The notes below the pieces were generated by a model. It worked only from the letters and a program-made list of their open reading frames with translations. It made no database searches and was not told the origin of the DNA. A stretch of DNA of 64,000 nucleotides from Amyelois transitella (lineage: Eukaryota; Arthropoda; Insecta; Lepidoptera; Pyralidae): positions 9,037,501 to 9,101,500 of the forward strand of contig NC_083506.1 in NCBI RefSeq assembly GCF_032362555.1, in the 5' to 3' direction. The translations under genes were made by a program, and so were the position numbers. Positions 1 to 64,000 of this stretch are shown piece by piece (position 1 is the stretch's first letter; the number at the start of each line of letters is the position of its first letter).

Positions 1-1065
1 ACAAAGCGCATGTCAAAAATGTATGGAAAACCACTAGTTAGTTATAACTTTTAAAATTTGAAATTGTGAAAATATAACCAATATCGTAAGTTTGTGCTTT
101 CTGACTACATGTAAAAAGGGATATTATTTGTAACATACCATAATAAAAAATAATTTTAATTAGGCTCAGTGTATTTAAATGTATGTTTTTAAATCGTTTG
201 AATATAAAATAAAGCTTTAAAAAAATATCATCTTTGCGTATTCTCTGCATGAAAATTATAGGTACACTTGCAGCATTTTACAAAAAAAAAGTTATTAAAA
301 AAAATGCTTATCTATTAATTGCGTAAAAGATGCGCTAACCCATTAAAATAAATTCGTACGAATGAGAGTCTAACTTTCCAAAATAAGAAATATGGAAATC
401 AGTCAAAAGAAATTGAGAAATATTGGAAAGAAACTTTGATTTCTTTTTGTAATTTGATTACTTGTTTAAAAATTTCTTCAGTAGCAAGGAATTTTTCGAA
501 TTTCAAGAACATAATAGCTATCTCAAGGTAGATAGGTCTGTCATTTATAAGATCATTTTTCTACTCTCCAGACACCCGATCACATTTTCCCTTACCCGTT
601 CCATCAGACCGTTTGCATAAAAACGTCGTGACCTGGGGATCAAATTGAAATGCGGAAAGGAAGTAAATAGTGAAAGGTTTTAACTTGGAAACACTCAAAT
701 TGATTTTCTAGCGATTTAAAACTTAAAAATATTTGTAGCCATGGAAGAAGTTTTGCTACTACCACAGATTTCTGATTTGGTATTGCCTATAATTAACTAT
801 AAAAATTAAAATATCTTACGATGAGGGAAAACATCGTGAGGAAATCTGCATAATTGCACAATCAGGCAACTTGATGTGTAACCGTGATCCAAGATTGCGG
901 AGGAGGAGGAGATGGGAGTCGCATCGTGTAAGAACTCGACTCACCCAATCCAGGGTCCACGGTGAACCTCGGACTCCACTCCAAAATGGTGAAGATAAAG
1001 TAGAAGATCGTCATTAATTGCCTAACATTTCTGATGCAACTACTAAAACTGTGATACTGTGACAG
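1..1065. other. Non-coding sequence upstream of the first visible nAChR exon
   Basis: Probably intron of the receptor gene whose earlier exons lie left of the window. I see no coding exon. A degraded interspersed repeat (family B here) covers about 818-1015, recognised by the phrases for 'aaaacatcgtgaggaaa', 'ggcaact-gatgtgtaaccgtg' and 'gggagtcgc-tcgtgtaa' that recur elsewhere in the window. The remainder is AT-rich unique-looking DNA. Confidence 0.5.
818..1015 (+). mobile_element. Family B repeat directly before nAChR exon
   Basis: 'cttacgatgagggaaaacat', 'aacttgatgtgtaaccgtga', 'atgggagtcgcatcgtgtaa' and 'aatggtgaagataaagtaga'. It ends about 50 nt before the acceptor at 1065. Confidence 0.5.
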
Positions 1066-4000
1066 GGTGACAGTGGTCTGATGTCGGGAGGGCCTGGAGT
1101 TCAGGTGAACCCTCGCACTGGGTCGCGGCTAAAAGCAGACGTGCGCTGCGACGGCGCTCCCCTGCCTCCCGCTTCCCCGCGGTTTTCCCGTCACAATCAT
1201 AACCACATGGGTAAGTTACCATTTTTATATGTTACACCGAGTTACCAGCGCGGAGGTCAAGTTTTTATTTGGCGCGAAAAAATTTGAGCCTATCTGCCTA
1301 TCAGAGCGGGGAATTTGAATCTGCAAACTGATGTGCGCTATTATGATCGAGATAGCCAGAGACATTTTCTTTTTAGATTTTAAATTTGAGGCATTTATAA
1401 TAAAGTCGTTATTTTATTGAGTTTTCATTCGGTTTGATTCGGCAATAGGTTGCGCTATTTTGCATCGCCGAGTATATGCGACTTACAAGACCTTACCTAT
1501 GATGAATGATTAAAGCGAAAGCGAGATTTCGATTTTGATTCGAACCGCACAGGAAACTGGCAGACAAAGCCCGGCTTAATAGCGCTTCACGAACAAACCG
1601 GCTATTGAAGTTTCTGTGTTGAATTTTGGTCAAATCTTGGTTGTTAAAATAAAGTATGCAATATTTTGACAATCTTGACTATGTTCGGGGTAAGTAGTAT
1701 TAATAATTAAGTACATATGTTGTTTGAGTATTTAAGTAGTGGTTTCCTGTTATAATTGAGAGAATAACATTCCTTGAAATTTTTTTTACAAAAACTTGAA
1801 AGTAGTTTAAATTCTAGTCATTTAGTTTATGAAATAGGAAGTAGGTACAATTCACCTGAGAATCTTAAACGATAAAAGGAAAGAAAATAGCACACAGCAC
1901 AGTTCGCCTGCTTTCCGACAACGAATAAAAACGTGACATTTTTGAAATATTATTCCTATCAAATATGGATAAGCAGTTGAAAGGAAAAACTAAAAAGGTA
2001 GATTTGATCAATTATGTGTTTTATGAAGGGAAGGTATAAAAAGAAAATTTAAAGAAACAATTTTTATATAAATATATTTATCGAATGGGAAGTCCATCTC
2101 ACTAGAAAGCTTTTGATGATAAAGTATATCTCAGCGACGACATTCAGTTTTGTCGAATCCCAAGTTTTTCGAAGCCGAGGGATTGAAGTATTCCCAGTAC
2201 TCCAGATCCTTTGGTGATTGATGATGTTCAGTTTGTTAGTTGGCACCGTCGTTATGGAAATACGGTATTGTGCAAGTTTTCCGCTCGAATGAAAGTTGTT
2301 GCATTTTAATGACGTGTATAAGTACATTGTCGATGGAACTTGTTTAATGAGAATACTTGGCAGTTTTAGTTCTGAAGAGTTAATTAATGTTTTGAATTGA
2401 CATTTTACAACTATTTACAAACTGCTTTATGTATAACATTAAAAGGACTAACTGCATGCACGATATCAGTTATGCACTTCTGCTAATTTTGTTTCTTAAC
2501 TAGGGCTCCACTTCATTGGTCTTTGTTAAAAGTTTAAAGTAAATTTTCGCAGAAATTGAAAAAAAAAACAGAGTAGGTGGGAGAAAATTCAGAAATTCAC
2601 ATTTGTATGGGCAAGTTATTATTTTTATTTGTTATGGTTCAATATACATTTCAACCTACCTACCCCTTCAGGAATGAGGCATGATTTTATGTATGTATGT
2701 TCATTTATTTTTCTAACTTGTATGTGCTTTCTCAATGTATGTATATATTTATTTAGGTATGTAAATATTTTTTTGTTATACATTTTTTAGTATTTTTTTG
2801 ATTGAAGTCATATTAAATATTGCTCCAGTGAAATGGTTCCTACAAGGATACTTGACTCCGGTCGCCGGCAATATTGAAACGTGTCACGCATACTACCACA
2901 TCGTCGTAGAATAAATTTGTTTCTGAACATTCATTTTAAACATCGCGCTGGCTACGTCAAAAAGTTTGTTGCTGAAAATATATTTACTCCTTTTTTTTCC
3001 CCGTACTCTCAAAATTCTGTAATCCCTTCTATTTTATCCTAATTTTCCTTGAAGCTTGGATTATAGCTGAAGGGGTGTGCGTTATCTGAACTTATCAGTC
3101 CGACACTTATTATGTGGTTATTTGTTATGGGGTACATACAACTTATAGTTAAAAGCAAGATTGTCTTATTGATTCAGAGATTGTTATCACGTGATAGACG
3201 AGTAAAATAGGTACTGTAATTGATTGGATAAAAATGTTAATTTATTTTTTACTTTATGTGGTCAACGGTTCAACTGAGTAGGTATAGTTGACTCAGTTGA
3301 ACTGTTGAGGGGATATGGCAAATTAAAAGACTTAACAGCTATTAAATGTATATCATTGTTTAAAACTTATATTTTCATCTCTCTTTCTTTTTCTTAGAAA
3401 AACGCAGTGGTCCTTCACCGACCCCTAAACTTAACCGACTGAAATAGTGATACCGTTCTAGAGACGTTGAAAGTTAATGTTGTAGAATAGTAGTGTCTTG
3501 ATTGTGATTAATGTAGCTCCTGGCATGGCCCGTGCCCTCTTCGCATTATTCTCACTTGGTATCAAATGCCCACAATCTCGCTATACAGTTACATGTTAAT
3601 ATAATATAACGCATTATACTCGTACTTAATTACATTGTCAACTGAACCAAGTTTTGGATATTTTAGTGAAGAAACATCAGTAATTACTGTCTAATTATTT
3701 TTACGGTTTAAACAGTCTTTAAGAGTCTCGAAAGCTACGTTGATTAAAAAAGGATTACTAACCCAACACGTTAAAAAATATCAGTTTATAATTAAATCAT
3801 TAATAAGTACTCAGTTAATTAAAAAATCAACGTTTAAGTATATACAAAAAGGAATTAACGCGAAATACCGTTTTTTATCCTGAGACCACGTTCAGTGCAA
3901 CCCGGTCAATACTTCAGGAAAAACCGGTATGTTCGCGTTAATTCCCGTTTGCATACATTAATAAAATCATGCAACGTGAAAGTTAAAAAAAAAATTACGT

Positions 4001-7000
4001 TTACCTACTTCCTTTTCCTACCCACATGTCATCTACAATTAATTTCTAGATAAAACTAATGGTGAACTATTTCATAAATCAAAAGGTCCGAATCCTTGTT
4101 AACGCATAACCCTATAGGGGCGATCCCATAAATCAAGTTCTGACCCGCCACTCTCACCTTTAGTCTTCCTTGAGGGATTATTAGATCTCGTATCTGATGG
4201 ATAAAACAAATAGCTGCAGGAAAATGTACAAAATATTCACATGATACTTTGGGTTTGGTTTCTTAACAATCTTTGGGCCAAGGGATTCGTTCTGCTAGTT
4301 CGTGTTTTTTCGTCTAGTTGGTCTTTTTCTACGTCTGTATATTGATTGTGCGTGAAACAAGTGTAATTTGATATTTATAATGAATAATACCCTGTTATGT
4401 CCTTCTCCATATTCCGCACTGTAGGTACGCAAAATTCCATTGAGCTCAGATAAGTGGATTTGACGTGAAAGACGGACAAAACACACTTTCACATTAATGA
4501 TATTAAGTAGTATGGATTGTTGTGCCAGAAAATCAGGTTATATTTTCTTTTTCAGATTCGGGTGTTCATTACGTTAAGTAAACGTCTGTTTTATTCAAAT
4601 TAAGGCTTATCCTGTTGTGATAATGTAATTGTCGCGAAAATGTTCTTACTTATTATTTATATTATTTTTCTAATTACTTAAGTGGATACTGATATTTTAC
4701 AGGTTTTAACTCTGTACCTGTAAAATATCATAAATACTCAATCATATAAACTCATATATGATTGTTAACAACAAATAAAGAAATAATACTTACTCCAACT
4801 TATTGTACAAGCGATGTATTCTTTAATTTCCGTGACATTAAATTAAAACTTCTGTTTTTACTTATAAAATTTGTATTAAATTGTATTGAATATTTTAATT
4901 TAATTATATAAGTTTTTTTAGAACTAATATAAATCACAATAGTCAATAGTAGAATTACAAAAATTTACGTAGAGAACACCTGCCTTTATTAACATTTCAA
5001 AGCGACCGCAACTCGGTTTTCCAAACTTTTCAAGATTAACATTGTTCTCTTTCTTTTACTCTGAATGGTATTCGTATAATATTAATAAAACAATTTCAAT
5101 TTGGAACTTCCCTCGATATACAGTTAGTAACGTAGGCTGATTAATAGATTATTCACGCGATATTTAATCGCTAAAATTGCTTCGTATACAGTGTATATAA
5201 GTTGTGTTTATATTGATAGGCGGAGCGGGTGTGGTGGCTGGAGCGGGCGTGGCGCTCCCTGTAGGCGAGCCAACATGCACGGCAACATGTTCGCGGTGTG
5301 TTTGTTGTGGGTGTACGATCCGGGAAGCAGCGGCGAGGCACGAACAACGCGTTGCTGCCAACGAGCGCTTGGAGCGAGCTAATCTTGAATGGAAACAGGT
5401 ATCACAGTCACATATAATAAATTTGTATTTCTATAAATCTCAAGATACCTTTTTTTCTCATAAGTTCTATATCCAGGTAATTTCAAACTACAGTTAAAGA
5501 TAAAGTTACAGCAGCTAAAGCGTTTCCCATTCTTAAGTAATATCGCCCATTTTTTTTAATAATACCTATACCGAAAACAGTTTTTATTAATATGATAACG
5601 TAAGCGTAACGTGGATTTGTGGTTAGCAGAATCACACTCTAGACGGTTTTCTTATTTAGTTTTAAATTCCATAAAGGTATGCTACTCTTATATCATAATC
5701 AAAATTAAAAAAAGACCTATTTCTTTTACTAAATTTTTTTCGAGATCAAAGTACTTCAGTTTAACTGCTTAATGATTCTCCTGGGAAATGTCTTGAGGAA
5801 ACCAAACCTGCACATTCGATTGTTTAAATCTGGGTGAGATTCCTCTGTTACCTGATCCTGAGGTCAAATGGCAGTCACTCCGTATTTTATCTAGCCCTGT
5901 AACTGGACAGACTCAGACTTAGTTCTCCTCCCTACTGCTCGTCAAATGCCGAATATTCACTTTTATGGTGTGGCGCCATTCTTCAAAATATAATTATAAG
6001 ATGATGGATATCGTGGCAGACTGCCAATACTAACCAAATGTCGGAAATGCAGAGTAATTCACTTAATCATGTGGTGATACCCCAATATCTTGTCAGGAGT
6101 TCAAATTTATATTGAGAGTTGGGGAGATTGGATAGGATAATTTACCATTTATTTATCTAATATCTTGATTTATCTATTAAGACAAAAATTAGAGAGGAAC
6201 TAGAATTTATGATGTTTTAAAATTTCATATCATATTAGTATATGCGTAAGTACGATAGGTATATCGGATAGATAAATAATTAGTCTTTCAGTAATTTTAT
6301 ACTCTGTATCTTTACTATACCACAAATCATGATTTGTACTGCAAAACGCGTGGGGATTGAAATTGTTTCTAAGTGAATTACTTCACTCACTTTTGATATG
6401 TATTCTGTAACAAAAACTACTAGAGTATATAATTAAATTTATTCGAGAACTAAATATAGTTAGACATTGTCTCTGTCTTAGATCAAAGAGATCACAATCA
6501 CGTTGGTTTGGATCTTTTGTTCAAATATCGTATGAGTCGAACTAACTAAAATTATTTATTAAATTGGCTTGATTAAGAAAGGTCATATTTGTAATAAAGG
6601 CACATTACATGTCTTTTACGTATCAAAGCACCGTAGACATGGGACATAGTAAAACATTTAACAGATAAGTAATGTAGTTTTGACGTAATGTATCCTCAGT
6701 GCTTTTTCTATTGATGTCTCTTGCATTCAATTTTATGTGTTTTCCAACATTAATGAAAAATGTACGTCAAAGTAGCGTCATTCTTGGTATTTTATTCTCA
6801 CAAAAAATGTACATCGAATGTTCTTACGTCTCTACGTATTGTATAGCCCAATAATGCTTAATACTGCGGGTTGAAAATTTTAATTTTCGGTTCGTGATTG
6901 TCGTTAATATTTAATTCCCTCGGGCCCTCGCTGTCACCAAAGCTTTGGAACATTTTTGACAAAGTTTTCTCGAGCGGCTGCGTGTTATTGATAATCACAT

Positions 7001-7458
7001 TCAACTTTAATTATTTTGATAAGTTAATTTAGAGGCAAATTAAATCATGATACGAGCTTTTTTTAACTTCACGGATTTGTGTTATTCTAATTGGAATTTT
7101 CATCACAATAACATTTTAGCCTCATCCTGGTCTAGCTTCATTTCCGTGAGAGTTTTGACAAGTCTATACGATACTTGCCTAGCGAAATCGCCCCTCCTGC
7201 TGAAGCTACTGAAGTGTGCCCTTATGCCTCACGCGTAATGTTTATGCCTATCAGGCCAACAACCTTATCTTACAGTTAAGCATTGTCCAGATGATTGTAA
7301 TCATCTAATTCGCATGTTGCCCCCAGGTCGCCGTTGTGGCCGATCGCGCCCTCCTAGCAGTCTTCGTGCTGGTCACCACCATAGCCACGGCCGCGATCCT
7401 ACTTCCCCAGCTGAACAACCTGCACGTCGGAAACACGCCTCTAAAGCCACCCACCTAG
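1066..7458 (+). CDS. Nicotinic acetylcholine receptor subunit, C-terminal part (3 exons, 5' end outside window)
   Basis: This is the last part of a pentameric cys-loop acetylcholine-gated cation channel of the neuronal plasma membrane. The exons are 1066-1210, 5220-5398 and 7327-7458. Donors are ATGG|gtaagt and AAACAG|gtatca; acceptors are gatag|GCGGA and ccccag|GTCGCC. Phases agree (1, then 0), giving 456 nt or 151 residues plus TAG. The first exon and most of the second code a Gly/Pro/His-rich cytoplasmic loop with a cysteine cluster (seven Cys within about 16 residues). Then comes an amphipathic Arg/Glu helix ending LEWKQ. The third exon begins VAVVADRALL and continues as a hydrophobic segment, matching the family signature 'WK.VA.V.DR' that precedes and enters TM4. 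The protein ends about 14 residues after TM4. The ligand-binding domain and TM1-3 are not in the window, so the subunit (alpha or divergent beta) cannot be named. The first acceptor (gtgacag|GGTGAC) has a weak pyrimidine tract and is the least certain edge. Confidence 0.8.
3834..3961. mobile_element. TTAA-flanked MITE-like inverted-repeat element, about 120 bp
   Basis: Two arms, 3838-3883 and 3914-3957, are inverted copies. The core GGAATTAACGCGAA matches perfectly, followed by ATACCG and a T-run ending CCTGA, with a 30-nt centre. The outer parts (TATATACAAA against TGTATGCAAA) also correspond. TTAA stands immediately outside both ends (3834-3837 and 3958-3961), as expected for a target-site duplication of piggyBac-type elements. 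It has no coding capacity and lies in an intron of the receptor gene. Confidence 0.65.
4690..4730. repeat. Perfect inverted repeat, 15-bp arms
   Basis: tgatattttacaggt at 4690-4704 is matched exactly by its inverse at 4716-4730 around an 11-nt loop. It lies in the receptor intron. Confidence 0.85.
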
Positions 7459-7764
7459 AGACCGTTCTCCCCTGCCACGTGGGATCAGACACCAACGAAT
7501 TAAACAGAAGTGCCAAAGGCCGAGTGTCAATGAAATGTGTCAAAATAGTGCCAAGTAATCAAACAATTTTAATATTTACTTGTGATCTGAGTGGAATCAA
7601 GCTATGTGATAAAACCTGCGTCAGGGGAAATTTTAACCTTAAATTTTAGATTAGATAAGTAATGACATTTTATAATGTGAGTGATACATAAATTTAATTT
7701 TAAAAATTTATGTTTAAAAAAAATATTTTTGTTTTTTTTTTCCTATAAGTTTTTTATAATCAAA

Positions 7765-7770
7765 AATAAA
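7765..7770 (+). terminator. Possible polyadenylation signal of the nAChR gene
   Basis: An AATAAA hexamer lies about 300 nt after the receptor stop codon, following a very AT-rich stretch. The 3' end is inferred only from this motif. Confidence 0.35.
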
Positions 7771-10554
7771 AGTAGTGTATACTCACATAAATCACGTCCT
7801 TATCCCTTACGGGATAGACACAATCAATAGGCGCAAGACTCGAAGATATCACGTCTACTTAAGTAAGTAATAAGGCAATTATTTGGTATATACGACAACA
7901 ATAATAATAAATTAACATTATTTAACCCAATGATGGGGTTGGATTAATTCAATATAAAAAGAAAAACGTTATACTTATTATTAAAATATGATTATTATTA
8001 CATACTTATTTATTGACAATAAATTATTTTATTAAACTATAAATTGGATAATGAGGTATTAACAATTACAGTTAGCAATCTTAAAAAATATTGAATGCAT
8101 TAAATAATTAATTTGATAAAACATGAAAAATTCAAAGGAAAATCGTAACTCATTGCAGTGCATATTATATATTCTTATATAATCATGAAATAAGTAAATA
8201 AATATCTTCAAATTCTTTATAATTACAATCTATAACAAACATTTATGTGACCGTTAACTTTAACAATCCGATATCCATAAGTCAATTAGCTCATTTAATG
8301 AAAAATCTTTGTAAATACATGTTAAATGTTGAAAAATTCATTGTGTGAAAATTATACATAAGTTATAAACGGATATACGCTAGCTAGCATCCTTATTGTA
8401 ATGTATATTTAAATGCATTTTAAAATACGAATTTTATACCCGGCATGTTTTAAAGTCTATATTTGTATGCGTTTTGTTTTCCTTTCACTTGTCAAAGCGA
8501 GATTTCAATTCCTCTGCCGTACCTGCGTTCTTTTTCCACCTTTTCCCCTCATTCGCTATCGCCTTTCATGATCTTGTCCCCATTTCTGTGTAAATGTCAT
8601 ACTCAAAAACCGTTCATTTTGGTTGAATATTTTTTTCATCATTTCATGTATAAATATTCGATCGCATTGCATTTGATTTTTTACAAAGTAGAGAAGAATC
8701 CCTCTCCAATAATCCTTTCGAATTGAAAATTAAACAACATTTTGAAGGCGCCCCTTAAAGATTTTTTAAAGTGGTAACCACGAAAAATACATGGACTGTA
8801 CAACTTCTAAAAGGAAAACATTTTATAATATAAGTAAACAAAAAACGAATGTTGGTAAAAACACCTTAATAACTTTATTTATAAGAACTTATTTTAATTG
8901 TTGGAATTAGGTTTAAATGCATGTAAATATTTATAAACTACAAATTATGTCCTTTATAAAAGACGCATCAATTGTTACAGTAAGGTAGGTGGATTATGCT
9001 CAAGGTTGTTGCCAAATAAATAAATTACAAATAATAAATAAAATCAATATGTTAATAGTCAATCATGTGTAAAGTAAATTGTTGTATTTAAGAAAAGAGA
9101 ATAAAAAGAATTAATATAAATATCAGACTGGTTTAATTCTGTTCATACTACGTACGATACAAAGAAGAAAAAGTTAGTTGGGTTCAGTAAAGGACAACCT
9201 TTCATATATCGCATTAAATAATTGATTTGTATGAATGATTCATTATGATTGAATTCTTCAATACAATGCATAATACTTGAGGGACGTACCTACTGGGCAT
9301 AGCACTAAAATTGGATAAAGTCATGTAAGTATTCATTTTGTCTCGTAAATAGTAACGTACAAGAAGATAAGGTAAGTATTAGTTTATTTAAAAGCATTTA
9401 GAAAAAAAACTACTTAAAATTAAAAATACTGTTGGAATTTGAACTTGTGAAAAATGAATCAACTAACCGTCTAGTTTTGTCATACAAATTGTGTTCTAGT
9501 ACGTGATTCGATTAGGCGATCATGCGGTTCACTGGTCCAGGCAGAAATCATGATAATGCAAAAACATCGATTCTAAAGAAACATTAATTTACGCCAACTT
9601 TTTAAACGAGTATCTTAAAAACTTTGTCAATATTTAACGATACTTTATTACGTTTTTTTTGCTGGAAAGTAATTAAGGTTGATGTTCTTCAGTGCAGAAA
9701 TGCAAAATTTGCTGTAAAAACGTTTATTTATTAACAGGCGGATACCAAGAATTTTATGTATAAGTTACGAGATATTTTATTTTTTATAAAATTGTGTATA
9801 CTATCTTGTTTTAATAGGAATAATACACTCAATGCCTGACGGCTGAGTAAGCGGTTACAGAGTGTCGTGAAGTCTTTTTCCATGACACTGATACCCATTA
9901 CGTCTTTATCGCTGACAGGGTAGGCAGAAGCAATACTCAGAGCATATAATACTGTCATGCGTATATGCGTCCAATAAAGATACAATTATAGCTATAAATT
10001 TGGTTCCAAAGCCCGTCGACCCAATTTAAATCACTCGAACTTGTAAAGGCGTCAAAACTTGTATTCGCCTTGACCTAGCAAGGGCTGCGATAATGGCCAA
10101 AGTGTTAATACAGCTTTTGTTTCGTTATTTTCCTGACATAATGGATTTATTTCGTAATGGTTAACGTTCCGAAATTAACTAAGTATTAAATTTTTATAAG
10201 CCGAAATTGATCCATTCCACAATACAAAGGTGAGAGTTAAGGTTTTGAAATATAAATATAAGTGAATACAAACAATTTTTTTATTTAAATAGAGATACTA
10301 AATCCTCGTGGACACACGACTTAATGACTACTTGCTACAAATGGATGGCAACTGCTTAGGTCCCGAGAAATGTGGACCCGAAGTCAATATATCGAAATAA
10401 GTTTCGAAATAAATTACATGAGTAGCAGATGAGTATGTATGTGGATATACAACAACACAATTTTTTTTACAAAATTATCCTCTAATTCTAAAATATAGGG
10501 TGAAAATTTATATGCATGAGTTTTATCAAAAATACTACCCGTATGAATCCGGGG

Positions 10555-10775
10555 CAGGTCGTTCGTCTACACTAATATTATAAAGAGGAAAACTTTGTTT
10601 GTTTGGTTGTAATGAATAGGCTCAAAAACTACTGGACCGATTTTAAAAATTCTTTCACCACTCGAAAGCTACATTATCCACGAGTAACATAGACTATATT
10701 TTATTTTGGAAAACAATAGGGTTCCGTAATAATATATAAAAATAATTAGCAAAACAGCGTTTGCCGGGTCAGCTA
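10555..10775. mobile_element. Fragment of non-autonomous element or LINE 3' end
   Basis: 'aaactactggaccgatttt', 'gaaagctacattatccacga' and 'gtttgccgggtcagctatat' are typical words of lepidopteran LINE/Helitron tails. Related scraps occur at 13610-13670, 23250-23345, 49590-49660 and 60240-60420 ('ctagctgttg-ccg' plus 'ttcagtagtttttgcgtgaa'). Confidence 0.5.
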
Positions 10776-10860
10776 TATTTAATATACGTAAAACATATAA
10801 GTACAACAAAACAACACCTTCTTATTATATATGGAAAACCAATATGGTTACATAACACAT

Positions 10861-10995
10861 ACATACATACATATTAACACGTATTTTTCCCTGACAGAGA
10901 CACAGCCAGCAGTCAAGCAAAAGCCGAAAAAACACGTTCAGATTCAGCTGTTTGGCTTTATGATGGTATTGAGTATATTAGCCTATCCCCTACAT
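10861..10995 (+). mobile_element. Family A repeat, degraded 5' part
   Basis: (acat) microsatellite, then 'cagagacacagccagcagtc' and 'ttcagctgtttggcttta', about 120 bp before the better copy at 11112. Confidence 0.5.
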
Positions 10996-11111
10996 TACAC
11001 CTTAATCAAATTAAAAATAGTAATATCACTGTTAGGTACTAGTTTCTGCAGACCTAATGAACTTGAATTTATTTAACTTACTAAAGCTAAAACCCAAAAT
11101 AAAGCCTTTGT

Positions 11112-11376
11112 ACATACATACATACATATAATCACGTCTATATCCCTTGCGGGGTAGACAGAGCCAACAGTCCTGAGCGGACTGATAGGCCACGTTCAGC
11201 TATTTGGCTTTAAGATAGAATTGAGATTCGAATAGTGACAAGTTGCTAGCCTATCGCCTAAAAAAAGAATCTCAAGTTTGTAAGCCTATCCCTTAGTCGC
11301 CTTTTACGACATCCATGGGAGAGAGATGGAGTGGTCCTATTCTTTTTTGCTATTGGTGCCGGGAACCACACGGCGC
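11112..11376 (+). mobile_element. SINE-like interspersed repeat, family A, near full length
   Basis: This is the most complete copy in this orientation. It runs from an (acat) microsatellite through 'cttgcggggtagacagagcc', 'ggccacgttcagctatttgg', 'gagattcgaatagtgacaag' and 'cgccttttacgacatcc' to 'ccgggaaccacacggc'. I recognise this from memory as a very common repeat in moth genomes. The 'attcgaat' word resembles a pol III B box, but I cannot name the family. Confidence 0.75.
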
Positions 11377-11564
11377 ATAAATAAAGCATAAAGCCTTTGT
11401 TATTTTTAGAAAGCAGCCGCTTTAAAGATACAGCCTCTGTGTCCGTCTTCAGAAGATGAAGTAGCACTTTATCCCAACTGAGATGGCTTCCGTGCTTTGT
11501 AAATATATCATACTTCAGTAAAATATAAAACAAGTATGTATTTCATATCTTATTTATTATTTTA

Positions 11565-11765
11565 TATCTCTCTCATATGTGCATGTTCCCGGTTGCACCC
11601 TCCACAGAAGTGTTTCGGGGGTCTGGATCCGCCTTCCGACTTTTCGGTCTCCACTTGCTCCGGTTAACGGCGCCCTCGGATTTCAGTCATATCATCTTTT
11701 GCGACGTCCAGCCATGATGTTTTCGGCCTACCCTTCTACCTGGCCTGGCGGTTGAGGTATGGCTA
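11565..11765. mobile_element. GC-rich transposable-element fragment
   Basis: 'catgttcccggttgcaccct', 'ttcgggggtctggatccgcc', 'ttccgacttttcggtctcca' and 'tgatgttttcggcctaccct'. I recall this string of phrases as a common lepidopteran repeat. It lies 190 bp after a family A copy. Confidence 0.5.
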
Positions 11766-14216
11766 GACATCTTATCTTATTATAACACATATTATCCTAT
11801 TATATATAAGTACTTTTTCATTTAAAATCTACTGACCTGATTTGGAAAAAATGTAAACACACCAATCCGATATCACATTACCTAACACTTATACAACAAT
11901 TTACCCGCGAACAAAATCGACTTTTTTATAATAATTTGAGTGCGTTTCACCTCAATCTGCCTGGTGGTAAGCAGAATGATAATAATGCACGCAAGTTCAA
12001 ATGCGAAATGCCATTTCACTCTTGCCTTGAAATCTTGAAAATCCGCAAGTTGTATGTAATTTACTTTACAAACATTTTATATTCTTCATAATAACTAACT
12101 GGCTTGTCACAATTTAAAGTGTAAAAAAATTATTAAAATTAAATCGCATATATTTCCATTATTGTCGCTACGCAATAACAACAATTTAGCTTAAACAATT
12201 GGCTCAGATCACAGTGACATTTTTAAGTGTGTATATGCTAGGAACATTAAGTGAATGAAATAGTGGCAACCACCGCTAACTTCCCAAAACTATAAATAGG
12301 TAACTATAAATAACCCTTCAGCGTACAGTCAACCGCGTATCAAGTAACCTGTATGGAATTCTATGACGAGGTAAAAGAGGCCAATTTGCAGTAAATTAGG
12401 GTAAGTTAGTATACGAGTATTGTTGACTAGACGTGTATGAATCGCTGTTATGGATGGGACTGTTATCGTTTATTTCTCACTCCTAAATACGAGTATAATA
12501 GATGACAGTTGAAGTTCCCACGTTAACCAGTTATCTGTTATACTACGTTAGTCCTATTAATAATCCGTTGTTGTCTATAACACTGTGAAATAACTCATTT
12601 CTAAAATTCTCATTTCATTAGTAAAAAAATTATAAAACGTAAATATTGATTCCCACCGCCGTAAAAGATTTGATGAGCTACTCTTAAAATAATAATTATT
12701 CCACAACTTCCAAGTTTGATCAAGAATCAATGCCATTCTGTATCAAGACGAATAAAATCAGCTCTGATAAAAAAAAAAATTACTTGGTTTCAGTCATTTA
12801 GGCACTTGCTCTTCGAAGTATTTAAAAAAAATAACTTATCTGTCTTTGCCCCGCCAGACACATTATACACCTTGTAAACTTCAAGACGAATTAACCCCCG
12901 CCCTTATACCCTAAATAAGATTACCGCAGGTGAGAGTAAGTAGTTAGCTAATTATATTAAACTTGATTGAAGTTGATGAACAAATCAACATACTTAGGTT
13001 CATTAACAAAGACGTATACGTTGATATAACCATCGATACACTGTCACTAAACTCTTGTATAATACTGCTAATCTAGTCTAGTATATTTAGCTGACACAAA
13101 TTTATACTGACTAAATATATTTTTATTTACTTTAAAACCATGAATGAGGCCTTTCAGACTTTTTGAGACTGTTAGCTCTGTCTACCTCGCAAGGGATACA
13201 GACGTGACTGTGGGTATGTATGTTTGTAATTTCAGTCCGTTATGCCAGTAGTCGACTAGTATAGGTAGCGACATGCACCTGTTCAAATCCTCATAATGGA
13301 TTTTGGATAACTGATGGCGTAACCATGGTTCATTATGGTTTTGATTGAGGAAGATGGACAAGAGTCCCTTTATCTTCAAACATTGCTTACCTTATCCACA
13401 AGCGTGGTTGTAGGTGAAACCCTGGCTTCTCTTCGGAGACGTAAGAACTTCTGGTACATTCCAATATGCACGAACAATGCTATATTTCCCTAAAATCTGG
13501 CTTAGGGGTGTCAGGGGTCAAGCCATATCCATCCAACGATTTGGCGATACATTGAAACCTATTAGAACATATTAAAGCAAAAAGCACTCATACACTAATT
13601 CATTCACACATTGATCATGATCTCAAAAACTACTAAGCCAATGGAGATGAAATTTGAAACTGAAGGGGATTTATCGTTATAAGCGGGCGCTCTCTAATAA
13701 TTCTATATATTTATCATCTATGCAATAATGAAGTGTGCAATATTACCAAGATAATTACTATTATGAAATATCACTATCCATGTGTGTAAAGAAGTTTTCT
13801 TGTTTCAGGTATGGAAATTACATAGGATATTAACTTCTATAAAAGCTTGATGTGGATGTAGTAAATGAGTGTCAAAATATAAGCATGTTATTTCAGACGA
13901 AAATATACCCTATCTGTAGGCTGTTATGTAAACGTCTGCCCTTATACGTTGCTATTCTAGGTGGAACAAGCGAGGTTGAGCCTACACTGTATCTCTTATA
14001 CAAACTATAGTGGTTGCTAGACATGTAGCCTCACTACACGGTTTTAGTGATGGGTTGGTTAGTTACTATCGATATTCTACTAGTTAGTGTATTACTATTT
14101 CGATAACTACTTACATACAACACATTTTTTGAAAGAAAAAGCTCAATTTTTTTAATATATATAAAAGGACACCTATAATTTCATGATCTAAGTTTGCATC
14201 ATAGTTGGGTATCTAT

Positions 14217-14812
14217 AGATTCAGGAACACAAATGAATGAACATAATATGAACATACACGCCCAGGGAAAACACTTCAAAAATAAAGTACCAATGCATTT
14301 AAAGGTCAAATTAAAAAAAAAAGACATTATTGTGTATAAATCTCTTCTAACTCTGTCTGTTACGCTTTTACGCCTAAACTACTGAACCTATTTTGATAAA
14401 GTTTGGTACAAAGATGCAGTTGACCCAGAAGAACACAAAGATAGCTTTTAATTGCGAAAAAAGAGGTAGAATTAAAATTAAATTAAAAATTTGTTTATTT
14501 TCTCTCCACATTTTCAGAGATTCAGGAACACAAATGAATGAACATAATATGAACATACACGCCCAGGGAAAACACTTCAAAAATAAAGTACCAATGCATT
14601 TAAAGGTCAAATTAAAAAAAAAAGACATTATTGTGTATAAATCTCTTCTAACTCTGTCTGTTACGCTTTTACGCCTAAACTACTGAACCTATTTTGATAA
14701 AGTTTGGTACAAAGATGCAGTTGACCCAGAAGAACACAAAGATAGCTTTTAATTGCGAAAAAAGAGGTAGAATTAAAATTAAATTAAAAATTTGTTTATT
14801 TTCTCTCCACAT
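14217..14812. repeat. Perfect 295-bp tandem duplication
   Basis: Copy 1 is 14217-14511 and copy 2 is 14518-14812, separated by tttcag; I see no mismatch between them. Each contains the phrase 'actactgaacctattttgataaagtttgg', here split by description, which is typical of lepidopteran non-autonomous transposable elements. Identity implies a very recent duplication or an assembly artefact. Confidence 0.9.
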
Positions 14813-17544
14813 AGGTGAATATAGGTAAGTACAGACTTCTGTTGTAAAACTTGTAGTGGAGAGAAGTGGTGCCTGAGCTAGGTAGGATTAAATCTCCTGT
14901 ATTACAAGTCACCAGGCTCTCTCACACCTAACGATACATAACTAAGTAAAATTTGACATGGCAAAGAAAAGAAACATCGAAGAAATGAAATTAATAGGAA
15001 GAATAATTTTGTTTTAACACAAATAACTACTTCTAATAAACTATAACTAGGCGTAGAAAAAAAGTTCAGTACGAAGAAGTACGGTAGAAGGGGTTAAAGA
15101 GGGGATGAAAAATTGACAGTGAACTTTACGGCGAACCAAGTCATGGGCAACAAGTTCTCAATATAGCAAAATGTATTAAGCTGAAGACGAAATAGCAGAT
15201 ATAATCATCAAGAGCGCAATATTTTTTACATTGCAAACTCTTCCAAAATTCAGTCAGATAAACCTTCAATAAATTTTAAATCAATTCAAGTGTAAAGAGA
15301 CACCTCTTTAATAGGATTCAGTGTAATTGAAATTTCCCTGTCTACTTATAAGAAATTAATTTATTGCTTTGTTTTCGGATCCAATTTTTATTTAATACGT
15401 ATATTTTTGAGCTTTTTAAGATATCCAATCAACAAGAGCCTACGCTCTCCTGAATCAAATTAGTTTATATCTAATTTCTCAATATTATTATTACATATTA
15501 TCCACTGCTTTTTTTTTTTAAATACCGACATCATGATTTTAGTATCGTTCGATTCTTTCCTACGTGTAAAAGTCAAATACCACACTTTTATCCATCGCGG
15601 GGTAGACAGAGCCAATATTCTCAAAAATAAGATAAGATTTTTATCGATATTATGCAGATATAGCATCACTATTAGGTGGAACAATTGCAAGGCCACAAGC
15701 TTTGTATACTGAGGTGAGGACTTACATTTCGCCGACATGACATTTCTTTAGACATCTTGTGTACTTCATCGTGCACTGCATTTTAAATGTTCTTTATTAG
15801 TATATTTTGATAAGTTATTTAACTTTTAATTCATTTCTCTAAATCTTATTCTATCATAGTGAAAAGAAATTTGAGAATATTAATGGATAACAAGCCACAT
15901 ACATTTTTTGTGAATTTAGACAACAAACACTTTAAGATACCTTATGAATCTAAAATGTTGTTTCAGTTATCTCTAGTGAAAACAAAACATACGAATATTG
16001 GTGCTGTAAACTGTACTGGTGTAACATTTACGAAAAAACAACGTGGCTAAGTATGTGTAGGAGCTGACAAATAAATATATAGATAGAAGAAATTTAAAGT
16101 AAGTAAACAAGAGCTCTTTATCCATGCACTATTGAAAAAAGAGGCGATTCCCTCACGTTCCGGAGAAGATTCGTCTATAGACCAGCCTTAAATTGTCCTA
16201 TTGTTGAACCTGATATATTTAAGAGGTATATGTGTTGAACTTCAAGAAAATTGTACATTCTCTTAAAATTTCTACCTCATTCGTTTATTATGTTAAACTA
16301 AGCTTTATCAGAGTTATCTTAGAAAAAAACCTAAGCTTCAAAAAGCACTTTAGCATACAAATAGGATTGTAAAAATAAAAATCTCGTTTCTATTTCATAT
16401 AACAGTTTATTTATGAAAAACCTACCCAGACATTAGGCAAATAATGGAACTATCAATGTCAAAATGATATCAGACAGAAACTTAATAGAAGTCCACAGGA
16501 TGCACAGTCAACTTGAGCGTTTCACGTTCCAGCCATTACAACAAGGCAAATATTTATTCACTATGTGTACAAATATCCTGAGGGCACGTTCTCATTTTGG
16601 TTGCCATTTGTATAAATGTAATGTATTTATACACCACTGTTGGTTTAGGAGCAATGAAGAAATAAAGACTACCAGCAGTTCGTTGAAATCGTAAGGCGCT
16701 ATTTTTAATGTTGCTTACAGGTGTAGACAGTGAAGTGAAGAACAGTAATCCCGTGGGAATGGGAAATTTAGTTGTGCCACGGGCGTATTGTAGTTTATCT
16801 GTAATTTAAAATATATAACGGATAACGGAGGGTTATCAGTCAATTTAAGGTTTCACTTTTTTACGTCACATCACTTAAATCTAATTTTATACCGCTTCCA
16901 AGGCCCATGTGTAGAAGAAGCGGCGGAACAAACTACACTGCAGCAATCTTAATCATGAACGAATGCACATAGTAGTAGGTCAATACCATAACAAAAATCC
17001 ACATGCATTTAAGAGGCCATGATATTAAGCTCGAACACATGTTTATCATTAATATAATCCTTCGTGCTGTAATAGGCTTTCCTACAAAGCTCATTTTTAA
17101 TGTACTTTGTAAATTTTCTATCAGGCAAACACTCGTATACATATTGCCAAATGAAAAGCTGATAAGACGATATTCTGCTATAAAACGTCGTATAATCTGC
17201 GTGGTCGACATCAATTGCGACTGGGATTGGACGCAAGACTTCGCCGGCGGAAATAACCGTGTCTATCCATTCTCGCCAAGCTCCTTTTTTCCGCTACCAG
17301 CGAAATATTTACCGCTCCAGAAACGCAACAGATGAAATAGTTTCAGCTAAGCGACCGCTAGGGTTGCCTCTTTGATATTATGAATATTAAGATGTTATTA
17401 AGACTGGATATTATGTTAAATTTAATAATTTTACTATAACTTTCATAATGAGCTTTGCAGATGTTCAAATATTGCTGCGGTCGTGTAATCACTCCTGCTC
17501 AATTATAGTTTGACTGCTCCAATGAAACCGATGTTCTTTTAGAG

Positions 17545-17740
17545 AGGAAAAATATTGTGAGGAAACCTACGTATTCAGCCAATTGTAACCATGATCGAAT
17601 ATGGATTAGGTTCCCCTGCAAAGGTCGTTGTGCAGTTCAGACGTGAGCCGCTTAGTGTTAAAACCTGACTTTACTCAATCTACAATCGTGGACATGAGCC
17701 CACCCCTGGCTCCTTTCTAGAAAGGTGAAGATGCAGCCGT
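17545..17740 (+). mobile_element. Family B repeat, diverged
   Basis: 'aaaatattgtgaggaaacct', 'tgtaaccatgatcgaatatg', 'aggttcccctgcaaaggtcg' and 'agaaaggtgaagatgcagcc'. Weaker copies follow at about 18110-18230 and 19655-19775. Confidence 0.5.
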
Positions 17741-18455
17741 TATACTATTTCAACGTGCTACTTGATATAATATTCAGATAATGTTATCAATAATTAAAAG
17801 ATAATTAAATATAATGAGAGAAGGCGACCCTACATCTCATTGCGAGTTGCGACGTCAACCAGCGTGTCGTGTTAGCAGCATGAGTTGGTTTAAAACTATA
17901 CAATGCTCGCTCGCTGCTGTTTGCCGCTTTACTACTACTGCATACTTAGGTACGAGTATTTGTATTTAAATGTAAGGATTTTCTTACATTTTAAAACTTC
18001 GATTTTAGAATGGTTAAGGAACACCCGAATAAAAAATTGTGCTGCACTGGTTAAGATTCTGTACCATTGTCTTTTTCCATGTTATCTTTATTAGTTTTAT
18101 TGCTAATCGATGTTCTTACGATGAGGGTAAAAATCGTGTAGTTACCTACACTTTCTAGCAATCGAATGTGGAACTATGATATGAGTAAGGTTCTCCTGCA
18201 AAATTAACGAAGGTCAGACGAGAGTCAAAAGTCAGTCAGGTCAGAAGAGAGACTACACTAATTTTAGGAGGGTAATGATGACTCAATTATTTTTCTTAAA
18301 AGCTATGAGTAAGAATGAATATTTCACTATGGTGATATGACCTGACTTTCTCACTCTAAAGTGGTGCTCATAAGTAGACGAATATTTAATAAGTATCAAC
18401 AGTTTGTTAAATGATGATATTAAAAATTAAGAAGATTAAATTGTATATTTCTAAC

Positions 18456-18500
18456 ATAAAACATTTAAATCGTAATTTGAAATCTATTTAAATGTTTTAT
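18456..18500. repeat. Perfect inverted repeat, 15-bp arms
   Basis: ataaaacatttaaat at 18456-18470 is matched exactly by its inverse at 18486-18500, with a 15-nt loop. An 18-bp direct repeat (cttaatagtaatttctat) follows at about 18520-18556. Confidence 0.8.
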
Positions 18501-20351
18501 TTTCTAATCTGAAGGGCGTCTTAATAGTAATTTCTATCTTAATAGTAATTTCTACTTAAATAGAATTAATTAATTTACCAATAGCATTGACGCCGTCTCA
18601 TTTAGCCGGGCATAATTTTCATAGCGGCGCTTTGAAAGGATGTGATCAACATAATGCCCCGGCTGAGAACGTAATCATTAAGATAATCTCTAGTCCTTAC
18701 TACAGCGCCACAGATTTATATGCCTCAATTGTTATCTGGGTTAATAAACAAATCTTTCTGTACTATTTTGTGCTGGAGAATTCGCATCTTTGATCCTGAT
18801 TAATAAATTTTAATAAGTACACATAAGTATAAAAACAAACAAGAAAGAAATATTTCAAAATGAACGTTTTTTTTATTGTTTCTGATAAGGCACCCCAAGC
18901 GGCCAGTACCTACCAAAAACCAAACTGTGATAAAATGTAATTTTTTATGTTTTGTTATTATAGTGGCTATTATTGCGTTATTATTTAAATTCACGAATAT
19001 TGTTATTATTTATTATTTTTTATCTATAAGGGACTGATAACAATTCCAAATTTAATCTGGAAAATAATTTCTTCAATGGAAAAATGGTTTTTTTTCGAAA
19101 AATGTATTCTATCCCAGCAGTGACGGTACGTCTACTAACTTACCTTACCCTGCTCCCTAGGGGATCCACGTGAATCATCAATTCCCTTCAAATAAAAATA
19201 TGTCAAAACATTGTCTGCCATATTTCATAATGTATTAGAAACCAACATAGTTTGGCATTGTTTTTTTTATATGAACCCAGGGAACGTTTTCATGTTACCA
19301 AAAATTGTTTCCATAATTTCAAACCTTTAAAAAATCCAATTTTCTGAGATGACTACATAAGTAGTTAAAGTTAAACACAACAGAATCTCGATAAAAGTGT
19401 ACTAACATAATAAATTATTTACGTATTTTGGATCTTGGCAAGGGGAAATTTATAATAACTGCCTCTGGAGTAGAGGTGTGAACATTTGTACATATCTTTG
19501 ATATCATATAAGGTAAGTGGCTCTGTTGTTGTATAATTTGCAATAATCTTTTGAGTTAATAGTTTCCATTCATATGATTGTAATATAAAATTTCAAAGCA
19601 TTTACATAAATAATATAGGAATAGAGAGTAGATGGACTAAGATTAAAACTAAGTCATGTGCGGCACGGCTCCCTGTGACGATACCAACAGATGGGCTGAA
19701 GCGTTTTTAGTTAGTGTTAGTTCTAAAACCGGGTTACATTCCTCTGAAAAAGGTTGCGGAGGTCAGACCGGAGAAGGGAATTAATTAATTTATGTACGCC
19801 AATAATACAACTGTTGTAGTACACCTCTTAAAGTATTTGGCAAAGAATTCTTATGTACCAAAATATAATCTTGACAGTCTTCATTTCAATTACAAAGGAA
19901 AATGACAATATTCTTTCCCCGCGTTTGTATCAAACGTTAACCATTTTTAGACCTCATCTTACCAACTTTTAATGAAGGAGGTCAAATACACTAGAATATA
20001 TTTTGAAAAAGGTGTTACGTAAAAATCTATTCGGCTTTTTGTGGTTTCCAAACTACTAGATATTTTATCTGTGGGCCCTTATTACAACGTTAATTCCCAT
20101 AAAGTATAGAAAGCTTTCTGTAAAATACATAAGTAGAGTACAATATATGTATATTTGCACGTTCTTGACTTAAAGAAACACGAGCCATAGCGTGTGTGGG
20201 CTATTAAAAACAAAGTTGCATTTCTTTTATTGCTTCTAGGATGACTCCGTGACTGTCTACGACTATTCATTGAATCAAGTTCGTACACGAGACATAAATT
20301 ACTGTGTAACTGCGAAAAATTATTATTAAGCTAGTGATTATACGAGTTGAT

Positions 20352-20585
20352 TATACTCCATCTCTTTTCTACGGATGTCGAAAAAGGCGACTAAAGGTAA
20401 GGCATATAAACTTGGGATTCTTCATTTAGGCGATGGACTAGCAACCTGTCGCTATTTGAATCTCAATTCTATCATTAAGCGACTGTCGAATAGACTTAAT
20501 CTATCTATCTATTTAGTCTATCCGTCTTTTAAGACCACTAGCACTGTCTACTCCGCAAGGGATAAAGACATGATTATATGAATTA
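20352..20585 (-). mobile_element. Family A repeat, diverged
   Basis: Contains 'ggatgtcgaaaaaggcgact', 'ttaggcgatggactagcaac', 'tgaatctcaattctatcatt' and 'ctactccgcaagggat', with a small (atct) expansion in the middle. Confidence 0.65.
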
Positions 20586-21386
20586 ATGTATACGACTTGG
20601 TATAAACATCTTGATAACTACTTAATTTTTAAACAATATAATTTATTTACTACGTAAATTCACAGGCAGATTATGTTTGATCTACTTGTAGACCCTAGTT
20701 ACAATTTGGTCAGTATGAGCGTAACTTGAAAGTTCATTTTAACCGAACTTTTTAATATTTTTTTAGTATATATGATAATCTTGTTTATTCAACGGTATTT
20801 TTCATATATCATTTCCTGTCACCTTGCTCCCTCCTAGATTTTGGCGCTCCTCGTACAGCAGGGCAGTGTATGACCACAATTCAGGCTAGTGGTAAGTCAG
20901 GTAATAAATGAAACAAAGTGATTCCTGTCTGACCCCCATGGCTTTGTTCACAGGGGAATTTAATACAGTTTGGATCATGGTGTCAAAATATTCTCTTCCT
21001 TTCACATTCTCGAGATAGAAATTGAGTGATCATAATATTTTATAGCAATTACTTAAAATTCTCTTAACATAGAATAATCTAGCATAGGAATTACTGTATG
21101 CAAATTTTAAACTGTCACATAGTTCGTTTGCGTTAGCTGATAGCTGAAATGTTTAGAAACACGAGTACTTGATGTAAGAAGCAGTCCAATAAAGTTTAAA
21201 ATTTATTTCCATGCGCGAATAACATAGCACATCAAACTATACTTTCCATCTACGTTTTAGACCAACTCCTATATTGCATGGGTCACAATAGGCCGCACAA
21301 ATGAAAGTACAATACCTCGTCGGAGCAATGCAGGCCCGCTCCGTGCCGTACTTCCCACTTGCCCCCTTTCAACTGCATTCCTAAGA

Positions 21387-21445
21387 AAATCTCTTAGAAA
21401 TCATTGCGAGTTGATTAAAAATACGCAATGACTTCTAAGAGATTT
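21387..21445. repeat. Hairpin with 22-bp arms
   Basis: Arms 21387-21408 and 21424-21445 match at 21 of 22 positions around a 15-nt loop. This is probably a MITE remnant; an isolated pre-miRNA shape cannot be excluded. Confidence 0.7.
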
Positions 21446-23394
21446 GATTAAAAAATACTTAGTAGGTATTTACGAACTGGTGATTTTTTTGGAAGGATTA
21501 TTTGTCTATATTGCAAACTTTCAAAAATTTATATCATAACTCAATGTGGCCTTACAGGCAAGTCTGTAACTCTCTACCCCGTAAGGGATAAATACATCAT
21601 TGTATGTTTGTGTGTATGAATTGCAGATATAACTTCAGTCTTCGGACTAACTACAGCGATATAAACCACAGATTGTGGTTGTCTTCAATATATGTATCTA
21701 CCTAAAAGAAGAAAATATTAGAGTAGGATTTTCTATATGATTTCTGCCGGGATACCTGTAAAATATCGTGGGCTTGGCCGTTTTATTCTACATGGCACAA
21801 TCTATTCAATCGGCAATAACACAATATTGTGGGCCATTTCTGAATGATGGCGGCCGCACATTTGGACATTATCTGACCGTAATGTGGGTCTTTGTTTCGT
21901 ACATTAACCGTCAAATAGTTTGCGTCATTCTGTACGGATAGTGTAAGGCTACCATGAGTTCTGCTTACTACCGTTACTCGTCCCAAAATCTTTTGTTCGA
22001 CATCCCACGTAAAAAATATCCATATTAATTTTGCACCCCTTACAAAAGTCTCGAACTAGACGTGAGGGCTAAGTAAGTACAACTGGATTTTTAAAATGAC
22101 TGTGCTGGTAGTGACAGGTTGCGTTAGTTTAAAAAATAAAAAAAAAAAACAATGTTTAAAGGTTAATAATAGTTAGCGTATTAAAGAAGCACTCAAGCGT
22201 CAACATTTGTGGTAACTTTTGTAAGGAATCCTATATAAATACTTATATTGCCAAAATAATGTATAATGCATTGATAATGTATGTATACTATCAAAAGTTC
22301 ACCGCAGTCGTAACTGTAACGGGCAACAAACATTAAAGTAATAAAAAAAATACATCTCGATTCCTATTTTGCAGCCCTTCCTTACACAACCATGGGTGTA
22401 ATAAATATAATTGAATTGATGGATGCAAGTAATGAATTAGACTGAATTTAAAATAATTCTTTTCAGCTAGCAACCATAGCGAGCCAAAAACTGATGGTAA
22501 CCATACCCACTTCATTTATTTGGCCCTATATTTCAGGAACAGTCCGTGAGTTCAATCACCCTACTTTGTTAATGCTAATTGTTCATGTCACTCGCCATTT
22601 AGGAATCACCCGAGTAATGAAGTCGAGCAGTGGGGACAGGCGGCTGTTACCCGCGGTTTTAGGTAAGGCTGAAGGAAATATTAAGACCTATAATCGATTA
22701 GACATCCATATATATATCCATACTCTATACACATTTATTTACTCTAATATAAATACTTACAGTCCGACTGCCTGTTGTGTTGCACGGGTAAACGGCTGGG
22801 CCGATTTGTTTTATATTTTGTATAAATAAAATTTAATTATAAAAGAGATAAAGAACGATCGAAACTAGTTTGGCCGAACTTGTAAAAGTACATTTTAAAT
22901 CAAAATTCTTTATTAATCCGAAAAACAACTGACTATTTAGTTAGTTATTGTCTGCTTAGTTGAATTACTTGCGATTTCGAAATAAGTCGTGAATTCGAAT
23001 CTTATCAATTATTCTCGACACGATAAGTACAATTCATGCAAGCTTAACGGTTCATGGTTTATTTATACTGCATCAGAAATGCATTCGGTTTCTAGAACGT
23101 ATCCAGACGAGTTTTGTCAGCAATTCTAGGACCGTTCCCCATTCCGGAAGCAACAATACGGCGCGGCGGTTGGCTTCCAAAGATGAATTCGGATAGGAAT
23201 GCTACATGGCATATTTTGCATACATCGTCATTGACCATACGTATTAATTACTAGCTGTTGCCCGTGATCTCGTCCGCTTCACAAAGAAAAAAGCTAACCC
23301 CTTGTATTACAAACATACAGACGGATAGAAAGACAGAAAACTTAAACATCCTACCGCGGCAATAACTTTTTTCAAAGTTATGTACATTAGTTTG

Positions 23395-23690
23395 AACACT
23401 AACCGATGCTCTTATGGTGGGGCAAAACATCGTGCGGAAACCTGCACATTCAGGCAACTGGATGTGTAACCATGGATCCAATACGGTTTAGGTTTACCTG
23501 CAAAGGTTGCGGAGGTGAAATGGGAGTCGCTTCGTGTAAAAACTTGACTCACCCAATCAAAGATCCATCGTCAAAGGCATACCTCAGGCTCCTCTCCAGA
23601 GAGGTGAGGATGCAACCGGGACTAAAGCCAGGAAGTAGAAGACTTCTGCTTAAGGTTCCCTCGACCTGATCTTTCACTAGAACGTCGCCG
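23395..23690 (+). mobile_element. Interspersed repeat family B, best copy
   Basis: 'accgatgctcttatggtg', 'aaacatcgtgcggaaacc', 'caactggatgtgtaaccatg', 'aaaggttgcggaggtgaaat', 'gggagtcgcttcgtgtaaaa', 'ctcctctccagagaggtgag' and 'agccaggaagtagaagactt'. The same order of words recurs in degraded copies across the window. I recognise the pattern from moth genomes but cannot name it. Confidence 0.65.
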
Positions 23691-26640
23691 TTATAATCAA
23701 GGCATAGTTTATTTTGGCATACCGAATCTAACGTGCCCATTGACACTTGCCACTCACTTGATACCCATTTTATTATTCATTAGTAACATAAAAAGCACTC
23801 AACGCCGAGAAGTTGGCATTTGGGAAGCCTAGTTTCGTCCTCGATCTACATCAGATTCAAAAACAAATTGAAATTTTTGCGTGTTCCCGAGAAGAGGGTA
23901 TTGAATTACAAATGGACAAATGTGTTACGTGTCTAGTTACCCTAGCTTAGAAGTCTTTCTACTTGAGATTACGAACCGCCGAAAATAGCCAGAATTGTAT
24001 TTTTCGACAGCTGAAAGAGAAACCGTAGAAGTTGTAAGATTATGTCTGGATAAAATTCAATTTAATTCAGGTTAGGCTACATAAACTATATGTTAAACAT
24101 TTATTTGGACCGAGAAACCTTAATATTGGGTTAAAGATATGGAAGCACAGCCTAATGCAAGAATCGGTGGCACAATAGAATTTGTTACATCAGCGAAAAA
24201 CTGATTGATTTTCTGACTGTAGCAATTGAATTGCCCGGGGACATTGCTCGCTTTCGTTTGTCAGGAGACGCGGCTCGCAATCGCAGCATTTTATTATTGT
24301 TTCAACTCTCCTATATTTAGAACAGAAGCTGATGATGGATGGACTTACTGACATATCACAGCCTAAGCCTTTGAAATTTCGTGTGTAGGTTTCTAGGTAT
24401 TTAGTATTTTATAAATATCGTTCCGTCTTGGAAATTTAACACGACAAGAAAAATAAAAGATAGTTCTGCCAGCCTTCTGGGCACACTCCCGCAGGTTGAT
24501 ACTATGCAAGTACTGAACAATTTATAAATTAAATATTTTATAATTTTTTTTGTAGTTAAGTACTTATAGATTTAAAAATTTATTCTTAATAAATAGGATG
24601 ATTCCACACTTACGTAATGTAATTGAATGTTTTACCTAAATTGAGGGATAGGTATCATAAAGATCTCAGTAGCCTCCGGTTAGCATTATGACCGCCATCC
24701 ACTTTCATGTCGGGCACTCACAAAGGGCCACTTCAGATGGCTGTGTCTACCCCGTTGCCGCCCACTGATATCATGTCAGACCACTTTTTATCGACCCTTC
24801 AAACTGTATCCTCCTTTTTTGCTACTTCTGTTTAATTTTGAACCGTTGTAAATTTATAGTTTTGCATGAAAGATAAACCGAGCCAACCTCCAGCTAGGTA
24901 TGTATATTTTAATAAGAGAATTACTAATTGAAAAAACGTAATAACTTAATTGATTTTTCTCAATAATCGTTAAAGTATGTAGTACCTACATTATTCATTA
25001 CTTTTTTTTTGAAAAATTCATGGTGATCTTTTTTGAAGGTGAGATTAATTGTAACAAATCAATGACACTAGTGGAATTTATGCCTATGCAAATAAATATC
25101 TATGATAGCTAATACTTTACTACTGTACTAATCTCTTATAGTGCAGTATTAGTCCTAATGTAACTCTTAATATTAAGAATACGATATCGGACAAGCGGAC
25201 TACGCGGCTACAAAAACCAGCAATCATTAGATGAATACAATGTACAAAACTCAATTAATCAATATGATTTCAGCGGCAGCGCTAAAATCAGCGCGATTGT
25301 GTGAGATACAGTGTAATGTTGACGCATTGAATGTTATATTGCATAAGAGTAAATGAAATTGAACGTGAAGCTTATTTTAGTATACTGGTATTTGCTCAAG
25401 TGTGAATATTAATTGCATAAATCTAATTGGCTTGTTGTCTATCAGATCAGATTCTACAAACTTAGTAACGCCAATGTTTTGTATCACTAAATATATGTAT
25501 ATTTGGTTATCATTCATCAGGAGAACGAGCATGACTAAATATTATTTCTCATAGCTTTGTTTAGATAATTTTAAACGTACTTTAAATAAGATAAAGTTTA
25601 CAAAATCAATATTTTTTATTTCAATCAGTATAGGTAAATAAATACCGTAAGTAAAAATAAAATTAGTCTAAAATATAAGTATGATACAATTTAGTTAGTA
25701 CCATATGGTTGGATAATTACTAGGAATAAAAATAACTTAGCATGACTTGCAACTAACCACTTGTTACACTATTAAAATTTAGTAGTTTTTAAATCATAGC
25801 CTTAAAATGACAACTGTAGGTATTGACTAATTACTACACAAGTAGAGTAATTAGAATTTATTAAATGAACATTGGACTCAGAACGGGTCAGTCATGCCAT
25901 GTGACTGTAAATAGAAACTATAAACTACGCAGTGACCGCTTGTAAATAAATTGAACTAAATATTAATGCAGTTGAAGCCAATGTAATGCTCTAAAAGTTT
26001 GCTATTTTAGTTGGCTTGGAATGAAAGGAGCGTTAATGAAATTCACATACATTTTACACTGAAATCACTGAAATTTAAAACTTATACACAAAATCAGTTG
26101 AAGTCATTGTTTTCAAAATAGACTCATATATGAGTTATTGAAATACGACAACTTTCAAATTAAACAGAGTGCATTTAAAATTGTCACATAAAGTACGGTA
26201 ATTTCAACAACGTTTATCTAAAACAGTAGTTTGTAAAGCAATAGAAGTTATTGCTTTCTAGTCTAACAAAAAAACAGAGAAAATTGAAAAAGACTCACAA
26301 ATGTCTAACTTCAGATTCATATATGTAGTTCAATCAGACAGTTTCCATCTCTTAGCGTTTAGCCGACGAGGCAAAGCTATCAAGGCTGCCTCGTGCAGAG
26401 GCGACTTGCTAATAAATGGACTTTGGGCTGCTACGTACCAGTAGACATATTTCAACCAACTGAGCGGGACACATAAATCATTATTTTGTGAAACTATTCT
26501 GCACATACTATCTTTCAATGGGTTTAAACTATATTAAAATTAGGTATGTTAAATATAATGAAAAACAGTTGTTATAATATAATGAATGGATAAGCCACTT
26601 ATCAAGAATAGGCTAGAATAACAACAATTTGTACTTTGTT

Positions 26641-26646
26641 TTTATT
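26641..26646 (-). terminator. Possible polyadenylation signal of the TCTE1-like gene
   Basis: AATAAA on the minus strand, about 155 nt after the stop codon at 26801. It is the nearest canonical hexamer. Confidence 0.45.
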
Positions 26647-26800
26647 TAAAGAAGATCAGAAGGATTAAATAATAAAATAAAATATATTATCCTGCAAAAA
26701 TAAGATTAATGTTATCTAAATCCTCCATTGTAAAATTAAGATACTCGTAAAACAACAAAAAAATAATAATATTAAAATAGAGTCTGAATAATTTTCATTC

Positions 26801-29800
26801 TTATACTTCCGGCACTCTCGTGGGATATCGACCGGGAGTATAGTCGGGGTTATTAGGATTATACTCCCAAATAAGGTATTCAGGCTCATTCAGGTAGAGC
26901 GGAGGAATCTCATCACTTGGCTCTGTTTCTTGTCCGATCAGTTTCTTGTTTCGCTCTAAAAGCTCATCTACCTTTGCTTGTGTTTCCTCCGAAATATCTG
27001 TAAAGATGTTTGTATGTATAGAGCTAGACCCATCACAAAACTGGTGGATACCACAAGACAAAAAGTTAATTGAAATCATTAAATATGAAAAATGTATTTC
27101 AATATAAAGTGCCGTGTGGTGCCCGGCACCAACACAAAAAAGAATAGGACCACTCCATCTCTTTCCCATGGATGTCGTAAAAGGCGACTAAGGGATAGGC
27201 TTACAAACTTGGGATTCTTTTTAAGACCATTGGCTCTGTCTACCCCGCTAGGGATATAGACGTGACCATATGTATGTATGTATGTATTTATATATAATTA
27301 TGGATCCACGCTAATCAAAAAGACGTTATAAAGAAGAATACTCTGTTCTAGACGTAATAAAAATACTAACGAGTCCTTCTCAGGTCTATGCGGAGGATTT
27401 TCTTATTCTGCTCCAGGGCGCGTATGAGAGTTTTTTCAGCTTCGCCAGACAGGTCATTCGCTGCCATGTCTAATCTCGTCAGGCCACGATTCAGGCTGAG
27501 CAGACCAGCCATCTGATTATGCGTGAAACGAATTTTTTTTATAGGTAACAACGCTGAACGATAACATAAAAAATTACGTAGTAAATGAACCTTATAAGCA
27601 AGACATATATATTGTCATTGTTTAAATTGTCACCGTTATTAATTGGTGTATATGAACAAGCTTCTGGAACTTGCTCTCTGTATTATAATTGGCTTGAAGG
27701 ACCTTTTAAACTAAGCTTTCTATATTGGTTGTATCATGTGACTACTGTATAATGTATCTTAAGAAAATTTACACGTTTTATTTACTCGATATAAAATACT
27801 ATGAATTTACGTCATCATTATTCTACACCAATTATGTTCTCGATATAAACAATTTTTTTCGCCACAGAAAGCGTCAAGTTTGCGTACATAATGTGGAAAT
27901 ACCCTCATAAACCATTCGGATTCTGTTTAAACAATATATCCCAAGTTAAACAAACATTACCTTTTCAGCGGAAGGGCCTCTAAAACCGCATGAATTGACA
28001 ATCAAAGTTTGTGGTTTCTCTTTACAGCGTACGAACGCAGCAGCGAATATCGTCGCACATTCGAGGGACATCGGATTCAAACTGAAATCTATTGTGAATA
28101 ATTAACGAGAGGATCTAATGTGTGATCTATTTAATTATTAATTTGGACAAGTAACCGTATTACTATATCGCACCCTAAGGCTATAACACAACTCAATTGG
28201 AAGATAGTGTTTCAATGATAGGATATCTCTGGGGTGCTTTGGATTTGAAATGAGATAGAAATAAATTATGAGATTTAAATATGTAGATGATTCATTTGAA
28301 AGTATTAGTATCCATGGGCACGGTATTTTTAAATAGCACATATTAACAAGTAGTATCCTTAATAAGATTTCACTGGGTTTTCTTTGGCTAAACTTTAAAC
28401 AATTCGAACCACTATCTAAGTTCTTTATAAATTAGTATTTTTCATAAATTAAGGCTTTTTAGCTCGATAAAGTAAGTTTAAGATGAATACTGCCGAGTCA
28501 AAAGTGTTAAATGTTTATGAAATGATAATTATTATTTTAACTATCTGTAGCATAAATATTAAAACGTTTACCAAGCAGTTCTATCGGCGCCGCGGGCTTC
28601 ATTTGCAAGGCATACGCTATCCCCTGCACGCCTACTTCTTTAAAACGATTATTGGCTATTCTGACTCTCTTTACGTTATTGTGAATGAAGACGAAACCAC
28701 CCAAAGCTTTCATTCCGTAATCGCCAATCTTACAATGATTGAAATCCAGCTCTTCAATGCTTTCCTTCTTCACCAAATTTTGCAGAATTAGTTTGACTTT
28801 TGAACAATCTAAGTTGCTCCGATTAATACGAAATAGTCTCAAATGTCTTAAATCTTCAAGGCCTCTGCAAAGGGACTCACAATCTGCCATGGAGAATTCA
28901 TAATACCTTGGCAAATAGTTATCAGCAACGTTGTTAATACCAAAAACTAATGATATTTCTTGTAAGTTATAGAGTTTCATCAGAACTGGTTCAAGTGGTA
29001 TATGGTCGTAAAGTTTGGGAACGCTGTATTCACAGGTATCTTCAACAACGTCGTCATATGGGACCGGAGGTGTTGGTTGACGAACCATTTGCAGCTGATT
29101 GAGACCCAATTCATAAATATATGGACTCACCTGAAAATAGAATCATATATGATAATGGTAACAGGTATCTATATTGAGGGCAGTTTTCCGTTCTCTAGTT
29201 TTACTTTCTGACAAGTTGCAGATTATTGATATCTATTAAATCCTTTCCAGATAACATTTTTGGGACAAAAAATATTTTGATGACAAAGCCAAAAGTCGTT
29301 ATTTTGTATTTATGATTAAAGTTATATTTATCTTACCAATGTCGCCAATTCTATAGCATCTTCTTCTATAAATACATCTGGGTTGACATTTTCTAAATAG
29401 TCTTGTAGACATGCCGATAGGTATTTCCCTTTCCAAAAGGAAACGCCCAACTCCTTTCTATCGGGAAATTTTGTAGCATATGACCTTTTCCAATATTGTT
29501 CATCCTAGAATTTGATACAGCATTAAATAAAATAATGGTTTGTTATAAAAACCTTTTTTCATTGGTGCAAATGATCTGTTTTTTGTAGGCTAGGTATTTC
29601 AAAATAGCTTTACGAGTACCTTTATGCAAGGAACACTATATTTAAGTGGTATTGTAGCTGGGTACAAATCCATGAGCATATTAACGTCTTTCTGGAGAAT
29701 TTTATGTAAGGGGTTAATTCTATGAAAAATTCTCGAAAGAGCGAGAGCAGCAAAATATGTAAGTGGAGCTGGGGTAAAATTATCATCCCATTCAAAATCC

Positions 29801-29904
29801 TCAGCCAAAATTTTCCTAGGAAGTTCAGCGAGAGAATTCTTCATCGCATTAGTAATTCTGTATGCATCACGCGTATTAGTTGATACCACGTAAGGAATCT
29901 TCAT
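26801..29904 (-). CDS. TCTE1: Dynein regulatory complex subunit 5 / TCTE1-like leucine-rich repeat protein (6 exons, complete)
   Basis: Exons, in transcript order, are 29904-29620, 29504-29337, 29130-28572, 28088-27961, 27590-27371 and 26997-26801. All have GT-AG borders and compatible phases (0,0,1,0,1). The joined frame is 1557 nt, 518 residues plus TAA, close to the roughly 500 residues known for vertebrate TCTE1. Features matching the family are LPRKILAEDFEW near residue 30, DEQYWKRSY opening exon 2 (like the DENYW block of mammals), LQEISLVFGI before the repeats, and about six ribonuclease-inhibitor-type LRRs from about residue 235 to 455. The C-terminal block ILRIDLRRTHISEETQ follows. 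In other animals DRC5 sits in the nexin-dynein regulatory complex of motile cilia and flagella and is needed for sperm motility; in an insect, sperm is the expected site. The exon 5 acceptor (cttataag|GTTC) is chosen by phase and makes one LRR loop a few residues long. An AATAAA on the minus strand at 26646-26641 may end the message. Confidence 0.85.
27111..27288 (-). mobile_element. Family A repeat, internally deleted, inside TCTE1 intron 5
   Basis: Reverse orientation of the 11112 copy: 'gccgtgtggtgcccggcacc', 'gatgtcgtaaaaggcgac', then a jump to 'ctctgtctaccccgct' and a (tgta) microsatellite. The middle third is missing. Confidence 0.75.
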
Positions 29905-30742
29905 TTTGCAAGTCCTTGCTCTTTTTATTTAATTATATTTAAAGTATTTATATTCCTTGAGGCTATTTAAACAAAAGTTTTGTTATCGATTTATTTACGT
30001 ATCAAATTTTGACTTAATTGTTTAGTTTTTTTTATACCGACGCAAACCAAAGAGTAAACAGTATCTTTGGCTTTTTGGTAAGGTACTAATAATAAGGTTT
30101 CAACATGTACGTACCTATTAAAAGGTTAAACTACAGATATAGAATATTTACTTGAACTTTAGAATGCTCTTAAAATAATTCCTGCCGATACAGAACATAA
30201 TTTCTATAAATCTTCAGTCTTTGACTGGATCGTACCTACGTGAGGGCATGTCACGAATCTTATAGGATAATGTTGGTAATTACTGTTTGTTCGTAATCTC
30301 TTCTCTTATCACTGCGTATTAGCGATTGCATTCTTCGTTGCGGTGCTTAAATCCTTGGGTTTGCTAAGCATAATCGTTAAGTGTATTTTATGGTCAATAT
30401 TCAAGATCTTGTTGTTGAAATCGGCTGTATATTCAAATAATTAAGAAAATCAAATTAATCTCAAGGATATCCGTAATGACATTTTATCAATAATTGGACC
30501 ACTTACGTTTATCATGGTAAGTTAGTTTAATTATATCATTAACTTGATAATTCTTTGTGTCGACTGGACAAGGTTCACGTCGTAAATACTTTGTCGGTCG
30601 TTTCCGTCGTACTTCGGCAATGATCGGCTCAAAACAACCGATAGCGCCGACCGGCATCTGTTAGTTTGTTATTAATCAACCAGCGTGCGTGAGAGTCGTC
30701 CTTTTGAAAAGTTTCCTGATCTTACATTTTAATAACACAATT
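29905..30742. promoter_or_regulatory. Shared intergenic region between two divergent genes
   Basis: This 838-bp stretch separates the start codons of the TCTE1-like gene (-) and the microprotein gene (+), so both promoters must lie here unless upstream non-coding exons exist. The right part (about 30560-30690) is markedly richer in CpG and GC than its surroundings, with several CGNCG-type words, as expected for a broad promoter and 5' UTR. I see no clear TATA box at a convincing distance. Confidence 0.45.
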
Positions 30743-33700
30743 ATGAATTCAAATAATAAGAACGTCACTAAAACACAAAATAGTTCGCAGTTCTCTAGTT
30801 ATAATCCTTGGAATTTGCTGTTCACTCAGCGATCGCGCACTGAAAGTGAAAACAGCAACAGCTCTACCAACCAAAATTATCAAACGGGTAAGTTTAAAAG
30901 CTACTAAAAATTTAAATTTTTTGATAATTTTTAAAGTATCATTTATATAAGTACTGAAACCAAGTATTAATATTTAAAAGATTTGTTGATAAAAATCAGG
31001 TACCTATTGGAATAGTGTTTTTTTCATAGTCAGAGTTCTACACACTCACACAATACTCATAGACATTACAAACCAATTTTTTTGTGAACATTTTCTTGCA
31101 AAACACAGATGTTATTAACATCCAATGGCCACATACGATGTAATTCTTCATATGACCCAAACTACGTAAAGAGATGTTATATAATGGTAGATTTGAGCCA
31201 TAATGGCCATCTGTTGCCTTATTTTTGCTTACAAAAATTGCGAACGCTTCATTTGTAACATAAGCGTTGCAATACCGTCCCGCTTCACTGACGACCTGCA
31301 GAAACAGAGAATTTGAGTGTTAGGTACTCGTACAATGGTTACCGCACTTTTGAATAGTTTTGCATTAATTAGAATAGTTTTCAATGAATTTATTAATATT
31401 CCTTTGAAAACTACATGTTTCAGTTTTACTTTTAATGTGTGAATATGTTTAATGACATGATGAAGAAAAAATGTAATTTAACTTTGTAGTAATTTTATCA
31501 AATCTATTTTAAAGGATGGGCATTTAATGTAGCAGACGAGATTTAAAATCAAACAATCTTATTTTAAAGGAATACATAGTGATAAGAATGAAATTCCATA
31601 AAACGAATTATCTAACAAGTATCTCATTGTCGTTGCCTGCGTTACTTCATTTTTTTTACTTAATAGAAAATAAGTTACTTTAATTATAAAGTCATACAAA
31701 TAACGTCGCTTTGAACAACCACAAACAATTTCCTTGTTTGACTTCAATGCAAACTCGTTTCCCTTCTTTGTATGCTGGTTTGGTTACATCTACGGTAATG
31801 ACTTTGATAAACAACACAAAAGCCATAACTTACATAAGATATCGTTAAAATATAAACACTTAAGATTAAACAAATCTTGGGACCCCATTGAAGAAATGTT
31901 CTAAAGGCATCTAAACCTGTACTACTTAGTTAATCGATAAATTAAGCATTTATCTACACAGGCATTGTTTCTCCGTAATAAATTTATTATAATGGGGTTG
32001 TTTCAACCCCGGCTGTACTTATTTAAGCACTGTAGCTCCTTAAAATTGGGTTAAGTTACATTGGTCTAAGTTTGTTAGTATCAAGGTTATAATAATATCT
32101 ATTAAACGTATTAAAAGACGTGCACTTTATTGTAAATTGACATAATTTACTACATACACATACGAGTAAACACTCACACATCTGGTTATTCAGATCAATA
32201 AACTTGTGTCTTCACACCTTTAGTCTAGTGTCAGCGTCAAGGTTACTTTTGTTTTCTATAGATTTTTGAGCATTTTTCGTAAAGGCAAGCAGTGAGTGAA
32301 CGCAAACCAGTTTAAGTAGTTAACCGTGATCGAATAGATGCCGCCGAGGTCTGTAAACAAAAGATTAGTTTAGGGGTCTCACGTGGGGTCATTTATTATC
32401 TTTGAAAACTTAATGTTGGACATTATTTACTTACAAAATCATTTATGTAAGTACATAATACGCCTACGTCTTTGTTACGTTATTTGTACATTTTAGTTAG
32501 GTTGTGTTGTGGTTCTAATTTGCCAGCGAATTAATGTGGTTTTATAAATATGTTACATTTCGAGTTTCTAATTGTCTACGTATAGTTGTCAATTTTAATT
32601 CATTATCACATTATTATTACATCGATTTACACATACATTATGATAATAAAACGTGAAATGAATTTGAATAAATTTTCAATGAAATCAGAATGGGTTTTTA
32701 ATTTGGAAACTATCAAACGGGCTACAATTAGACCTAGGGCTCCTAGCTGCTGTTAGGTCTATATCTGCAAAAATGTAGTGAATGCCCGCCGCTCCGTCCG
32801 AATATTACCAAAAATCCCGTCAATTTCATGAAATCATGGAATAATATATTATTCTGATTTCAATGTCGTAACGCCACGACATTGATACCTTAATGCCCTG
32901 ACAGAACATTAAGGTATTAGTAATGACCTGAATAAAATGGGCTGAAATTTGTTACACGTGTAGATTAAAACATAAATTGACGAAAAATTCCTTGCGGCAC
33001 CGCCTGCATCAAACAAAAAGTCCCGCTTTTCATAAAAACCGATAGCGTTTTCTTGAAATAAAAAGGTTAACTGCTATTTAGATAGTTACAGTTTAAACAA
33101 CTAGACATTCTTTCACATTTATAATACAAGTAGGGATAAAATATGGATACCTATAGATACTTAGTGTTTTTCATTGCAGATAAATGAAATTACTGTGTAA
33201 TACTTACATACATATCATCATGTCTATATCCCTTGCGGGGTAGATAGAGTCAACAGTCTTTAAAAGACTGAAAGGCCACGTTTAGCTGTTTGGCTTAATG
33301 ATAGAATGTAACTTTGTAATGCTGCAGTAAAGTACTACATCAAATGATTATAGCACTTAGCATTGCATGCGATGGCTATATTCAAGGTCTACTTTATAAA
33401 ATCAAGTTTTTCTTCAAGAATACAATGAGGCTGCAGTCATTAAACTGAGATAATAGGCTTAGTGCTCCACATTAACTCTGGATATTTGTACATTTTATAT
33501 TATCTTTTTTTGAAATAAAAAACCGCCCAAGTTTTAGTTTAGCTAAATATATTAACGTTGATGTTTATATAAAAATTTTTGAAACGCTTTCGTAAGCTAC
33601 CAAAATAGTAAAAAAAAAACAAATTATTCGATATTGCCAACTACTAACTCGATAAACTCGACATTATTTTATTTAATACTCTGGAGAGGACTTGATGTCA

Positions 33701-36700
33701 AGCTAAAATGCCGTAATAAACTTATCCATTATGGATCTTTGCATAATTCACGCAAAAATCTTTTCTGAAACTATTCGAGGGAAGTTGATTTAAACAGATG
33801 CCACAGTTGACGTAGGTAAAGGGATTGTCTGACATTAAGTTAGCTAAAAATAACCCAAGTCCAATACCCATTCGAAACACAAATAAAACAAATTTAATCT
33901 CCTTTTACTTTAAAGAAAGGAACAGTACCACATATGTGCCATAAATTAACCTATAGACTTAGTATAGTTGAACTTAAACAAATACGTAGTACTCTGGAAT
34001 TTAGAGTGCTCTTGATTTATGCATTTATTTAAACTCAGACTTATGAAATATTTTCTTTGACCTGCAGGTACTCATACGCAGTACGGGCCTCTACAGAAAC
34101 AGACCAGCAAAAGCAACGAGGAATACTTGTGGATGATGTAAGTTAAATTCAATTATGAGAAGCACCCGTGTACTCTATTTTCTTATTTACGTACCTTACC
34201 TTACATACTATGCTAATCGACACTCTTACAGTGGGAGAAAACATCGTAAAGAAACGTACACATTTAAGCAACTTGAAGTTTAACCGTGCTCCAATACGGA
34301 TTTAGGTTACCCTGATCAAAAAGTTGCTGTTTCCTTTAAAAATCTAAATTGCCCACTACAGGATCATTATAGTCATAGGCGTATACGAGTATACCCAGCG
34401 TACCAAGGTCTATCCTTTTCAGAAAGGAGGGAACACACCGGGTCTAACGCCAGGAAGGTTTTGATGGTGAAGTTAAATCTACATAATAATAAAAAAACAT
34501 ATAATATTTTTTTTTATATTATCCTTATTGCGATGCAGTGAACAGAACGATCCTGAAAACTTATTTCCCTCTGTTTATACTGATTTTAAGCCTGATATGA
34601 AATATTAATTAAAACTTCTTAAAAAAATACGACGTCGCAAAAGCCTAATCGCAATCGCAAATATTGCCCCTGGCGCAGCGTTCCTTGGTCAACGTTTGAC
34701 TTCAACGTTCCTCTCATTTTTGTTTAAAGCGTCTTGGATAGGCAATACCTCAGATAACTTTTGATCTCTTTTAAAATTCATTAAAAAGGTACAAATTTCT
34801 TCTAATTTACCTTGGCGTTAGTGACGTTACATCCTCACCTTTCTAAAGTGGCGCCCGGGGTGCGACGTTTGATAAAATATAAACATAATGCAATCGAATT
34901 TATCTAGAAGCGCCCTGCAACATACGTGCAATATGAAACTACCACCTTATAATAACTGGTTTGAATCGGCTTGACCATGGCCTCGATAGTTAACCATCTT
35001 CATGTTAACGTCATTTCTGCATAAATAAATGATACACACGATCTATTATGTAAATTCTTTGTCTTGTAATATTTTTTTAGCATTTAATAGTGATTTCAAA
35101 ATTTGTTTGGTTGGTCAACAAGTTATTTTGGAAAAGTTCTTAGTTTAAGAAACCCACATATTTTTTTATCTATTGCTCAAGATATAATTATTTTTGGATA
35201 CTTTTAATGAACTTCAGTCCTAATAAAAATAAACTGTATAACAGTAGGTGCAAAGTGTAATACTGATTAAAAATGTGTTAAGTAAATTCGAAGTAAGTAG
35301 TTCGAATCGAATTTATAAGAAACAAAGGGTAAAATCTTTCTTCTTATTTCATAATCAATGATATACCTAGTTCCGTAAATTGAACAGTTTTTTAAGGTTT
35401 ATTAAATATTTTTGTGTCCTGAAATCACCTAATGGCAAGTCGCCTGGGTGATCAAAATCAACAAGATTTGATTCTACATTTTTTTATACCCTATAATAAT
35501 TAAAACTTTAACCCTATTACAATATTTTGTTAGTAATTCCATTTTCTCAATCTAATTGGATTCATTCTTCTCCCTAGTTTAGTAATGTTCATTACTTTAA
35601 TATTTATGTTAAGGGGTAATTGTTTCTTTAAGGCTGTTAAGTACCGCCTCCTTACTAAATTGCTGTAACAAAATGGTAAGGTAATTCAAGAATAGAATAA
35701 AATAAAGTTAACCAGTGGTCCAAAATGCCCCGAACATTCTGGTAGGAATGGCAGAGCATTTATGGTCATAAGTGGCCCAAGGAGGGAATTCCAAGTGAAC
35801 TATTGCAAAAGGTTCTTAGCAATCGTGGTAGATATAGAAGGTCGACCAGTTGCAGCAGCTGAGACGCAGTGGTCTCACTATTCCGCAGTTTCGGGCTTAT
35901 GTGTGAAGGAGATGCCATTACCGGCTCGCCTCTCGCTTGGTGTCGAAACATTGCGTGCGCCAGCGCCGACAGCCTTCCGACCATACAGTCCGCTGTTAGA
36001 CCCCCGAATACCAGTGCAGTGCATTGTTGAAAGTGACAGTGTTGTTTAAAATGGAGCACGTATAGCGTTGCTCAACCCCAGGATAACGACCCGCTATCGC
36101 TGTGCTCAAAGGACACTCTTGCTACGGTTAGTGTTTGTTTACATCCATGTAGTCACGTGTCTCAGTACTTCTGTCGGTAATGCATTCAATTGAAATTTGC
36201 AACTCCATTTTTCTCTGAAAGAAAAATCTAAAAGTATTATTCACTTAAATTCTTGTTCTTTGATAAAGTTTAATAAAAATAAAACATGATATTATGGTTA
36301 CATGAATGAGTTTTACATTTAAATTAATATGTTATTATTATTTTTTTTATTTTAGGAACTTAATATGTAGTTGTTGAATAATAGATTTCGTACAACTAGA
36401 CTGAATAATGACTGAATCAATAAAAAAAATTGTTGTAAGCAATTGAATTGAAAAATTTTCAGTAATCAATTTCACGTAATATTATTTTTATATACTTTTA
36501 TAATTACAGTTCAATCAGTGAATTAAGATAAATATAGGTAGAATCGAAAAATATTTATTAAATAATTAAAAACGTACATGTACAAATATCATTTATATGT
36601 AACCCATACGCGGTAGACAGAGCCAACAGTCTTTCAGCCAGCATATAAACAAATTATTTCAATCTAACCAAGTTAACCAAGACCTTATCTGTCGTACATT

Positions 36701-39050
36701 GGTCGTATCGTACAACATCGATAGCTTATCCCCGTCTTTGTACCTCTGCTAACTTTTCAAGGTAAAATCAATTTGAGGTAAATTTCGTTGTACACCTTGC
36801 ATTTCACAATGATGGATGAAGTATAATTTAGTCTTTCTTCGCGTTACGTATGACTATGAAATCACTGATGTAGGTCAATAACTGAGCCATTATAATTTTA
36901 CAAGAAAATTTTCAATATTCTGTGAGTATGATTTCAAAAAGAACTAAAAAAAAACTCTTTTAATGAAAATATTTATTTTAATATAATTACTTGATAAATA
37001 AAGTTTCGGTTAAATCTTTCAGTAAAACACGGTAAACAAGCGCCCGAAATGAAATATTTTTGATTAATGTTTGCAAAGTTCGGTAGTTTCATGTTGTTTG
37101 ATTTCAATTAATATCGAATGTTGGTTCTGTAATCTAGTTGGATTAGTTTCTCTAAACACCTGATACGTCTAGTTGAATTACTGGATGTTAGATATTTTAG
37201 GTACCTACCTATTTTTCATTGCAAAATACTTAAATGATATATCTTTCATTATGAATATGTATAAACAACCGAATGATCCTATATAAATTCCATTTTTCCT
37301 TTTTAGGTAAATAAGATATAGTAATTTTCACTTTCATGGTCAATTAATGCTTTTCTCTGAAAGGGCAAGTAAATGCCTGGATAATGACGATATATAAATA
37401 AATTTACTGATCGATAAACGCATCTAGGTTTGTTGTTTAGCGTTTGCCGGCGCTCAGGGAAGTTCATAAATTTCCCTCGAAAAGTAAACCATTAATATGA
37501 ATAACGATTTAATGATAAAACTTATGTGGCTAATAAGATTATTTACAGTTTTCTATAATAGACACAAGTCTCTATAATAATCTGAGTTATACAAAAACAA
37601 TCTCAACTATCGATACGCCTTTTGATACTTTGATAACACAAAATTTTAACGCATACCAATTACTTTATATCTTCATAATATCGTGTTTAAAAAATTCCAA
37701 TAAAATAATACTTATTGAGAAATCAATTCTTCAATTTCTTGTTCTCAACAATTATTACACATAGTGATGATAAGACAATATGCAACGGTGTTTGTTACGC
37801 TGATTACAGTTGAGTAACGCGTGTTGTAACTGAGGGAGACAAAAAATGATGCCAGACTTAACTTGATAATAGTTCTTTCTTATTTCTTTCTCAATTTACC
37901 TGACTCAATCATATAATAGATAACTAACAGGTATAGTAGCTATTTGTATTTTGATAAGAACATATATTTTTTTCTAAGACGAACGTTGCATGTAAGAGTA
38001 ATAACATTTTGTAGATACTAAAATTACTTTTATGGCACATTCGGCGTCGACGTCATCGGTTTCCTGAAATCCGATGTCAATAAATATCAGTACAGATTCA
38101 TTCACACCTTGCCCATAAATTTGAAGGTAAACAACCTGTGTATTGCGCATTAGGTATGGAGGTCATGTGCTAAGGTCTTTTACGAAATGACTGGAAATAG
38201 ACGTATAAAAACAATTGCATGCGACTGATGACAACGTACCTAGTTCCGGAACAGTTTCCTTATGACTCTTTTTATGATTAAGATAATTAAACCTCAGCTT
38301 CGATGGCTTAAATTCTCGTATTTCTTTTTCCCATTGAAATTTTCGTAAAAGAAGTTATGTATTTGCTAATGTTACTCCAAAAGATTGGGTTTCTTTGTGG
38401 CGCATATGACAAAAATCGATCAAGTATTTTTTGTTTTATGCATAACAAACAAAAGCAAAATATATTTTGTCTTTAAAATATTATAAGTATGGATTTATTT
38501 CAATGTATTCCTTCCTAACAACAAGCTGTTCTAATAAGAAAACATCGCGAGGAATCCTGCAATAGCATACCTAATGTAAAAATATGGTTTAATCTGGTGA
38601 TCAGTGACTATGACCATGTCCACTTGTCCTCAAGGGACCATGTCATTGGTTCCACTGTTATTAACCCTTGCCTTTCCACTCCCGTTCATACTCCAGAGCC
38701 TCTACCCTTTTTGGAGAACATAGCCTTATGGGATTTCATTGGAAAGATCTTTAATTTACTGGCCAGCAAAGCCGCGAGCTAAACCTACAATCGATTTGAA
38801 TTAATGAATTTTGCGCAATTTACATATTGCTTATCAAGTTAATTCGCAGAAATGGCACTCCTAGGGTTATCATTTTATCACACTTAAAGCCCCCAATTGG
38901 GTATTAATAAACTTTGTTTAATAATAATATTATTATCAATAACTAGAAATATTATATTATATGATATGGTAGTTATAGTCACTAGATTAGGTACCTATGT
39001 ATTTAACTAAATTAAATTTATATTCCATTGTTCACAGGTGGCGTTCCTAG
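30743..39050 (+). CDS. 75-aa microprotein, three exons, unknown function
   Basis: Exons are 30743-30887, 34068-34137 and 39038-39050. Junctions are ACGG|gtaagt ... ctgcag|GTACT and GAT|gtaagt ... cacag|GTGG, with phases 1 and 2; the joined frame is 228 nt ending in TAG. The start ATG has A at -3. The product is polar, rich in Asn, Ser, Gln and Thr, with no signal peptide or membrane segment. Short aromatic patches are YNPWNLLF near residue 20 and EEYLWMMWRS at the end. I do not recognise it. Two strong donors, both in phase, and the CpG-rich leader support a real transcript, but nothing proves the ORF is translated. It may be the upstream ORF of a two-ORF message, because a hydrophobic 53-aa ORF follows in the last exon (39147-39308). 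Alternative 3' exons could also exist, since the introns are 3.2 and 4.9 kb. Confidence 0.55.
32860..32917. repeat. Two adjacent perfect hairpins
   Basis: tcaatgtcgt (32860-32869) pairs with 32876-32885, and ataccttaatg (32885-32895) pairs with 32907-32917. The two stems share one base. They lie in intron 1 of the microprotein gene. Confidence 0.8.
33205..33302 (+). mobile_element. Family A repeat, 5' half only
   Basis: 'tctatatcccttgcgggg', 'aggccacgtttagctgtttg' and 'ttaatgatagaatg', then unrelated sequence. It lies in intron 1 of the microprotein gene. Confidence 0.65.
34215..34465 (+). mobile_element. Family B repeat in intron 2 of the microprotein gene
   Basis: 'tgggagaaaacatcgtaaag', 'aagcaacttgaagtttaacc' and 'aacgccaggaaggttttgat'. 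It begins about 75 nt after exon 2. Confidence 0.5.
35700..36130. other. GC-rich block of unknown origin in microprotein intron 2
   Basis: A roughly 430-bp island of balanced base composition in a long AT-rich intron. It is open on both strands for about 95 codons (35762-36049 + and 35766-36059 -), which is what GC-rich non-coding DNA does by chance. No domain or splice-bounded exon was recognised. It is possibly a degraded transposable element. Confidence 0.35.
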
Positions 39051-39146
39051 TCGCACGCGTACCGCTAGCAGAGCTGTTCTTCGTATAATTTAAAATTCGA
39101 TCGTTCACAAGGATGAATTGTTTATGACTGTGAATAATTTGAAATT

Positions 39147-39308
39147 ATGTTGGAGCAAATGGCATTAATTCCGTCTTGGCTACTGATGGCGTGGCTGGGA
39201 GCTTGCATCCTCTTTAGTCCATTCGCCATATTTTTTGTCGTCTGCCTACCACAGCTGCCACTTCTTGTTATAAGGCGAGCGTGTCATATACCATTCGAGT
39301 ATATTTGA
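39147..39308 (+). CDS. 53-aa hydrophobic small ORF in the last exon of the microprotein transcript
   Basis: This ORF starts 96 nt after the stop of the 75-aa ORF, in the same exon. It begins MLEQMALIPSWLLMAWLG and continues hydrophobic for about 35 residues, then shows a basic IRRA patch and ends ...FEYI at TGA. The ATG has A at -3. Composition fits a one- or two-pass membrane microprotein with its basic end on the cytosolic side. GC content and third-position variety are higher than in the surrounding AT-rich DNA, which suggests coding rather than chance. I cannot name a family. Insects have known bicistronic messages encoding two small proteins, so this arrangement is plausible. It could also be the only translated ORF, or a chance frame in a 3' UTR. 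Confidence 0.5.
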   Translation: MLEQMALIPSWLLMAWLGACILFSPFAIFFVVCLPQLPLLVIRRACHIPFEYI

Positions 39309-39388
39309 TATGAAAGATTTTCGAATAAGAAAAAAAAATATTTTGCTAATACAAGATTTTTTTGTAGATAAGTTTGTATATAAGTGTA

Positions 39389-39394
39389 AATAAA
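39389..39394 (+). terminator. Possible polyadenylation signal of the microprotein transcript
   Basis: AATAAA about 80 nt after the stop of the 53-aa ORF, with AT- and TG-rich sequence following. Confidence 0.5.
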
Positions 39395-41654
39395 TAATTT
39401 TAATGATTGATGTACGAAGTTGCTTGTGTTTCATTTAAATTTTTCGTATCCTAGGATTAAAAATGATGTCGTCGAACCGTTCTTAGTCAAACGACCGTCG
39501 TCGACTCGAAACTGACTCTTCAATTTCTAAAGTTTTTGTTGCAGTAATAAATTTAAAAATCTATGCGGATGCTTAAAAGGCATCATAAGTCATATAATTA
39601 TCTATATGCCAATATCACAACGACAACCAAACAAAGTCCGTTTAGATAATTGATAATTTCAATACTTATAAAATGTCAATACAAAGGGAGGTTATCAATC
39701 GCACAAGTGTCTAAGTAGTTATGCATCTACAAGTCTACTTGGCAGCTACAATAGGTATACAAATACATTTAAATAAGCATTGACAACTAGAAATACGCGA
39801 AAATGAGAGAAAATGACTCAAATAATCAAGGTTTTGATATGAAATCCATACCCTTATAATATCGTATTATAGAGCTATGGATTTTGTAGTCGAAAAAAAC
39901 GTGCACCAATAAACCACAAAACGTATAATTATACGTAGAGATTAAAATCTCTTAGAAACATAGGTATCAGCGCCATCTACCAGAAATCGCAGAAACATTT
40001 ACAAAGTTACAAAGCAAATGTTGAGAAAATCCACTGAGTTTTGTATGAAAGTATTCGTGTTGTTATTGGTTATGAGTGAAATCTGCAGATGGAACAATAA
40101 ATATATTTTATTTAAATTCAAAGGTTTTTTTTTTCGACATTTTCCCGTCATCCTAAGTTGTCTTACCAGGAGAACTAAGAATTGAAGTTAATATTCTGCA
40201 ATTTTTAATTAAAGTTATATTGTGCAACAAGCACACTAAATGAAATTCACTTAAGTATGTAATGTACCTTCTCCAGTTTTCTGTACCAAAGAGCTAAATA
40301 GTTACCTCATTATTTTTATCAATTTGTGAACATGAAATAATTGAAAACATAATAAATAAAGTCCTTGCACTAATTTTTTTTTAGTTTAAGTTCTATTTTT
40401 ATTTTTTTTTTCTTGGAGTATTTCAATATATAAATAAATAAAATGACGATAACGATAACAACACTGCGAGAACTTTGGATTAGAGTCACATGGTTTAAAA
40501 TATATACGTAACCGCTTATCATATGGGGCATACCTTATTTTCACGGTGTCGATTAAATTAATTTTATGTCGTATTTAATTTTTAAGTTTAAGTTATGTTT
40601 AAGTTTTAACTATAAGTATTAACTTTTAAAAATCTCATTAAATCTGGTACCTGAAGCGTGACTAGGAGTTATTCTAGATGTGGGAAGTTTACATTTAATG
40701 GTAAAAACCATTTGTGAAGTGCCTTTATCCAAAAAAGTAGTGCTTAAAAGCTTTTTGGCCATATAAAGCAAACAATTACAGCGAGGTACACCCCAGAAGC
40801 TTATCGGTATCAGTTAGTAGGACAAAGCACTGGCGTTGCATTCGCTAGCAAGGACGCATGCACGGATATAGAAACACTGGATGTTACCTCATTATTTTTC
40901 CAATTAAAATAAAATATATAAGTAGACTTCTTAAACTTTATGATTATAAAGATTACTATTCACGTCAATGATTTTAAAATATTATATTGAGGAGCATTAA
41001 AATTTACAAAAACAGTGTGGCGACATGTCTATGCCACACGTCACAACAATAAAAAAATAAAGTCACGTGCCGCTATCAGTCAAAAACAGCGAAAAACCTA
41101 AATCGCGCAAGCAAAGACTTCACGGATTGGAGCATATATACAACCGCCGACACAACATCGTTGGAGCCGCGGTTCCCCAGGCGTCACACCTAGCCTGGCG
41201 GAAAACCTTCCCTTTGATGGCGGTCGAGCCGAATCATCACTCCCGCTACAACAGCGTTAAAATGGAATAAGTAGATGATCTTTCTCTGATATCAGATACA
41301 GTAACAACAGTAACAGTACCAGTACATACATACAGAGATAGTTATCTTACCTTTTAAGGGGTAGACTGAAGCAAAATATATTGAATGTGAGTTAGGTTGA
41401 AACGCGTTATTGTCAATTTTATAAAAAAAAATTGAAAGCAAATAAACTTTGCATAGCCATCATATACTCGTATGAATCTATCCGGAAATTTCAATCATAA
41501 ATTGGCTTTTATATCGATCTATAATAAAAACAAAATTTAGTAAGTATTACACTTTAATCTTAATTCAAAAAGTTATTACCTAAACTAACTAAAATAAAAG
41601 CAATAAAAGTGAAACCATATCCGAGTACCAAATTGTATCTCGTGTCTCTTCTAG
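39395..41654. other. Intergenic, no gene seen
   Basis: AT-rich DNA. A GC-richer block at about 41060-41275 (with 'ttggagccgcggttccccaggcg') resembles a degraded transposable-element fragment; a perfect 7-bp inverted repeat (gtgtggc/gccacac, loop 11) lies at about 41016-41040. A trace of repeat family A occurs near 41326-41385. I see no exon. Confidence 0.4.
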
Positions 41655-41762
41655 GCCAGCGTGAGGGCGAGGGGCAGGCTCCATGCGCCCGCGCCGCGGC
41701 CTGCGACACCAGCTCTCGAACGCATGCGCCACTCCTCCACCACTCGTCGGCCGGCTCGCAAC
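41655..41762 (+). promoter_or_regulatory. GC-rich 5' exon leader of the proline-rich gene
   Basis: The 130 bases ending at the donor 41784 are strongly GC-rich in an AT-rich neighbourhood. The segment is preceded by tctcttctag, a good acceptor, so an upstream non-coding exon may exist. The frame remains open through the whole segment, and ATG 41724 is an alternative start. Confidence 0.4.
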
Positions 41763-44700
41763 ATGACGACGCAACTCCTGCACGTGAGTCCTAACTCATT
41801 AACTCAAACTTTCATTACCAACCACTACTCCAAAATTCTTACACAACACTTCAACGCCTCTTTCCTAACTTATCTATCAATTAGATACAGGTTGACATTG
41901 GCAAAGCGAGGATTGCAATGTCCTTCTTATGGACTTTTACTTACTAATCTACATTCTAATCTAGTTTTACGTGTCTAATTATATTTTCACTTATTTTACA
42001 TATTTTTTTATATAACTTAAGTCAGTTTAAGTAGTCACATATTCTTGTCAACGTTAGAAGAGTTGAATAATTTAACACATATTAACGATCAGTCAATTAA
42101 CGTGAACAGATATTTTAATTTTATGCGATTATTTTGTTTAATTTCCATTAATTACTTGGTATAAATTATTACGATTAGCATATTCTTAACATTTGTAAGT
42201 ATATGAGGTTGCCTATGCTGATTATGTTAACCTATTATATAATAGCCAAAAGATAAGAAACCTTTAATATGTAGCGTTACTATTTACGTAAAAGTAGAAA
42301 GTGTTTTTTTAGTCTAATTGTAGGTATTACTTACAAAGAAATACCGAAATTTATAGACATTACTGAAATAAGAATAATCCTATTTCGGTAATGTTCTCAC
42401 TTTGATAACAAAGTGAGTAATTGATAGACAGGTTTGAGCCCTGGGTGGTCCGATGGGATATCCGAAAATACCTATTCGGAGTAATATTATGAGTACCTTT
42501 AGGAAATTGTTTCGGTTAGGCATCAATTGAGAAAGTTAAGTACCTCTCATATATTGTAATCCTTTTCTTAGTTTGTTAAATAGTTCGGCTAAAGCTATGC
42601 ACACATAATTCTCGTAAAATATTTTGCCCATCCATGGATTCATGACTTTATTAGTCTGCATCTGCTGCTCTGGGATAAAAGTTCTAAGAAGCATTTGAAT
42701 TGCCTAACTTGATGTTCTAGTTAATAAACTTGCGAAATTTCAATGAATGAGGAGAATCGTGATCGATTAACGCAAACGCAATGTGGCAAGATGACTTACC
42801 CTAGGTAGTAACAGTAACTAGCAAACTATCTAAAGGTATTGTAGAGTTTCAACATGCTTTTTATTATTCTACATTATCACATAATTCGTTTATTTTTTCT
42901 TATATTCTGACAGCATGAAATCTTTGAAATTCAGCCAACACAATAAAAGTCTTAGATAATAAAAAAATACTGTCATCGTTTTCACTGAAGGTTTGACGCA
43001 AACTTTTTTTGTTCTTGAAATCATAATCAAAACATTTAAAGACACTGCAAATTATATTCATTGGCTTATCAGTGGTTCGGCTATACGAACCGAAAAGGTG
43101 TTTTTTTAAACGCAATCGATGCTGCGGGCAATCGTATACGTGTATAAGAAGTGATAACCCTATAGGTAATCAATTTCCACCATGGTTCCACCTAATAACA
43201 CATCAGCATGATAAACAATACACGGCGCTCTATGTCTATGACCCGCCTGACTCGGTTCCCACAACTCTCTGACATTTGTAGATAAATTGTGTCAATACAT
43301 CGGTAATTCTGTATGTCGATTTGTTGCCCACGACCTATTGCGCGGCAATTCAAATCTTATCAATCATATAATATATTGCATGCAGTATACCTATATCCAT
43401 AAATAAATATAATCACGCCTCTTTTTTGGAGACTAGGCAGAGACTACACATTTCACTTTCCCACGATCCCTAAATACGTATCTAATTTCATCAATCTCTT
43501 CATGTGAGCTCGTCTAGGTGACACTTGAACTGACCTTTCGTCTTGACCTGACCTTCCGCTATTTGAGTTAATCTCTATGATTTTTATTGAAACCTCAGGT
43601 AATAATATATCGTAAGAGGGCAATAATATTTTCCTAAAAGTACTCAAATAAATGTTTAACGTCATTTCTTTACAAGTAATTTGGCTATTACTAGTATCCT
43701 GAACGTAATGAAAAGTACCTAAATACGAAATACCACAAATACTTTCACTGGAATACTGAGTATACAAAAGACAATAGTTTCTTAGAAAACACTAGTGATG
43801 TACTTATAGACATGTATTGTTTACTTGTAAAATTAACTTTAGACAATATGTAATTTACACAGACTGTATATTCGCAGTACACGCACGGCATAGTAATACA
43901 AGTACGAGTAAAGTGCTTTTCACAGAACTGTAGTCGATCACTTTGTCAATACTCGACTACAAAATTAGCTAAGAAGTAAAGACAATTAATCTGACACCAG
44001 TGAATTTAAAACTAGCAAGATAGTCACATGGTCTTGAACCAATGAACATCAAGTCAAATACGAATAAAATAAATGCTAAACTTTTTTATAATTTCTTCCT
44101 GTAATCATACCTTTTTTTTAATTTTAGCCATAATTTGAAATCCCCTCCTCTCACGCTGCACGTCGGGATTAGATCTCGTTTTGCTAAACTTCACTAAGTG
44201 AATGCTTTTGTCCTTAAGTCGCCACCTACGACATACACAGGAACAAATGGAGCGATCTTGTTGTACTCTAAACTAATTCCATTACAACCCATATGATGAA
44301 CGTCTAAAATATTTAACAAAATCAACGATTTATTAAACCTGTCATATATTCATCCCTTACGAGGTAGATAGTGCAAATAATCAAAAGACTCAAAGGCCAC
44401 GTTGAACGTAATTACTTCATGATGGAAGTGAGATTTAGTGATAGTGAAAGGTTGCCAGCCAAAAGAAGAAGCCCATCCCTAGATTAACTTTTCAAACTCT
44501 CTGCGTGGGTTTTTCTTCAATACAGCATTAACCAGACTAATACAAAATTAAAGCCCATTATTTTGTCTATTCACCACTTTATATTTAAATTTAATTCAGA
44601 AAGAGGTATCACGTACCAGAGGCGGCGGCATGCCTTCGAGCCCTTATCTACTGACTCACAATAAGCTCACCTACGACGCTGCATTGGGAAATTGCAAGGT

Positions 44701-47700
44701 TTTCGACGCAATGCAATGCACCGCAAAGTTCACTGACCTTTAGTCAACAATCGTGAATGCACAATGATGCGCTACATGTATTTTTCTTTTATTTCTGCAT
44801 CAAGGTCCTTTTATAAAGCATTTTATTCTGTTCACTTTATAATATAGTCAAATAAAGTAAAAAGCCATCTAAACAATATCTAGCCATATGTGGAGCTTTT
44901 CTAGTGCTTTCCTGACACGGGAGAAATTTTTATTACTCTTTTTAAAAACTCTGTTCATTACAACAAAAGAAATAATAGTTCTGAAATCAACAACATAAGT
45001 TATACAAGCAATAACATTTGAATAAGACTTCCTAACGTTCTGGGCATAAATTAAAGTATGACGAGACACTATTGTTGCTACAAGTTTAATTATTCAAGTG
45101 GCTAATTCTGACCTTAGTTTTTCAACACGTTCCATTTCTTAGACCTTGGGTGGGGCTTGGCGCGTGGCTTATAGAGACGTGGCATTGTACGGCTTCCGCA
45201 TTGGAGCCGGACCCACGCTGCTTGCCCATTATCCGTTTTGTACAAGCCACAACACTATGCACCATGGCCGTGACTTCACTATGCAATGCAGTAGTCGTTT
45301 TGCAGTCCGAAAATTAATTTACTTCTTTGCTCTCATAATAACAGCCGTGAATTATGTAATGCAGTAGCCCTTTTGCAAGTTCATCAACTTAAAATACATA
45401 CTTAAATTTGCCCGTGAACTTTATATCTTGGCACCTTTGAGTTTCGTACGATTTATTTATTTGTTTAAACTTTTTGCATGTAAAATGTACAACTAGACAA
45501 AGAAAGCCTTATTGCTTTATTCTTTGGCATTATTTATCTAAATAATTTTATATATTTGTGCGCGTTTTCTAACATGACTGTAAGTGCAATAATAACAATA
45601 GAATTGTGCTTATAAGTATTATACCTATAGTACAGTTTTAGATGTCGATGTTGGAAAATTAAATTTATACTTCCTTACTAATGGCCTTAGAAAACACAAA
45701 TAATATTACGCCTTTATCCCGGAGCGGTACACCGGCTTACCACTTGCCACGATCCTTGCGAACTTTATTGCTTCGTCCACATTTATAACTCTCTTCATGC
45801 AAGCTCGGCGATTTCAGGTTCTTTATCTTTTGCCAGGATATCTCTGATATACATACTTAAAACATAAGTATAATTTAGATTATTAGTTTTCATTAATGAG
45901 ACTAACTGGGACCATGTTAATATTTACCGACGTCGTTGACCTTTAACTTCGTAGAATCTGCAAAGGCGACTGTTCATTGTATTTCTAATATTGGAAATAA
46001 TAAAAAAGCAAACAGACCAACAATGAAAAACTACTTGGAGCAAAAAAGAAAATCACTCACAAAAAAGTATTACCTACCTCAACGAATTAGAGTATCTAGT
46101 ACCTACTGTAGATTTTTTATTGCTTCATACAACAGTTTATTTATTTTGCATTCGAAACAATTGTATAGATTTTAGATCTATATTTATAAATTGACTTCCG
46201 GTACAAATGCTGAAGTGTACTTTGTTCCGTCGCTTCTTCTACACCTGCGCTTTGGAAGCGATAATAGACATATTTTGACGATATTAAGCCTTGTATCCTA
46301 TTTTGAAAATAAAAATAAATAAATCTATATCTTTTGTCTGCATCATGTTCGACAAGTGCACTAAGTACAGAAATATGCGTTCCAAAATGCAGTTATCCTT
46401 CGTAATAGGCACTTAACGTCAAAGTTTTCTTGATTATGATTCATATCTTTTGATTATATCCATTGGTTAGTATCCCGTTCCCACGAGCTAACCTACCACC
46501 TATAAGGATACTTACTTGTTATAGCTGTAGAAATAAATAATCAAACAGTAGGTAACGTATTTTTCGCATTACTGAAAAGACTTTGGAAAGCCAGGATTTT
46601 TTCAAAAGTTTCATTTTTATAAAAAAAAATCTTTGTTATTAGATCACTCATGGTTTAAAGTAGAAAAATTATGATATGATTAATTATAATGGATTTTAAT
46701 GGATGTAGACGATATATAAATCGTTGCCCACAATTTAGAAGGGCTATTTTCGAGGTGCAATTATTACTATAACCTTATCTAAAGCTTACAAAAGTTATAT
46801 CACAGACAATTCAGATTTTTGCTTATCAGCACGAGCAAACTAACATAGAGATTAGTTGTTAGTATCTAACTTAACTAAGTCAGAAATAATATGAAACAGG
46901 AATAAGTATAAACACAATTTAAGAAGAACTAAAAAAGAAAATATAATCTATTTACTTGAAATTGATAAAAGTATGGAAAAATTACCTTCCTTCTGTCACA
47001 GTGGGGTAAAAATATCCAATCTTTATAAAGGTTTAGCAAAATAAGCTTCATATAAGCAGGCTGCTGTTAGTCGTGTAAGGAATAAAACAGACATTATTAA
47101 CTTTTTGCCTGTTAACAGTCGTTAAAATGTTCTTAAAATGTGGCTCGTTCGCCACGCCCTGCCTCTTGTATGTATGACATATAATTTTAGTTTTATATCT
47201 TGTCCATATAAGATTGGTTAAGATAAGTGATATAGTGCCCATTGAAGGCAGAATTATCCATGGAATATTTCATAATGTTTGAATTGATTTAAATTTATTG
47301 TAAAATATTTTTTTATTAAATACCTTAACCCGTTAGAACAATATATATAGTTCATAAATGTTTGTCTGATAAATAAATAAAAAAATCACATTTCCTGTCC
47401 CATCTTCCCGAAGTGTGCCAAACTTATATTGATCAAACAAAAATCAACATGAATACAGTACCGAAGCGGGTCAGGCCCTTAATGATATATCTTCCAGTCA
47501 ACTCAAAAAAACTATGCAGATTTTACGAAACTAACTTGTATTGAGATATTAAAATTAAAATAGTTCATTGCAATTTAACAAGGCGTAACGTGGGTGCGCC
47601 ATTGAAATTCTCATAAAAGATTAAATTTATCATCTCAATGTATAAATATAAGTTAGTGGGAGGATAGTCAATCATAATTATGTCGTCAAGAATGACATAG

Positions 47701-50700
47701 TAGAGTTGTTCACGTATATATGTATATTTCTTGAAACCTACCTAACTTAGCTAAAATAAAAACGTATCAACATTATGATTTAGGTCATTTTGACATTGTT
47801 TAGCTCATTAAACTAGGTACTTATATTAAATTGTAGGAATGTGATTTAGAAATCTCGTTCTATTAAATAAAGACTATTAAGTAGTTATAAAACATATTAC
47901 TGTTTTTCTAAGAGATATGTGAAGGACTCCTTATCTCCCTGTTCCGTAGAGTTACTCGCTTAGGTACTTTATAATTTAAACCTTTTCGATTTAACCTTTC
48001 TACCACAACTCACTTCTACCAAGAAATATGGTAAACATATCGACATTTTCTGAATAATTTGTTTTTTCTACTCAAGCTGGCAATTCAATTTAATGCAAGT
48101 ATAAAATAGTTTTGTTCTTTTTTTAATTTGCAAATGATTTTATTAAAATTTTGCCCAAGTAGAGATCACATTAGTAATATAGACTTTAATAATATCTGAA
48201 GCAAGTCAATGAAATAACATGTAAGTGCACCTATAGCAATATAAACAGACAGCATATTGGCGAATTGTGAAAGGTCCGGACAAGGTTCGGAGAAATATCA
48301 ACCACAAAGTTCACAAGGAAATGAGATCGACACTGACATCGTTTAACATACATACAAATAATATATATCACGTCTTTGTCTGTTACGGGGTAAACAGAGT
48401 CGATATTCTTGAATAGCGCGCATTTCATTTAGATGCAACCGTCTTCGTCGAAATAATATGACTACTTAAATGCAACACTTCTATACATATACATATATAC
48501 AGATGTAGAATTTCGGTTGTTTATTTATCTCTTTCTCACGTTTTTATTTAAGCAATCCTCATGACATTTGGGATTGTGAGTAGGTACACATAGAAGTGCT
48601 GAGACGAACACAGATTTTTTTATCGAGAAAAAAAAACGTCTACTAATTATAATGTAATATGTAAACTTTAACCTAGATAATTCAATCGTGAGATTACTTG
48701 CTTTCGATTATGGCCTAGGTATTTGGAGAACTGGGTATGGTCACATATTTTGTTCCTACATACCACATACTGTGATAATAACGTTATGAATCACTAAGCA
48801 AAGCAGTGTTCAAGGTAAATCCTAATTGCTCTCGTTATAACTTAGTACCTAATGCAATTCAAAAAACTGGTTTTCTATTGCAGCCAGGAAAATTATAGGC
48901 ATTTACTTGAAGCATTTTGAAATATATTATGCTAAGGGAGCACTATAATAATACAAATAGAAGCGGAAAACGGCATGATATGATTAAAATCATACAAATG
49001 TAAACAGTACAGACTCTTCTTATAGGTCTTGAATATTTACGTAAGTATGAATTGATTTAAAATGCCACAAGGAAGTCTGAGTATTTTCTCCTTTAGGTAC
49101 CTATAAAATCAAATAGTTATGAAAAATCATTACGATCCTATTATTTATTGAAAATAAAAACGGATTATTGAATAAGAACATAAATAAAATTATTTTTGCC
49201 AATATAAAAATTAAAGAAATTGCCTTCACCCTAATTAAACATTGGACTTTATGTGACGGTAACATTGAATTTTTAATACCAAAATAAAATAGACACTAAT
49301 TTTAACTTTTATTAAAAATAATGTAAAATAGTTTAAAAAGCCTCTCCGGCTCCCAGTAAGCTCTATTAGATAAGTGGTAAGACCGATGGCCAAAAATACC
49401 AATTACATGATCAACTCATTCAATAATGCTCACGAGATTTTGTTGAATTTAAATCCCCGGGTTAAATTACAACATTATTTACTATTATAGTAACTCACAT
49501 AAAATTTTTCTTATTTACCTTATAGTTATTCTAATTGTATTTTGTTGTAGGTATTTGTACTTACAATCCACACTATCTATAGGTACCTACATATGCGAAA
49601 CTCTGTCTGTCTACAACTAAATCGCTAGACCGATTTTGATGTAATTTTGTGTCAATGCAAACATAAAATATAAATAAATTACTCTTCTTTTGCAGATGTT
49701 CCTACTGCTGATAGCAGTGACTGCTGAACCGGCCCCTGGTCGAGTTCCGAAGGTCTACAACGCCCTCATTACGTCCAACCAGAACTTGGAGCCCAGCAAA
49801 GCCTACCCCGTGTATCAGCCTGTGCTTCATGAATCATATTACCCTTTCCAACCGGCGATATTTTATGGGGATTTCCCTCTTGGCAATGTAAGCATGACGT
49901 ATTCTTATAAATATCATAAAAAAAATTGGCACTCTGTATTTTTTCTAGTAATAAGCAGAATCTTCTAGTACAAGCTGGTCTATTTGTTTAATACTCAGTA
50001 GTTTCCACGCAAATTGTCAAAGTCAGCCAAGGGACAAAGCTCGCTAACTTTGGTGTTTTATGGGTTAACAACACTCATATTTGAAACTCAATTTCATAAT
50101 TTAATACGGAGCATATTTGATTTTAATGTGTCACTTAAATATTTCAGGGAATTCACCGAGAAACCGCGCATCCAAAAGACCCTATGCCACAAATACCAAG
50201 AGATCCTGTTCCCCAGGAACCAGCCTCATCAGAGCTGCCTCCCCCGCCGCCGTCTCCAGAGCCTTCAGAACAACCGCAGAACGAAGCATCCACATTGCCT
50301 CCGCCACCACCCACCACCCAATCACCTATTCCTTTAAATGAATTTGGTTTACCCCCACAAGTTTTACCCCTGGGACGAATAGACCCCGCTTATCAAGGGT
50401 TCTCTCAAGTTGGGCCATTCACATACACATACCCGAGCTTCAGATTCTATGATCCATTTGACCCGTTCAGTTATAGCCCGTATGCTCCTTTACCATTGTA
50501 TCGGCCACTTGGTAATGTTTTAGGACAGTCAGCACCTGTGTTCATAGGAAAGGAAGCCATTCCTACCGCTGCTCCGGCGCAGAGGAACCCTGAACCGACA
50601 GCTAGCACTCCTCCACCGGAACCGAGCGATCTGAATATTTTGAACTTCGAGTCTAAGGATCCTGCCATTCCCAACGTACCACCTCCTCCGTTACCACAAG

Positions 50701-50729
50701 GAGGTCTAAAGTCTGATAAATCTGCTTAG
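41763..50729 (+). CDS. Secreted proline-rich protein with PFQPA block (3 exons)
   Basis: Exons are 41763-41783, 49696-49887 and 50148-50729, with donors CAC|gtgagt and AAT|gtaagc, acceptors tgcag|ATG and ttcag|GGA, all phase 0. The frame is 795 nt, 264 residues plus TAG. Residues 1-17 form a signal peptide (hydrophobic core MFLLLIAVTA, then EPAPG). The mature part begins with KVYNALI, then YPVYQP (45-49) and PFQPAIFY (57-64). After that come low-complexity stretches: PPPPPSPEPSEQ, PPPPPTTQ, an aromatic FTYTYPSFRFYDPFDPFSYSPYAPLPLY segment described here only by type (FYDPFDPFSYSP core), and a PPPPLPQ tail. No cysteines remain after signal cleavage. It looks like a structural extracellular protein (cuticle, silk, eggshell or duct lining); the tissue is unknown. 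An in-frame ATG at 41724 could give 13 more N-terminal residues, but 41763 has the better -3 A. It shares the YQP/PFQPA block with the minus-strand gene at 61877-63300. Confidence 0.75.
42358..42417. repeat. Two adjacent hairpins
   Basis: cattactgaaata (42358-42370) pairs 12 of 13 with 42381-42393; ctcactttg (42396-42404) pairs perfectly with 42409-42417 over a 4-nt loop. They lie in intron 1 of the 41763-50729 gene. Confidence 0.75.
43395..43585. mobile_element. Interspersed repeat family E, copy 1
   Basis: 'aatcacgcctcttttttgga', 'ctaggcagagactaca', 'cactttcccacgatccct', 'atctcttcatgtgagctcg' and 'gacctgaccttccg'. The same order recurs at 45710-45850. Confidence 0.55.
44343..44485 (+). mobile_element. 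Family A repeat, diverged
   Basis: 'catcccttacgaggtagata', 'aaaggccacgttgaacg' and 'gtgatagtgaaaggttgcca'. A second small piece ('taagtcgccacctacgacat') lies just upstream at about 44205-44268. Both are in intron 1 of the 41763-50729 gene. Confidence 0.55.
45710..45850. mobile_element. Interspersed repeat family E, copy 2
   Basis: 'acgcctttatcccggagcgg', 'taccacttgccacgatcctt', 'ctcttcatgcaagctcggcg' and 'ttgccaggatatctctgat' match the copy at 43395 in order and spacing. Confidence 0.55.
46205..46262. mobile_element. Repeat family C fragment
   Basis: 'gttccgtcgcttcttctaca' then 'cctgcgctttggaagcg'. The inverse of the same text ('gcttccaaggcccatgtgta', 'gaagaagcggcggaac') is at about 16895-16945, so both derive from one element. 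Confidence 0.5.
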
Positions 50730-52688
50730 TAATAAATACTTGTGTGTCACATTGATATCTTAAATCAAAGAAGGTCAGAGTTGTAATTAATTTAAGACAG
50801 ATCTGAGGCAAGAAAAAGTTCCTGGAGATTATTTAATTTATTATACCAATACTTTTACCTTTTGTATTTTTTATAATTCGTCGTATCGATGTATAATTTA
50901 ACATTTGGAGTAAATTTATGCTACTAGATATAATTTAAATTAAATGTGATTATAATGTAATTTTTTTGTCATTTATACATCCAATGGTTCCTACCCATCT
51001 GTAAATACGCACTAAAACCTGACTGGAAAAGCTGACTTCTGGATAACTCTCTGTGCTGTGTCTTTCCTTTTAAAAATTGTGCCTTTTTATTATATATCAA
51101 TTTTTTTTGATGACCAGTTCGATTTACAAATCTTTGGTGATACACCATCAAACTAAAATATTGGGGCATAGCAATAATAAACTGAAATAAAAAAATACAT
51201 TGCTCTCCATTATGGAGAGCAATGTTTTTAAGAAGTATTCAGAAATAAATAAACTTAAAACGTCTTTTTTAGTTTAATTATTTCTTTAATTTTTCGTCAC
51301 GTCAGTCCCAGTTACATCCTGAGCAAATGCTATTCTCTCAGAAAAGAAGCCGGAAACCACACGGCTAATATCATTATGTATTTATACTTAAAACTTTATT
51401 GTGCCTTAAAACTACACCAGGTAGGTTAAATAACATTCTCCACCAGTGTAAAAAACTGATAAAGGCAAACAGATATATATGAAACAACAGATATTAACTA
51501 ATTTGAGAGCGACATACCTATATGTAATCATAATATTTGCATACACACATAGGTATTTTAAAATACGTATGAAGACAAGCAACCTTTGAGCCAACCCCAT
51601 AACACAGATAGATTATATTTCTGGTTGACATAATAAATTCTGAGAATAACAAAAAATATCAAACCATACATTTATATGGTTTACATAAAGTATTGACTTA
51701 GTTAAAAGCTCAAGTTAATGATAAGAGGGTTTTTCCTATTTGTGTGGTACCTAGTAGTGTGGTGAAATCAATAAACATTGATACAGCTTATCATATTATC
51801 TAAAGCCTAGCCGTGTAGTATAATGACACCGGCGTTAATATACTTCGATAAATTACCTCACAGGCTGTGATTTTATTTACTGAACTCTAAATACCTGTAC
51901 AAGCTATAATTCTTAGTTATATATCTTATTATATCTATATAATTCCTTGTTATATATCTTAATAAATCTTATTTTGAGGTATTTTATATATATTTTTGAA
52001 TGACTTCGCAAAGTTGTACGATAGTCTATTTGCCTGAAACAAAACCTTTGCCGCATTGATAAAACTTACAAAGTATGATCTAAGACTAACGATTGTCTTT
52101 ACCACCAAACAATTTGACTAAGTACTTATTTTAAAATAAGTTGTCAAGTATCTCAAGATAATATTTGATCACATCGGTGAGTCTTGCCGAAAGGTCAGAT
52201 CAAGATTACCTTAAAACGACGAGCGTGCAGAGATCGTGGCATCCCATCTGCCTATCTACGCAGGAAAGAGGCGAACTCTATTATTATATATATCTATAAA
52301 TATTAGTCCGTGCAGGATTTCCTCGGACTAACGAAAGACGTTTCGTATAACCTGACTTTCTACCTACTCGAGGTTGGGAGATCTATAGACATAATTCAAG
52401 CTGGAATAGTTTCCCATATAGTCAAACGGGAATAGTTTCATGTAACTCAACCCGATTTTTTCACTGCGGGATACAGGTGGACGCAGCTTCTTCCTAAACA
52501 TGTCGCAACGCCCGGTGGGTGATGAGAGTCTAAGCTGAAACACCATGTATATTTGCATATTTCAATCAGGCGTTATTGAGTTATGACTTCATATCAGAAA
52601 AAGCATGTAATTCCTGACGTGCTTGTGTAAATCACAAACGTGTCTGCTGCACGAGTAACAAACATGTCAATTGTGAACAATCCAAGCT
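50730..52688. other. Intergenic between proline-rich gene and adhesion GPCR
   Basis: It contains the 3' UTR of the proline-rich gene with several AATAAA words (earliest 50731, later about 51174-51185). A perfect 14-bp-arm palindrome follows at 51197-51225. A short fragment 'ggaaaccacacggc' near 51350 is an end of repeat family A. The rest to 52688 is AT-rich and includes the GPCR 5' leader. No further exon was seen. Confidence 0.5.
51197..51225. repeat. 29-bp palindrome, 14-bp perfect arms
   Basis: acattgctctccat and its exact inverse flank a single central t. It lies about 470 nt after the stop of the proline-rich gene, right after AATAAA-type words. Confidence 0.85.
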
Positions 52689-55600
52689 ATGAATAAGTTA
52701 TTACTATTTGTTGCCCTTGTTGTGTTTCATGTCGATATAAGCTTACAAGTAAGTTAAAATAGTTTTTTTATTGACTAGTTTAGTAATTATTCATTACAAT
52801 TCGTTATGAATAAACGGTAGGTAAATTAAACACTTTAATAGAAAAAAAAATTTTGCTTAACGGACTATTGTAATAAAATCATTATTCTAGATTTTATTTT
52901 TGCCATTAGTATATCTTAGAAGGTAATAACACATATTAATTATAAATAAAAGCTGAGGGTTTAAACAGAAGCATGCAAAGATTTGTGCGCGTAAAATTCG
53001 CCATTCTTGTCATTAGGTATTAATAAATTAAATCATTTTTTTTATCTACTTCAATTACGGATTATTAACCGTATTGCATGATCTACATACATACATACAT
53101 ATTATCACGTCTATATCCCTCGAGGAAAAGCCATGATCTATTTTGGGCATAACTGTTACATACAAGTAAGATATATACTACTTATTTATTTTTTGGACAT
53201 TACTATTATAATTAAATTATTTACAGGAATGTCAAACTGAAGTTTCTTACAACGGCCTAACTGTAACATGGTGGAAAAGCCCACCAGGAAATAATATAGA
53301 GTCAGATCCTATTTGTTACAATAATGATCAAATTGTCACCCGAAACTGTACGGGATCTGAATGGAAACCGGAACTTGATGAAATTATGTGCTCTAAAGTC
53401 GTCCAGTATTTCAACCTATCGACATGTCCTCCCGGCTATCACAGGATTTCCGATAATAATGATTACTGCTACCAAGTTCATCAAAAATCAGCCTGGAATT
53501 TTCCTTGCTACGAAAGCGGAGGTGCATCTGTCATAACCGACTTTGATAAAACGGAAATCGATTCTTTACTACAGTCATTGATTTCTTATAATTTCTCGCA
53601 ATACTTCTGGTTACCGGCACAACGAATGTCTACATTTCAACCTCTGACCTGGTATATACCTGGAACCAATTGGGGACGTCACGTGGAGATAAATGGGGAA
53701 TTACCGTTACGATCACAAGTTGCAAGGAATTGTTTACTTCTTGATATAAAACGCAGAGAATTAGTGACCGAATCATGCGGCGAACAACATCCAACATTAT
53801 GTTTCTATATTAATGATTTACAATATCCAGCAAAATGTCCCGACGGATATCATGCATTTCGATTTATGTCCGACGATGGAATATGTCTCGGCATAGAAAA
53901 AGCTGACACTGAATCTGGTTTAACTTTTACTCAATTTATAGACAGAAAATGTAACAAACCAATGGGACACATAATTGAAGATAACTTACGAAGATTTATA
54001 TTTAAGAAAATTGCAGAAATGGACAATGTTCATAACGACACCTGGTGTTGGTTTACCAATATAAATAATTATGAGAAAAATGTTTTAGTAAATAACACAA
54101 CAAGTGTTTTACCGACTAATTTTAATTCTTTTGAAGGAGTTATAAATAGTGCTGGTACGTTGAGCTTGTTCAGTACTTTAGTAACATTATCATGTATGGC
54201 TTGTGAAACCGAAATGATTTATGAGCCAGCTGAGTTTCTTTTAGAATACAATGAAATAGAAAACAAGCTTTTCTTGACAGTATACAATCCATCTGGATTA
54301 TGGTTATACGATGACAATGATAAAGGTATACAGTGTTTCTCAAATGCACAAGGATTTATAACAATAATTGAAGTTAATGATTTCCCTTACATTGATCTTC
54401 GAACTAAAGATATCATTGATAAAATGGAAAAAATTGTGTATGTTATTGATCTTGTCACTGATATGTCTGCCCAATATTGGTGTGAAGGACACACAAAAAA
54501 CTTTTCATTAATTACAACAGAGAAAATAATTGTAAATCCTCAAGGTAGTCAAGTTCATGTATTTGCATTGATTTTTCAAATAAATTCCCATAAAATAGTA
54601 GATTATTCAGATATTAACTATTTGATAGAAAATATAACTGAAATATTTCAGACTGAAAATACGCTTGTAATGGAAATGACCGACAATATTGGATTTATCG
54701 ATTTAGTTATGCATTTGCATATTGCTATAAATAGAACCTATGATAATGAAGCTCAAAATTTGCAAATAACTTTAGTCGATTTGAAAGAAAAAGCTCATCA
54801 AGAGTTTCCAAAATATAATTACACTTTTGTTCATTTAGCTAGTTCAACATATTGCTTGCCTACTAATTCATCTGATTATATAACCTTAGACTGGCAACTA
54901 ACTCCAATTGGACAAATTGCCACTCCTGTACAATTTTGTTTACAAAAAAATGGACTTCCAGTTAAAAGGTTATGTAATGGGTCTTACCTTACAGGTAGTA
55001 AGTGGGATAATGTTGAAGGTAAATGCGATAAAAATTATACACCGTCTAACATAACGACATTTTTGTATGAATTTGTCAAAGGAGAAACATCTGAAAATAC
55101 AACTTCTCGCTTTTTAATTGATGGTCTCAATTTCGTATTGAGCGACACTGATATAATGATTCCTGCAGATATTTATTATTTATCAATGTCTTTGCAATAT
55201 ATATGCAAAGTTCTCCAATATAATCAATCAAACATTGATATGGGTGATATTGAAAATATAGCTTGGGTTATGGACAGAGTAATGGACGTTGACAATGGAT
55301 CCTTAAATTTAGCGCAAACCCTTAATTCGAGTAATTTTTTATTAGATTCTGTAAAGAATATAATTGAAGTACTCGCGGAAAATATTTTCTTGAATAATAG
55401 TCTACTACCAAAATCCACTTATCAAACGGCTATAAAAGACCAATTTGTTATTCAAATATCTTATCCAAAATATAATAATATAACAGGTTTAGCAATTTTA
55501 AGAACCGGATTGTCGGATAAATTTACAGATATGGAAGTTATGCCATTATATGCAAACTCAATAATAGAAGATATTTTGTCAATTGATAACTTAGAAATAG

Positions 55601-56931
55601 CTGCATGGTTACCGTATAATGTGTTGAAAAATCTTAAGGTCATTTCTAATGACAGTAAGTGCAATGATGATGATTTAAAAAATTTGCATATAATAATAAA
55701 TGTCTATCACAATGATGTAGTATTTCAAGAATTAAGAAAAACCGACCATGTTATTAATAGTCGAATTATTGAAATATCCGTACCAGGTTTTGTAACAAAT
55801 TTAGAATATCCCATCCCTCTTATATTCAGTAACATAAATAAAACAGATACATTTAGGTTTTGTAGTTTTTGGGATTTTGAGAATTCTAAAATTGGTAGAA
55901 TTCCAGGACAATGGGCTACCCGTGGGTGCTATGCTCTTGAAATGTCTAATAATTTAACATTGTGTAAATGTTACCATTTGACACACTTTGGTCAGCTAAT
56001 TGATATTAAACATTACTTTTCTGACGAAACTTCGCCTGTTAATAAAACGCACGCAGAAGTTTTAAACATAATAACTTTAGTTGGTAGCTTTCTGTCACTA
56101 TTAGGCGTTATTGGTATATGGGTAACAGCTTTGGTTTTTGATGTTTGGAGAAAAAAGGCAGGAACAAAAGTATTGTTACAACTTTCTACAGCTATTGCTT
56201 TGCCATTAGTTTTGATGATAGTATTTAATCTTGACAGTAAAATTTTCAAGGAATATGACGGAAAACAAGTTGTTGCGTCTCATATGAGAATCGTTTGTAT
56301 TGTTTTGGGCGCATTGCTGCATTATTCTGTATTAGCCAATTTTATGTGGATGTTGATTACAGCTACATTACAATTTGTTCGCTACGTGCGAGTTCTAGGG
56401 GTATCGCGACCGTCTCGCTTCATGATAAAATTCACAATCTTAGGTTGGGGTGTTCCGTTTATTCCAGTTTTGATAACGTTAATATTCAGTCATGCAAACT
56501 ATATCCCAGATCCATCAATAGACCATCGAATATGTTATCCTAAAGGTTCTTACTTTATGATGGGAGTCGTTCTTCCAATTTGTATAATACTGTGTGTTAA
56601 TATTGTCATGTTTGTGCTGGTAATAAGAGCGATAGCACAATGTCCTGACATGAGAATACCAGATAAAACCTTGATTTGGGCACAGTTAAGGGTATCTATT
56701 TTATTATTCTTTTTGTTAGGTCTAACTTGGATTTTCGGATTTTTCTCATTTTCTAACAACTATATTTGGTCTTACCTCTTTTGTCTGACTTCGACCATTC
56801 AAGGATTTGTATTGTTTATGTATTTTGTAATTTGTGATCCTTCTACCAGAAATCTATGGGTTACAGTAATCAAACCAGAATTTTCACAGAATTCTTCCAG
56901 AAAATCTGTTATGAGTATTAGCAGTGGCTGA
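52689..56931 (+). CDS. Adhesion-family G-protein-coupled receptor with two C-type-lectin-like modules
   Basis: Exon 1 (52689-52748) encodes a 20-residue signal peptide; exon 2 (53227-56931) encodes everything else. The phase-0 junction is CAA|gtaagt...ttacag|GAA. Total 1254 residues, ending TGA. In order: an N-terminal Cys/Trp region (TRNCTGSEWKPEL, hormone-receptor-like); a C-type-lectin-like module about 87-214 (CPPGYH ... CGEQHPTLCFY); a second shorter one starting CPDGYHAF; a long Asn-glycosylation-rich region; an HRM-like patch (CNGSYLTGSKWDNVEGKC); and a GAIN-type region closing in a GPS. The GPS has Cys 899, the GC pair with Cys 921, CKC, then HLTHF, so autocleavage is predicted between Leu 938 and Thr 939. 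Seven membrane segments run from about residue 966, ending in IQGFVLFMYFVICDP and a short Ser-rich cytoplasmic tail. Adhesion GPCRs sense extracellular ligands or force at the plasma membrane. It is not latrophilin or flamingo by domain content; it may belong with insect-specific CG11318/CG15556-type receptors, which is a guess. Confidence 0.88.
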
Positions 56932-57063
56932 TTTATTAAAGAACATTTTTATTTGTCTATTGATAATATAGTTATTGTATATTAACTTATTATTGTTAAG
57001 GTTTAATAGATTAATTTTGTACATGTAATTTGCCCAGCGCCGGGACAGTACCTATAATATAAA

Positions 57064-57069
57064 AATAAA
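57064..57069 (+). terminator. Possible polyadenylation signal of the adhesion GPCR
   Basis: AATAAA about 130 nt after the receptor stop codon, the first canonical hexamer downstream. Confidence 0.5.
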
Positions 57070-58553
57070 CATGTTGTAAATTTCTTTACTTATTAATATT
57101 CTAGACTGTATTATCACCGCCCGAAAATGTCACTAATAGATGGAATGGAAATTGTAATTTTTCTTTCTTAAAGATAAATACGGTCGAATTGAGAACCATC
57201 TCCTTTTTTGAAGTCGGCTAAAAAGTACTTTTTATATTGTTATTTTAAGGCATTCATAGAAAAAAGAAGTACATTGCGTCTACGAGACCCGATGACTCGA
57301 CCCCTGAGTAAGCTTAAAAAATTGTAAATAATAATTTTAAGTCATAAAATATTTTATCTGAATAGATTGGTATTGTAGCACCTGTAATATCTTTAAAAAT
57401 GTGAAGGAAGAACATTTTAACGTTCTTATTTTGAAGCAGCGGCAAAGTACGCTGGTTCGAATCAGCCCAGTGTGATAATGAAGTGCAACCAAAACAATCA
57501 AAAGGTTATATTTATTTGATATAGAAATCCTACATAATAATTATACATAAGAAGGTAATTTATGCAGCTTTTAGACAATGGCGTCAAATATTTTATATTT
57601 CAACTCTGAAAGCACTTATTTAATGTTAATAATGAGTAGATAAATTTAGATGGGAAAAGATCACGCTATTAAATTTAATGAAAAATAATACTTCTATACT
57701 TAGCTAAGCTTGTAGAAGAACTAAGTAGATATTAAGTATATTATGCAAATATATATAAAATTAAGTCACTTTACCAGAAGTTTAGGTGAAATATAATATT
57801 AAACATACATATAAGAAATAATTGCATAATATAAACTGTTATTTAAGTTGAATAAGAAGCATATTTTTAGATTGATAAAATAAATGTATAAACCACATAT
57901 TATGTTATGTTTTCCAAATTATACTTAACAAAACGGAAGAAAAGGATACGACCCCATTGATGACCTCTGATTCCTGTAATCTTCCGAATAAAACTACTGG
58001 GATTTTCCATTCAAATAAACTTACTAGTAAGAACACTAAGAATTTTTATTCCACTAGACTTACGAGTTATACAAATCAATAAATGACCCTTATATTGTTT
58101 ATTTTTAAATACATATTAGTATAAATATAACTCATCCCCTACTTATACAGACCCACCATGCCTTGAAGGTCAATTATTTGTGAGTGTAGCATTGTAGTAT
58201 TTAATTGTATCAGTGAATAAATTGTTAATTAATTGATTTATCCGAAATATAAACAAAAACAAAACAGTCCCTTTTATTGAAATCTGTTGAAAATAAAAGA
58301 ACACCTGAAATGCAACTGATTCACTGCATGAATGATGTTCATGTGTTAACAAACAAAAATATGTGTTTGTAAATTGTGCACTTCAGGTATTGCAAATTTA
58401 AGAATCGGTAAATATTTTAAATCACTTCAAAAATCGACTATTGTTCTCGAAGCAACATATATTTATAAACAAACTAAACTGCATGTGAGCATGAACCAAT
58501 CTATTTCAGTTTTCTAACTACAACCCGTTGACTAAGCATCGCACATTGGCACA
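57070..58553. other. Intergenic between GPCR and orphan secreted gene
   Basis: AT-rich. A 'ctggttcgaatcagcc' word near 57450 resembles a tRNA T-arm but has no cloverleaf around it. The 5' leader of the next gene is at the right edge, where 'tatttcag' at about 58502 could be an acceptor for a leader exon. Confidence 0.4.
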
Positions 58554-60886
58554 ATGAAATTAAAAATGTTAATAATATCTGGTTTGCTATTATTATTTGG
58601 TGAGTAAAATTGTAACATAATAAAAACCGATTGTCACGTCTTAATTCTTTACTTCTTCCTCCTGGCTTTAGTCCCAGTCGCATCTTCACTACGCGAAGCG
58701 GCTGCTATTTGACCTCCGCAAACTTTGCACGGGAACCTTAGATCGATCATGTTTACTCATCCAGTTGCCTGAATTTTTAACCTGTGTCTTTCCGACGACC
58801 GACGCTCTTATTTTACGTGTCTTTAATTTTTACGGGGTAGATAAAGTTTATTTAGTTAGTAGCTCCGATAGAATTCAATGTTAAATAGTTAACGAAAGGT
58901 TAACTTAACCATTCATTTACTTTGTTTCGTGAATAGAAGCTATGATTGGAAGTGGTTGGAGGGCAGTGCCCGCCAACACGGCCATGTACGCGCACCAGGG
59001 CCCTCGCTTAGGCATCCCCATGCCTTCTTGGCATGAGAGACTACCTCGAAGTAAGTTATGGCATATCACTCGTGTTAATCTAACAAGTACTTTTTAACTA
59101 AAAACATTACAAACCATGTGAAACCTGACTCTTTCAATCCGGGATTATGGTCAAAATGCGCTACCCGGGCTCCTCTCCAGTTCGGGGAAGATATAACCGA
59201 GACTAGCGCCAGGACGAAAAAGATCAATTGACAAAGTTCTGGCAAATGGTCAGGTCAACTTTTATGAAGAAATAAATTATTGTCGACGAAGTTGAAGAAA
59301 TATTGTGAAAGTTGTAGTCCCAGCTTCGCATAGACTCAAAGACAACGTTGGGCTGTATAGTTCAATGATGGAATTAAGATTCAAATTGTGACAGGTTGCT
59401 TTCTCATTGCTTAAAGGAGAATCCATGGGAAAGAGATGAAGTGCTGGGGACTACAGGGTAAACAAATCCGAAAAGTACAAGACTCGTAGGCCATTTAAAC
59501 CTGATTTACTTAAAGATTAAATTTGTAAAAAATTTTAAGTATTTTTATAATTATTGTAGCGTATCTACACTCTATCTACAAGTTTGGTTGGTGTACTAGT
59601 GATTCCACCAAAAAAGTATATTTAAGGAGAACTGCTAATATGACAATAAAGACCTGGCATGACGCTAAGTATTCCCATTTTGCGTATGTAAGTATACATT
59701 GTACGACTCTTTTGTTCTAGTCAGAATTATATGTCACGGTATTTTTGCCTTAATAATTAATCCACGTTTGGATTATAAGTTAAAAGACTTTCGCGTTATT
59801 GGGTGACTGACTGACATAACTGTGTATGTTCTGGGAATATAACATTCATCTAGTGAAGCCCCCGTAGAAGGCGATAAAGTATCGCTGTCCCGTTTCACGT
59901 CATAATAAAAAGCGAAACAGCGATAGTTTTTCGCGCAATAAACTCGGCGTCGCGCGTGCCATGCTACGAGGGATGCTTGTTGCCCCATTGTTTACTTATG
60001 GGTTTATATATGTAATTTGGATTTCTCTGAAAAAGATGGGAGTCACTTCATGTAAAAACCTGACTTACATAATCCAGAATCAAGGTCAAAATTCGCACCT
60101 CAAGCTTCTCTCTCTCAAGGTGTGGAAATAACCGGGATTAACACTAGGAGGACAAACAGGTAAAAATTAGATAAAATTATCTTAATGGAAAGTCCAGTCA
60201 CCCGTAAGTGTCCATTTCGATCTTAAAGTATTTTAAAAGTACTAGCTGTTGTCCGCAACTTTGTCGGCTTTAAATCTTGAATTATAATGTTATTCCAATG
60301 TTTAAGCTCTATAACCGCAAAGTTTGATCAAAACCAGTTCAGTAGTTTTTGCGTGAAAAAGAAACAAACACACACATCCATACATCCTTACAATCTTTAT
60401 CATTTATTATTAGGGTTTATGCAACCGGATGCATTTTGGCTCACATTAAATTTTTATCCTATTCTTTATGTTATTTTTGTATTTCAATGATTATAGTTTT
60501 TAACATTTAATTTTTTACGAAAAATTATCAGCATGATTTTAAATCATATTTGGAATTTTCGGAACTCCGATGATATTAGTTGGAAAGAATGTAATAAAAA
60601 CTTGCACCTACATAGCATGAAGTAATATTTATATTTATTTCAGCTTCTTGAAGAACACGACACGCAACGCTTTCGCCTACAATGTGTAGTGATGAAGATG
60701 TATGTACCAATGCAGTACGTATTCTTCAGAGGCAGGTTGCCTGTGTACTACTGCCAGGGTCAAGTTTTTATGGTGATGTATAATATGAATCAAAAGTTTG
60801 AAATACATGAATTCTACTTTCATGTTTCGATAGGATTGCTTGCTCGGTTTGAATTTGAATTTTACCATCCAATCGCACGTTATTAA
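58554..60886 (+). CDS. Secreted 176-aa orphan protein (4 exons)
   Basis: Exons are 58554-58599, 58937-59050, 59560-59687 and 60644-60886, with phases 1, 1 and 0. Donors are TTTG|gtgagt, CGAA|gtaagt and TAT|gtaagt; acceptors are gaatag|AAG, attgtag|CGT and atttcag|CTT. The frame is 531 nt, ending TAA. It begins MKLKMLIISGLLLLFEAMIG, a clear signal peptide. The mature protein is about 155 residues, basic and aromatic, with Cys at 65, 110 and 133, an Asn-glycosylation site (NMT near 80) and a beta-rich-looking last exon (YVPMQYVFFRGRLP, VYYC, FEFEFYHP). I do not recognise a family. An odd cysteine count allows an intermolecular disulphide. All introns are short (337-956 nt) and carry repeat fragments. 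The four consistent splice junctions and the signal peptide make this a real gene in my view. Confidence 0.75.
58622..58815 (-). mobile_element. Family B repeat in intron 1 of the 176-aa gene
   Basis: Inverse orientation: 'cttcctcctggctttagtcc', 'cagtcgcatcttcac' and 'tttgacctccgcaactt'-like words. Shorter family B pieces lie at 59105-59225 and 60028-60160 in the next introns. Confidence 0.5.
59325..59445 (+). mobile_element. Family A repeat fragment in intron 2 of the 176-aa gene
   Basis: 'gacaacgttgggctgta', 'gatggaattaagattcaaat', 'tgacaggttgctttctca' and 'atccatgggaaagagatg' follow the order of the full copy at 11112. Confidence 0.55.
59800..59995 (-). mobile_element. Interspersed repeat family D in intron 3 of the 176-aa gene
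   Basis: A GC-richer segment containing 'aagtatcgctgtcccgtttc', 'acgtcataataaaaagcg' and 'ggatgcttgttgccccattg'. I recognise these phrases as belonging to a repeat seen widely in lepidopteran genomes. The 71-codon open frame on the minus strand is a by-product. Confidence 0.5.
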
Positions 60887-61876
60887 CTAGAAATTGATTT
60901 TGGAACTCCTAAAAAAAGATGTTGGGAGCTAATGAAATTGTTGAGTAAAAAGTATTTTTTCATTACAAGACTTTAAATCTCTTTATATTTTTATTTTTTA
61001 TACAACCCCAACAAATGTTTGTATGACTTTAGGAATAGAGTGATGAAAAAGATAAAATTTTAAGAGTTCATCCTATTTCCCTAAGTTGATATTGACCTGT
61101 TGGATAAAGGAATAACTTAGGATTTTATTTTTCATTCAAAATCGGTTTATGATAAGCGAGTAATTGCGTTTTTTTAAATATTTTTTGAAATTAAAAACAA
61201 CTTTCTTTTTCGTTACTTCCTTCATTTTTCGGTGAATAAAATTAACTTAATATAGGTATTTAATCGGTTGATTATAGAAAAAAAAACTAAACGAATATTT
61301 TTTTAAATTGTATGTTACTGGAATCAGGTTACCTATTAGGCATTTTACTATAATAAAACGTATAAACCTAACTAACTAAACTTCTTTCAAAATCGCACAT
61401 TTCAAACTAGTAACTGATCCTTATCATAACATCAAATAATTTTTGAGGCGGATACTAATATTCAAATGTGTCTGTAATTTTGTCTTCCGGTCAAGCCATT
61501 TTGATAAAGAAAATACCAGATTACCAAAGCGATTTTAATTAACAGCTTTTAGGTTCATTCTTTTCCAAAAATCCTTACGGGAGCAAAGTCCCTGGCAACG
61601 ACTAGTAAAATATTCTTCTTTTCTGAACCTTTAGGTAGTCATAAATAGGCAAACAAAATATTAAAAGAATATAAACTAATACTGGATTACGACATTTATT
61701 TGCCAAAAGCAAGGAATTATACGGAGAGCTTATCGTTTTAATGCGGAACCATAAAAACTCATTCTGTTATGGTTTATCATCTATTATTAACTACTGGAAA
61801 TCCTTTAACTAGTGTTTTTACACAAGGAACTTATTGATGAATCGCATAATAACGTAAATACATATAATAACCAATA
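60887..61876. other. Intergenic between two convergent genes
   Basis: About 1 kb of AT-rich DNA separates the stop codons of the 176-aa gene (+) and the proline-rich repeat gene (-). Candidate poly(A) signals are AATAAA at 61235-61240 (+) and at 61700-61695 (-). Nothing else was seen. Confidence 0.5.
61695..61700 (-). terminator. Possible polyadenylation signal of the proline-rich repeat gene
   Basis: AATAAA on the minus strand about 180 nt after the stop codon. Confidence 0.4.
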
Positions 61877-63300
61877 TTATGCAGAATCTACGGATATGGT
61901 ATCTTCATCATCTACTCCTCTATCGCTATTGTCAGCTGAAGGAAAACTGGACGGTGGGGAAGGAGATGGCTGAGGGAACAACTGTGAAGGGAATTGTGGG
62001 AATCCTGATCCTGGAGCCTGTGGGAATTGTGGGAAACCTGATCCTGGAGCCTGTGGGAATTGTGGAAAACCTGATCCTGGAGCTTGTGGGAATTGTGGAA
62101 AACCTGATGCAGGGGCCTGTGGGAATTGTGGAAAACCTGATGGTGGGGCCTGTGGAAATTGTGGCAAACCTGATGCAGGAGCCTGTGGAAATTGTGGGAA
62201 ACCTGATGCAGGAGCCTGTGGGAGTTGTGGGAAACTTGAAGCAGGAGCTTGTGGGTATTGGGGTGTTTGCGGGAATTGGGGAAATGAAGTAGACTGATCA
62301 GGCGATTGTTGATACGATGCGTCAGTGCTGTCCTGTTGAGTTTGTTCAGTCGACGGCGTGGAACCTTGAGGTGGAATGCCTGAACTGCTCGGTGGCGGTG
62401 GCTTCGCATCTGGTGTAGATGGCTGTTTTTCAGGTGGAAACTCTGCCGAATCAACAACTGCCGTATCTGAATCTCCTGCAGGTTGAGAGGGAGTATCTGC
62501 TAATGGTTGTTCTGGTACTGGTGCTGTGGGAGCAGCTGGAGCAGGAGGGTACACAATACCTCCTGGAGGATAATATGATCCTCCTCCAGAAATAAGTTGA
62601 CCGCCAGGTGGGAAAAATGACGCGTCAGCAGTCAAATATGAACCATCAGTGAATAGGGTACCTCCTTGTGGGATAAATGATCCACCGGCTATAGGATAGA
62701 AGGCTGGTTGAAAAGGACTAAAGTGGCTTATCTGCGGCTGGTAAATAAATTGCTGATCATATCCTGACAGCGATGATAAGGGTATCTGTAACAAAAGTAA
62801 TAACGCCCTTAGTGATATTTGAAATATCTTTAATGCCTTGCTTATCGATTTTTCAATACGATTTATCAATACATCAATATATCAAAAATATTTTGATAAA
62901 ACTGTCAAGAAGTTGGAACACTATCACACGTTTATCAAGGAAAAATAAACAAAGGGACATATAAGAAGCTGTGTTAGAAAAAATATTTACAATAAGATTA
63001 TTAAAACTCGCACAGCATGTAGGGAATGTTCTCAACTGGTTGCGAACCAATTATTTCCATAGCGGCCAACAAGTTTGAAAATGACATCGAACTTCTACTT
63101 ACAGCATTTATATATTGCGTGGTTGCAAAGGCTGTTTTAATTTGTGGCGTGACGGTTGCGATCAGTTGTCTAGTAGTCTTCCTTCCACCAGGCCAAGCTA
63201 CACTCGTGCCACCAGCACCGGGCGCAGCGTTTGCTGACACCGCACAGAATATTAATAACGCCAGCACCTGTTTATCACACACGGATTTAAATTTCTGCAT
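61877..63300 (-). CDS. Secreted proline-rich protein with 11-residue repeat array (2 exons)
   Basis: Exon 1 is 63300-63103, exon 2 is 62785-61877, joined by AATGCT|gtaagt ... gttacag|ATACCC at phase 0. The product is 368 residues, ending TAA. Residues 1-25 form a signal peptide (core VLALLIFCAVSANA, then APG). After a basic segment comes YQP at 81-83 and PFQPAFYP at 90-97, matching the block in the gene at 41763-50729. Next is a Gly-rich part with PQGG/PPGG motifs, an Ala/Pro and Ser/Thr/Gln-rich middle, then about nine units of roughly FPQFPQAP(A/G)SG near residues 231-331. The acidic tail is GVDDEDTISVDSA. Only one cysteine remains after signal cleavage, if any. A structural extracellular role is likely; the tissue is unknown. 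If the intron is not removed, exon 1 reads on to a stop at 63001 as a 99-residue secreted protein, so an alternative short isoform is possible. ATG 63384 is also in frame but gives a worse signal peptide. Confidence 0.75.
61990..62290 (-). repeat. 33-bp coding minisatellite
   Basis: About nine imperfect 33-bp units, each coding an 11-residue FPQFPQAP-type motif of the proline-rich protein. The units nearest the 3' side of the gene are the most uniform (APGSGFPQFPQ), while those on the 5' side vary (ASSFPQLPQ, ASGLPQ, PPSGFPQ). The array leaves all frames largely stop-free, so long antisense open frames here are by-products. Confidence 0.85.
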
Positions 63301-63509
63301 AATCCTGTTAAGAAGGTTTCTAAATGTTTTCACTTTTATGTTCAACGTAGCCTTCTGTGCTTTGTTTAAGTATGTGTTTCTCATTTAAATAATAATAAAA
63401 TTATTTTATGTGTGTTTATTTAATAATAGAAAAATTTAAGATTTTTTAAATAAACAACATCTATTAGCGTGATATTTTGTATGAACGTATAAATATTTAT
63501 ATATAAATA
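63301..63509. promoter_or_regulatory. Upstream region of the minus-strand proline-rich gene
   Basis: About 200 bp of AT-rich sequence between the start codon at 63300 and a family A repeat at 63510. The promoter or a leader exon should lie here or beyond; I see no certain TATA box. Confidence 0.3.
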
Positions 63510-63765
63510 GTGCCGTATGGTTTCCGGCAGCAATAAAAAAAAAGAATAGGATCACTCCATCTCGTTTCCATGGATGTCGTAAAAGGCGACTAAGAGATAG
63601 GATAGGATATTTAAGATTCTTCTTTTAGGCAACGCGCTAACAACCTTTCACTCTCTCAATTCTAACATTAAGCCAAACAGCTGAACCTGGACCATCAGTC
63701 TTGTCAAGACTGTTGGCGCTGCCTACCCCAAAAGGAATATAGACGTGATTATATGTATATATGTA
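63510..63765 (-). mobile_element. Family A repeat, near full length
   Basis: Reverse orientation, with all blocks present but diverged: 'gtcgtaaaaggcgactaaga', 'aagccaaacagctgaacc' and 'gactgttggcgctgcc'. It lies upstream of the minus-strand proline-rich gene. Confidence 0.7.
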
Positions 63766-63932
63766 AAAATATAACAAAGAAATTGGATAAGTTCTAGAAA
63801 AGGAAACATTCCACTTTGCGAAAGATTGAAATTCTAAACGTGCCCACAACAGATTGAATGTTTCTTGCATACTTATGAGGGTTTAGCCAATACTAACATT
63901 ACGATAACCGTTGAAAAGCTGAAATACACACA

Positions 63933-64000
63933 CCACATACATATCACGTCTTAACTCCTTACGGGGTAGACTGAGACCACAATCAAAATAATCCTAAGGA
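63933..64000 (+). mobile_element. Family A repeat start, cut by the window end
   Basis: 'acatacatatcacgtcttaa' then 'ccttacggggtagactgaga'. Other short scraps of this end occur at 7791-7850, 13150-13226, 15583-15623, 21546-21610, 36601-36640, 48345-48415 and 53083-53130. Confidence 0.5.

Follow-up and report, generated by a model that had tools for sequence, protein, structure and literature searches.

The occurrence of two short open reading frames of differing character in what reads as a single three-exon transcript of Amyelois transitella raises the question as to whether this locus encodes two microproteins on one message, one or none. The preliminary description had proposed a bicistronic gene and our analysis of the window (the whole 64,000-nucleotide stretch of DNA) bears this out in part. 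The rarity of the exon chain, the codon-position asymmetry and the polarity of the product argue for a spliced coding gene in the case of the upstream frame (ORF1), codon usage being unsupportive, while the placing of the hydrophobic downstream frame (ORF2) as a second product of the ORF1 mRNA is made doubtful by a borderline asymmetry, two AUGs in the spacer and a rival acceptor at 37307. The reading that we favour, tentatively, is that of a small spliced coding gene with ORF1 as its main product and ORF2 as a minor downstream ORF.

The coordinates first proposed for both frames were all recovered on the sequence (Table 1). The two junctions of ORF1 are in phase and give a polar product of 75 codons ending in SNEEYLWMMWRS, with its stop at bases 11-13 of exon 3 (39048-39050), and ORF2 begins after a spacer of 96 nt and is followed by an AATAAA lying 339 nt from the ORF1 stop. 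The AUG of ORF1 has an A at -3, and readthrough of its stop codon would end at a new stop five codons on. As an mRNA with its stop codon in the last exon is not expected to undergo decay, none is expected here.

Table 1 Features of the locus, in positions of the window
Feature	Position	Strand	Remarks
Possible alternative first exon	30514..30516	+	ATG/GTAAGT; joined to acceptor 30830 leads into the ORF1 frame, 47 aa
ORF1 exon 1	30743..30887	+	48 codons + 1 nt; donor CGG/GTAAGT
ORF1 exon 2	34068..34137	+	70 nt, length not divisible by 3; may be a cassette exon
Rival acceptor for exon 3	37307..37312	+	scores as well as 39038; ORF1 product of 72 aa ending EEYLWMM
ORF1 end within exon 3	39038..39050	+	13 nt encoding ..WRS and stop
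Putative terminal exon	39038..39410	+	end approximate, placed from AATAAA at 39389
Mini-ORF MNCL in spacer	39113..39127	+	start context ACAAGG ATG A; A at -3
14-codon ORF in spacer	39124..39168	+	overlaps ORF2 start out of frame
ORF2	39147..39308	+	53 aa, hydrophobic; one match in own genome
AATAAA poly(A) signal	39389..39394	+	GT-rich stretch about 30 nt beyond

Splice sites on both strands of 284 kb of this genome were ranked using an untrained matrix not fitted to this species. The junctions had been called strong; donor 30887 ranks 31st of 30,872 GT sites, acceptors 34068 and 39038 rank 15th and 151st of 28,920 AG sites, and donor 34137 ranks only 533rd among the GT sites. Pairs of sites resembling exon 2 with an equal summed score are expected 0.77 times per 8 kb of genome and 0.33 times in Markov-1 sequence, so that exon 2 by itself is within chance. 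When the whole chain was required (three exons, an ATG exon of 90 nt or longer, a product of 70 aa or more and an equal summed score) it was found twice in 568 kb of strand, the ORF1 locus counted, and simulated Markov-1 sequence of 852 kb had no such chain.

The composition of ORF1 was compared with that of other frames in tests that, like all the statistical tests reported here, were picked after the ORFs had been seen. Its codon-position chi-square of 23.0 is reached by one of 177 noncoding ORFs that start with ATG and are 60-110 aa long (the sets called noncoding here and below may conceal unannotated genes or transposons) and by one of 500 stop-free shuffles. The same value is reached by 23 of 163 overlapping windows (median 15.1) from five stretches taken as coding, a reference that includes an uncharacterised proline-rich ORF at 50139-50726. 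Stop-free shuffling of the ORF1 bases moreover gave a less polar product in 799 of 800 cases. Codon log-odds gave ORF1 no support, as its score is reached by 211 of 388 noncoding ORFs, with a training set of few and partly uncertain coding stretches in which 30508-30657 of the minus strand is assumed to be coding and 29602-29904 of the minus strand has uncertain ends. The string YNPWNLL in ORF1 resembles an eIF4E-binding YX4L(hydrophobic) motif; it has no Pfam-A support and was given no weight. Judged from the sequence, ORF1 probably does represent a spliced small gene whose product is short and polar.

The strongest competitor, which we consider unlikely, is that the transcript is noncoding or that the sites line up by chance, with ORF1 and ORF2 as random frames, perhaps on a lncRNA divergent from the promoter of a DRC5-like gene. 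This gene does lie head to head with the ORF1 locus on the opposite strand, and a minus-strand donor occurs near the locus at 30507. The frequency of exon-2-like pairs and the neutral or negative codon log-odds of the ORFs are consistent with such a reading, as is the second equal three-exon model in the 568 kb, which may itself be due to chance. So too is the want of homologues. A Pfam-A profile scan at E up to 10, with filters that drop most weak matches, returned no family for ORF1 or ORF2, neither matched PDB sequences, and in viral contigs 82 and 9 pattern matches yielded no confirmed match to either. In prokaryote contigs, searched with ORF2 only, 264 pattern matches yielded none confirmed. 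The products had been described as unrecognised and for these collections they are. Rfam over 25-45 kb of the window and a full-text literature search with six peptide fragments returned nothing, and within its own genome the DNA of exon 3, like the ORF2 protein at E up to 10, was found at one place. Against a noncoding origin stand the near absence of noncoding ORFs with the asymmetry of ORF1 and the failure of simulated sequence to yield an equal model.

For ORF2 the evidence of coding is weaker than for ORF1 and consists of an unusual hydrophobicity together with a codon asymmetry that is borderline. A true bicistronic mRNA, on which both frames function and ORF2 is a single-pass membrane microprotein, is in our view rather improbable, though several properties of ORF2 speak for it. 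Its mean hydropathy is equalled by none of 388 noncoding ORFs of 45-80 aa and by only 7 of 3000 stop-free shuffles of the ORF2 bases, and T occupies 26 of 52 second codon positions but 14 each of the first and third. Its codon-position asymmetry, at 14.3, exceeds the median for windows taken as coding (12.3), and the probability that a frame of 50 aa or more begins no further than 130 nt from a random point is 0.095. However, its best 19-residue segment is matched in hydrophobicity by 8 of the 388 noncoding ORFs and its asymmetry by 21 of them, and its codon log-odds are neutral, with 97 of the 388 scoring as high. AlphaFold2 is of no help to the bicistronic case, as it gave ORF2 two helices at a mean pLDDT of 81.3, while another hydrophobic ORF of the window that served as a chance control reached 88.0, so that the model carries no weight. 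A loose likeness of ORF2 to human SMIM3 is without Pfam-A support and was likewise given none.

The route by which ribosomes would arrive at ORF2 also counts against a bicistronic mRNA. Two AUGs, at 39113 and 39124, precede that of ORF2 in the spacer, making it only the third past the ORF1 stop, and the frame of one of them overlaps the ORF2 start. A good start context had been claimed for ORF2 and the A at -3 agrees with this. Neither of these AUGs figures in the preliminary description. A clear spacer, a leaky first AUG or a close stop and start would each offer a route; the locus has instead intervening AUGs, an A at -3 of the ORF1 AUG and 96 nt between the frames. Reinitiation after ORF1, perhaps by way of the MNCL mini-ORF and a mechanism like that of DENR-MCT-1, or leaky scanning might then be involved. 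Reinitiation is described as governed by uORF length and intercistronic distance, which goes with a minor role for ORF2; Drosophila DENR-MCT-1 acts on short uORFs with a strong Kozak context irrespective of distance, which favours the bicistronic reading (PMC5972666). Splice scores are compatible with both frames on one mature mRNA, but their pairing depends on the single acceptor 39038, and with 37307 equally good the link between them is not unique. In its fullest form the proposal is that a single mRNA of the moth, from a locus head to head with that of a sperm-axoneme gene, encodes two microproteins that are unrelated and restricted to the lineage: a 75-mer that is polar and rich in N/S/T/Q, and a single-pass membrane peptide of 53 aa reached through mini-ORF reinitiation. 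This we regard as more doubtful still.

Alternative exons were also considered, with first exons scanned for donors scoring at least 6.5 between 27000 and 39030. Retention of intron 2 would give a product ending in EEYLWMM. Candidate first exons ending at donors 29035 and 29164 leave exon 2 or 3 open and would give products of 54 to 81 aa; they were rejected, these donors scoring 6.6 compared with 11.8 for 30887. A gene of different exon make-up or with a different 3' end, which would leave the 75-aa product or its pairing with ORF2 wrong in detail, is very unlikely: donor 30516 (matched in score by 122 GT sites) with acceptor 30830 (equalled once per 563 nt) preserves the ORF1 frame, joining exon 1 directly to exon 3 preserves the phase and raises the asymmetry slightly, to 25.4, 37307 equals 39038, acceptor 39255 within ORF2 scores 9.2 and a first exon at 29002-29164 spliced to exon 2 gives 81 aa with the end of ORF1, but the first three routes shorten the product (to 47, 66 and, with 37307, 72 aa) and the last relies on donor 29164 with its score of only 6.6.

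Under the favoured reading of a small gene for ORF1, ordinary scanning from the first AUG would produce a polar and probably disordered protein of about 72-75 aa, or 66 aa without exon 2. ORF2, towards the 3' end of the terminal exon, would be at most weakly translated on this mRNA because reinitiating ribosomes would reach two AUGs earlier, and its production in quantity would more likely need another transcript entering exon 3 without ORF1. The sequence, its phase, the ranks of the splice sites and the codon-position signal in ORF1 are direct observations, whereas transcription, translation, the disorder and the minor part given to ORF2 are inferred.

Among known systems Drosophila sloth1/sloth2 resembles the locus in that a single insect mRNA, here a predicted one, carries two small ORFs frameshifted relative to each other, and a figure legend for sloth marks a predicted transmembrane domain. 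The sloth frames are likely paralogues separated by 5 nt, and the model for them is leaky scanning past a weak first AUG to a strong second, whereas ORF1 and ORF2 are of unrelated sequence character and lie 96 nt from each other with two AUGs between (PMC9681215). In the silkworm, also a moth, 992 of 34,401 smORFs are dORFs, small ORFs lying 3' of the main ORF of a transcript as ORF2 would, and the best class of 738 includes only 10 of them; those are transcript-based, whereas ORF2 is read from genomic DNA (PMC9841908). Annotated Drosophila short coding sequences are of similar size, typically about 70-80 aa, and 32% have a transmembrane helix, but they are annotated as translated and ORF1 and ORF2 are predicted frames (PMC11674832). 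If both products are true the locus would be a further insect example of two unrelated small proteins per mRNA, and its spacer would be a test of how insect ribosomes get to a second ORF past intervening AUGs. If ORF1 alone is real, it would be another small gene of the kind that length-limited gene finding can overlook.

We confirmed by re-reading the sequence that the exon and ORF coordinates of the preliminary description, which had proposed a possible bicistronic message for two unrecognised microproteins, are exact to the single base. The first putative product is a 75-aa polar ORF over three exons (ORF1) and the second a 53-aa hydrophobic ORF in the third exon (ORF2), with a spacer of 96 nt between them. 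A stop in the ORF2 frame, ending at 39137, lies immediately 5' of ORF2 and an AATAAA starts at 39389. The genome containing the window comprises 327 Mb in 33 contigs and holds a single match to ORF2, both as DNA and as protein.

Features of the ORF1-ORF2 locus and its surroundings (window coordinates)
Feature	Position	Strand	Remarks
ORF1	30743-30887 + 34068-34137 + 39038 onward	plus	spliced product MNSNNKNVTKTQNSSQFSSYNPWNLLFTQRSRTESENSNSSTNQNYQTGTHTQYGPLQKQTSKSNEEYLWMMWRS
ORF1 stop	39048-39050	plus	TAG, read from sequence
ORF2	39147-39308	plus	translation MLEQMALIPSWLLMAWLGACILFSPFAIFFVVCLPQLPLLVIRRACHIPFEYI
ORF1 AUG	30743	plus	A at -3
AUGs internal to ORF1	34133, 34136	plus	
Spacer AUG	39113	plus	context ACAAGG ATG A; MNCL*, stop end 39127
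Spacer AUG	39124	plus	14 codons, end 39168, past ORF2 start
Extra AUG	30620	plus	relevant if transcription starts upstream of 30620
58-aa ORF	37974-38150	minus	intron 2; codon log-odds third highest of 114 ATG ORFs (one of the training exons not in frame)
Dynein regulatory complex subunit 5 (DRC5/TCTE1) exon	28540-29142	minus	by best PDB match
DRC5/TCTE1-like gene	28540-30657	minus	faces ORF1 head to head; uncertain first exon, with its start at 29904 or 30657
Proline-rich ORF	50139-50726	plus	PPPP runs
Adhesion GPCR-like open frame, 1239 codons	53212-56928	plus	7tm_2 and GPS domains; downstream
Proline/glutamine-rich ORF	61880-62881	minus	repeated FPQFPQAP(x)SG units

Splice sites on both strands of 284 kb of this contig were ranked with a splice matrix not trained on this species. 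Among 30,872 GT sites donor 30887 took rank 31 and donor 34137 rank 533, while acceptors 34068 and 39038 took ranks 15 and 151 of 28,920 AG sites. Exon 2 alone is no proof, since internal exons as good by summed score occur at 0.77 per 8 kb (54 pairs including exon 2 in 568 kb of strand; 0.33 per 8 kb in simulated Markov-1 sequence); pairs with each site at least as good as exon 2's own numbered two in the same 284 kb, exon 2 included. Full chains, composed of an ATG exon, an internal exon and a third acceptor and encoding 70 aa or more at an equal summed score, turned up twice in the 568 kb of strand, at the ORF1 locus and at one other position, and nowhere in 852 kb of Markov-1 sequence. We therefore regard the ORF1 gene model as probably real, while noting that the second chain could be a false positive.

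Among 177 noncoding ATG ORFs 60-110 aa long, one matched or exceeded the codon-position base asymmetry of ORF1 (chi-square 23.0), as did one of 500 stop-free shuffles and 23 of 163 overlapping windows drawn from five regional stretches assumed to be coding. When the bases of ORF1 were shuffled without creating stops, 799 of the 800 resulting sequences were less polar than ORF1 itself. Codon log-odds, trained on few local coding stretches, gave ORF1 no support, with 211 of 388 noncoding ORFs scoring equal or higher. We consider ORF1 to be probably a real small gene.

ORF2 shares the mRNA of ORF1 only if acceptor 39038 is in use. A rival acceptor at 37307 gives a summed score of 40.9 versus 40.7 for the 39038 model and a 72-aa product which ends at EEYLWMM because the exon from 37307 opens with GTAA; retention of intron 2 gives the identical end. 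Skipping of exon 2 keeps the phase, with a product ...NYQTGGVPSRTRTASRAVLRII and an asymmetry of 25.4. A candidate upstream exon (ATG, end at 30516) with acceptor 30830 leads into the ORF1 frame, and a first exon at 29002-29164, whose donor is weak (6.6), gives 81 aa with the ORF1 end. Across these alternative sites and exons the body of ORF1 is therefore fairly robust; the same does not hold for its ends or for the pairing with ORF2.

The mean hydropathy of ORF2 (1.41) was higher than that of any of 388 noncoding ATG ORFs between 45 and 80 aa long and than that of 2993 of 3000 composition-matched stop-free shuffles, figures which are post hoc because hydrophobicity was the basis on which the ORF had been chosen. 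T occupies 26 of its 52 second codon positions. Among the 388 noncoding ORFs, 8 matched it in hydrophobicity over the best 19-residue segment, 21 attained its asymmetry and 97 its codon log-odds; the frequency with which an ORF of 50 aa or more begins at most 130 nt from a random point is 0.095. AlphaFold2 predicted helices at residues 10-33 and 36-52 (mean pLDDT 81.3), and a control hydrophobic ORF assumed to be a chance one (49104-49265, minus strand) reached 88.0, so the ORF2 model carries no evidential weight. A strong acceptor-like site (39255, score 9.2) lies inside ORF2; ORF and acceptor signals can mimic each other here because pyrimidine tracts arise from hydrophobic codons. As base rates, one silkworm report gives 992 dORFs among 34,401 candidate smORFs, with 10 dORFs in the best class (PMC9841908), and a paper on Drosophila gives transmembrane helices for 32% of the short coding sequences annotated there (PMC11674832).

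To arrive at ORF2, a ribosome that scans or reinitiates has to get past all the other AUGs in the table. Reinitiation is described as governed by first-ORF length and distance, with Drosophila DENR-MCT-1 promoting distance-independent reinitiation after strong-Kozak short uORFs (PMC5972666). In sloth1/sloth2 the ORFs are reported to lie 5 nt apart with the stronger AUG second (PMC9681215), in contrast to the 96 nt here. Given the intervening AUGs and these precedents, the layout is possible but unfavourable for ORF2 translation. Of the proposed two-product message, the first part holds as a probable small gene on its exon chain and asymmetry, while the route to the second is unfavourable owing to the AUGs before it, and we regard ORF2 as a conceivable but unlikely co-translated microprotein.

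Searched against Pfam with E up to 0.01, neither the proline/glutamine-rich nor the proline-rich ORF gave a hit. In the left flank, about 101 kb upstream, are ORFs resembling a non-LTR retrotransposon reverse-transcriptase tail. The second full-chain model, the only other in the 284 kb, lies to the right of the window end (73538-72088 in window numbering, minus strand) and could be either a gene or a false positive. The DRC5/TCTE1 exon of the head-to-head gene is a clear one, its best PDB match being T-complex-associated-testis-expressed 1 (E 2.1e-20). The likely start codon of the DRC5-like gene, at 29904, lies about 840 bp from that of ORF1; if the minus-strand ORF from 30657, a candidate exon, is instead its first exon, the gap narrows to 85 bp, and no match was found joining that ORF to the gene. 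DRC5 is a sperm-axoneme protein, and for this reason we would guess at testis expression common to the DRC5-like gene and ORF1.
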